This document shows, piece after piece, positions 1 through 37,953 of a stretch of DNA of 37,953 nt. The notes under the pieces were generated by a model. That model was not told the origin of the DNA and did no database searches. It was given only the letters and a program-made list of their open reading frames with translations. The DNA lies in NCBI GenBank assembly GCA_014803415.1, contig JAAVBZ010000008.1:1-37953 (forward strand). Reading direction: 5' to 3'. The stretch's first letter is position 1, and every line of letters starts with the position of its first letter. This DNA is from Lachnospiraceae bacterium (GTDB lineage: Bacteria; Bacillota; Clostridia; Lachnospirales; Lachnospiraceae). The position numbers were made by a program, and so were the translations under genes.

Positions 1-1884
1 CTAGAAAAACAGAAGGAAAGTACAGAAAAGTACTTTGAGTCATTAATAAAATCCATAGAGGGTTCCAAGGATAAATATCAGGAACTTCTTGATATCGTGG
101 ATAAAGCTGAATTATCAGGCAAACTGAAAAAGTTAGGCATTGATGAAGAAGCTTTGCTCAATGGTTCTGAGGAAGAATTTGAAAAGCTCAAAAATGCATA
201 TCTGAATGTAGTATTCCAGTTAAATGAAGGAAACGAAGAATTTCTTTCAAGCTTAAGAGATTTATCCGGATATGAAGGTAATGCTCCTGTTGTCTTGTCC
301 GATACAGCAGAAAAACTGGATGAAATGAATACCCAGTTGGACGATTCTACTCAGAGCATGGACAAACTCTCTGATTCAGCCACAACTGCAAGTGAAGGCA
401 CTTCTGCTGTTGCCGAAAATATGGGCGAACTAAACACCAATACAGAAGGTTTATCTGAGAACCTGACCTCTATCAATGATGCGCTTAATGGTTTACCCGA
501 AACAGACAAATTAGAACATCTTGCCACTTCATTTACTGAACTTGGTAAAGCAATCAAAGATGTAGCAGATAAGCTTGGAATCGGTGAAGATGGCGCAGTA
601 AGTACTCTCGTCACAGCATTACAGGAGATCAGTACATTGTCATTAGATGGTACAGATGGCGAAGGTGTCATAACACAATTTCAGAATCTTAAAACTGCCA
701 TTGAAGATGTGACCAGTGCTATTAGTGGCGGTGGTTCATCCGGTGGCCAAGAAGGTGATGCATCTGGTTCATCAAGTCCAAGCATGAGTTCCGGTGCTGG
801 CGGTGATGAAGGCGCGAGTGGCCTTTTAGATGCTATTGAAGAAATCAAAACTACTACTGATGAATCATTAGGTGGTGGAGAAGGCGAAGACTCTGAGGGT
901 GAAGGTTCTGGTGCAATACCACAATTCCATGAATTGCAAGCTGCCGTTGATGATGTAACTGCTGCTATTGGCAGTGAAGAATCAGAAGGTGAAGAGGGAG
1001 AAAATACCCTAATAGGCGCGTTACGTGCACAATATGAAACAGCCTCCGAAGTATTACCTGAGACAAAAGCATTATTTGAAGAACTTTTAGAATCAATCAT
1101 GGCATGTGTTGGTGCATTAAACAGCATGGTAGGTTTGATAGGTTCTATGTCTGAAATTGGTGTGGGAGGTGGTGTAGGTATTCCCACACATGCCAAAGGT
1201 ACTGTTGGAAATGCTTTTGCTGATGGAACCCATTATAAAGGTCTTCCGCATGATGAAAAGAATGCTCTAGTATCTGAGTATGGTCAGACTGAAATGACTG
1301 TACTTCCAAATGGCAAAACAATTATCACTGATGAGCCTACTATGATGGATCTGCCGAAAGATACTGTTATCTATAATGAAAAGCAAGCTAAGAAGATCAT
1401 GGATAATAAGGTAGATGCTAGTGGTAACGCTCATGCTGGCGGTACAGTTGGGAAAGATAGCCAAGTATCGCAGTCAAATCCTTATGGGCTAAGTGAATTT
1501 GATTTAAAACTGACAAAAGCATTGAGAGAAATCGATGGTTGGATTACTTTACCCGATGGTCAAATGGCACGCCCTTTACGTGAAGGTGATCAAGGGTGGG
1601 ATATGCTCCAGAAATTTAATACATACATGAGCAGCATAGATAATAATGTAGAAAAACTTTCTTATAATATAATGCACGAACAAAGTAAACACATGCATGA
1701 TGCTATAAATCAGATAAATAACGGTAATATTGTGAATAACAACAGGAATGTTCAGCCTATAGTGAATCAAAATGTTACAATAAGTTGCCCTAATGTCACA
1801 AATAATTCTGGTGTAGAGAATATACAAAAACAATTAGGACATTTGAGTCAAAGGGCAGAGCAAGTGACATTAAGAGATTATTGA
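1..1884 (+). CDS. Phage tail tape-measure protein, C-terminal part (5' end outside window)
   Basis: The frame is open from base 1, so the gene starts upstream and about 627 codons are visible. The product is read as the distal part of a siphophage-type tape-measure protein, which sets tail length and sits in the tail tube. Support: a long helical region rich in Asp, Glu, Ser and Thr; repeated blocks ending in QFxxLxxAxxDVTxAI at about 664-726 and 910-969 (82 codons apart), separated by Gly/Ser/Glu-rich linkers; then a Gly-rich patch with AKGTVGNAFADGTHYKG-type sequence (about 1190-1250), which is common near the C-terminus of Clostridia prophage tape-measure proteins; and an Asn-rich tail. 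A GTG at 97 is only an internal start. The family call rests on composition and the C-terminal signature, not on a catalytic motif. Confidence 0.7.
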   Translation, partial: LEKQKESTEKYFESLIKSIEGSKDKYQELLDIVDKAELSGKLKKLGIDEEALLNGSEEEFEKLKNAYLNVVFQLNEGNEEFLSSLRDLSGYEGNAPVVLSDTAEKLDEMNTQLDDSTQSMDKLSDSATTASEGTSAVAENMGELNTNTEGLSENLTSINDALNGLPETDKLEHLATSFTELGKAIKDVADKLGIGEDGAVSTLVTALQEISTLSLDGTDGEGVITQFQNLKTAIEDVTSAISGGGSSGGQEGDASGSSSPSMSSGAGGDEGASGLLDAIEEIKTTTDESLGGGEGEDSEGEGSGAIPQFHELQAAVDDVTAAIGSEESEGEEGENTLIGALRAQYETASEVLPETKALFEELLESIMACVGALNSMVGLIGSMSEIGVGGGVGIPTHAKGTVGNAFADGTHYKGLPHDEKNALVSEYGQTEMTVLPNGKTIITDEPTMMDLPKDTVIYNEKQAKKIMDNKVDASGNAHAGGTVGKDSQVSQSNPYGLSEFDLKLTKALREIDGWITLPDGQMARPLREGDQGWDMLQKFNTYMSSIDNNVEKLSYNIMHEQSKHMHDAINQINNGNIVNNNRNVQPIVNQNVTISCPNVTNNSGVENIQKQLGHLSQRAEQVTLRDY

Positions 1885-1898
1885 TTGATGAAATCATT

Positions 1899-1926
1899 AC
1901 CGCACTCTGAAATATGGGTGCGGTTT
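1899..1926 (+). terminator. Short hairpin after the tape-measure gene
   Basis: ACCGCAC (1899-1905) pairs perfectly with GTGCGGT (1918-1924), followed by a short TT-rich tail. It lies between the tape-measure stop and the next ribosome site. The T-run is weak, so it may be a leaky terminator or an mRNA-end hairpin. Confidence 0.4.
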
Positions 1927-1942
1927 ATATATGGAGGAATAT

Positions 1943-2236
1943 ATGGATTTAGGCGAAGAAATATTAAAGACAATACAGATTATGATTAACAGAAAACTTA
2001 GGAATTACAGAGCAGACCGCACTTATAAGAGTATCATAAGAAATATTACATCTAAAGGTTATGTTATCATAGATGATGCAGGTAGTGAAAGGACTGTACA
2101 GTGTGTTATTCCGGGTATTACTTTAAGGATTGGTCAGAGTGTCTATGTAAAAGAACCGTGTGGAAAATTGAACGATCTTCATATCTGCGGTGTGATTGAG
2201 AACACAAGTAATTCAAACAGGAGCAGAAGAAGATAA
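1943..2236 (+). CDS. Small phage tail-module protein, probable beta-barrel fold
   Basis: A 97-aa protein. An upstream in-frame ATG at 1931 exists, but GGAGG at 1933-1937 sits 5 bases before the ATG at 1943, so 1943 is the better start. The N-terminal 25 residues look helical (LGEEILKTIQIMINRKL). The rest alternates short beta strands with Gly turns and ends in a LNDLHICGVI-type strand followed by an Arg/Ser-rich tail. This pattern (helix, OB-like barrel, final strand ending in CG) is seen in unnamed small proteins of Firmicutes phage tail modules. I cannot assign a function. Its place directly after the tape-measure gene supports a structural role. Confidence 0.6.
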   Translation: MDLGEEILKTIQIMINRKLRNYRADRTYKSIIRNITSKGYVIIDDAGSERTVQCVIPGITLRIGQSVYVKEPCGKLNDLHICGVIENTSNSNRSRRR

Positions 2237-2372
2237 TTTTGAATTTTAAAGTAAATAATGTAACTATAAACAAAGTTGATTGAACATGATTTGATTCCCA
2301 CAATTTTGGGAAGATATGTTCCTTATAATAGTAGAGAGAATAATTTGAAAATTGAATATAGATATGATTTCA

Positions 2373-2406
2373 GGGTGCTGTTGATTGATTAAACAGTGCC
2401 CTTTTT
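2373..2406 (+). terminator. Rho-independent terminator closing the tail module
   Basis: GGGTGCTGTT (2373-2382) pairs with AACAGTGCCC (2392-2401) using two G-T wobbles, followed directly by TTTTT. It separates the structural genes from the recombinase unit. It ends 14 bases before the first ATG of the next gene. Confidence 0.7.
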
Positions 2407-2419
2407 AAATATATTTTAG

Positions 2420-2689
2420 ATGAAAGGAACTGATTATATCAATACAGTTACACAGATTAAAACGAAAAATTATAACCAACATATTTCTTTTATGGTTAAT
2501 AAATCATATTTTACTGAATATATTAGTAGTGATTCTTCTTCAAGTGAGGAACCATGTGTGAAAGATGAGCTAATAAATATTTTACAGGACGATGAAACGA
2601 CTGTTATTAAGTATTTATTGGATATTATGCGTGTGCATGATATAATTACAGAAGAAGAATATCAAGCAGTTTTATACAAATATAATTAA
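2420..2689 (+). CDS. Unknown 89-aa protein upstream of the serine recombinase
   Basis: An acidic protein of at most 89 aa whose stop lies 13 bases before the recombinase ATG, so the two are probably co-transcribed. No clear ribosome site precedes the ATG at 2420, so the true start may be further in, for example at an internal Met. The C-terminal half is rich in hydrophobic and charged helix (NILQDDETTVIKYLLDIM, then EEEYQAVLYKY) and resembles a small helical adaptor. I do not recognise a named family. Small proteins encoded next to large serine recombinases are sometimes their directionality factors, so that role is possible but is inferred only from position and size. Confidence 0.5.
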   Translation: MKGTDYINTVTQIKTKNYNQHISFMVNKSYFTEYISSDSSSSEEPCVKDELINILQDDETTVIKYLLDIMRVHDIITEEEYQAVLYKYN

Positions 2690-2702
2690 GGGGTGCGGAT
2701 AA

Positions 2703-4295
2703 ATGGAAGAGAAGAAATTAAGAGCCGTATTCTATGCAAGAGTAAGTACTGAGGAAGAAGAACAGTTAAATGCAATAGAGAAACAAATTGAAGAGAATCG
2801 AGATGTTATCAGTGCTAAGGATTGGATTTTAGTTGATGAATATATAGATAAGGGGATAACCGGTACACAAACAAAGAAAAGAAATGAATATATGAGAATG
2901 CTCGATGACATTAGAAAAGATAAGTTTGATATTATTGTAGTAAAGGATCAGTCACGTCTGCAGCGTAATACTATGGATTGGTACATTTTCCTGAATGAGA
3001 TTGTACAGAATCAGAAGAAATTATATCTATATTTGGAGAATACATTCTTCGATTCAAAGGATAAATTCATATTTGGCATTAAAGCAATGATGGCAGAAGA
3101 ATATAGCCGGGATTTAAGTAAAAAAGGTAATGCTGCGAAGAAAAGAAGGCAGGAAAAGGGCAAGCCGATTATTACAAATCGTACATGGGGATTCAAAAAT
3201 ATCAATGGTGAAATATTGGTAGATGAGGAGGAAGCAATACTTGTAAAACGTATATATCAACTTTTCGCTGATGGTTTTGGTGGACGTGTAGTTGCGAGAA
3301 TCTTACGTGATGAAGGTATAAGAAATAGAAATGGTAAGACATTATCTGAAAATACGATACGTGATATTGTAAAAAATCCGCTTTATAAAGGTATTGCGGT
3401 AATGAATAAAGAACATTTTGATTTTGAAGCAAAGAAGATTATTAAGAATCCTGAAAGTGAATGGATATACAGAGAAGGGATTGTACCGCAGATAGTCAGT
3501 GATGATTTGTGGGAAAGAGCCAATATACAGATAAGCAGCAGAAAAACCATAGACAGAACACATAATGTAGGGATTAATAAAGGAAATACGCTTCTATCGT
3601 CTAAAATAATTTGTGGTGAATGTGGTTCAAAGTATTGGAGAAATAAAAGAGCACAAGGAATCTATTGGTATTGTAGTGAAGGCGCACGCTCTGGAAAGGT
3701 CAGAGAAAATACAGGAATGAAGTGTGCTTCACTGAATCTGAAAGAAGATGAAGTGTTATCTCTGATAGAACATTTGGGAAATCAGTTGATTGCCAAAGAA
3801 AAGAAAGAAGAAGTATTGAGCAATGCAATCAGAAAAATCTATGCAGGATTATCTAATTCAAACAGTGAAGATAATTTAGAAGAAATTCAGACACAAAAGG
3901 ATAAGCTGAATAAAAGAAAAGATGCTCTTATGGATTTATTATTAGATGGAACGATTGCGAAAACTGATTATTCAATCAAAATGAATGATATTACAAAGCA
4001 AATTGCATTGTTGAATGAGAAAGAAATTAGGATACAGGAAAAGAAAGAAGAAAATGGTGAATTGTTTGATCGTTTGAATAAGGTGAGAACATTATTTCAG
4101 AGTAAGACAGAAAAGGGAATAGAAGTTCCTTTGATGTGTTCTCATATTGAACAGATTAAAGTCTATGAAAAAAGATTAGACGTGTATCTTGATTTCTTGA
4201 AGAATACGGATTTGTTATCAATAAAATGCGATAAAAATAAGTACAAAAACGTTTTAGATATGCCCATTTGTGTGGGTAGAAAGTTATCCGGATGA
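2703..4295 (+). CDS. Large serine recombinase (phage integrase)
   Basis: 530 aa, the usual length for large serine integrases. AAGGGGTG precedes the ATG. The resolvase domain covers about residues 7-150, with the catalytic Ser15 in YARVST and the Arg-rich DQSRLQRN segment. The recombinase domain follows (about 165-275, with RVVARILRDEGI). A zinc ribbon has Cys near 304, 307, 323 and 341 (ICGECGSKYW then YWYCSEG). A long Lys/Glu coiled coil (about 370-450) then leads to the C-terminal helix. It catalyses attP x attB strand exchange for the prophage. The last codons overlap sequence encoding host polysaccharide deacetylase, so the 3' end of this gene crosses the attachment junction and its final residues are set by the host site. 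Confidence 0.93.
   Translation: MEEKKLRAVFYARVSTEEEEQLNAIEKQIEENRDVISAKDWILVDEYIDKGITGTQTKKRNEYMRMLDDIRKDKFDIIVVKDQSRLQRNTMDWYIFLNEIVQNQKKLYLYLENTFFDSKDKFIFGIKAMMAEEYSRDLSKKGNAAKKRRQEKGKPIITNRTWGFKNINGEILVDEEEAILVKRIYQLFADGFGGRVVARILRDEGIRNRNGKTLSENTIRDIVKNPLYKGIAVMNKEHFDFEAKKIIKNPESEWIYREGIVPQIVSDDLWERANIQISSRKTIDRTHNVGINKGNTLLSSKIICGECGSKYWRNKRAQGIYWYCSEGARSGKVRENTGMKCASLNLKEDEVLSLIEHLGNQLIAKEKKEEVLSNAIRKIYAGLSNSNSEDNLEEIQTQKDKLNKRKDALMDLLLDGTIAKTDYSIKMNDITKQIALLNEKEIRIQEKKEENGELFDRLNKVRTLFQSKTEKGIEVPLMCSHIEQIKVYEKRLDVYLDFLKNTDLLSIKCDKNKYKNVLDMPICVGRKLSG
4245..4290. other. Prophage/chromosome junction (probable attR)
   Basis: Up to about 4255 the sequence encodes only the recombinase, and a TAG at 4255-4257 closes the deacetylase frame. 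From about 4267-4273 the other frame reads WVESYPDDVK, the conserved middle of a NodB deacetylase. The crossover must therefore lie in or just before GTGTGGG (4270-4276). The exact core dinucleotide cannot be placed without the left end. Confidence 0.7.
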
Positions 4296-4770
4296 TGTGA
4301 AGGCAATCCTTGCCGCAGGTCACGATCTTGGAAATCACAGCGAGAATCATAAAAATATGAGCCAGCTTTCTGATGAAGAGAAAAAAGAAGAGCTGATGCA
4401 GGTGCATCAAAAAGTACAGGAGCTGACCGGGTATGAAATGTACCTGTTTCGTCCGCCCTACGGGGATTATGACAATGCGGTGGTAAAAGTGGCAAAAGAT
4501 TGCGGATATTATCCAATACAGTGGGATGTGGATTCTCTGGACTGGAAAGATTATGGTGTGGATTCCATTATCAAAACAGTAACAGAGCATAAGCATCTTG
4601 GAAACGGATCCATCATTTTGTGCCATAACGGAGCTAAATATACAGCGCAGGCATTGGATACTTTGATCACCAAATTGGAAAAACAGGGTTATACTATCGT
4701 TCCTGTTTCAGAATTGATCTATAAAGATAAATATCACCTGAATCATGAAGGTCGCCAGATCTCAAATTAG
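4258..4770 (+). pseudogene. Polysaccharide deacetylase (NodB), C-terminal half, split by the prophage
   Basis: About 167 residues of a NodB/CE4 domain without its N-terminal half. Visible motifs are the metal-binding GNHSENH (motif 2), RPPYGDYDN (motif 3), a VDSLDW segment, and SIILCHN near the end (motif 5). The TFDD catalytic-base motif and the signal or membrane anchor expected in the first half are missing, because the prophage interrupts the gene. The first usable start is a GTG at 4270 without a ribosome site, so the fragment is probably not translated alone. The family removes N-acetyl groups from peptidoglycan or related glycans; spore-former members resemble PdaA/PdaB. Precise excision could restore the gene. 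Confidence 0.85.
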
Positions 4771-4861
4771 AGGATGACACAAAGATGTGAAAATTTCTCC
4801 TTTCCTTTTTCAGCTGTCCATGATAAAATGCTTTTGCAGGCTAAAGCGGAAAGTCAAAAGA

Positions 4862-4876
4862 GGGTTATTATAACCC
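4862..4876 (+). promoter_or_regulatory. Small perfect hairpin in the antiporter leader
   Basis: GGGTTA (4862-4867) and TAACCC (4871-4876) form a 6-bp stem with a 3-base loop, 21 bases upstream of the large terminator hairpin. It may be part of a structured leader or an operator. Confidence 0.35.
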
Positions 4877-4897
4877 GAATCAGAACGACAGAATTGA

Positions 4898-4944
4898 AAT
4901 ACCACAAATGCGTGGCGGTCAGCGGCGCATCTGTGGTATTTTTT
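4898..4944 (+). terminator. Strong terminator hairpin just upstream of the nhaC-type gene
   Basis: AATACCACA plus ATGCG (4898-4912) pairs with CGCAT plus TGTGGTATT (4926-4940), with one A/C mismatch, followed by TTTT. It ends only 28 bases before the antiporter ATG. It could close transcription from the deacetylase side, or act as an attenuator in the antiporter leader. Confidence 0.75.
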
Positions 4945-4972
4945 CAAGAAGAAGGAGAGGAGATTAAAAGAA

Positions 4973-6598
4973 ATGAGACAAATGAAAAAGAGGTGGGCGC
5001 TGTTTTTGCCAACGGTGCTTTTGATGGTCATGGCATTTTCAACAACAGTGTTTGCCGCGGAGGAGGAGATGGAGTATATTCCTACACTCCATGCTACATT
5101 CTGGGCGCTTGTTCCGCCCATTGTGGCCATTGGACTTGCGCTGATCACAAAGGAGGTCTATAGTTCTCTGTTTGTGGGAATTCTGATGGGAGGCCTTTTG
5201 TATTCGGGCTTTCAGTTCGAGCTGACTATTATTCATATTTTTGAGGATGGAATCATCGGCGTTTTGTCTGACAGTTATAATGTAGGTATTTTGGTGTTTC
5301 TGGTGATCCTGGGTGCTATGGTCAGTCTGATGAACAAGGCGGGCGGCTCGGCAGCTTTCGGGCAGTTTGCGGCAAGTAAGATCAAAAACCGTGTGGGAGC
5401 GCAGCTTGCAACGATCTTATTGGGCGTACTTATCTTTATCGATGATTATTTTAATTGCCTGACTGTGGGAAGCGTGATGCGTCCCGTGACGGACAAGTTT
5501 AAGGTGTCCAGGTCCAAGCTTGCTTATTTGATAGACGCTACCGCGGCTCCCGTATGTATCATTGCACCGATTTCTTCCTGGGCTGCGGCAGTGACAGGCT
5601 TTGTGGAGGGAGAGGATGGCTTTTCCATATTTATCCGCGCGATCCCCTATAATTTCTACGCGATTCTGACAATCGTTATGATGGTTGGCATGGCTTTGAT
5701 GAAGACAGAGTTTGGCAAGATGAAGGAGCATGAGAAAAATGCAGCCTTAAAAGGAGATCTGTTCACGACTTCTGGGAGACCCTACGAGAATACGAAAACG
5801 GAAGAAATCAGTACAAAGGGCGGGGTCATAGATCTTCTTATTCCCATTATCACGCTGATCATTTGTTGTGTCATTGGTATGATATACACGGGCGGCTTCT
5901 TTGAGGGAGAAAGTTTTGTGACGGCATTCTCAAATTCCGATGCTTCTTTGGGGCTTACACTGGGCAGTTTCTTTGGTCTGCTGATCACTATTGTGCTGTA
6001 TCAGATCCGCAGAGTGCTTTCTTTTAAGGAGTGCATGGACTGTATTCCGGAGGGATTTCGCGCAATGGTACCTGCTATCTTGATTCTGAGTTTTGCGTGG
6101 ACCTTGAAAGCCATGACAGACAGCCTGGGTGCAGATGTGTATGTAGCTGGACTGGTGGAATCCGGCGCAGGCGCGCTCTTGAATTTCCTGCCGGCAATCA
6201 TCTTTGTTGTAGGATGCTTCCTGGCGTTTGCTACCGGTACATCATGGGGAACCTTTGGTATCCTGATCCCCATTGTGGTGGCTGTTTTCCAGAACAGCAA
6301 TCCGCAGTTGATGATCATTTCCATCTCTGCATGTATGGCAGGTGCGGTCTGTGGGGATCATTGCTCCCCGATTTCCGACACGACAATCATGGCATCCGCT
6401 GGCGCGCAGTGTGAACATGTGAACCATGTTTCGACGCAGCTTCCCTATGCGGTGGTGGCAGCAGCGGTATCTTTTATAACCTATATCGTGGCGGGCTTTG
6501 TGCAGAATGCATGGATCGCTCTGCCTGTGGGCATTGTGCTGATGCTTGGAGCATTGTTTGTTATTCGCAATATGAACGGAACGGTAGAGGAACCCTGA
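4973..6598 (+). CDS. NhaC-family Na+/H+ antiporter-type transporter
   Basis: 541 aa integral membrane protein. GGAGAGGAG lies about 11 bases before the ATG at 4973. The first 28 residues form a signal-peptide-like helix ending in VFAAEEE, an addition seen in some Firmicutes members. The body has about ten to twelve hydrophobic segments with the family's duplicated half-repeats; recognisable stretches include IFIDDYFNCLTVGSVMRPV, the GTSWGTFGILIPI motif and the GDHCSPISDTT motif. The family exchanges Na+ for H+, and some members carry organic acids or amino acids, so the substrate is not settled here. It stands alone between a terminator-bearing leader and a downstream hairpin, consistent with its own regulated transcript. 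Confidence 0.88.
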   Translation: MRQMKKRWALFLPTVLLMVMAFSTTVFAAEEEMEYIPTLHATFWALVPPIVAIGLALITKEVYSSLFVGILMGGLLYSGFQFELTIIHIFEDGIIGVLSDSYNVGILVFLVILGAMVSLMNKAGGSAAFGQFAASKIKNRVGAQLATILLGVLIFIDDYFNCLTVGSVMRPVTDKFKVSRSKLAYLIDATAAPVCIIAPISSWAAAVTGFVEGEDGFSIFIRAIPYNFYAILTIVMMVGMALMKTEFGKMKEHEKNAALKGDLFTTSGRPYENTKTEEISTKGGVIDLLIPIITLIICCVIGMIYTGGFFEGESFVTAFSNSDASLGLTLGSFFGLLITIVLYQIRRVLSFKECMDCIPEGFRAMVPAILILSFAWTLKAMTDSLGADVYVAGLVESGAGALLNFLPAIIFVVGCFLAFATGTSWGTFGILIPIVVAVFQNSNPQLMIISISACMAGAVCGDHCSPISDTTIMASAGAQCEHVNHVSTQLPYAVVAAAVSFITYIVAGFVQNAWIALPVGIVLMLGALFVIRNMNGTVEEP

Positions 6599-6650
6599 TA
6601 GTGGAGGGGTTAACAGATAGGTTTATCGACTGAAAATATTATCTATAGAA

Positions 6651-6684
6651 AAGCCCGCTGCTCAGTTAATATAGCAGCGGGCTT
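6651..6684. terminator. Perfect 12-bp terminator-type hairpin
   Basis: AAGCCCGCTGCT (6651-6662) pairs perfectly with AGCAGCGGGCTT (6673-6684). The plus-strand tail is AT-rich with few T; the minus-strand reading ends in a TTTT run. It is the likely end of the antiporter transcript. Confidence 0.65.
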
Positions 6685-6844
6685 AATAAAACACATTATT
6701 TAATTCTTGTATCGTTCAAGATACATTTTCATTATACTTTTTATACCGTAAGTTTATTGCCATAGAAGTTCCTGCATACTATAATAATAAAGTCGGTTTT
6801 ACTATCCTGATTTGTGTCCGCAGACGCGGATGGAGGTGATATTT

Positions 6845-9043
6845 ATGCGAATTTTACTTTTACTGAGAGGATCTGCCGGATGCGGCAAATCCACATGGAT
6901 TGAAGAGAATAACTTAAAAAGATATGCGTTGTCGGCAGATGATATCCGCCTGCTCTGTCAGAGTCCTGTTATGCTGGTGGATGGAACAGTGGGGATCAGC
7001 CAGAGCAACGACAAGGCAGTGTGGAAAATGCTGTTTAGCCTGCTTGAGATAAGAATGCAGAACGGAGAGTTCACGGTGATCGATGCCACCAACTCCAAAA
7101 CCGCTGAGATAAATCGATATAAACAAATGTGCGAAACCTATCGGTACAGAATGTATTGCGTTGATTTTACAGACATTCCTATTGATGAAGTTAAGAGAAG
7201 AAATATGTGCAGGGAACCGTTTAAGAGGGTTCCTGAGGAAGTAATTGACCGGATGTATTCCCGATTTGCAACCCAGAAGATCCCTTCCGGTGTCAAGGTG
7301 ATAGGGCCTGACGAATTGAACAGTATCTGGCTAAAAAGGATCGACCTGTCCGGTTATAGGCGGATTCATCATATCGGTGATGTTCACGGATGCAATACTG
7401 CTCTGCAGAAATATTTTGCTGATAATGGCGGTATAAAGGACGATGAATTTTATATATTTGTGGGAGACTATGTAGACCGAGGCATAGAAAACGTTGAGGT
7501 TCTTAATTTCTTGATCTCCATTAAAGACAGGAAAAACGTGCTGATGCTGGAGGGCAATCACGAAAGATGGCTGTGGCTGTATGCGAATGACTGTGTGGGC
7601 AGATCCAAAGAATTTGAGCTGGTGACCAGACCTGCTCTTGATGAGGCCCATATGGACAAGAAAGAACTTCGTCAGTTGTATCGGAAGTTTGGCCAATGTG
7701 CTTATTATACATATGGGGATCAGGTCTTTCTCGTTACCCATGCCGGTCTTAGTACGATTCCCGAAAATTTGTCTTTTGTAGCAACAGAACAGATGATCAA
7801 AGGTGTGGGAAATTACAACGATTTCGAAGAAATTGCTGAGACCTTTTACAAAACCACACCGGATAATTATATTCAGATTCACGGACACAGAAATACCAAG
7901 CAGCTTCCTGTAATGGTCAATGACAGGGTATATAACCTGGAGGGCCAGGTGGAATTTGGCGGGTTCTTGCGGTGTGTACAGGTTGACAGAGAGGGGATCC
8001 ATACCGTGGAGATCAAAAACGAGGTATTTAAGACTCCGGAAATGCAGCAGGAACAGACTGTGACCAGCAGTTCTATTGCAGATACGATCATTGCTCTGCG
8101 TGCTAATAGATATATACAAGAAAAGAAATTTGGGAATATTTCTTCTTTCAATTTTACCAGCAAGGCATTTTACGACAAGGTATGGGATGAACAGACCACC
8201 AAGGCGAGAGGTTTGTATCTGGATACGGTGAAGGGAAAAGTAGCCGCCAGAGCTTATGATAAATTTTTCAATGTCAATGAGCGTCCGGAGACCAAGTTTG
8301 ATCTGTTACAGCATAGATTACAGTTCCCTGTTACGGCCTATGTTAAGGAAAACGGCTTTTTAGGAATTGTCAGCTACGATGAATATGAAGATGATCTGTT
8401 TATTGCCACCAAATCCACCATCAACAGTCAGTTTACCGGCTGGTTCAAGAATATGCTGTATGAAAAAATATCTCCCGAAAACCTGACTGCAATGAAGGAT
8501 TTTGTTCGGGACAATCAGGTATCCTTTGTTTTTGAATGTGTGGATATGAAAAATGATCCTCATATTATTGAATATCCTGAAAACGGTCTGTACCTGCTTG
8601 ATATTGTGTATAATCAGATGGACTTTGCAAAGTTTGGTTATGATGAGATGTGCCATGTAGCAAACAAGTTGGGACTGACTCCCAAGGAAAAGGCTTTTGA
8701 GATTGCGTCCTGGCAGGAATTTTACGATTGGTACTATGACGTGCTGGAGGAAGATTATGAATACGAAGGCCGGAAGATAGAAGGCTTTGTCATTGAGGAT
8801 AGTGCCGGATATATGACAAAGCTTAAGCTGGCATATTATAATTTCTGGAAATTTATGCGTGGCGTAGCCCATGAGACCATTCGGAAGGGGCACATATCCA
8901 GAACATCCACCCTGACCACGCCTATTGCCAATGAGTTTTATGCGTGGGCAAAAAAGCTGCATGATGTGGAGAATCTGGAAAGTGTTCCAAGGGATATCTG
9001 TACGCTCCGAACCATGTTTTATCAGGACAAATTTATAATTTGA
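6845..9043 (+). CDS. Three-domain RNA repair enzyme: 5' kinase, metallophosphatase, Rnl1-like ligase
   Basis: 732 aa. GGAGGTGAT at 6832-6840 fixes the ATG at 6845; earlier in-frame TTG and GTG codons lack such a site. Domain 1 (about 1-165) is a T4 Pnk-like P-loop kinase: GSAGCGKST (9-17), SADDIR (30-35), and a VKRRN...VPEEVIDRMY tail. Domain 2 (about 170-380) is a calcineurin-type phosphatase: D179xH181, GDYVDRG near 206, GNHE with N238 and H239, THAG and HGHR. Domain 3 (about 440-732) is a nucleotidyltransferase ligase: KENG with Lys501, a FECVD motif, EGFVIED near 646 and KLKL near 660. The order matches bacterial Pnkp, but the ligase resembles T4 Rnl1 and no Hen1 methyltransferase gene is adjacent. 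Predicted role: healing and sealing of broken RNA, such as cleaved tRNA. It appears monocistronic, between a hairpin and a terminator. Confidence 0.88.
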   Translation: MRILLLLRGSAGCGKSTWIEENNLKRYALSADDIRLLCQSPVMLVDGTVGISQSNDKAVWKMLFSLLEIRMQNGEFTVIDATNSKTAEINRYKQMCETYRYRMYCVDFTDIPIDEVKRRNMCREPFKRVPEEVIDRMYSRFATQKIPSGVKVIGPDELNSIWLKRIDLSGYRRIHHIGDVHGCNTALQKYFADNGGIKDDEFYIFVGDYVDRGIENVEVLNFLISIKDRKNVLMLEGNHERWLWLYANDCVGRSKEFELVTRPALDEAHMDKKELRQLYRKFGQCAYYTYGDQVFLVTHAGLSTIPENLSFVATEQMIKGVGNYNDFEEIAETFYKTTPDNYIQIHGHRNTKQLPVMVNDRVYNLEGQVEFGGFLRCVQVDREGIHTVEIKNEVFKTPEMQQEQTVTSSSIADTIIALRANRYIQEKKFGNISSFNFTSKAFYDKVWDEQTTKARGLYLDTVKGKVAARAYDKFFNVNERPETKFDLLQHRLQFPVTAYVKENGFLGIVSYDEYEDDLFIATKSTINSQFTGWFKNMLYEKISPENLTAMKDFVRDNQVSFVFECVDMKNDPHIIEYPENGLYLLDIVYNQMDFAKFGYDEMCHVANKLGLTPKEKAFEIASWQEFYDWYYDVLEEDYEYEGRKIEGFVIEDSAGYMTKLKLAYYNFWKFMRGVAHETIRKGHISRTSTLTTPIANEFYAWAKKLHDVENLESVPRDICTLRTMFYQDKFII

Positions 9044-9051
9044 GAAATTTG

Positions 9052-9087
9052 AGAAAGTACACGTTTTTTTGTTGTACTTTCTTTTTC
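9052..9087 (+). terminator. Terminator after the RNA repair gene
   Basis: AGAAAGTACA (9052-9061) pairs perfectly with TGTACTTTCT (9073-9082), followed by a T-run to 9086. It starts 9 bases after the stop codon. Confidence 0.85.
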
Positions 9088-9203
9088 TATGTGATAAAAT
9101 ATGAAAAAGCATATTTTCTTTAAGGCAAATCCGATATAATCTATGAAACTGTCAATAAAAATTCAGAAAATCCATGCTTTTATTCCTATCAACATTTTAA
9201 TAA

Positions 9204-9231
9204 GCAGGAGGATCTGATATGAGCCTCCTGC
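9204..9231 (+). promoter_or_regulatory. Hairpin overlapping a leader ORF ribosome site
   Basis: GCAGGAGG (9204-9211) pairs perfectly with CCTCCTGC (9224-9231). The left arm contains a GGAGG ribosome site and the right arm lies inside the short ORF that site would serve. Folding would hide its own ribosome site. Confidence 0.5.
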
Positions 9232-9248
9232 AGAAGCTGTTTCTTTAA
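9219..9248 (+). CDS. Possible 9-codon leader ORF upstream of the Rpn-like gene
   Basis: ATG at 9219 with GGAGG at 9207-9211, 7 bases upstream, encodes MSLLQKLFL and stops at TAA 9246-9248. The stop lies 28 bases before the next ATG, and the main gene's ribosome site starts 14 bases after it. It could be a real leader peptide controlling the nuclease gene or a chance product of the hairpin. Confidence 0.35.
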   Translation: MSLLQKLFL

Positions 9249-9276
9249 AAAATTGGTTCATCAAAGGAGGACGAAA

Positions 9277-10158
9277 ATGACAGAAACATATGTGCAACGC
9301 AATTATAAGGACACCATGTTCCGTATGCTGTTTAAGGAAAAAGAAAATCTTCTGAGCCTTTACAATGCAGTCTATATGAATTATAAGAATGATATTTCCT
9401 TCGTGTTTGATTTTGAACTGATGCTTTATGAGCACCAGTCTACAGTAAATCCTAATATGCCGCTGAGGGATTTGTTTTATGTTACAAAGGTACTACAGAA
9501 TATCACAAGAAGTGAAACCCTGTACAGTTCAGTGCTACTCAAACTTCCGGCTCCAAGATTTGTGGTTTTTTACAATGGAACTGATCCTCAACCAGGAGAA
9601 CAGATCTTGCGGTTGTCGGATGCATTTGAAAAGAGGATGGAAAAGCCGGAACTGGAATTGGTGGTGAAAGTGTACAATATCAATTCGGGTTATAATCCGG
9701 AACTGATGGAGGCATGTTGCCTATTAAAGGAATATGCACAGTATGTGGAACAGGTCAGGAGATTTGCTAAAAAGCTGCCGTTTCAGGAGGCGGTGGAACA
9801 GGCGGTTGATCATTGCATCAGGAATGGTGTGCTGGCGGATTTCCTGTTAAAAAATCGGGCGGAGGCGATAGCAGTGAGTATTTTTGAGTATGATGAAGAA
9901 AAGCATCTTAAGAGCGAAAGAGATCTTGCATACAAAAACGGGGAAGAAGTTGGAATTGCAAAGGGCAGAACAATTAAATTAATTAAACAGATCTGTAAAA
10001 AAATAGAAAAGGGCCAAGGTCCGGAGAAAATAGCGGAGGAATTAGAGGAAGAGCTGGAAACCGTAATGCCCATTTATGAATTGGCTGCCGCATCTTCTCC
10101 GGAATATGATAATGAAAAGATATATAAAGAACTGCAGGACAGGTATGCCGGTGACTAA
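9277..10158 (+). CDS. Rpn-family PD-(D/E)XK nuclease / transposase-like protein
   Basis: 293 aa. AAAGGAGG at 9263-9270 fixes the ATG at 9277; the in-frame GTG at 9253 has no such site. The N-terminal half carries the family hallmarks: NYKDTMFRMLF, NDISFVFDFEL and LYEHQSTVNPNMPLR, where the Asp and ExQ residues form the nuclease core. A helical Lys/Glu-rich C-terminus follows (about 215-270). Rpn proteins are DNA endonucleases tied to recombination and, in recent reports, phage defence. Compared with the usual family order, about 18-20 residues appear to be missing between LYNA and VYMN, where homologues carry a segment such as NGT...LENA. The deletion is in frame. Activity is therefore uncertain. 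Confidence 0.75.
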   Translation: MTETYVQRNYKDTMFRMLFKEKENLLSLYNAVYMNYKNDISFVFDFELMLYEHQSTVNPNMPLRDLFYVTKVLQNITRSETLYSSVLLKLPAPRFVVFYNGTDPQPGEQILRLSDAFEKRMEKPELELVVKVYNINSGYNPELMEACCLLKEYAQYVEQVRRFAKKLPFQEAVEQAVDHCIRNGVLADFLLKNRAEAIAVSIFEYDEEKHLKSERDLAYKNGEEVGIAKGRTIKLIKQICKKIEKGQGPEKIAEELEEELETVMPIYELAAASSPEYDNEKIYKELQDRYAGD

Positions 10159-11372
10159 AAAAATTCATTATCAAATAGAATTTCTCCGCACTCGTTAAAT
10201 CTGGCAAACTGCTTTATGCGGCTCAAAGCTGCAGACATCAGTTTCTTTGTCTGTTTTATCCCATCTTCAAACCAGATGTTCTTTATTCTCAGTGTACCCG
10301 TCTTTTTCTCGGAAACTGCCTCGATCCGGCCAACGAAGCGCTCCCCATATAAAACAGGCAGTACATAAAATCCATATTTACGTTTAGCGGCAGGCGTATA
10401 GATTTCCCATCGGTAATCAAAACCGAACAGCTCCCGGATCAGATTTCTGTCCCATAAAAAGCAGTCCAGCGGAGCAAGAAATTCACAGCGGGGCTTATAG
10501 GTCCCGTTTTCAAGCACGCGTTCAGTAAGGGGCAGGTCTTTGGCGTTGCAGTACAGGCTGCTTTTGATCCCCTCCACCTGAACCTGCAGGATTTTTCCTT
10601 CTTCAAGTAATTCCTTAAAAATTTTGTTCCGATCAGGACTTTTCAGTCCCCAGATATTCAGCCACGCATCTGACGGCCGGTTCCACAAAAGCCCTACCGC
10701 TGAAATCCTGCGCAGAACTCTCCACTTTAAATGTTCAAAATCATCCGGCAGAGGATCCGGTGTATCTAATAAGTGTTCCGGAACATAATCCCTGGCAAGG
10801 GCATAATATTTTCGCGCTCCCTGCTTATGGTGGATCACCAATTCTCCTGTGGAATATAATTGTTCCAATATGGCTCTTGCCGCATTAGTTTGCCCATCCC
10901 ACGCACCGCTCCAGTGGATAGCAGAATGCCAATGGATATTTCCGTCAATAGGCAGGTCGTCGGAACTGACAGCCCCGTTTTGAGCAATATAATTTTTAGC
11001 CTGTTCTTCCAACTGCATCAGTTCAGGGAAACGCGTTCCGCTTTCTCTTGCTGCTCTCCGATATCGCTCAAAGTACGGCCAGTCCTCTATTGGAAAAATA
11101 GAGAGATTTTTGTCCGGAAAATCCACCAGATTGCGGCCCTCGTAAAGCAGTTCCTGCAAAGTCTGTTTTGTAAATCCTTTTACCCTGGACTGCAATGTAA
11201 GCTCCGCATTCTTTCCGCAGGCATCAACCGGGTCAAATTGGATGCATCCTGCCTGTCGCACATAATCAAGCGCACCCTGTTTTCCGATAAATCTGTGTTC
11301 CCCCAAAAGCCCCTGCTTAAGGAGCATGAATTGACGTGCCTGCCGGTTGGTCATATGTAAAATATCATCCAT
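10155..11372 (-). CDS. YcaQ/AlkX-type winged-helix DNA glycosylase (HTH_42)
   Basis: 405 aa, the normal length for the family. GAGAGGAT lies before the minus-strand ATG at 11372. The protein begins with a winged-helix region, and the catalytic QxD motif (QFD, residues 45-47, within CIQFDPVDA) places it with E. coli YcaQ-like enzymes rather than the AlkZ QxQ group. Later motifs fit the same family: IHWSGAWDGQ, a Trp-rich DAWLNIWGL segment, and FLAPLDCFLWDR with YTPAAKRKYGFYVLPVLYGERFVGRIE near the C-terminus. Members remove bulky alkylated bases and unhook interstrand crosslinks. The stop overlaps the 3' end of the convergent nuclease gene by 4 bases. It is transcribed divergently from the two-component system. 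Confidence 0.85.
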   Translation of the reverse strand: MDDILHMTNRQARQFMLLKQGLLGEHRFIGKQGALDYVRQAGCIQFDPVDACGKNAELTLQSRVKGFTKQTLQELLYEGRNLVDFPDKNLSIFPIEDWPYFERYRRAARESGTRFPELMQLEEQAKNYIAQNGAVSSDDLPIDGNIHWHSAIHWSGAWDGQTNAARAILEQLYSTGELVIHHKQGARKYYALARDYVPEHLLDTPDPLPDDFEHLKWRVLRRISAVGLLWNRPSDAWLNIWGLKSPDRNKIFKELLEEGKILQVQVEGIKSSLYCNAKDLPLTERVLENGTYKPRCEFLAPLDCFLWDRNLIRELFGFDYRWEIYTPAAKRKYGFYVLPVLYGERFVGRIEAVSEKKTGTLRIKNIWFEDGIKQTKKLMSAALSRIKQFARFNECGEILFDNEFF

Positions 11373-11471
11373 TTTTCTGATCCTCTCTGCTATATTTTGG
11401 AAAGCCGGTTTATTAGGATTATAACATAAAGCAAACAGGATATGAAATACTGACTGAAAATTTAGAATTGA

Positions 11472-11501
11472 TTGTGAATTTATTGTTTCTTATGGTATAT
11501 T
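11472..11501 (+). promoter_or_regulatory. Candidate promoter of the two-component operon
   Basis: TTGTGA (11472-11477), an 18-base spacer and TATATT (11496-11501), followed by a ribosome site and the ATG at 11529. The match is moderate and judged by eye. Confidence 0.4.
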
Positions 11502-11528
11502 ATGAAACTATGAAAGAGGAGAAAACTT

Positions 11529-12203
11529 ATGCAGTATAAGATATTGATCATAGATGATGACAAAGAACTTCTCAAAATGCTGAGAAGATACTTTGAATTA
11601 AAAAGGTACGAAGTGATCACGGCGGAAAATGGTACTGAGGGATTAAATAAGATAAAACTACATCCGGATATCATATTATTGGATGTTAATATGCCCCAAA
11701 TTGACGGAATAGAGGTATGCCGCAGGATACGGGATAAAGTATCCTGTCCTGTCTTATTTTTGACGGCGCGGGTAGAAGAACAGGATATTGTCAACGGGCT
11801 TTCTTCCGGCGGTGATGATTATATTTTAAAACCATTCAGCCTGAAGGAGCTTGATGCAAGGATCACGGCACACCTGAAACGGGAAAAGCGGCACAGGAAC
11901 AGGACAGAATGTTATTTCCAGGGAGAATTATCGATTGATTATAAGGCAAAGACCGTGCAGATCCATGCGGATCGTCTGGAACTGACAAAACTGGAATATG
12001 CAATCATTGAATTTCTGTCCATGAATCCGGGAATGGTCTTTGATAAAGAAAGAATTTATGAGAAGGTCTGTGGATTTGATGCAGAAGGTGACAGCAGAGT
12101 GATCACGGAGTTGATCCGCAGGATCAGAAATAAATTTCAAAAATATACAAAAACGACATATATTGAAACTGTATGGGGGATGGGATACCGATGGGTAAAA
12201 TAA
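11529..12203 (+). CDS. OmpR-family response regulator
   Basis: 224 aa. AGAGGAG precedes the ATG. Receiver domain at about 1-115 with the acidic pocket D9-D11, phosphoacceptor D52 in ILLDVNMP, a FLTA Thr and a DDYILKPF Lys. Winged-helix output domain at about 125-224 (LTKLEYAIIEFL, then SRVITELIRRIRNKF and ETVWGMGYRW). It is partner of the histidine kinase whose start lies inside this gene, so translation is coupled. The adjacent ABC-2 exporter genes are the likely targets, as in Firmicutes antimicrobial-peptide or envelope-stress modules. The inducer is unknown. Confidence 0.93.
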   Translation: MQYKILIIDDDKELLKMLRRYFELKRYEVITAENGTEGLNKIKLHPDIILLDVNMPQIDGIEVCRRIRDKVSCPVLFLTARVEEQDIVNGLSSGGDDYILKPFSLKELDARITAHLKREKRHRNRTECYFQGELSIDYKAKTVQIHADRLELTKLEYAIIEFLSMNPGMVFDKERIYEKVCGFDAEGDSRVITELIRRIRNKFQKYTKTTYIETVWGMGYRWVK

Positions 12204-13372
12204 GAAATCTTTCTGTGAGAAAAACAATTCTCTTATATATGGCAGTTGCTTTATTTTGCAGTTTTCTCCTCTCAGCTGTCGTTGTCAGGATTGCCGCTCG
12301 AACGCAGATGCTTATCTGGTGGAATTATGTAGATGAGGAAGCATATTTTAAAGCAGTAGAAAGTGAAGGACCTGATCATGTAACAGATATTCCAAGACCA
12401 GGTGTCTATGAGATGACACCGTCAGACCATTTCGTATCAGAGCTTTGTGATTTTTTACAGACTTATACCATATTGATCCTGTCTGTGGCGGGAAGCTGTG
12501 CGGCAGTTTTTCTTTTTTACCGGAATAAGCTGCAAAAGCCGATTGAGGAGTTGGCTTTAGCCTCAAAAAGGATTGCCGGGAATCATTTGGATTTTAACAT
12601 CACCTATGAAAATAAGGACGAAATGGGCGTACTTTGTATGGAGTTTGAGCGAATGCGGAAGCAGCTTGCCGAGAACAACCGGATATTGTGGAAAAACATT
12701 GAGGAGGAAAAGATGCTGCGAGCGGCGATTGCCCACGATTTACGTTCTCCGTTATCTGTTTTGAAAGGATATCAGGAAATGTTGATGGAGTATCTGACGG
12801 GTGAGGATATCGATATGGAGCAGGCGATGGAAATGCTGTCGGAAAGCAGACATCAGATCGATCGGATGGATTTTTTTGTAGAAACAATGCGAAAAATGAG
12901 CAGTTTGGAAAATCGTAAGCCGATAGCGGGGGAGATTTCTGCAGGACAATTAGAGTCGGATATCCGTGCGGAACTTGCCATTTTGGATAAAGAGTACGGA
13001 AAACAATGCATTTTACAGGTGCCGGCGTCAAATGAAATATTTTGTGGAGATAAAGCGATCATTTTGGAGGTAACGGAAAATCTATTGTCAAATGCCTTGC
13101 GTTATGGAAAGCATCAAGTTGAAATTATGGTAAAGGTAGGATATTCTGATTTAAGCATTTGTGTCAGAGATGATGGGGAGGGTTTTAAAGAAGACGCAGA
13201 AAAAATCGTGGAAGCATTTTACAGGCAGGATGTAAAAGACAGTCTGAAACATGCAGGAATCGGTATGTATATCAGCAGGATGTACTGTGAAAAACATGGA
13301 GGAAGATTAGTTTTGGAAAATGATGAACGAGGAGGCGCTGTAGTGACAGCAATATTCCGTCGGATTATGTAA
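12191..13372 (+). CDS. Sensor histidine kinase
   Basis: 393 aa from the ATG at 12191, which overlaps the regulator gene by 13 bases. An earlier ATG at 12173 is possible, but the GGGGGATGGGA stretch better serves 12191. Order: membrane helix 1 (about 12-35), a short extracellular loop of about 60 residues rich in acidic residues, membrane helix 2 (about 88-108), HAMP (110-160), HisKA with His182 in AIAHDLRSPLS, and HATPase with NLLSNALRYG (N box), DDGEGF (G1) and HAGIGMYI (G2). The small loop suggests sensing in or at the membrane rather than a large ligand domain. Confidence 0.92.
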   Translation: MGKIRNLSVRKTILLYMAVALFCSFLLSAVVVRIAARTQMLIWWNYVDEEAYFKAVESEGPDHVTDIPRPGVYEMTPSDHFVSELCDFLQTYTILILSVAGSCAAVFLFYRNKLQKPIEELALASKRIAGNHLDFNITYENKDEMGVLCMEFERMRKQLAENNRILWKNIEEEKMLRAAIAHDLRSPLSVLKGYQEMLMEYLTGEDIDMEQAMEMLSESRHQIDRMDFFVETMRKMSSLENRKPIAGEISAGQLESDIRAELAILDKEYGKQCILQVPASNEIFCGDKAIILEVTENLLSNALRYGKHQVEIMVKVGYSDLSICVRDDGEGFKEDAEKIVEAFYRQDVKDSLKHAGIGMYISRMYCEKHGGRLVLENDERGGAVVTAIFRRIM

Positions 13373-13389
13373 GTAATCCGGCGTTTTTT
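13358..13389 (+). terminator. Terminator overlapping the kinase stop codon
   Basis: CGTCGGATTA (13358-13367) pairs with TAATCCGGCG (13374-13383) with one G-T wobble, followed by TTTTTT. The kinase stop lies in the loop. The exporter genes downstream may therefore have their own promoter or depend on read-through. Confidence 0.75.
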
Positions 13390-13443
13390 ATTATATAGGA
13401 AATTCCTTCAAAGAGCGGAAGAACCGAAGGTGCTTCCCAAGAT

Positions 13444-13458
13444 AATCGCGAAGCGATT
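13444..13458 (+). promoter_or_regulatory. Small hairpin between kinase and exporter genes
   Basis: AATCGC (13444-13449) and GCGATT (13453-13458) form a 6-bp stem in the gap before the permease gene, followed by a T-rich stretch. It may be a second, weaker terminator. Confidence 0.35.
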
Positions 13459-13527
13459 TTCTTGTTGTCTTTTTGTTGTGATTCCTTTTTTAAAATGAAA
13501 CCATTAAGAAAAAGGAGAGGTGAAAGG

Positions 13528-14592
13528 ATGTATCTGATTTTAAAAAGAGAGGTAAAAAATTATATAAAAAGGCCTTTGTTCTGGATCGGCATTGCAGTTG
13601 TTGTTCTGATGGTATTTTTAAATGTAAGGCCTTATCTGGATATTCATTATCTGGCAGAAGGGGAAAACATTGTGAATGATTATCCGGAAATTTTTCGCGA
13701 TGGGGATGTTTTTGAGGGATATGTACCAACTAAAGAGGAGCTAAGGCGGGAAGTTTGGGAAGAACAGATACAGGAAACCTTGATTTCTGTATTTCAGATG
13801 AATCATGCGCAGGCGCAGTCTCTTATCGATGAAATGCATGAAATGGATATTATGGCAGCCTGCAAGTATCTGGAAAAATATAACTTCTATAGTGCGTATG
13901 CTGTTTATGTGGATACCGCTTATCACAAAGGGACGCCTGAAGAAATCAATTCTTTTATTGCAGAAAGATTAGAAAGCAAAACATTTTCATATTACTTTTC
14001 GAGAAAATTTGTCGATTTTGCAGGACTGTTTATGGGATTTTTTGCAACCGTTTTATTAGCTGCTTTGTTTATGCAGGATACAAGGAAGAATATCTATGAG
14101 CTCCTTCACACAAAGCCCGTCAGTGCAGGAAACTATTTACTGGGCAAAGTGGGAGGCGGCTTTGCGGTATGTCTGATAATACTCGCAGTCTTAAATCTGA
14201 TATTTTGGGTTTTATGTTCCATATTAACGAAAAGCAGTGGGTTTGAAGTAAGGCTGACAGACTTTATATTGGCAACCTGTTTTTATATTTTGCCCAATAT
14301 GCTGATAATCATAAGCGTTTATAGTTTGATCTCTCTGTTATTTAAAAGCCCGCTGCCCGCAGTACCGCTTTTGTTTCTCTATATGGTGTATTCGAATATG
14401 GGAAGCAGGAATGCCCAAGGGATATATGGATACTATGGCAGACCGTTAGCGATCATGGTACGGTTTCCGGGGACATTTTTTGATACTGCTGCTCCTCCAA
14501 TGGTATTGCTTAACCAGAGTTTCCTGATTTTGGCTTCCGCGGGCATTCTTTTTATCTCTATGCAGATATGGAAAAGGAGGCGGGTTTATTGA
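13528..14592 (+). CDS. ABC-2-type exporter permease
   Basis: 354 aa from the ATG at 13528. AAGGAGAGG at 13512-13520 and a closer GAAAGG support this start over upstream in-frame codons. One membrane helix near the N-terminus (about 16-33) is followed by a long extracellular domain (about 35-165) rich in charged residues, then five or so helices from about 170 to 345. The stretch LLHTKPVSAGNYLLGK is typical of ABC-2 permeases of antimicrobial-peptide and natural-product exporters. It forms a transporter with the next two genes. The large N-terminal extracellular domain may bind substrate or a partner. Confidence 0.82.
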   Translation: MYLILKREVKNYIKRPLFWIGIAVVVLMVFLNVRPYLDIHYLAEGENIVNDYPEIFRDGDVFEGYVPTKEELRREVWEEQIQETLISVFQMNHAQAQSLIDEMHEMDIMAACKYLEKYNFYSAYAVYVDTAYHKGTPEEINSFIAERLESKTFSYYFSRKFVDFAGLFMGFFATVLLAALFMQDTRKNIYELLHTKPVSAGNYLLGKVGGGFAVCLIILAVLNLIFWVLCSILTKSSGFEVRLTDFILATCFYILPNMLIIISVYSLISLLFKSPLPAVPLLFLYMVYSNMGSRNAQGIYGYYGRPLAIMVRFPGTFFDTAAPPMVLLNQSFLILASAGILFISMQIWKRRRVY

Positions 14593-15260
14593 AGCATGAA
14601 ATAAAGATATCACTCCCGGTTTATAAACAAGCTTATGCAATATTTTTTGTTGTAATGTTAAGCCTTGTCAGAGGGGTGACTTACTCATTTGAAATAGGGA
14701 TTGCCCTGGAAACACCAATGGCCATACTTGCTGCCTCGTTTTGTGCAGATACCTATACACAGGAGATTATCAGTAAACGGTCAGAGATTTGGCGGCTTTG
14801 CCCTATGAAAAAGAGAATGAATTGTATATACAGGAGGATCGTGATTCAGGAAATATTCCTGTTAGCTGTTGCAGTCATCGGATATGGGTTGTTTTTTCTG
14901 TTTCAAGATCCAAGAATATTTTACAGTGGTGAAAATATAGCAGCAAACGAGATATCCTCATTTTTTATCTATTTTGCCGCTATTGCTGTAACACTTATCT
15001 TCTGGGGGATGCTATCGAATCTGCTTTCCTGTTTATTCCGAAATATGTGGATGGGGATGGGAGGCTGCCTGCTATTGTGGCTGATCACAAATTCCAGTTT
15101 AGGGGACAGATATTTAGGAGTATGGAACTTATTTTCTTATACCTTCAGAGATGTGGAAAACAGCGGGGATTTTGGATGGATATGCGGAAAAATTGGTTGT
15201 ATATGTTTTGGAATGATAATGGCGGCAGCATTGCCTGAGATAATTAAGAAAAGAGGTTGA
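14589..15260 (+). CDS. Second ABC exporter membrane subunit
   Basis: 223 aa from a TTG at 14589. AAGGAGG at 14574-14580 lies 8 bases upstream, and the TTG overlaps the previous gene's TGA, giving tight coupling. About six hydrophobic segments are visible, for example near residues 18-35, 80-100, 120-145 and 150-170. No soluble domain is seen. Its position between the first permease and the ATPase marks it as a transporter subunit. Sequence identity with named families is not evident by eye. Confidence 0.75.
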   Translation: MKHEIKISLPVYKQAYAIFFVVMLSLVRGVTYSFEIGIALETPMAILAASFCADTYTQEIISKRSEIWRLCPMKKRMNCIYRRIVIQEIFLLAVAVIGYGLFFLFQDPRIFYSGENIAANEISSFFIYFAAIAVTLIFWGMLSNLLSCLFRNMWMGMGGCLLLWLITNSSLGDRYLGVWNLFSYTFRDVENSGDFGWICGKIGCICFGMIMAAALPEIIKKRG

Positions 15261-15264
15261 AACT

Positions 15265-16134
15265 ATGGGAATTACGATTGAGGATTTAACAGTAACATTT
15301 AAGAATAAAGTAACAGCGATCGATCATGCCAGTTTGGAGATTCCAAAGGGAATCTTTGGGCTGTTGGGGGAAAACGGGGCAGGAAAGACAACGTTGATGA
15401 GGGTGTTGACTACAGTACTGTCACCTACAGACGGATCAGTAACCCTTGACGGAATGCTTTACAGTGAGGGGAATTATGATAAAATACAGAGAAAAATAGG
15501 ATATCTGCCGCAGGAAATTGACTTGTATCCAAATTTGACGGTACAGGAATGTCTGGAATATCTGGGGGATTTATCAGGTATTCCCAAACAGATATACAAA
15601 GAACGCATTAGATATTATCTTGAGAAAACAAGCCTGACAGAGCATCGTAAAAAGAAAATAAAACAATTATCCGGAGGCATGAAGCGAAGGGTCGGACTCA
15701 TTCAGGCACTTTTAAATGAGCCGGAATTTTTAATTGTTGACGAACCTACGACAGGATTGGACCCGGAAGAGCGCATCCGTATCAGAAATCTGCTGGTTGA
15801 TTTTTCTAAAGAACGTACCGTGTTATTTTCTACCCATGTACTGGAAGATCTGGCAGCTACCTGCAATCAGCTTGCTGTTATGAAAAGAGGACGCTTCTTA
15901 TATGCGGGGAGTGTGTCAGAGCTTTTGGAGTATGCAAAAGGGATCGTGTGGGATTTTGTAACAACTGATCCTGTACAGGCGAGGGAAGTGGAGAATAAGT
16001 ATCTGATCTCTGCGAAGCAGTATGTGGAAAATGGAATACAGATGCGGATCTTGAGTAAAGAGAAACCGGATATGAACTGTAAGCCGGCTAATGCAACATT
16101 GGAAGATGCTTATATTTATTTGACAAATTATTAA
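15265..16134 (+). CDS. ABC exporter ATP-binding protein
   Basis: 289 aa. Walker A is GENGAGKTT with Lys41; the Q-loop is in YLPQEID; the signature is LSGGM; Walker B is FLIVDEP; the H-loop is STHVLED. The last 80 residues form the extra C-terminal domain common in ABC-2 drug and peptide exporters. It starts 4 bases after the second permease stop, behind GAGG. It powers the exporter made by the two preceding genes. Lantibiotic, bacitracin-like peptide or another envelope-active compound is a fair guess for the cargo, based only on the two-component neighbour. Confidence 0.93.
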   Translation: MGITIEDLTVTFKNKVTAIDHASLEIPKGIFGLLGENGAGKTTLMRVLTTVLSPTDGSVTLDGMLYSEGNYDKIQRKIGYLPQEIDLYPNLTVQECLEYLGDLSGIPKQIYKERIRYYLEKTSLTEHRKKKIKQLSGGMKRRVGLIQALLNEPEFLIVDEPTTGLDPEERIRIRNLLVDFSKERTVLFSTHVLEDLAATCNQLAVMKRGRFLYAGSVSELLEYAKGIVWDFVTTDPVQAREVENKYLISAKQYVENGIQMRILSKEKPDMNCKPANATLEDAYIYLTNY

Positions 16135-16142
16135 ATTATCTG

Positions 16143-16173
16143 TTGACCCTCACGGAACGTTATGGGTTAAAGT
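16143..16173 (+). promoter_or_regulatory. MerR-type promoter with 19-bp spacer and operator
   Basis: TTGACC (16143-16148), 19 bases, then TAAAGT (16168-16173). The spacer holds an imperfect inverted repeat running from ACCCTCACG to CGTTATGGGT. Long spacers of 19-20 bp are the mark of promoters that MerR proteins twist open, so the downstream MerR gene is probably self-regulated. Confidence 0.65.
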
Positions 16174-16203
16174 GGATATATCAAGAACAGGAGGCCGATA
16201 ACT

Positions 16204-17052
16204 ATGAGGACAGTAAAAGAAGTATCAAATTTAACAGGTATCAGCGTGCGCACGCTCCACTATTATGATGAGATCGGATTATTGATTCCAACTGATAAAA
16301 GTGAAGCGGGATACCGGCTTTATGACGATGAAGCACTGGAAACACTGCAGCAGGTGTTGTTTTTCCGCGAGTTTGATATTCCCTTGAAAGAAATCAAAGC
16401 GATCATGGCCAATCCGGTTCTTGAAAGAACCCAGATTTTGCAAATGCAAAGGAAAATGCTGACAGAAAAGAAAGAACGTATGGAACGTCTGATCGCCAGC
16501 ATTGATGACATTCTGAAAGGAGAAAATAAAATGGATTTTACAGTTTTCAGTAAAACGGAGATTGAAGAAATGTTTCAGACCATGCTTGAGCACATGCCGG
16601 AGAACATCAGGGATATTGCTGTTAAAGAATTTGGAAGTATCGAACAATGGAAAGAGCACTATATGGAAGTTGTATCTTCTGAAAAAATGCAGAAAGGCTA
16701 TGCAAAGGTAGTTGAATGGTATGGCGGGAAAGACAAATATCTATCTGCCGTTCAGAATCCGGTAAGCAAAGAGGTTGCAGAAAGCTATAACAAACGGATA
16801 GAAGTAATTTTACAAAAACTGATTGACAAACGGGATTGTGCCGTGGATTCTTTTGAAGTAAAAGAGATTGTCGGAGAATTCGGCTTTGTTATGAAACAGT
16901 TTTCGCAGATAGAAGAGGAAAAAGGCCTCATGCTGGCGCAGGCACAATATTATCATAATGAAAAAATTAAGCCGAAGATAGATGAAAAATATGGGAACGG
17001 GGCTTCTGATTTTTTTGCACGGGCGATTGAATCCTTTTATGGAAAAGAGTAA
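16204..17052 (+). CDS. TipAL-like MerR transcriptional activator
   Basis: 282 aa. CAGGAGG lies before the ATG. N-terminal MerR winged helix (about 1-70: VKEVSNLTGISVRTLHYYDEIG, then GYRLYDDEALETLQQV). A dimerising coiled coil (about 75-110) follows. A TipAS-type ligand domain (about 120-282) is all helical and ends in AQAQYYHNEKIKPKIDEKYG...FFARAIESFY. TipAS domains bind thiopeptides and other hydrophobic drugs. The promoter described just upstream fits autoregulation. It may also respond to cargo of the adjacent exporter, though this is only suggested by position. Confidence 0.88.
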   Translation: MRTVKEVSNLTGISVRTLHYYDEIGLLIPTDKSEAGYRLYDDEALETLQQVLFFREFDIPLKEIKAIMANPVLERTQILQMQRKMLTEKKERMERLIASIDDILKGENKMDFTVFSKTEIEEMFQTMLEHMPENIRDIAVKEFGSIEQWKEHYMEVVSSEKMQKGYAKVVEWYGGKDKYLSAVQNPVSKEVAESYNKRIEVILQKLIDKRDCAVDSFEVKEIVGEFGFVMKQFSQIEEEKGLMLAQAQYYHNEKIKPKIDEKYGNGASDFFARAIESFYGKE

Positions 17053-17086
17053 ATAAAACTACTAAATAATTGCAATCCCTGAAGAG

Positions 17087-17128
17087 CATAACAGCAGGAA
17101 ATCTTTTGGCAGGTTTCCTGCTGTTATG
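17087..17128. terminator. Perfect 15-bp hairpin between convergent genes
   Basis: CATAACAGCAGGAAA (17087-17101) pairs perfectly with TTTCCTGCTGTTATG (17114-17128). It lies between the MerR gene and the minus-strand acetyltransferase run, with no clear T-run on either side. It is probably a bidirectional transcription stop. Confidence 0.6.
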
Positions 17129-17157
17129 ATCCTATGTATTTTATAGAACGGTTAAGC

Positions 17158-17703
17158 TTAATCTGAAAATCTGCTGACATCAAGGTAAAATAGAATATCA
17201 CTTTTCCCTTCCTGCGAGGTTCCTGTATATATATGGGTATCCAGTCCGCCGATAACAAAGCCGTTTTTTAAATAAAACAAACATGCGCCAAGATTATTAT
17301 CCTGTCCCTGTGTATATATTCCTTTATACCCTTGCTTTACGGCAATTTCCTTTGATCTTTTTATCAGCATTTTTCCAATCTGCAGACCTCTGTAGTTCAG
17401 ATTGACTTTTAAATCATACAGATACATATATTTCAGCATAGCATGCTGCAGGATAGCAAGACCGATACATTTATTGCCCTCATATGCACCGACAAAGATA
17501 CTGCTTTTTGAGAGCTTATCATAATCATAATTTTCATCGGGAAAACACATTTCACTGATTTCCGATTCCCTGAAACGGACGATACGATACGTCCATTGTT
17601 CATTGATATATGACGGTATCATTCTTCCAAATAATGAAAATGGTTCATTAGGAATGTTGATATCTTGTTTATGTATTTCATCGATTATTCGGATTTCGAA
17701 CAT
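17158..17703 (-). CDS. GNAT acetyltransferase resembling streptothricin acetyltransferase
   Basis: 181 aa from the minus-strand ATG at 17703. GAGAGGTGAT precedes it; a GTG at 17712 lies inside that ribosome site and is rejected. The layout is like SatA/Sat4: an EPFSLFGRMIPSY segment near the N-terminus, the acetyl-CoA loop RGLQIGKML, TQGQDNNLGACLFYLKNGFVIGG and a C-terminal ILFYLD strand. SatA-type enzymes acetylate the beta-lysine of streptothricin. Identity to a known resistance gene is not established, and it may act on another amine. It is the 3'-most gene of a packed minus-strand series. Confidence 0.75.
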   Translation of the reverse strand: MFEIRIIDEIHKQDINIPNEPFSLFGRMIPSYINEQWTYRIVRFRESEISEMCFPDENYDYDKLSKSSIFVGAYEGNKCIGLAILQHAMLKYMYLYDLKVNLNYRGLQIGKMLIKRSKEIAVKQGYKGIYTQGQDNNLGACLFYLKNGFVIGGLDTHIYTGTSQEGKSDILFYLDVSRFSD

Positions 17704-17743
17704 TTGAATCACCTCTCTGATCTTTTATAAACTTGAAATTGAT

Positions 17744-18229
17744 TTAGTCCCTTTCATAAATCATTCTCAACTCCGTATTGGGCGAGCCGAGCATGATCTC
17801 CGCTTCTGTTCCGTCAAAGCGAAAGCCATATCTTTCGTAGAAGCGAATTGCGTTGTTGTTTCCTTTTAACACCCAGACAGCAATCTTCTTATAAGCAGAA
17901 AGTTTTTCGAGCGCCGTATTCATCAACTCATAGCCGATTCTTCTGCCCTGATATTCCGCAAGAACATAAATCGCATAGACCTCGCCGTGTGCAGGAAGTG
18001 TATCATCACGATAAGCGCCGTACCCTGCAAATCCAACGACTTTCTCTCCATCTTTTGCCACGATGATATTGTCAGGCCATTTGTGTGCTGTCACAGTACA
18101 TTTTTCAAGCGTTTGCTGTTCCATGTATCCTGCGTCGATCATGCCTGTGTAGGTTTCATGCCAGGACTTATAATGAACATACCCTTTGCCATTGATTTCG
18201 TCTTCGCTTTCCATCTTTTTAATAACCAT
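17744..18229 (-). CDS. GNAT N-acetyltransferase
   Basis: 161 aa from the ATG at 18229, with GGAG about 9 bases upstream. In-frame starts further out (18244, 18280) lack a convincing site. Typical GNAT features: SWHETYTGMI near the N-terminus, VVGFAGYG, the acetyl-CoA loop QGRRIGYELM and NNNAIRFYERYGFRFDGTE near the end. This subgroup is common in Clostridia and its substrates are mostly unknown. It lies about 40 bases upstream of the SatA-like gene in the same direction. Confidence 0.85.
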   Translation of the reverse strand: MVIKKMESEDEINGKGYVHYKSWHETYTGMIDAGYMEQQTLEKCTVTAHKWPDNIIVAKDGEKVVGFAGYGAYRDDTLPAHGEVYAIYVLAEYQGRRIGYELMNTALEKLSAYKKIAVWVLKGNNNAIRFYERYGFRFDGTEAEIMLGSPNTELRMIYERD

Positions 18230-18290
18230 ATGAATTTTCTCCATTCTCTGCAAATTCTGGACTATCGAGTTCTTTGCCAACAGGAGACTA

Positions 18291-18824
18291 TTAACTTTCT
18301 AAAATATTAAGCATTTCCTTAATATAATCCTTAAATTTTTCAATATCTGATAACAATCCATATTGTAACTTCTGAGAAGTTGTGATTGCCCGATTATATT
18401 GTAATTCAGTAATTTCACCTGTTGCTAATGCTTCCTTTAACTCATCCATATCATCTATAATAATATCTCCATTTGGATAAACTACCAAATCCAAATATAG
18501 ATCATAAAAATATGGGACATTATCATCATCGTATCCTTGTGTATCAATCATATCTATATAACAAACTTTTATTTCATAGCGATTGTCCATCATTACTGTA
18601 ATACAGTAAAACTCATCACACGGCATGATCGTTAACCAATGATAGCCGTTATCACATACAACCACATCTATATTGTTGTACTTCCATATTTGCTTTTCCA
18701 AAACGGTATTTATAGTCAATAGTCCGATATACCCCTTTATTTGCGGCATATCCACCTGTTTTCCGATTTGATTTTTTGAAGTTATACATTTCCATTCGTC
18801 ATATGTTAATCTGCATTTATACAT
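18291..18824 (-). CDS. DUF402-domain protein
   Basis: 177 aa from the ATG at 18824, with GAAAGG 9 bases upstream. The N-terminus is variable; the core has DNGYHWLTIMP, then YEIKVCYIDMIDTQG, then VPYFYDLYLDLVVYPNGDIIIDDMDEL and an EITELQYNRA helix. This is the arrangement of DUF402 proteins, a barrel fold whose members include nucleoside tri- and diphosphatases. The AT-rich base composition of this gene and the next one stands out from the flanking genes. Its substrate cannot be told from the sequence. Confidence 0.75.
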   Translation of the reverse strand: MYKCRLTYDEWKCITSKNQIGKQVDMPQIKGYIGLLTINTVLEKQIWKYNNIDVVVCDNGYHWLTIMPCDEFYCITVMMDNRYEIKVCYIDMIDTQGYDDDNVPYFYDLYLDLVVYPNGDIIIDDMDELKEALATGEITELQYNRAITTSQKLQYGLLSDIEKFKDYIKEMLNILES

Positions 18825-18874
18825 AGGTATGCGCCTTTCAAGCTTCGATTTACGTATCAATTCATTAGTATTCT

Positions 18875-19339
18875 TTACACGCAATTGCTGCTTCCTTTGT
18901 CTAACCATTTAGCAAATGCTACATTGTTTTCATGTTCCTCAAAACCATGCTTCTTATAAAAGTCATATGCCGGCACATCTTTTTCAGTTAATAAGAATAT
19001 AGCTCTAATATCATGTCTGATAAGATACTCTTCAATGGCATTGATAAACTTTCCGCCTATACCTTGTCCCTGCAGTTGGGTTTTAACACATAATTCATCA
19101 ATATAATATTCTGTTGCAGCATACCAATGTTTTACATGTCCCATTGCAAGCGCTACTAACTTATCATCATCAAAATATACTAGTGTTAATGAATTTTTAT
19201 TTCCAATTAAATCAACAATATAGTTTTCAAGTTGTTCCTCATTACTCCAGTCATCATTCCAAGGTTCTTTTGTAAATACCTCTTTAAAAAAGCTTTTTAT
19301 TTCATTTTTTTTGGATATGTCCCATTTTATTAATTCCAT
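18875..19339 (-). CDS. GNAT acetyltransferase, AAC(6')-like
   Basis: 154 aa. The N-terminus has FFKEVFTKEPWNDDWS, followed by HWYAATEYYIDELCVKTQLQGQGIGGKFI (the acetyl-CoA loop is QGQGIG) and LTEKDVPAYDFYKKHGFEEHE. The EPWNDDWS and EYYIDELCVK segments recall aminoglycoside 6'-N-acetyltransferase-like proteins of Firmicutes. True aminoglycoside activity cannot be claimed. It is AT-rich like the next gene downstream. The gap to that gene is about 50 bases. Confidence 0.8.
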   Translation of the reverse strand: MELIKWDISKKNEIKSFFKEVFTKEPWNDDWSNEEQLENYIVDLIGNKNSLTLVYFDDDKLVALAMGHVKHWYAATEYYIDELCVKTQLQGQGIGGKFINAIEEYLIRHDIRAIFLLTEKDVPAYDFYKKHGFEEHENNVAFAKWLDKGSSNCV

Positions 19340-19384
19340 ATTGGTATACCTTCCGTAAATTTTCTGATCAAATATCAGAAGTTG

Positions 19385-20482
19385 TCATTTTAAATGTTCA
19401 TCATAAAAACTTACAAAGCTCTCAAACAACTCTAAATTTAACCCGTTACACCATTTTTTTCTGTCAAGATTGTTATGAATGTATTCAGCTTTATCCTCAG
19501 AAAATCGCTGCCGGTTTTCTTTGGCGTTATAATCATAAGCAAGCGTATCGATCCATTTGTCAAATTCTGCATTAAATGCATTGATATAGGTCATATCATT
19601 ATAAACATAGTTATGCCCCTTATCTTCAAAACGAATAAAGCGAAAACGAGGATTGTCCTTATATTTTTCATAGTAAATGTCAAAACCATATTCGATCGGG
19701 ACGGTATGGTCATCAGCGCTGTGTACTATCAAAACAGCCGCCTCAGACTCCTCAAAACCATTCATCGCAGTATTCGAAGCATAGTCACCATATTTTATCC
19801 GCTCATGCAGTTTTATAAACGGCATCATCAAATATATACCATCTCCTGCCTGCTTTTTCCCTTGCGCTTCAAACATATCTGACGAACTGTTGAAACCTGA
19901 ACACGCTATAACAGCTTTTACTTCCGGGTGATAAGTAAGTACGCTGCAAACGCTGTAACCGCCCCAGCTATGTCCAAATAAGACTATTGGCAAGTCAGGG
20001 AAATTCCCATTTTCTTCCACAAATGATATTGCGCAGTCAAGGTCAACAACTCCCTGCGGAATTCCTCCGACACCATCCCCCTCGCTTTCATCATTTCCTG
20101 TAGCATCATAAGCGAAAACGTAGTAGCCATTGTGAGCAAAGAAATCTGCACAATCCATATAAGAATTATGTCCGCCTCCGCCAAAACCGTGTGCCATTAT
20201 GATTATGCCGTGCTGATCTTCTCCCGAACTGTACATATATCCCGTCAGCTTCTGTCCCTTATTTGAAGTAAACACATATTGTGTGCGCTGCAAATCGTCA
20301 AAATCATCAACATATAGCATTAACGGCTCATAACTCTCAAAACGCCTGTTGATATTTTTATTGTATATCGTTACAGACAGTACCCAGTCCCCAACGATCA
20401 TCAGAACTGCTGCAACACATAGTGCAAGGATAAAAAATTTAGTTTTTCCAATATTCAAGCAATTTTTCATCAATCGGCGCAA
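19385..20482 (-). CDS. Membrane-anchored alpha/beta hydrolase
   Basis: About 365 aa. The start is probably the TTG at 20482, which has AAGGGG about 10 bases upstream; the ATG at 20470 is the alternative. Either way it overlaps the end of the NUDIX gene (by 44 or 32 bases), so the two are coupled. An N-terminal membrane helix (about 15-35) suggests an enzyme facing outward. The hydrolase core has the oxyanion region MAHGFGGGGHNSY, the nucleophile elbow FGHSWGGYS, an acid in HSADDHTVP and the final His in DKGHNYVY. It is probably an esterase or acyl hydrolase of unknown substrate. Confidence 0.85.
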   Translation of the reverse strand: MRRLMKNCLNIGKTKFFILALCVAAVLMIVGDWVLSVTIYNKNINRRFESYEPLMLYVDDFDDLQRTQYVFTSNKGQKLTGYMYSSGEDQHGIIIMAHGFGGGGHNSYMDCADFFAHNGYYVFAYDATGNDESEGDGVGGIPQGVVDLDCAISFVEENGNFPDLPIVLFGHSWGGYSVCSVLTYHPEVKAVIACSGFNSSSDMFEAQGKKQAGDGIYLMMPFIKLHERIKYGDYASNTAMNGFEESEAAVLIVHSADDHTVPIEYGFDIYYEKYKDNPRFRFIRFEDKGHNYVYNDMTYINAFNAEFDKWIDTLAYDYNAKENRQRFSEDKAEYIHNNLDRKKWCNGLNLELFESFVSFYDEHLK

Positions 20483-20927
20483 TTTTTTCTTTCCCCTTCA
20501 AATCACTGTAAAATGCTAGTTTTTCGACTTCTTCTTTATCTGTTCTGTACTTGTTTATAATCTCCATATATTCAATAGGCAGACTGATTCCATATAATCC
20601 GCCATATTCATAATGCCATTCCGGATTAAAGTAGCCAGGTGCCATATGATAGTGCATCAATCCAATATATGAAAAATCCACATTTTTTAATCCCAGTTCT
20701 TCATTACATTCGCGGCCTATACATTCTGTTAATGTTTCATTTTTCTCCCTGCATCCGCCGAAGATTTCCCAATCCTGTCTATATTTATTCCAACCAAGTA
20801 AATAATCAGAGCCAACTTTTACAACTGCAAGGCAGTGATTTATAGGCTCATAATCTGTATCTGCTTTTTCTTCTTCAACATGAATGATTTCTAATAGTTC
20901 ATTCCCTCTATCATCTTTTATGATCAA
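20439..20927 (-). CDS. NUDIX hydrolase
   Basis: 162 aa from a TTG at 20927 with AAGGAGGAGG 8 bases upstream. The NUDIX box is complete at residues 58-80: G, five residues, E, seven residues, then RECNEELGL. It hydrolyses a nucleoside diphosphate linked to another moiety; the substrate is not predictable. It is translationally coupled to the hydrolase downstream. NUDIX enzymes often appear with GNATs in such accessory runs. Confidence 0.88.
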   Translation of the reverse strand: MIIKDDRGNELLEIIHVEEEKADTDYEPINHCLAVVKVGSDYLLGWNKYRQDWEIFGGCREKNETLTECIGRECNEELGLKNVDFSYIGLMHYHMAPGYFNPEWHYEYGGLYGISLPIEYMEIINKYRTDKEEVEKLAFYSDLKGKEKIAPIDEKLLEYWKN

Positions 20928-20984
20928 TGTAATGTCCTCCTCCTTGTCTGAATAAAAGTAAAATCTTGGATCGTATTCAAAATA

Positions 20985-21506
20985 TTAACCCATATTAATC
21001 ATGAAAATGCCGCCGTCAAAATAAATATCTTTGTCGTTTTCGTCTTTATAGAAAGACACTTTTTCTTCCCTTATTTTTTTAAATCCGAGGGAAGTCAACA
21101 GTCTGACTGACGGTAGATTGTCCAAAGCTGTTCCCGCCACAAATTGTTTACTGCCATCTCTTGATAACCATTCCATCAACATTCGCATACTTTCTTTTGC
21201 ATAGCCCATGCCATGAGATTTACTGTGAAAACAATATCCGCATTCATAACCGCAATCGTTCTTATGAAAGTCAATGTACCCGATCATCTCTTTTTGAATG
21301 CACACAGCAAAAAACATATGCTCCTGATGGGGCGATGCCTTTGCCCAACATTTTGCTTTTTCCTGTACTTGAGCTTCATCTAATAAATGCGGAACATCAT
21401 ATTTTGAGAACTCAGATTGATTAAAATCTTTCCATATTTCAATCAGGTTTTTCCAATCATCTGATTCAATGTATCGTATATTCAATCTTGTTGTTTTTAG
21501 TACCAT
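20985..21506 (-). CDS. GNAT N-acetyltransferase, RimJ/RimL-type
   Basis: 173 aa from the ATG at 21506, with GGGGG 5 bases upstream; a longer frame to 21590 would overlap TraX and has no ribosome site. The RimJ/RimL pattern is seen: LKTTRLNIRYIESDDW, YIDFHKNDCGYECGYCFHSKSHGMGYAKESM, then TALDNLPSVRLLTSLGFKKIREE. Members acetylate ribosomal protein N-termini, other proteins or small amines. Its position in the acetyltransferase run suggests a detoxifying role, but that is inference. Confidence 0.85.
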   Translation of the reverse strand: MVLKTTRLNIRYIESDDWKNLIEIWKDFNQSEFSKYDVPHLLDEAQVQEKAKCWAKASPHQEHMFFAVCIQKEMIGYIDFHKNDCGYECGYCFHSKSHGMGYAKESMRMLMEWLSRDGSKQFVAGTALDNLPSVRLLTSLGFKKIREEKVSFYKDENDKDIYFDGGIFMINMG

Positions 21507-21561
21507 GTTTTCCCCCTTAATACCGATTTCGTATGCTAATATGCTCTTTGAAACAAATATC

Positions 21562-22344
21562 TTATCCGATAATCGTGCTGATATTTCCATATAAAAGTAA
21601 TCGGATGATTCCGAACACAGCCAGATGTCCTACATAAAACAGATAGAAAAACCATTTCATTCCTTTCCATTTTCCTCTGGTTCCGTTGTAAAAGTACATG
21701 AACGGCCACACAATGATAATTCCATATTGGAGCAAGCCGTATACAACATCTATCGTAATGCACCACACAATGACATACATGGAAATAAAAGCCATTATCC
21801 CCAATACCTGCTTTTTTAAATTGCCTTGATTTTTGTGAATATGTAATGTGCACAACACCGGAAAGCAAGACCAGTCTGAGGGGAAAGCAATTAAACATAA
21901 AAGCAATATGAGCATTGCTTTCTGCCAGTTTTCAAGAGGAAACTTTCTTTTTTCGTCGTCATCAACATAGAGTGCCAATGCCGCACAGAAAAGCGCCCAA
22001 ATAACACTTGTTTGATTCAAAACAGAGTTTTTAAATGGAAGAAAAGAGATACCAAAGCAAAAATTGTATGCAAAATGTGAGATCACAGCAAATGTGAACA
22101 ATCTCAGTAAATACTTTTTAAAATTCTTTGTATATTGATAACCCTCAGAAATCATAAACCACATGGTAGGCGCGGCTAATCTTCCCCCAAAATGTATTAT
22201 GATCAGCCACCATGACTTATTATCGTAGCCTGGCCAAAGTGTCCAGGCCAAATGATCCATAGTCATCGCTACGATTGCAAATATTTTAAGCTGATTCCCG
22301 GAAAAACCTCGGAAGGATTTTTTTTGTTCTGCAACTTCTGCCAT
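21562..22344 (-). CDS. TraX-family membrane protein
   Basis: 260 aa with about seven or eight hydrophobic segments. The start is the minus-strand ATG at 22344; a GGGGG stretch lies about 14 bases upstream, which is far. Family signatures: LKIFAIVAMTMDHLAW, FGGRLAAPTMWFMISEGYQYTKN, SHFAYNF and VWPFMYFYNG. TraX of the F plasmid acetylates pilin, and chromosomal Firmicutes copies are probable membrane acyltransferases acting on surface proteins or glycans. It is the first gene of the minus-strand run, so its promoter probably lies in the 64-base gap before the AraC gene. Confidence 0.85.
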   Translation of the reverse strand: MAEVAEQKKSFRGFSGNQLKIFAIVAMTMDHLAWTLWPGYDNKSWWLIIIHFGGRLAAPTMWFMISEGYQYTKNFKKYLLRLFTFAVISHFAYNFCFGISFLPFKNSVLNQTSVIWALFCAALALYVDDDEKRKFPLENWQKAMLILLLCLIAFPSDWSCFPVLCTLHIHKNQGNLKKQVLGIMAFISMYVIVWCITIDVVYGLLQYGIIIVWPFMYFYNGTRGKWKGMKWFFYLFYVGHLAVFGIIRLLLYGNISTIIG

Positions 22345-22408
22345 ATTTCAATCTGACCCCCATTAATTCAGAACTATTTTACCATAAATTTCAAAAAAGT
22401 GATAATTG

Positions 22409-23275
22409 TTAAGAATTTTTCCGGTGCTCGTTCCGGTACTGAATGGGCGTCATTCCTGTAGCTTTTTTAAAAGCTTGTGAGAAATAGGACTGGGAGGAGA
22501 ATCCCAGCGTAGAGGAAATCTGCGCAATGGAATGGGACGTTGATTCCAAAAGGGACTTTCCTTCCTGTATTCTTTTCCGGAGCAGGTAATTAATGGGCGA
22601 AAGTCCTGTATGCCTGGTGAAAGCATGCACCATATAATATTTATTCATATGGGTAAAGGAAGCAAGGGTATCTAAAGTGATATCTTCCGAATAATTGGAG
22701 TCCAGATAATTTTTGATCTGTGTGCATTCCCGGTTCAGCATGGTACTCCGGCTCTGGATAATGGACAGGCTGCCGCTGCGCATCATACAGATCAAAAGCA
22801 CTTCCAGAAGATTCTGACATACTACTTCATAATTTTCTTCTTTGGCAGTAATTTCTCCCAACATAATATTCAAATATGCATACACATTGGTATTCTGTAC
22901 ATTATACTTGTGCACTGTTCCAGAGGCTGTCTGGACGGAAATGGCATGTGGCACAGAAGCAATATTTTCAAAGGAAAAAGCAAGACCTTCAATACCCAGA
23001 ACGATGTATTCAAGGGGAGAAGTGTCTTTAGACTTTTCCGTATGTTCCACATGAGGATTAATAATGACCATATCGTTCTGACATACAGAGAATTCCTGCC
23101 CTTCTGCTACAAAAGAACCGTTCCCCCTGACCACGTAGAACAGTTCGCTGAATGGGTGGGAGTGCGGAATACTCTGCCAGTCACCTTCATATTTGGAGGT
23201 AGAAACATACAGAAGTTTAGAGTGTTCAAAAGATGATACTTTGTTATTTTCAATACAATGCCGTGTGCTTCCCAT
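22409..23275 (-). CDS. AraC-family regulator of the GNB/LNB locus
   Basis: 288 aa. GAGGAAAA precedes the ATG at 23275. The N-terminal cupin (about 30-110: HSHPFSELFYVVRGNGSF and VIINPHVEHTEKS) should bind the sugar. Two AraC HTH motifs are at the C-terminus (about 185-285), with DTLASFTHMNKYYMVHAF, IAQISSTLGFSSQSYFSQAFKKATGMTPIQYR. It is divergent from the sugar transporter operon across about 400 AT-rich bases, a standard layout for a local activator of that operon. Confidence 0.92.
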   Translation of the reverse strand: MGSTRHCIENNKVSSFEHSKLLYVSTSKYEGDWQSIPHSHPFSELFYVVRGNGSFVAEGQEFSVCQNDMVIINPHVEHTEKSKDTSPLEYIVLGIEGLAFSFENIASVPHAISVQTASGTVHKYNVQNTNVYAYLNIMLGEITAKEENYEVVCQNLLEVLLICMMRSGSLSIIQSRSTMLNRECTQIKNYLDSNYSEDITLDTLASFTHMNKYYMVHAFTRHTGLSPINYLLRKRIQEGKSLLESTSHSIAQISSTLGFSSQSYFSQAFKKATGMTPIQYRNEHRKNS

Positions 23276-23677
23276 TTTTCCTCTTTTCCGAATTGGTATT
23301 TTAATAGTTTATTTTACTATAACAGGATTTAGAAATTTTGTCCATAATATAAAAAATATAGCAAAAAATATAAAAAATGAAGAAAGGAATAAAATAGATA
23401 AAATTAACATAGATATATATATGCTAATAGAATATGATTGAACTAAATATCATAAATATCTGAAAAATTACAAAATTATCGGCAGATATATGTAAAATAT
23501 ATACAAAGCATAAACATAAAAATTATTTTTTAAGTAAAATTAAACAAAAGCAAGATATATAAAATACCTAGCAACAATGAGATTGATAACAGAAAGTATT
23601 TTTTTATATAGTAAAAGTACACTAAGAAATAGAAAATGTCTGAAATTAGTGGCAGCATTTAAAGGAGGAAAATCATT
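23276..23677. promoter_or_regulatory. AT-rich divergent control region of the sugar locus
   Basis: 402 bases with no gene that I can support. It is strongly A/T rich. Two related direct elements begin with TCTGAAA and end with GGCAG (23459-23485 and 23639-23655); the second lies just before the binding-protein ribosome site. They may be AraC operator half-sites, though their internal spacing differs. No tRNA or riboswitch was seen. Confidence 0.45.
23583..23612 (+). promoter_or_regulatory. Candidate promoter of the sugar operon
   Basis: TTGATA (23583-23588), an 18-base spacer and TATAGT (23607-23612), giving five of six consensus matches in each box and a leader of about 60 bases. TATATA two bases earlier is an alternative -10. 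Confidence 0.5.
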
Positions 23678-25093
23678 ATGAAAATGAAAAAAGTTATTGC
23701 GGTTTTGGCAGTCATGGCTATGACAATGTCATTACTGGCCGGATGCGGCGGATCAGGCAATACAGAGCAGGCATCGTCAGCAGATTCTTCTGCTGAAGAA
23801 GCAGCACCGGCAGCTGAAGAGGCGCCGGCAGCAGAGAATGCTTCTGAGGAAGCAGCACCGGTAGAGGAACAGGTACTGCGAGTAGCGGCTTTTGAAGGCG
23901 GTTATGGAGCAGAGATGTGGTCGGAAGTGGTAGCAGCTTTTGAAGCATCTCATCCCGGAGTTACAGTAGAGCTTACTATTGATAAGAAGCTGGAAGATGT
24001 GATCAGTCCCGCCATGAAGGCTGGAGATTATCCGGATGTAGTTCATCTTGCAACTGGTCGTGAAGCAGCTCTTACAGAAACACTGACTAAGGAAAAGGCT
24101 TTGCTTCCCCTGACAGATGTGATGGAAATGACAGTTCCCGGCGAAGATGTAAAGGTTAAGGATAAGATCGTACCCGGTTTCCTGGATACACTTGCAACCA
24201 ATCCTTACGGAGACGGCGTTACATATTACGCACCTATGTTCTACAGTCCCTGCGGTCTGTTCTACAATGCAGGACTTTTTACGGAAAAAGGTTGGGATGT
24301 GCCCACAACATGGGACGAAATGTGGGAGCTTGGTGATAAGGCGGCAGCAGAAGGTATTGCATTATTCACCTATCCGACTACAGGATATTTCGATGCTTTT
24401 ACTTATGCAGTACTATCTTCCGCAGGCGGATCAGATTTCTTTAACAGCTGCATGACTTATGAAGACGGTGTTTGGGAAAGCGATAATGCAACCAAGGTAT
24501 TTGATCTGATCGGTAAGCTGGCAGATTATACAGAAGGCACCACAGTTGCCAATGCAAACAATGATAACTTTACCAAAAATCAGCAGTTAATTCTGGATAA
24601 CAAAGCAATCTTCTGTCCTAACGGTACATGGCTGCCCGGAGAAATGGCAGATGCGCCGAGAGCTGACGGATTTGAATGGGGATTCATGGCCATTCCTGCA
24701 GTGAATGCAGGCGGAGCAGGCTGTTCCTTCTGCTGGTTTGAACAGATGTGGATCCCGGCACAGGCACAGAATCAGGATATGGCAAAGGAATTTGTAGCGT
24801 ATATGTACAGTGATGAAGCAGCAAAGATTTTTGCTAAATCAGCAGCAATCCAGCCTATTACCGGTGTCAGTGATTATCTGGAAGGTGACAACAAGCTGTT
24901 CTATAGTATCTATGATAACGGTGCAAGCGCAGTAATGGGCGGCTTTGCAGCTACAGCTCCGGTAGAAGGAGTGAACATGGCAGATACACTGTTTGGAACA
25001 GTCAACAGTATCGTAAGCGGTGACAAGACAGTAGAGCAGTGGCAGGCAGCAGTGGAAGAAGTAAGTGATAAACTGCGTGCAGCAATGGAATAA
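23678..25093 (+). CDS. Sugar ABC transporter substrate-binding lipoprotein
   Basis: 471 aa with AAAGGAGG before the ATG. A lipoprotein signal ends in LLAGC with the lipidated Cys23, followed by a 35-residue Ala/Glu/Pro linker. The mature part reads as a family 1 (CUT1) binding protein (WSEVVAAFEASHPGV, YYAPMFYSPCGLFYNAGLF, GWDVPTTWDEMWEL). Its partners are the two permeases downstream, and the phosphorylase plus NahK in the same direction point to galacto-N-biose or lacto-N-biose as ligand. The terminator after it would keep binding protein in excess of the membrane subunits. Confidence 0.9.
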   Translation: MKMKKVIAVLAVMAMTMSLLAGCGGSGNTEQASSADSSAEEAAPAAEEAPAAENASEEAAPVEEQVLRVAAFEGGYGAEMWSEVVAAFEASHPGVTVELTIDKKLEDVISPAMKAGDYPDVVHLATGREAALTETLTKEKALLPLTDVMEMTVPGEDVKVKDKIVPGFLDTLATNPYGDGVTYYAPMFYSPCGLFYNAGLFTEKGWDVPTTWDEMWELGDKAAAEGIALFTYPTTGYFDAFTYAVLSSAGGSDFFNSCMTYEDGVWESDNATKVFDLIGKLADYTEGTTVANANNDNFTKNQQLILDNKAIFCPNGTWLPGEMADAPRADGFEWGFMAIPAVNAGGAGCSFCWFEQMWIPAQAQNQDMAKEFVAYMYSDEAAKIFAKSAAIQPITGVSDYLEGDNKLFYSIYDNGASAVMGGFAATAPVEGVNMADTLFGTVNSIVSGDKTVEQWQAAVEEVSDKLRAAME

Positions 25094-25116
25094 TAGTTTA
25101 GATTAGAATAGTGCAG

Positions 25117-25157
25117 GGGTGTTTCGGGGCTTGCAGCTTTTGAAACACCCTTTTTTT
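25117..25157 (+). terminator. Partial terminator between binding protein and permease genes
   Basis: GGGTGTTTC (25117-25125) pairs perfectly with GAAACACCC (25142-25150), followed by seven T. It ends 21 bases before the permease start. This is usual where binding protein is made in excess and some transcripts read through. Confidence 0.8.
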
Positions 25158-25178
25158 AAAGGGAACGGAGGTATAGCC

Positions 25179-26072
25179 GTGAAAAAAAGTAAAGCAAGAA
25201 GTGTTTTTATCGGAGTATGCGTGGCACCGGCAGTTATTTTATTCATTATTTTTATGCTGATTCCCACCCTTAATGTATTCAAAATGTCTCTTTATAAGTG
25301 GGGAGGGTATTCTAATACCAAGGAATTTGTAGGACTGAACAATTTCAAGATATTGGCAGGGGATGAAAATTTCTTCCGGTCTTTTCAGAATACCATACTT
25401 CTGATTGTGTGTGTAACGATCGTGACTATGGCGCTTTCACTGATCTTTGCAGCAATTCTTTCAAGAGAAAATGTGAAGGGACAGAATTTCTTCCGAATCG
25501 TATTTTATATTCCCAATATATTGTCGGTGGTAGTTATTTCGGCTATATTTTCGGCTATTTACGATCCGACCAACGGTCTTTTAAACAGCATTATCGGTAT
25601 TTTCAGAAGGGGCGATGAGACGCCGATCCTATGGCTGGGCGATCAGAAGATCGTTATTTACAGTCTGGTGATCGCTATGATATGGCAGGCCATCGGCTAT
25701 TATATGGTCATGTATATGGCAAGTATGGCCAGCGTTTCCGAAAGTCTCTATGAATCCGCAAAATTGGAGGGAGCAGGGAGGATAGAGCAGTTCTTTTCCA
25801 TTACGCTGCCTCTGATCTGGACCAATGTAAGAACGACTTTGACATTTTTCGTGATCAGTTCCATTAATTTGAGCTTTCTGTTTGTAAAGGCATTGACAAG
25901 CGGAGGGCCGGATGGAGCTACGGAAGTGTTCCTTAGCTATATGTATAAGCAGGCTTATACGAATTCTTCTTATGGATACGGTATGGCAATAGGCGTTGTA
26001 GTATTTTTGTTCTCCTTTGGCTTATCGGCAATCGTTAATCTTGTTACCAAAAGAGAGCCAGTGGAGTTTTAA
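25179..26072 (+). CDS. Sugar ABC transporter permease 1 (MalF-like)
   Basis: 297 aa from the GTG at 25179, with GGAGG 7 bases upstream; frames running upstream cross the terminator. Six membrane helices are expected. The coupling EAA loop reads YESAKLEGAGRIEQFFSITLPLIW. FYIPNILSVVVISAIF and the N-terminal VAPAVILFIIFMLIPTLNVFKMSLYKW are standard CUT1 features. It pairs with the next permease. The energising ATPase is not in the window. Confidence 0.92.
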   Translation: MKKSKARSVFIGVCVAPAVILFIIFMLIPTLNVFKMSLYKWGGYSNTKEFVGLNNFKILAGDENFFRSFQNTILLIVCVTIVTMALSLIFAAILSRENVKGQNFFRIVFYIPNILSVVVISAIFSAIYDPTNGLLNSIIGIFRRGDETPILWLGDQKIVIYSLVIAMIWQAIGYYMVMYMASMASVSESLYESAKLEGAGRIEQFFSITLPLIWTNVRTTLTFFVISSINLSFLFVKALTSGGPDGATEVFLSYMYKQAYTNSSYGYGMAIGVVVFLFSFGLSAIVNLVTKREPVEF

Positions 26073-26084
26073 GGAGGGGAGCAT

Positions 26085-26966
26085 ATGAAAAGAGAAAAAG
26101 GACTGAGCCTTAATATATTGTATAGATTTTTTATTTATGCTGCGCTTCTGATATTGGCCGTCAGCATCATAGTGCCGGTAGGCTGGGTATTTTTGGCATC
26201 CATCAAGGAAAATTCAGAATTCTACGGCAATCCATGGACTATGCCCAAGGGAGTTTATTTCCAGAACTTTATTGATGCTTTTGAAAAGGCGAGGATGGGA
26301 GATTACTTTTTAAATTCCATTATGGTAACGGCATTGGCGCTTATTATGCTGCTGTTAGTAGCTTTGCCTGCAGCTTATGTGCTTGCCAGATACCATTTCC
26401 GGGGAAGTAAACTGATCAATATCATGTTCATGGGCGGATTGTTCATCAATGTGAATTACATTGTAGTTCCTATATTCCTGATGTTTGTGGATGCAGATAA
26501 ATTCTTGAAAAACCTGGGCGGCAGCGGATTTTTCCTGAATAATTTATTTGTTGTGGCGCTTGTATATGCGGCTACAGCGCTGCCTTTTACGATTTATCTT
26601 CTGTCCGGCTTTTTCGTAAGTATACCGAAGGATTATGAAGAAGCTGCGTTTATGGATGGAAGCGGATACTTCAGAACAATGGTCCAGATCATGATGCCGA
26701 TGGCTACGCCCAGTATCATAACAGTTATCTTGTTTAACTTTTTATCATTCTGGAATGAATATATTATTTCCATGACTCTGCTTACCAAGGATGAAAAAAC
26801 ATTGCCTGTGGGGCTGATGCAGTTGATGCAGGCGCAGAAAGCGGCAGCTAATTACGGTCAGCTTTATGCAGGACTCGTGATCGTTATGCTTCCTACGTTG
26901 ATTTTATATATCCTGTTACAGAAAAAGCTGACACAGGGAATGAGCCTTGGCGGATTGAAAGGTTAG
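26085..26966 (+). CDS. Sugar ABC transporter permease 2 (MalG-like)
   Basis: 293 aa; AAGGAGGGG precedes the ATG at 26085, 12 bases after the first permease stop. Six helices, with the EAA loop DYEEAAFMDGSGYFRTMVQIMMPMATPSIIT. SFWNEYIISMTLL and the C-terminal LQKKLTQGMSLGGLKG are the expected MalG-type ending. Together with the binding protein it forms a CUT1 importer for the Gal-HexNAc disaccharide processed by the downstream enzymes. Confidence 0.93.
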   Translation: MKREKGLSLNILYRFFIYAALLILAVSIIVPVGWVFLASIKENSEFYGNPWTMPKGVYFQNFIDAFEKARMGDYFLNSIMVTALALIMLLLVALPAAYVLARYHFRGSKLINIMFMGGLFINVNYIVVPIFLMFVDADKFLKNLGGSGFFLNNLFVVALVYAATALPFTIYLLSGFFVSIPKDYEEAAFMDGSGYFRTMVQIMMPMATPSIITVILFNFLSFWNEYIISMTLLTKDEKTLPVGLMQLMQAQKAAANYGQLYAGLVIVMLPTLILYILLQKKLTQGMSLGGLKG

Positions 26967-26978
26967 GAGGGGTAAGAT

Positions 26979-27143
26979 ATGAAATGGGTGATTCGATTAT
27001 TATATCTGGCAGTCTTCATTGTGAGCATGGTACTTATTACTGTGGGACAGCGTAATGTGGGGCCCCGGGGACTTTTGATCATGTTGGCAGGACTAACAGG
27101 AATATTGGCGCTTCTTTATCTTTACAACAAAAAGTTTCAGTAG
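26979..27143 (+). CDS. 54-aa two-helix membrane protein in the sugar operon
   Basis: A short gene with AGGAGGGG 8 bases before the ATG at 26979 and a TAG at 27141-27143, packed 12 bases after the permease and 33 bases before the phosphorylase ATG. Two hydrophobic helices (about 5-22 and 31-49) flank a GQRNVGPRG loop, and the protein ends in YLYNKKFQ. I recall short unnamed proteins of this type (possibly DUF6903) near sugar ABC operons in Firmicutes, but the name is from memory. It may be a small transporter accessory subunit. Strong ribosome site and spacing make it a real gene. Confidence 0.75.
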   Translation: MKWVIRLLYLAVFIVSMVLITVGQRNVGPRGLLIMLAGLTGILALLYLYNKKFQ

Positions 27144-27176
27144 CGGCCAATAGCAGATTTGGGAGGTAATAGCAGA

Positions 27177-29348
27177 ATGGATTTGGAAAAAACAGGGAGG
27201 CTGACATTGCCCACAGATGTGGATATGGTGGATGAAACGATACGTCTATCAAAGCTGCTTGGGGCAGATGCACTGAGGGATTGTGACGGAACGAATATGC
27301 CTGAGGAACTGCTGACACAGGATGCTAAAATATACGCCACTTACTATACTACCAGGAAAGACAATGAATGGGCCATGACAAATCCTGAAGAGGTCCAGCA
27401 GGAATATCTGATCAGCGACCGTGTTACGGCAAAAGGAAGCAGCCTTAGAATAGAGCTTATGAAAGGCTTCCATACAGAGCAGCTGAAAGTCAATACGATT
27501 GATGATCCTAAGCGCTGGTGGGAAGTAATGGACAGGACCACGGGAGATGTGGTTTCGGCAGAAAATTGGGAATATGAGGAAAGCACAGGAGAAGTGGTGA
27601 TCCAGACCATACCGTATCATCAGTATACCGTGAGTTTTCTGGCCTTTTTAATATGGGACCCTGTTCATATGTATAATTTTATTACAAATGACTGGAAGGA
27701 GGCCCCTCATCAGCTGACTTTTGATGTAAGGCAGCCGAAGACACAGAAGTATGTGAAGGAGAAGCTTAAAAAATGGTGTGAAGAGAATCCCCAAGTGGAT
27801 GTAGTGCGCTTCACTACGTTTTTCCATCAGTTTACGCTGACCTTTGATGACCGGAAAAGAGAGAAATATGTGGAATGGTTCGGCTACAGCGCCAGTGTCA
27901 GTCCCTATATACTGGAACAGTTTGAAAAATGGGCGGGTTATGCTTTCAGGCCGGAATTTATCGTGGATCAGGGGTATCACAATTCTATTTTTCGGGTTCC
28001 ATCAAAGGAATTTAAGGATTTTATTGAATTTCAGCAGATAGAAGTAAGTAAGCTGGCAAAGGAACTGGTAGATATTGTACACAGTTATGGCAAGGAAGCC
28101 ATGATGTTCCTTGGAGATCACTGGATCGGTACGGAGCCCTTCGGCAAATATTTCGCAGATATCGGCCTGGATGCGGTAGTGGGTTCTGTAGGCGATGGCG
28201 TGACTATGCGCATGATCTCGGATATCAAGGGAGTTAACTATACAGAAGGCAGGCTCTTGCCTTACTTCTTTCCGGATGTGTTTACAGAAGGAGGCGATCC
28301 CATAGGAGAGGCACAGGACAACTGGCTGAAAGCAAGGCGCGCCATTTTGCGCTCTCCTCTTGACAGGATAGGGTATGGCGGTTACTTGAAACTGGCGTTG
28401 GAATGGCCGGGGTTTATAGAACAGGTACAAAAGGTAGTAGGCGAGTTTCGGCAGATACATGAAAATATGCAGGGGACCAGGGCCTATACAGCGCCCTTCA
28501 AAGTTGGAATATTGAACTGCTGGGGCAATTTAAGAAGATGGATGGCCAATCAGGTGCATCATGCGATCTGGCATCGGGAGATCTATTCCTATGTGGGTGT
28601 GATCGAATGCTTAAGCGGAATGCCCATTGATGTGGAGTTTTTTACATTTGATGAATTGAAGAGCGGTATAGATCCGGAGATCAGAGTCATCATCAATGCA
28701 GGAGATGCCTATACTTCGTGGAGCGGTGCACAAAACTGGATGGATGAAGAAGTGGTATGTGCGATACGTAAGTTTGTGGATAACGGCGGCGGATTCATCG
28801 GCGTGGGCGAACCAAGCGCCTGTCAGTATCAGGGCCGGTTCTTCCAGCTCAGCGATGTACTGGGAGTGGACAGAGAACTTGGATTCTCGCTAAGTACAGA
28901 TAAATATAATGAAATGAACAGCGATCATTTTATATTGGAGGATATTGAAGAAGAGGTTGATTTCGGAGAAGGAAAAAGCCGCATTTATGCGCAGGGGGAA
29001 AATTATCAGATCCTGAATATGGATGGGAAATACAGCCGCCTGGTAGTAAATGAGTATGGAGAAGGAAGAAGCGTATATTTTACCGGACTTCCTTATTCTC
29101 CGCAGAATTGCCGTATTCTTCTTCGAGCCATTTATTATGCTGCCCATCGGGAAGATGAAATGAAGAAATTTTATGTTTCCCATGTAGACACAGAGCTTGC
29201 TGTATTCGAGGAAAAGAAGAAGATTGCAGTGATCAATAATTCCAGAATGAAACGACAGACCGATCTTTATATCGAGGGAGAACTGAAATATCATCTGGAA
29301 CTTGAACCCATGGAAATGCGCTGGGTGGATTATGAGGAGAGTGTATGA
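27177..29348 (+). CDS. lnpA: 1,3-beta-galactosyl-N-acetylhexosamine phosphorylase (GH112)
   Basis: 723 aa, the standard GH112 length; GGAGG at 27162-27166 serves the ATG at 27177. The enzyme splits galacto-N-biose or lacto-N-biose with phosphate into Gal-1-phosphate and GalNAc or GlcNAc, in the cytoplasm. The TIM-barrel part carries FTTFFHQFTLTFDDR, EFIVDQGYHNS and FLGDHWIGTEPF; Asp314 in DHW matches the position of the general acid I recall for the Bifidobacterium longum enzyme (Asp313). A later domain has INAGDAYTSWSGAQ and GGGFIGVGEPSACQ, the beta/alpha trimer-like fold. GH112 also includes galactosyl-rhamnose phosphorylases; the NahK gene, coupled by an ATGA overlap, favours HexNAc acceptors. 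GNB versus LNB preference cannot be read from sequence. Confidence 0.92.
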   Translation: MDLEKTGRLTLPTDVDMVDETIRLSKLLGADALRDCDGTNMPEELLTQDAKIYATYYTTRKDNEWAMTNPEEVQQEYLISDRVTAKGSSLRIELMKGFHTEQLKVNTIDDPKRWWEVMDRTTGDVVSAENWEYEESTGEVVIQTIPYHQYTVSFLAFLIWDPVHMYNFITNDWKEAPHQLTFDVRQPKTQKYVKEKLKKWCEENPQVDVVRFTTFFHQFTLTFDDRKREKYVEWFGYSASVSPYILEQFEKWAGYAFRPEFIVDQGYHNSIFRVPSKEFKDFIEFQQIEVSKLAKELVDIVHSYGKEAMMFLGDHWIGTEPFGKYFADIGLDAVVGSVGDGVTMRMISDIKGVNYTEGRLLPYFFPDVFTEGGDPIGEAQDNWLKARRAILRSPLDRIGYGGYLKLALEWPGFIEQVQKVVGEFRQIHENMQGTRAYTAPFKVGILNCWGNLRRWMANQVHHAIWHREIYSYVGVIECLSGMPIDVEFFTFDELKSGIDPEIRVIINAGDAYTSWSGAQNWMDEEVVCAIRKFVDNGGGFIGVGEPSACQYQGRFFQLSDVLGVDRELGFSLSTDKYNEMNSDHFILEDIEEEVDFGEGKSRIYAQGENYQILNMDGKYSRLVVNEYGEGRSVYFTGLPYSPQNCRILLRAIYYAAHREDEMKKFYVSHVDTELAVFEEKKKIAVINNSRMKRQTDLYIEGELKYHLELEPMEMRWVDYEESV

Positions 29349-30463
29349 GCGGGATGTATGAAGACAGTATCAGGGTAGATACAGTAGCAGATGCTTTTGC
29401 CATAGAAGGTAAGCTGCTTTTTTGGGAGCCTTATGGAAACGGCCATATTAATGACACGTTCCTGCTTACTTATGAGCTGCCTTTGGGGGAAAAGAAACGT
29501 TATATTTTGCAGAGGCTGAATCTTGTTGTTTTTAAAAGACCGGACGAGCTCATGAAGAATGTGGTAAGTGTAACGGAATATTTGAGACAAATGATCATCA
29601 GACAAGGAGGGGATCCTGACAGGGAAACGCTTCGTGTAATAAAGACCCGCGAAGGCGGAAATTACTTTCAGGATAGGTGCGGAAACTGCTTCAGAGTTTT
29701 TTCCTTTATAGAAGACAGTATTTGTCTGCAGCAGGTGGAAAATAAAGATGATTTTTATGCCTGCGGTGCAGCTTTTGGGAATTTTCAGAGAATGCTGGCG
29801 GATTATCCTGTGGCAGATCTGTATGAAACAATTCCGGATTTCCATAATACCCCTTCCCGTTTTCGGGATTTCCAAAAAGCGGTGGAGGCGGATCTGTTGG
29901 GCCGGGCAGCGGCGGTACAAGCTGAAATTGACTTTGCGCTGGAAAGGGAAAAGGAAACTTCGGAATTGACAGATCTTATTAAAGAAGGAAAGCTGCCGCT
30001 TAGAGTGACCCACAACGATACGAAGCTGGATAATATTTTGTTTGATAAAGAGTCTAAAAAAGCACTCTGTATTATTGATCTGGATACAGTAATGCCGGGT
30101 TCCTCCCTCTATGACTTCGGTGATTCTATCAGATTCGGCGCCAGTACGGGAGCAGAAGATGAGAAGGATCTAAGTAAGGTAGAACTGGATCTGTCTTTGT
30201 TTGAAGCATTTACCCGGGGATACCTTGACGGGAGCGGGGGAAGCCTTACGCAAAAAGAAATAGAAATGCTGCCCATGGGCGCCAAGCTGATGACATACGA
30301 GTGCGGCATAAGGTTTCTTGCAGATTATCTGCAGGGAGATGTCTATTTCAAGATCCAGCGGGAAGACCATAACCTGGACAGGGCAAGGACGCAGTTCAAG
30401 CTGGTAGCAGAAATGGAAGAAAAATGGGCACAGATGAATGACATTGTAAGAAAATACAAATAA
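29345..30463 (+). CDS. nahK: N-acetylhexosamine 1-kinase
   Basis: 372 aa. The ATG overlaps the phosphorylase TGA (ATGA), behind GAGGAGAG. It belongs to the aminoglycoside phosphotransferase/choline kinase fold: an N-lobe with GNGHINDTF (nucleotide loop) and KKRYILQRLN, then the catalytic loop HNDTKLDN with Asp225, and the metal-binding IIDLDTVMPGS. It phosphorylates GlcNAc or GalNAc at C1, giving the HexNAc-1-P that feeds UDP-sugar or GlcNAc-6-P routes. Uridylyltransferase and epimerase partners (lnpC, lnpD in bifidobacteria) are not in this operon. Confidence 0.92.
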   Translation: MSGMYEDSIRVDTVADAFAIEGKLLFWEPYGNGHINDTFLLTYELPLGEKKRYILQRLNLVVFKRPDELMKNVVSVTEYLRQMIIRQGGDPDRETLRVIKTREGGNYFQDRCGNCFRVFSFIEDSICLQQVENKDDFYACGAAFGNFQRMLADYPVADLYETIPDFHNTPSRFRDFQKAVEADLLGRAAAVQAEIDFALEREKETSELTDLIKEGKLPLRVTHNDTKLDNILFDKESKKALCIIDLDTVMPGSSLYDFGDSIRFGASTGAEDEKDLSKVELDLSLFEAFTRGYLDGSGGSLTQKEIEMLPMGAKLMTYECGIRFLADYLQGDVYFKIQREDHNLDRARTQFKLVAEMEEKWAQMNDIVRKYK

Positions 30464-30474
30464 TTTAGCGCAGT

Positions 30475-30777
30475 TTATTTATGGATGCCTTTACAGGAAA
30501 TATACTTGATCCCGAGGAATGACTTAAGGCCAAAAGTAACAGTATCGTCATATTTCAGCTTAAAGGGAGGAAGCAGTACGAACCCCATTTCGGTTGTAAC
30601 GGAATAATAGCCTTTTTGGGTTTTGAAATGCTCCGCTTTTTTATCATCTATGAGATGAATATGAAGTTCCGTGATCTCAAAATCGGAGTTGTTGCTGGTG
30701 ATTTCTTCAACTACAATAGTTTTCTTTCCCTTTTTAAGCATATATTCCTGTAAAGGCTGTTCGTAAATGAATTTCAT
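30475..30777 (-). CDS. Unknown 100-aa protein after the lipoprotein pair
   Basis: 100 aa; AGGAGCG lies 8 bases before the ATG at 30777. Strand-rich with a Lys-heavy N-terminus (QEYMLKKGKKTIVVEEI), then EITELHIHLIDD and a C-terminal TVTFGLKSFLGIKYISCKGI. The ending and the N-terminal YMLKKGK segment recall HesB-like (CC/Se motif) small proteins, but the Cys pair of that group is missing here, so the match is weak. It starts 15 bases after the stop of the DUF5722-like gene, in the same direction. Its role is unknown. Confidence 0.65.
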   Translation of the reverse strand: MKFIYEQPLQEYMLKKGKKTIVVEEITSNNSDFEITELHIHLIDDKKAEHFKTQKGYYSVTTEMGFVLLPPFKLKYDDTVTFGLKSFLGIKYISCKGIHK

Positions 30778-30792
30778 ATAAGCGCTCCTTAG

Positions 30793-32535
30793 CTATTCCG
30801 CCCAGGCAAGGGCTTCCTCAAGGCTGTCTGCCCTGAGGATCTTCAGCATAAAATCAATATACTCATCAGATCTGTCAGTGTCAATATATTTGAATACATC
30901 CAAAATATATTTAGGCGTGTGATCCAATTCATAAATACCGAATGCAAGCCCCTGTTCGATTTCTGCCAGAGCATCTGTCTGGCGGTTCATGATAAATGCT
31001 TCTATGTAAGGATTCGCATCAATGATCAGATAGCAATAAGCAAATGCAGCCGCCTGAAGCTTTTCGCCGGAAGAAGAAGAAAAGCCCAGCTCTGTAACTG
31101 TAATGTTACGGACATTGCCGTTCCTGTCAAGATATTCGTCCTGCTTAAGAAAATCCGTCACGGTCTTTAAATTCATCAGAGTAAGCGTGGGGGCGTCCAT
31201 GGATTTATCATAAGTTTCCGTCCAGTAGTTTACCTTGGTCATAGGATCAGGGTAAGGATGGATAGCCAGTCCCCAATCATAGTTGCCTTTTTGACCTGCG
31301 GCCAGATTGATCGCTTCTATAAGATCTTTCCCATTAAAAAATTTATCGCTGCTCTTGCTGTCATTCCAGTCATGGTCGATACTGAAATAGACTTTTGCTT
31401 CGGAATAATTGCTTTTAGCGGCATTGTAAAAAATACGCAGTGCCTTTTCAAATTCTGCAGCATAAAAATCAATATCATTGGTATCCATGTAATTCCATAC
31501 TTTATGTTGGTTAATTTCATTAGCGACGATCCAGTTTGAGACAAGACCGCGATTGCCGCCGGAATAGCGTTCGGTCAGGAAAGAAGCAATTGCTTCCAAA
31601 TGGAGACAACCCTCTTCCTCGGCAGTGTTGAAAGCATAATAATAGGCCCCTCGTTTCTTTTTTGCGGACATGGGATGGATCATTTCCGGGTAATCTTCCG
31701 TCCAGTCATTTAATACAATAGCAGTAGTGATCATGCCGCTGTTTGAAAGATAAGAAAAAAGATAATCATAGCCGTTAATAACGGCACCGTTGAATTTGTA
31801 GGTCTTTCCCTTGAATCCATAATAAATTGTCGGGAAATTATTGTCGGTACTTTCCCCCATGATGAGAGAAACCGGAATGTTATAAATGGCATACTGCACA
31901 TTCAGATCTGTTAAAAACGGTGTTTCCAGCATCTCAGGATCCAGCAGCAGTCCTTTTTTTGATTTTGTTTCCGGATAGGGAGTGGTGTTGTCAGCGATCA
32001 TTTCCGGATTATTGATATAACTGCTCACAGAGAGAGGAACATATTCCCCGTTTAGAAGAAGGGCAGGAACAAACTGGTAAAAGAGCTGGTTTCTCCGATA
32101 GGCCCACTTAAATACACAATTCGTTGATTTTTCTGCACTTGCAACTGGGATGCGCAAAAAGCTGTCGGAATCTTCATAGCTTTCATAAGGCTCGAATGCA
32201 AAAAGATAGATCAGGGAGTCATCACTCTTTGGAATATCCGGAAGGGTCAGAGTAAGTGACAGATTCTTCTTATCACTTTGTAAGGAACAGTCAGTTATCT
32301 GACCATAAGCAGTAAGCTGCTTCTTGGAGAGGACAACATTACCTTCCGTAAGCACCCTTTTCCTTTGTTCAACTGACTGTTTATTTTCATCATTTTTTGT
32401 GACAGTGGTTTCCTCGGAAGAAATCTGGGAAACAGCAGCATAATTTTTTTTGCAGCCACAAAAGTAAACAGGAAGGGTAAGAAGCAAAAATAGTGTAAAT
32501 ATCAAATAAACGGAATTTTTATTTCGGGTGCGCAA
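30793..32535 (-). CDS. Lipoprotein with glycosidase-like TIM barrel (DUF5722-like)
   Basis: 580 aa from a TTG at 32535, with AGGAGG 7 bases upstream. The signal ends in VYFCGC with lipid Cys28. A 150-residue beta-rich N-terminal part (LSLTLTLPDIP, FAFEPYESYEDS) precedes an (alpha/beta)8-type region from about 210. Two features match clan GH-A hydrolases: SNWIVANEINQHKVW, with an Asn-Glu as acid/base, and NITVTELGFSS, with a Glu in the nucleophile position. I believe the family is DUF5722, but this is from memory. The likely role is a cell-surface glycan hydrolase. It is 14 bases downstream of the BMP-type lipoprotein gene, in one operon. Confidence 0.75.
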   Translation of the reverse strand: MRTRNKNSVYLIFTLFLLLTLPVYFCGCKKNYAAVSQISSEETTVTKNDENKQSVEQRKRVLTEGNVVLSKKQLTAYGQITDCSLQSDKKNLSLTLTLPDIPKSDDSLIYLFAFEPYESYEDSDSFLRIPVASAEKSTNCVFKWAYRRNQLFYQFVPALLLNGEYVPLSVSSYINNPEMIADNTTPYPETKSKKGLLLDPEMLETPFLTDLNVQYAIYNIPVSLIMGESTDNNFPTIYYGFKGKTYKFNGAVINGYDYLFSYLSNSGMITTAIVLNDWTEDYPEMIHPMSAKKKRGAYYYAFNTAEEEGCLHLEAIASFLTERYSGGNRGLVSNWIVANEINQHKVWNYMDTNDIDFYAAEFEKALRIFYNAAKSNYSEAKVYFSIDHDWNDSKSSDKFFNGKDLIEAINLAAGQKGNYDWGLAIHPYPDPMTKVNYWTETYDKSMDAPTLTLMNLKTVTDFLKQDEYLDRNGNVRNITVTELGFSSSSGEKLQAAAFAYCYLIIDANPYIEAFIMNRQTDALAEIEQGLAFGIYELDHTPKYILDVFKYIDTDRSDEYIDFMLKILRADSLEEALAWAE

Positions 32536-32549
32536 AGCTGGTCCTCCTG

Positions 32550-33686
32550 TTACTCGTTGTGATAGATAACGGAAATATCGGTTTTCGGCGGTACATCGGT
32601 TTGAGCTGAAATCTGTATGCTCCCGGCTTTCAGAGCGGCAAGGATCTGCAGATAATCCTTCAGAGCGGCATTTTTAAAACGCCATGTTTCGGAAGAAATA
32701 GGCAGCTCGATGCACTTCTGGGCAGCACCGTATGAAATAACTTTTCCGGCCGCTTCTTCCGGCCAGGTGTTGCCGGCAGCGTAAAAATCATCCAGAGCTA
32801 CAATGACAGAAGATTTTACACCCTTGATGGCTGAAGTAAGAAACAGATCCGAGATGCCGTTTTGGTTTTCATCTGCACCGATCAGTCTGCCGCCGCAGGC
32901 GGAAGCAGAGGGTAAAATAGACTGATAGAGAGAGCCGCCGCAGGCGAAAATGACCTGCGTGCCATTCTGATACCATTCCAGGGAAATATCTTCCGTTTTC
33001 TGGTTGGGGAAAAAGGTATCTGCATACCAGTAATCTACAGAAATATCCCCGCTTTTATCCAGTACGGCTGCGGCATCATTTATCCCCTGAAGATAACCGT
33101 AACCGTATCTTTGCACAGAAGAAAGCTGCTCTCCGCCGATAAAACCAAGCTTCTCATAGCCCTCCAGGACAGCCATATATCCGGCAAGATATCCCGCTTC
33201 CTCTTCATGATAGGTAATACAGTGAACATTGGAAGCAATAGGGACAGGAGCACCGGAACTGTCTCTGGGAACACCATCCAGTAAAAGAAAATATCTGTCA
33301 CTGTAAACCGCCTGCAGATCGCCCACTGCCTGCTCAAAATGGGGGCCGGCACAGATGATGAGATGGGCATTGTCTTCAATGGCAGTAAGGACAGCTTCTT
33401 TATAAGCTTCCGGTGTGTCAGCAACAGGAGCGTAATGGGAATAAGAGATATCGGCTGCCAGTGCATAGGTCTGTATTCCTTCGTAAGCAGCCTGGTTATA
33501 TCCGCTGTCTGACAGAATCCCCATGCCTATTATTAGAGCTACTTCATCGTCTGATTCCTTGTAACTGTTATTGTCCTTGTCATCATCCGGCAGGGAAGAA
33601 TCAGTCTGTACATTGCAGCCTATAAAGATACAGGAAAAAGCCAGGGTCAAAAAAATATGCTTTATCAGATTTATATGTAATTTCAT
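32550..33686 (-). CDS. BMP-family binding lipoprotein (orphan)
   Basis: 378 aa with AAAGG 10 bases before the ATG at 33686. The lipoprotein signal ends at Cys24 (CIFIGC), followed by an acidic linker. The mature protein has the BMP/Med fold: LIIGMGILSDSGYNQAAYEGI, ICAGPHFEQAV, YLAGYMAVLEGYEKLGFIGGEQLSSVQRYGYGYLQGI, and TQVIFACGGSLYQSIL. BMP proteins bind nucleosides or autoinducers for ABC importers, but no ATPase or permease gene is near. It may act as a sensor or scavenging protein, or serve a transporter encoded elsewhere. It is coupled with the glycosidase-like lipoprotein. Confidence 0.85.
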   Translation of the reverse strand: MKLHINLIKHIFLTLAFSCIFIGCNVQTDSSLPDDDKDNNSYKESDDEVALIIGMGILSDSGYNQAAYEGIQTYALAADISYSHYAPVADTPEAYKEAVLTAIEDNAHLIICAGPHFEQAVGDLQAVYSDRYFLLLDGVPRDSSGAPVPIASNVHCITYHEEEAGYLAGYMAVLEGYEKLGFIGGEQLSSVQRYGYGYLQGINDAAAVLDKSGDISVDYWYADTFFPNQKTEDISLEWYQNGTQVIFACGGSLYQSILPSASACGGRLIGADENQNGISDLFLTSAIKGVKSSVIVALDDFYAAGNTWPEEAAGKVISYGAAQKCIELPISSETWRFKNAALKDYLQILAALKAGSIQISAQTDVPPKTDISVIYHNE

Positions 33687-33718
33687 ACAGAATTGCCTTT
33701 CACAAGTTTTATCCCAAA

Positions 33719-33736
33719 GTTACATTTCATTGTAAC
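33719..33736. promoter_or_regulatory. Operator-like palindrome in a divergent gap
   Basis: GTTACA (33719-33724) and TGTAAC (33731-33736) form a perfect inverted repeat with a 6-base spacer, between the BMP gene and the aldo/keto reductase operon. The palindrome fits a dimeric regulator, which I cannot name. No gene is seen in the rest of this 207-base gap. Confidence 0.4.
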
Positions 33737-33893
33737 ATAGAGGAAGGTAAATCACCAGTATATTAGGCGTATGAAATATTATGTTTTTTATCGCGCATAT
33801 TTTCAGCCGGATACAGGAGTAGCTTTTTTATATAAATTCCTGTATGATGGAATAAGAAAAGAAGTGAAGAAAGAAATTATGGGAGGTATCAGC

Positions 33894-35042
33894 ATGAATT
33901 ACAGAGAACTGGGACATACGGGAATCATGGTCAGTGAGATCGGTGTGGGCTGTGAAGGTTTTGTGGATAAGGATTACAGCTTTGTAAAAGAATTTGTGGA
34001 TATTATGGAGGAGAATGGTGTGAACTGCATTGATCTGTATGCACCCAATCCTGATCTGCGTACCAATCTGGGCAACGCGCTGGCAGGGCGCAGAGACAAG
34101 TTTGTTCTGCAGGCCCATTTGTGTACTATCTGGAAAGACGAGCAATATAAGCGCACCAGAGAAATCACAGAAGTAAAGGAAGGCTTTAATGATCAGCTTA
34201 CGAGACTTCAAACAGACCATGTGGAAATTGGCATGATTCATTATGTGGATTCTTTATCTGACTGGGAAAATGTTAAAAACGGAGAAGTAATGAAATATGC
34301 CCTTGAGCTGAAAGAGGAAGGAACCGTAAAAAGTATCGGACTTTCCAGCCACAATCCGGATGCGGCCCTTGCAGCAGTAAACAGTGGTCTTATTGATGTA
34401 CTGATGTTCAGTGTCAATCCCTGTTATGATCTGCAGCCGGGAAATGAGGATATAGAGCTTTTGTGGGCACAGGAAAGCTATGAAAAACCTCTGGTCAATA
34501 TGGATCCTAAGCGGCAGGAACTTTATGAGACTTGCCAGAGGAAAGGCGTGGGAATTACGGTAATGAAGGCTTTTGGCGGCGGAGATCTGCTAAGTGAGGA
34601 GCTTTCGCCTGCAGGAAAGGCCCTGACATTATATCAGTGTCTTCATTATGCGTTGACGCGTCCGGCAGTAGCCTGCGTTATGTCAGGGGCAAGAACACTG
34701 GAAGAGCTAAAAAGCAGTATTGCCTATGAAGACGCACCGGATAGTGAAAAGGATTATGCAGATGCATTTGCCTCTTTCCCTAAAATAAGCTGGCAGGGAC
34801 ATTGCATGTACTGCGGCCACTGTGCACCCTGCCCGAAGGGAATCAATGTGGCAGATGTGACCAAGTTCCTGAATCTTGCAGTGGCACAAGGAGAATTACC
34901 GGAAACTGTGCGGGAGCATTATGCCGTACTTGCACATACAGCAGGTGAATGTGTTCAGTGCGGCGCCTGTGAAAGCAGGTGTCCTTTTAAGGTCTCTGTT
35001 ATGGAAAATATGAAAAAGGCAGCAGAGGTATTCGGAAAATAG
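33894..35042 (+). CDS. Aldo/keto reductase with C-terminal 4Fe-4S ferredoxin domain
   Basis: 382 aa from the ATG at 33894, behind GGGAGG; an upstream in-frame ATG at 33771 has no ribosome site. The reductase part (about 1-290) has YRELGHTGIMVSEIGVGCEGF, a catalytic-type IDLYAP segment, and IGLSSHNPDAALAAV. The C-terminal part has two iron-sulfur motifs, CMYCGHCAPCPKG and CVQCGACESRCPF. Such fusions are common in anaerobic Firmicutes, and their substrates are mostly unknown. It is the first gene of a four-gene operon with RsmH, a nitrilase and DUF1848. Confidence 0.9.
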   Translation: MNYRELGHTGIMVSEIGVGCEGFVDKDYSFVKEFVDIMEENGVNCIDLYAPNPDLRTNLGNALAGRRDKFVLQAHLCTIWKDEQYKRTREITEVKEGFNDQLTRLQTDHVEIGMIHYVDSLSDWENVKNGEVMKYALELKEEGTVKSIGLSSHNPDAALAAVNSGLIDVLMFSVNPCYDLQPGNEDIELLWAQESYEKPLVNMDPKRQELYETCQRKGVGITVMKAFGGGDLLSEELSPAGKALTLYQCLHYALTRPAVACVMSGARTLEELKSSIAYEDAPDSEKDYADAFASFPKISWQGHCMYCGHCAPCPKGINVADVTKFLNLAVAQGELPETVREHYAVLAHTAGECVQCGACESRCPFKVSVMENMKKAAEVFGK

Positions 35043-35053
35043 AGGGAAATGAA

Positions 35054-36100
35054 ATGGAAGATCAAAAGCAGCATAAACGCCGTGTGCGTTATAAGGGGAC
35101 ACATCCAAGAAAGTACAGTGAAAAGTATAAGGAACTAAATCCCGAAAAATATCAGGACACGATTGAAAAAGTCATCAGGAAGGGGAGTACGCCTGCCGGA
35201 ATGCATCTTTCTATCTGCGTGCAAGAAATTCTGGACTTTTTACAGATACAGCCCGGTCAAAAGGGACTGGATGCAACCCTTGGATACGGCGGACACAGCC
35301 AGAAAATGCTGCAATGCCTGAATGGTCAGGGACATCTTTATGCCCTTGACGTAGATCCTATAGAAATTGTTAAGACGAAAAAGAGGTTGAATGATCTGGG
35401 ATATGGAGAGGATATCCTGACAGTGATACAGCAGAATTTTGCCGATGTTGACAAGGTTTCCGGGGAGCATGGTCTCTTTGATTTTCTTTTAGCCGATCTG
35501 GGAGTGTCCTCTATGCAGATCGATAACCCGGAGCGAGGTTTTTCTTATAAAAATGAAGGACCCCTTGATCTGCGCTTGAATCCTCACTCGGGAATCTCTG
35601 CGGCTGAGAGACTGAAGGAATGCACACAGGAAGAACTTCAGGGCATGTTTATTGATAATTCGGACGAGCCATATGCGAAGGAAATTTCCAGGGCAATTGT
35701 ATCCGAAATCCGTAAGGGCAATAGAATTGAAACCACTACCGGTCTGACAGATGTGATTGCGGGAGCGCTTTCTTTTCTGCCGGAAAAAGAACGTAAAGAT
35801 GAGATTAAGAAGTCCTGTGCCAGAGTCTTTCAGGCTTTGCGTATTGATGTGAACAGTGAATTTGAGGTATTGGATGCCTTTTTGCAAAAGCTGCCATCAG
35901 TAATGGCGCCCGGCGGCAGAATCGCTGTTTTGACCTTTCATTCAGGAGAGGACAGGCTGGTCAAGAAGTCTTTTAAAGAACTGAAAAAAGAAGGGATATA
36001 CAGTGATATTGCAACTGAAGTGATCCGCCCCTCCGCGCAGGAATGTGCAATGAATTCAAGAGCACGCTCCGCTAAGCTGCGGTGGGCGGTCAGAGCGTAA
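35054..36100 (+). CDS. rsmH: 16S rRNA (cytosine-1402 N4)-methyltransferase, N-extended
   Basis: 348 aa, longer than the usual 310, with a 45-residue Lys/Arg-rich N-terminal extension (residues 1-45). SAM-binding motif DATLGYGGHS at about 73-82; ADLGVSSMQIDNPERGFSY and GPLDLRLNP give the RsmH signature; ARVFQALRIDVNSE and VLTFHSGEDRLVKK complete it. It methylates C1402 in the decoding site. The canonical gene sits in the mra/dcw cluster; here it is in an operon with metabolic genes, suggesting a second copy or relocated gene. The gap from the reductase gene is 11 bases. Confidence 0.88.
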   Translation: MEDQKQHKRRVRYKGTHPRKYSEKYKELNPEKYQDTIEKVIRKGSTPAGMHLSICVQEILDFLQIQPGQKGLDATLGYGGHSQKMLQCLNGQGHLYALDVDPIEIVKTKKRLNDLGYGEDILTVIQQNFADVDKVSGEHGLFDFLLADLGVSSMQIDNPERGFSYKNEGPLDLRLNPHSGISAAERLKECTQEELQGMFIDNSDEPYAKEISRAIVSEIRKGNRIETTTGLTDVIAGALSFLPEKERKDEIKKSCARVFQALRIDVNSEFEVLDAFLQKLPSVMAPGGRIAVLTFHSGEDRLVKKSFKELKKEGIYSDIATEVIRPSAQECAMNSRARSAKLRWAVRA

Positions 36101-36123
36101 AACGGAAGAAAGGATATAAGATC

Positions 36124-36963
36124 ATGAACTTCAAAATTGCAGTTTTGCAAATGCATTCCGAAACAGGAAACATCAAAAAGAATACCGAAACAATTATTGA
36201 AAAAATAAAGGAAGCATCCGGGCACGGGGCAGATATTCTGCTTTTGCCCGAGTGTTTTATTACAGGATATGGTCTGCCTGTAGAATTCAGTCAGGCAATA
36301 GATGATAATGCTCTTTGCCTGAAAGAAATCTGCGCTGCAGCGAAAGAAACAGGGACAGGAGTAGTTGCAACGGCTTTTACCAAAGGAAAAGAAAAACCGC
36401 AAAATACGGCATTTGTGATTGATAAGACCGGGCAGATCATTATGAAATATTCCAAGGTACATACCTGTGATTTTGCAGACGAAGCCTGTTTAGAGAGCGG
36501 AGATGAATTTAAAGTCTGCGATTTTCATGGGATAAAGATCGGAGTTATGATCTGTTATGACAGGGAATATCCGGAAAGCGCCCGTATTCTGATGCTCAAA
36601 GGAGCTGAGATCATACTGGTTCCCAATGACTGCGGCTCCATGAGGCCCCGGCTGCAGGCCCTTTCTACTCGTGCTTATGAAAATATGACGGGTGTAGTGA
36701 TGGCTAATCCAAATGGAGAAAATGCAGGCAGCTCCTGCGCCTTTTCCCCTATTTGCTGGGGTGAGGACGGCGTTTGCATTGACAATACCATGTTCATAGC
36801 AGATGAAATGTCGGAAGGTCTGTACTATGCGGATTTTGACATGGATAAGCTGCGTACATACAGAGAGCATGAAATGATGGGAAATACCTTTCGCAAGGTA
36901 AAAGCTTATGGGGAACTTTTAAATGCTGAAATCAAAGCGCCGTTTATCAGGGAAGGACAGTAA
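36124..36963 (+). CDS. Carbon-nitrogen hydrolase (nitrilase superfamily)
   Basis: 279 aa from the ATG at 36124, with GAAAGGAT upstream; 23 bases after the rsmH stop. The catalytic triad is complete: Glu43 in LLLPECF, Lys111 in YSKVHTCDF and Cys144 in VMICYDREYPE. Length and the RALSTRAYEN-like and MANPNGEN segments fit an omega-amidase or N-carbamoyl/aliphatic amidase branch. The substrate is not fixed. Its TAA overlaps the next ATG (TAATG), so translation is coupled. Confidence 0.87.
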   Translation: MNFKIAVLQMHSETGNIKKNTETIIEKIKEASGHGADILLLPECFITGYGLPVEFSQAIDDNALCLKEICAAAKETGTGVVATAFTKGKEKPQNTAFVIDKTGQIIMKYSKVHTCDFADEACLESGDEFKVCDFHGIKIGVMICYDREYPESARILMLKGAEIILVPNDCGSMRPRLQALSTRAYENMTGVVMANPNGENAGSSCAFSPICWGEDGVCIDNTMFIADEMSEGLYYADFDMDKLRTYREHEMMGNTFRKVKAYGELLNAEIKAPFIREGQ

Positions 36964-37895
36964 TGATCATTAATACAGGCAGCAGGACAGATATTCCTGC
37001 TTATTACAGTGAGTGGTTTTATAATCGTATAAAAGAAGGCTATGTTCTCACCAGAAATCCTTATTACCCGGAACAGGTCAGCAGATACAGACTGACTCCT
37101 GATGTAGTGGATGTCATATGCTTTTGCAGCAAGAATCCGGAGCCTATGCTTAAAAGGTTAAAAGAACTTGATGCATTCAGACAGCTTTGGTTTGTTACCA
37201 TTACACCTTATGGAAAGGAAATAGAACCGGGGGTGCCTGATAAAGCCAGGGTCATGGATTCATTTAAAACTCTATCAGATATGGTTGGGATGAAAGCGAT
37301 CAGCTGGCGGTATGATCCGATCTTCATTACGGAAAAATATTCGCTGGAGTTCCATATAAGAAGTTTTGAGAAAATGGCGGATAATCTGAAAGGCTATACA
37401 GACAACTGCGTTATCAGCTTTATTGATCTGTATGAAAAAACAAAGCGGAATTTTCCAGGCATAAAAGAAGTACTGAGAAAAGACCGGGAAAAAATAGGAG
37501 AAGAGTTTGTAAGGATAGGCCAAAAGTACGGTATTGCCATACGTTCCTGTTGTGAAGGCACAGAACTAAAAAAATACGGCGTGGATACACAGGGCTGTAT
37601 GACCAAGGAAATAGTGGAAAGAGCCATAGACCTGAGTCTTTCTATTCCCAAAAGCAAAAAGCCTGCCAGAGAGATCTGCAGTTGTCTGCTTGGCAATGAT
37701 ATTGGCGTGTATAATACCTGTGCTCATGGCTGTATCTACTGTTATGCCAATTATGATAAAAGAACGGTACTTAAGAATATGAATATGCATAAGCCCGACT
37801 CGCCGTTTCTGATAGGCGGCTTTCGGGAAGAAGACCATATTAAAGAAGCGAAACAGGAATCTTATATTGATGGTCAGTTAAGCTTTTTTACCTGA
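36963..37895 (+). CDS. DUF1848 family protein
   Basis: 310 aa, start fixed by the TAATG overlap with the amidohydrolase gene. The hallmark N-terminus is IINTGSRTDIPAYYSEWFYNRIKEGYVLTRNPYYP, followed by WFVTITPYGKEIEPGVP and ISWRYDPIFIT. The C-terminus has the conserved Cys group CAHGCIYCYANY, which suggests metal or Fe-S binding. The family is widespread in anaerobes and has no assigned reaction that I know of. Its last 8 bases overlap the end of the convergent nanE-like gene. Confidence 0.9.
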   Translation: MIINTGSRTDIPAYYSEWFYNRIKEGYVLTRNPYYPEQVSRYRLTPDVVDVICFCSKNPEPMLKRLKELDAFRQLWFVTITPYGKEIEPGVPDKARVMDSFKTLSDMVGMKAISWRYDPIFITEKYSLEFHIRSFEKMADNLKGYTDNCVISFIDLYEKTKRNFPGIKEVLRKDREKIGEEFVRIGQKYGIAIRSCCEGTELKKYGVDTQGCMTKEIVERAIDLSLSIPKSKKPAREICSCLLGNDIGVYNTCAHGCIYCYANYDKRTVLKNMNMHKPDSPFLIGGFREEDHIKEAKQESYIDGQLSFFT

Positions 37896-37953
37896 CAGCC
37901 TGATAAAAGCGCTGTGCAATTTCATAAGGCCTTGTAATGGCGCCGCCCACAAC
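37888..37953 (-). CDS. nanE: N-acylglucosamine-6-phosphate 2-epimerase, C-terminal end (partial)
   Basis: The last 22 codons of a minus-strand gene, cut by the window edge. They read VVGGAITRPYEIAQRFYQAV then Arg and TAA (stop at 37888-37890). VVGGAITRP is the highly conserved phosphate-loop and tail of NanE, which converts ManNAc-6-P to GlcNAc-6-P in sialic acid use. Its presence beside a Gal-HexNAc locus suggests a host-glycan region continues to the right. Only the end is seen, so the gene's integrity is unknown. Confidence 0.7.
   Translation of the reverse strand, partial: VVGGAITRPYEIAQRFYQAVR

Follow-up and report, generated by a model that had tools for sequence, protein, structure and literature searches.

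A single gene of the window, the whole stretch of 37,953 nucleotides that was analysed, encodes a kinase, a calcineurin-type phosphatase and an ATP-dependent RNA ligase in one chain of 732 amino acids (6845..9043, + strand), an assignment confirmed by matches to Pfam and PHROG models and by a family alignment, A1. This predicted trifunctional repair protein, arranged as kinase, metallophosphatase and Rnl1/Trl1-type ligase, is probably a single-chain enzyme that heals and seals RNA ends; tRNA would be its likely substrate, and it would serve anti-defence in phages and host protection in the window's bacterial group. To our knowledge, Pnkp is the known bacterial enzyme with healing and sealing in one chain. 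A one-chain enzyme free of Hen1 and common to phages and host chromosomes would be a simple system and a means of testing how host and virus compete over cut tRNA.

Healing and sealing domains

Pfam models place a predicted 5′-OH polynucleotide kinase domain at residues 4–142 (6854..7270, +; AAA_33, PF13671, 7.1e-17), a calcineurin-type phosphatase, presumed to be a 2′,3′-cyclic phosphodiesterase, at residues 173–352 (7361..7900, +; Metallophos, PF00149, 1.1e-15) and a ligase adenylyltransferase core at residues 453–665 (8201–8839, +; RNA_lig_T4_1, PF09511). The earlier note had described complete motifs for three domains within 732 residues, which these matches bear out, and K15, D179, H181, N238, H239 and K501 in KENG each stand at the position it gave. 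The phosphatase domain has D179, H181, D208, N238, H239, H299 and H348 in place. Alignment A1 has 38 rows, the window protein and 37 of the 53 loci L034–L086; it omits L056, L058, L086, the partial loci L061–L064 and nine near-duplicate or unneeded viral loci (L067, L068, L070, L073, L075, L076, L079, L081 and L083). Identical in all 38 rows are K15 of the P-loop (codon 6887–6889, +), D179, D208, D211, R212, N238, H239, H299, H348 and the nucleotidyl lysine K501 (codon 8345–8347, +). Position 181 is H in 35 rows and Q in three; among 46 family members, Q replaces H181 in L057, L095 and L098.

The healing half is homologous to Hen1-partnered Pnkp, as blastp against Hen1-adjacent Pnkps indicates (residues 4–379 on L100, 3.6e-17; residues 4–302 on L099, 2.0e-16); TIGR04075 scores 71.4 bits over residues 4–304, far below its whole-protein cut-off of 750. 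The window protein thus has a kinase followed by a calcineurin-type phosphatase, homologous by sequence to those of the Clostridium thermocellum-type Pnkp (TIGR04075/TIGR04074), but its ligase is of another family and no Hen1 was found. PF16542, the Pnkp-type ligase domain, is not listed for the window protein at E<=1, and the positive control, the Hen1-adjacent Pnkp L099, matches it at 2.9e-175. A ligase profile of the window's family matches none of five Pnkps, all of which adjoin an annotated Hen1 and measure 829–860 amino acids against 732, and a PDB profile search with the ligase half returns no Pnkp chain at E<=10. Hen1 itself has no PF12623 match in the window's genome (about 97% complete; 1 of 14 control genomes was positive), only two TIGR04074 matches there, both far below cut-off, and no match at E<=1 among the 1013 ORFs of the window and 53 loci (54 neighbourhoods). 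The earlier proposals of an Rnl1-type rather than Pnkp-type ligase and of a system without Hen1 are therefore upheld, and the alternative of an ordinary Pnkp whose Hen1 had been overlooked was rejected on the same grounds. The Pnkp ligase is described as blocked until Hen1 opens it (PMC4411300, excerpt).

The ligase half (residues 412–732; 8078..9040, +) belongs, on its motifs and profile matches, to the Rnl1 family. PF09511 matches the window protein at E values of 5.3e-43 to 2.6e-42 (147.9 bits against a curated cut-off of 28.3) and is present in 31/31 members of alignment A2. Ligase motifs I, IV and V are present, with E646, K659 and K661, besides K501, in all 36 rows of A1 that have letters there. 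In the PDB profile search five sequences of chains called 'tRNA ligase' come first (E from 2.9e-26 to 1.1e-16); we take them to be fungal and of the Trl1 kind, and three T4 Rnl1 sequences follow behind them (6.4e-10 to 5.9e-9). The numbering of one chain, 6n0v, fits the Chaetomium Trl1 (ctTrl1) of PMC6592678 (excerpt). The nearest solved ligases are, by these profile scores, Trl1-type tRNA ligases; the label 'Rnl1-type' thus holds for the Pfam family, whereas the closest solved kin is of the Trl1 type, with T4 Rnl1 behind.

Only 67 residues follow the core, a short region past motif V with conserved basic K669 and R672 (residues 666–732; 8840..9040, +). Matches to T4 Rnl1 end at profile position 254 of 317, and searches by sequence found no T4 Rnl1-type C-terminal domain, which confers tRNA specificity in T4 Rnl1 (PMC6592678, excerpt), in the window protein. 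The whole-ligase alignment reaches profile position 316 on 9qw7. With the C-terminal profile alone no Trl1 appears at E<=10 (best E 0.31, a mitoribosomal protein), and we make no claim that this region is homologous to the all-helical LIG-C domain of Trl1. In ctTrl1 a sulfate at the active site is held by N150, H227, R334 and R337 (PMC6592678, excerpt); these align with N503, H573, K669 and R672 of the window protein (positions counted by hand), and across the family N503, H573 and R672 are found in 46/46 rows and K669 in 45/46 (one R). These 46 rows, also used for the tree, leave out L059, L060, L068, L073, L086, L061–L064, L067, L070, L075, L076, L079 and L083. The tree is of the 'quick' type; its phage and plasmid rows drew long-branch warnings, and three of the loci that it labels 'chromosome', L041, L052 and L055, look phage-like.

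Fungal Trl1 provides the nearest solved ligase domain and shares with the window protein three predicted activities in one chain and the sulfate-pocket residues. However, yeast Trl1 has its ligase at the N terminus, a central kinase and a 2H phosphodiesterase (PMC6592678, PMC5434554 and PMC3400036, excerpts), whereas the window protein has the kinase first, Metallophos in the middle and the ligase last, with no 2H phosphodiesterase arrangement. The chemistry of T4 Pnk (pseT) and Rnl1 (rnlA) is expected to be alike and their ligase is in the same Pfam family, but they are separate proteins with a phosphatase of the DxDxT type (PMC3400036, excerpt), and the window protein has no match to T4 Rnl1 beyond the adenylyltransferase core. 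Escherichia phage Bas59 (EduardKellenberger) carries the same three domain kinds, kinase, metallophosphoesterase and Rnl1-type ligase (PF09511), in neighbouring genes, although as three separate small proteins and with the ligase gene on the strand opposite the other two. The Capnocytophaga Pnkp1-Rnl-Hen1 complex likewise brings kinase, phosphatase and ligase to ribotoxin-cut RNA but consists of three proteins including Hen1, all of which were needed for repair in vitro, and its T4-Pnk-like phosphatase is of another superfamily (PMC4411300, excerpt).

Phage and chromosomal members of the family

Residues 1–728 of the window protein match positions 1–732 of 737 of the PHROG model phrog_8238 (2.9e-220, 734.2 bits). 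On this match the three-domain architecture is not new but that of an established phage and bacterial family, so that the earlier note was right about a Pnkp-like layout with an Rnl1-type ligase in one chain, which was, however, already established as phrog_8238. Many records among the matches listed are annotated 'RNA ligase'. Homologues were matched in 366 phage records, 113 of them with one place covering at least 80% of the query. Members from SPbeta-like Bacillus phages and Twort-like Staphylococcus phages are homologous over the full length (about 48% and 37–39% identity); the window copy differs in being chromosomal and in having no repair partner gene beside it. No biochemical study of the three-domain family was found in the literature searched, a search that most subscription journals lie outside. 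Burroughs and Aravind are said to have catalogued RNA repair systems in 2016 and may describe a kinase-phosphatase-ligase fusion; we claim no priority for it.

RlaP and/or Thg1, predicted RNA end-restoring enzymes, are encoded near the gene in 8 of 22 viral-contig loci, at most 4.6 kb away and in five distinct contexts (Pfam confirmation of these neighbours covers the L072 proteins only), and neither is present in the other 14 within the stretch retrieved. In L072 and L073 the RlaP and ligase genes share an overlap of about 10 bases. Phage ATP-grasp RNA ligases accompanied by RlaP have been described as tRNA repair against host RNases (PMC7824862, excerpt). At the chromosomal locus L050, an RtcB ligase gene lies 455 bases away.

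The chromosomal copies look like working host genes because they have no common partner gene, mostly match their flanks in GC and are under purifying selection. Values of dN/dS fall between 0.034 and 0.156 in 16 of 17 sequence pairs, the 17th being saturated, which indicates purifying selection in all 16 finite pairs, although many dS values exceed 1 and the pairs lack independence. Fourteen pairs compare chromosomal copies only, and 13 of these are finite, in the same range. GC content follows the flanks in most chromosomal copies (about 0.36 to 0.59) and is clearly lower than the flanks in L039, L047 and L049. Sets of genomes keep the gene at common positions (L045/46/54/56, L047/49, L042/43 and L044/58). 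The gene is sporadic and therefore does not serve a core function: among 299 genomes sampled from the family one has it at full length, and among 37 of the genus two do. At E<=0.001, 50 of the 299 match, most in the phosphatase region only; the sole full-length match is in G000, that in G143 consists of two short pieces (residues 1–110 and 329–395) and that in G052 covers residues 4–303.

The left end of the window resembles a prophage end, with a weak tape-measure-like match and a serine integrase; the gene lies outside it, beyond a polysaccharide deacetylase piece and a Na+/H+ antiporter gene. By eye, the 3′ flanking stretches of L039 and L040 are common with those of the phage-like copies L041 and L069, and a palindrome-like stretch follows the gene in all four. 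No PADLOC model matches the window protein at E<=0.001, and seven window proteins gave no defence signal beside the gene; a response-regulator-like ORF matched SduA weakly, which was judged to be chance. No tRNA-cutting toxin was identified next to the window gene, and a search for an anticodon nuclease partner through AAA_13 (PrrC/RloC-type ATPase) gave no match over cut-off in the window's genome.

Beyond the ligase, the window's genome has RlaP and the RNA 2′-phosphotransferase KptA (162 bits), so that self-sufficiency, which the earlier note had suggested, is a matter of inference. RlaP and KptA are over-represented in carriers of the gene, with ancestry only crudely corrected. RlaP occurs in 12/27 carriers against 49/396 background genomes of the window's family, the carrier count including, for G352, the copy in the phage-like stretch of L052, and KptA in 11/27 against 62/396 (Fisher p 0.0025). 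Clade-wise, under our own grouping and a half-or-more rule, KptA is found in 5 of 9 carrier clades (p 0.007). Without G341, G351, G352, G355 and G357, KptA and RlaP each occur in 11/22 carriers (p 3e-4 and 4e-5). The window protein served as the seed of the DNA-pattern scan that yielded the carriers, which are therefore biased to close relatives, although several, among them L051, L052, L055 and L057, are not titled Lachnospiraceae; of the 397 background genomes for these counts, 299 were checked for the ligase.

Proposed function and competing readings

We infer the three activities, the tRNA substrate and the protective role as follows. One chain would heal and then seal the RNA ends left when metal-independent ribonucleases, such as anticodon nucleases, toxins and contact or colicin-like ribotoxins, cut tRNA or another RNA of translation. 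In phages the family would serve anti-defence, at times alongside RlaP and Thg1, which would restore lost nucleotides, and in the window's bacterial group it would now be a host gene, mostly partnerless, that protects the cell's own RNA.

The Trl1-type matches ahead of T4 Rnl1, the conserved equivalents of the ctTrl1 sulfate pocket, KptA in the window's genome and its greater frequency in carriers, and the Q-type members L057, L095 and L098 would also fit a ligase that, as Trl1, accepts or requires 3′-OH/2′-PO4 ends, with KptA/Tpt1 removing the junction 2′-phosphate, a native substrate for bacterial KptA. Changing H189 of C. thermocellum Pnkp, the equivalent of H181, reportedly yields 2′-PO4 ends that yeast ligase seals. 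We nevertheless consider this route improbable. The window protein keeps H181, which, on the reported H189 work, predicts a phosphomonoesterase leaving a 2′,3′-diol; KptA has no match in 16 of the 27 carriers, nor in the single Q-type carrier genome that was tested, G357 (L057); a search with the C-terminal region by itself returns no Trl1, and K669 stands where ctTrl1 has R334. The pocket histidine is not peculiar to Trl1-like ligases because the Rnl1-type ligase of Bas59 has it, and KptA may receive 2′-phosphates elsewhere, for example from 2H phosphoesterases acting on RNA ends (PMC9503650, excerpt). It is just as doubtful that a trifunctional tRNA ligase of the yeast kind exists in bacteria and phages and, at least in its DxQ variants, would seal 2′-phosphate ends, with KptA/Tpt1 clearing the junction in an RNA repair network with RlaP. 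The wide occurrence of bacterial Tpt1/KptA is described as a longstanding conundrum, E. coli being without a yeast-like ligase that makes internal 2′-PO4 (PMC6333775, excerpt). A bacterial ligase nearest to Trl1, with a conserved phosphate pocket and KptA co-occurrence above expectation, would make that conundrum directly testable and, if the yeast-like chemistry were true, would help to explain why Tpt1 is widespread in bacteria with no known yeast-like ligase.

The many phage homologues, the prophage-like left end, the sporadic distribution, the flanks that L039 and L040 share with phage-like copies and the low GC of L039, L047 and L049 could instead mark prophage or mobile cargo, a phage anti-defence gene caught by chance in the chromosome and without a host role. 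However, the window gene lies outside the prophage end, and the purifying selection, mostly flank-like GC and common positions of the chromosomal copies leave this account with little chance of being right. It is also unlikely, though to a lesser degree, that tRNA is not the main substrate and that the enzyme circularises mRNA or small RNA, repairs rRNA fragments or has an accessory function in phages like that of T4 Rnl1. The short C-terminal region would suit such a purpose, since T4 Rnl1 matches stop before it and tRNA specificity sits in the T4 Rnl1 C-terminal domain (PMC6592678, excerpt), but the Thg1 and RlaP contexts point to tRNA ends, and tRNA is what Trl1, the nearest solved kind, ligates. 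Healing and sealing of cut tRNA is thus the reading that we prefer.

Start codon and candidate promoter

The open frame at 6845–9043 (+) comprises 732 codons and a stop, and the ORF listing starts it further upstream, at TTG 6812, to give 743 amino acids. We prefer the ATG at 6845 because GGAGG precedes it and because M1 and R2 are nearly invariant (at least 90%) in the 38 rows of A1. The region has no excess of promoter-like sites over shuffled expectation (8 found against a mean of 7.6), and inspection by eye showed nothing common upstream of the gene beyond one −10 region in the window and its four nearest relatives, L034–L037. This belongs to a candidate promoter of the gene's own, TTGCCA-17-TATAAT (6757..6785, +), and its sequence, CATACTATAAT, recurs exactly in L035, L036 and L037 and with one mismatch in L034.

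Domain make-up and family of the repair protein

The open frame at 6845-9043 (+) encodes a predicted trifunctional RNA repair protein of 732 aa, in which Pfam places an AAA_33 kinase domain (residues 4-142), a Metallophos domain (173-352) and an RNA_lig_T4_1 domain (453-665), in that order and each above its curated cut-off. When checked on the protein, every residue listed in the earlier note sits at the position it gave. The observation is real, while the interpretation offered with it is partly supported. The checked catalytic residues are invariant across a homologue alignment of 38 rows, except at position 181, which is H in 35 and Q in 3.

The layout was not first found here but belongs to an existing sequence family, because the phrog_8238 ('RNA ligase') model covers residues 1-728 (2.9e-220), 366 phage records match by tblastn (113 of them with at least 80% of the query at one place), 36 plasmid records also match (11 with at least 80% cover) and many of the matching records listed are annotated 'RNA ligase'. 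The best of the phage matches listed share 48% identity (SPbeta-like Bacillus phages), 44.5% (an Alicyclobacillus phage) and 37-39% (Twort-like Staphylococcus phages). The protein is a host-resident member of this known phage and bacterial family, a variant of bacterial RNA repair enzymes. No biochemical study of the three-domain family was found in the searchable literature.

The proposed lack of Hen1 is supported by searches. The genome carrying the window (97.4% complete, contamination estimate 9%) has zero matches to PF12623 and nothing above the cut-off of TIGR04074, and no Hen1 homologue was detected at E ≤ 1 in 1013 ORFs from the window and 53 related loci. An annotated Hen1 adjoins all five Pnkp genes fetched. 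PMC4411300 describes the Pnkp ligase as blocked by an insertion domain and opened by Hen1; that ligase type is not the one found in this protein family.

The ligase and its phosphate pocket

The interpretation of the ligase as Rnl1-type holds at family level, PF09511 being found in the ligase half of 31/31 members tested, but 'Trl1-like' describes it more closely. A profile of the ligase run against all PDB sequences found eight at E ≤ 10. The five top matches bear the name tRNA ligase (2.9e-26 to 1.1e-16) and are taken here to be fungal Trl1; three T4 Rnl1 sequences rank behind them (6.4e-10 to 5.9e-9). A single-query search with T4 Rnl1 retrieves T4 Rnl1 only. PF16542 is absent from the families listed at E ≤ 1 for the ligase half; a Hen1-adjacent Pnkp, used as positive control, matches it at 2.9e-175. 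In blastp against two Pnkps the kinase and phosphatase align, whereas the ligase alignment lacks any significance.

In Chaetomium Trl1, as reported in PMC6592678, N150, H227, R334 and R337 hold a sulfate near the active site, and alanine scanning found H227 and R337 essential. The window counterparts, counted by hand on the alignments, are N503, H573, K669 and R672, although for K669 and R672 the correspondence rests on alignment immediately past motif V. Across the family, N503, H573 and R672 are conserved in 46/46 members and K669 in 45/46 (one R). T4 Rnl1 instead has isoleucine in place of H573, and its match stops ahead of the basic pair. The pocket histidine is not peculiar to Trl1-like ligases, because the Rnl1-type ligase of phage Bas59 also bears it. 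Nor is C-terminal kinship to Trl1 established, since this region searched alone does not find Trl1.

Possible partner enzymes and the predicted reaction

RlaP lies near the gene in viral contigs L069, L072, L073, L074 and L080, and Thg1 in L065 and L072-L076. Together, one or both are nearby in 8 of 22 viral loci, in five distinct contexts (within the fetched stretch, at distances up to 4.6 kb), the names being Pfam-confirmed on L072 only. In L072 and L073 the ligase gene and RlaP overlap by about 10 bases. RlaP has been predicted, in PMC7824862, to restore lost nucleotides ahead of ligation. In Bas59, the kinase, metallophosphoesterase and Rnl1-type ligase are three neighbouring genes; an annotated sirtuin gene lies two genes downstream of the ligase.

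Among genomes bearing the ligase gene, RlaP occurs in 12/27 (11/26 above cut-off plus the window's own genome) versus 49/396 other family genomes (p 8.8e-5), and KptA in 11/27 (10/26 plus the own genome) versus 62/396 (p 0.0025), with no KptA match in the other 16 carriers; the effect of shared ancestry is only partly removed from these comparisons. Counted by clade, in a grouping of our own, RlaP is found in 5/9 (p 0.002) and KptA in 5/9 (p 0.007). Within the clade of the window copy, just two of five genomes carry RlaP. KptA and RlaP occur together in 23 of the 396 background genomes, own genome excluded (7.7 expected, p 1.8e-8), an association separate from the window's ligase. In two carriers they share a contig, at a distance of about 5 kb in G344 and 7 kb in G358.

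In the window's own genome KptA is encoded on contig C43, and on contig C20 two RlaP genes in tandem stand next to one for a large helicase. The first RlaP is homologous to the phage RlaP of L072 (4e-75), and the second to the latter of the two nucleotidyltransferases in an Asticcacaulis Hen1-Pnkp-RlaP-RlaP gene row (3e-45). At this locus (C20, 8979-13810) the pair is followed directly by the helicase, a 1009-aa protein resembling PADLOC MkoA/MkoC (about 1e-34); together they may form a unit of their own for RNA repair or defence.

Most likely, RNA cut to 2',3'-cyclic phosphate and 5'-OH ends would be healed first and then sealed by the same enzyme; the kinship to Trl1 and the Thg1/RlaP contexts make tRNA the favoured candidate substrate. 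A single residue at the H181-equivalent position switches Pnkp between diol and 2'-PO4 products, and retention of H181 suggests a diol end and a T4-like route. It thereby speaks against a yeast-like 2'-PO4 route for the window enzyme, a minority reading that the conserved phosphate pocket and KptA keep in play. The best test cases for that route are the members with Q for H181, a natural DxH-to-DxQ change seen in L057, L095 and L098 and also in L059 and L060, but G357, the one Q-type genome tested, has no KptA match. KptA has already been discussed, in PMC9503650, as an RNA repair enzyme acting after 2H phosphoesterases; new here is only its link to a Trl1-like ligase. The Trl1/KptA link adds interest to an otherwise moderate finding, since it opens a long-standing question to experiment.

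Host gene or phage cargo

The contig start is likely a prophage end (97-4770), with an ORF weakly matching a tape-measure protein (97-1884; phrog_4197, 0.0024) and a large serine integrase (2703-4295; phrog_95, 7.7e-100). The frame coding for a C-terminal polysaccharide deacetylase fragment overlaps the 3' end of the integrase, which suggests integration into the deacetylase gene. The repair gene lies outside this apparent end, separated from it by the deacetylase part and a Na+/H+ antiporter gene. Directly downstream of the repair gene is a 301-aa ORF (9253-10158), Rpn/PD-(D/E)XK-like by eye, for which Pfam gives nothing at 0.01 and PHROG only a weak transposase match (0.0084).

In a quick tree the window copy falls in a five-genome chromosomal clade (SH-aLRT 100), enclosed by a larger clade whose rows are labelled chromosomal (22) or come from viral contigs (4). 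The 'chromosome' label requires six changes on this tree, which fits more than one transfer between phages and hosts, although some of the rows bearing that label appear phage-like. Of 17 sequence pairs, 14 of them chromosomal only, one is saturated and the other 16 give dN/dS values of 0.034-0.156; dS is high in many. In most of 29 loci the GC content of the gene differs from that of its flanks by no more than 0.03; it is lower by 0.07-0.11 in L039, L047 and L049 and higher in L036 (0.06) and the phage locus L072 (0.05). The gene is sporadic: a full-length copy occurs in one of 299 genomes sampled from the window's family and in two of 37 from its genus. Chromosomal copies have no partner common to all, and the surrounding host genes vary; one copy (L050) has RtcB at 455 bases.
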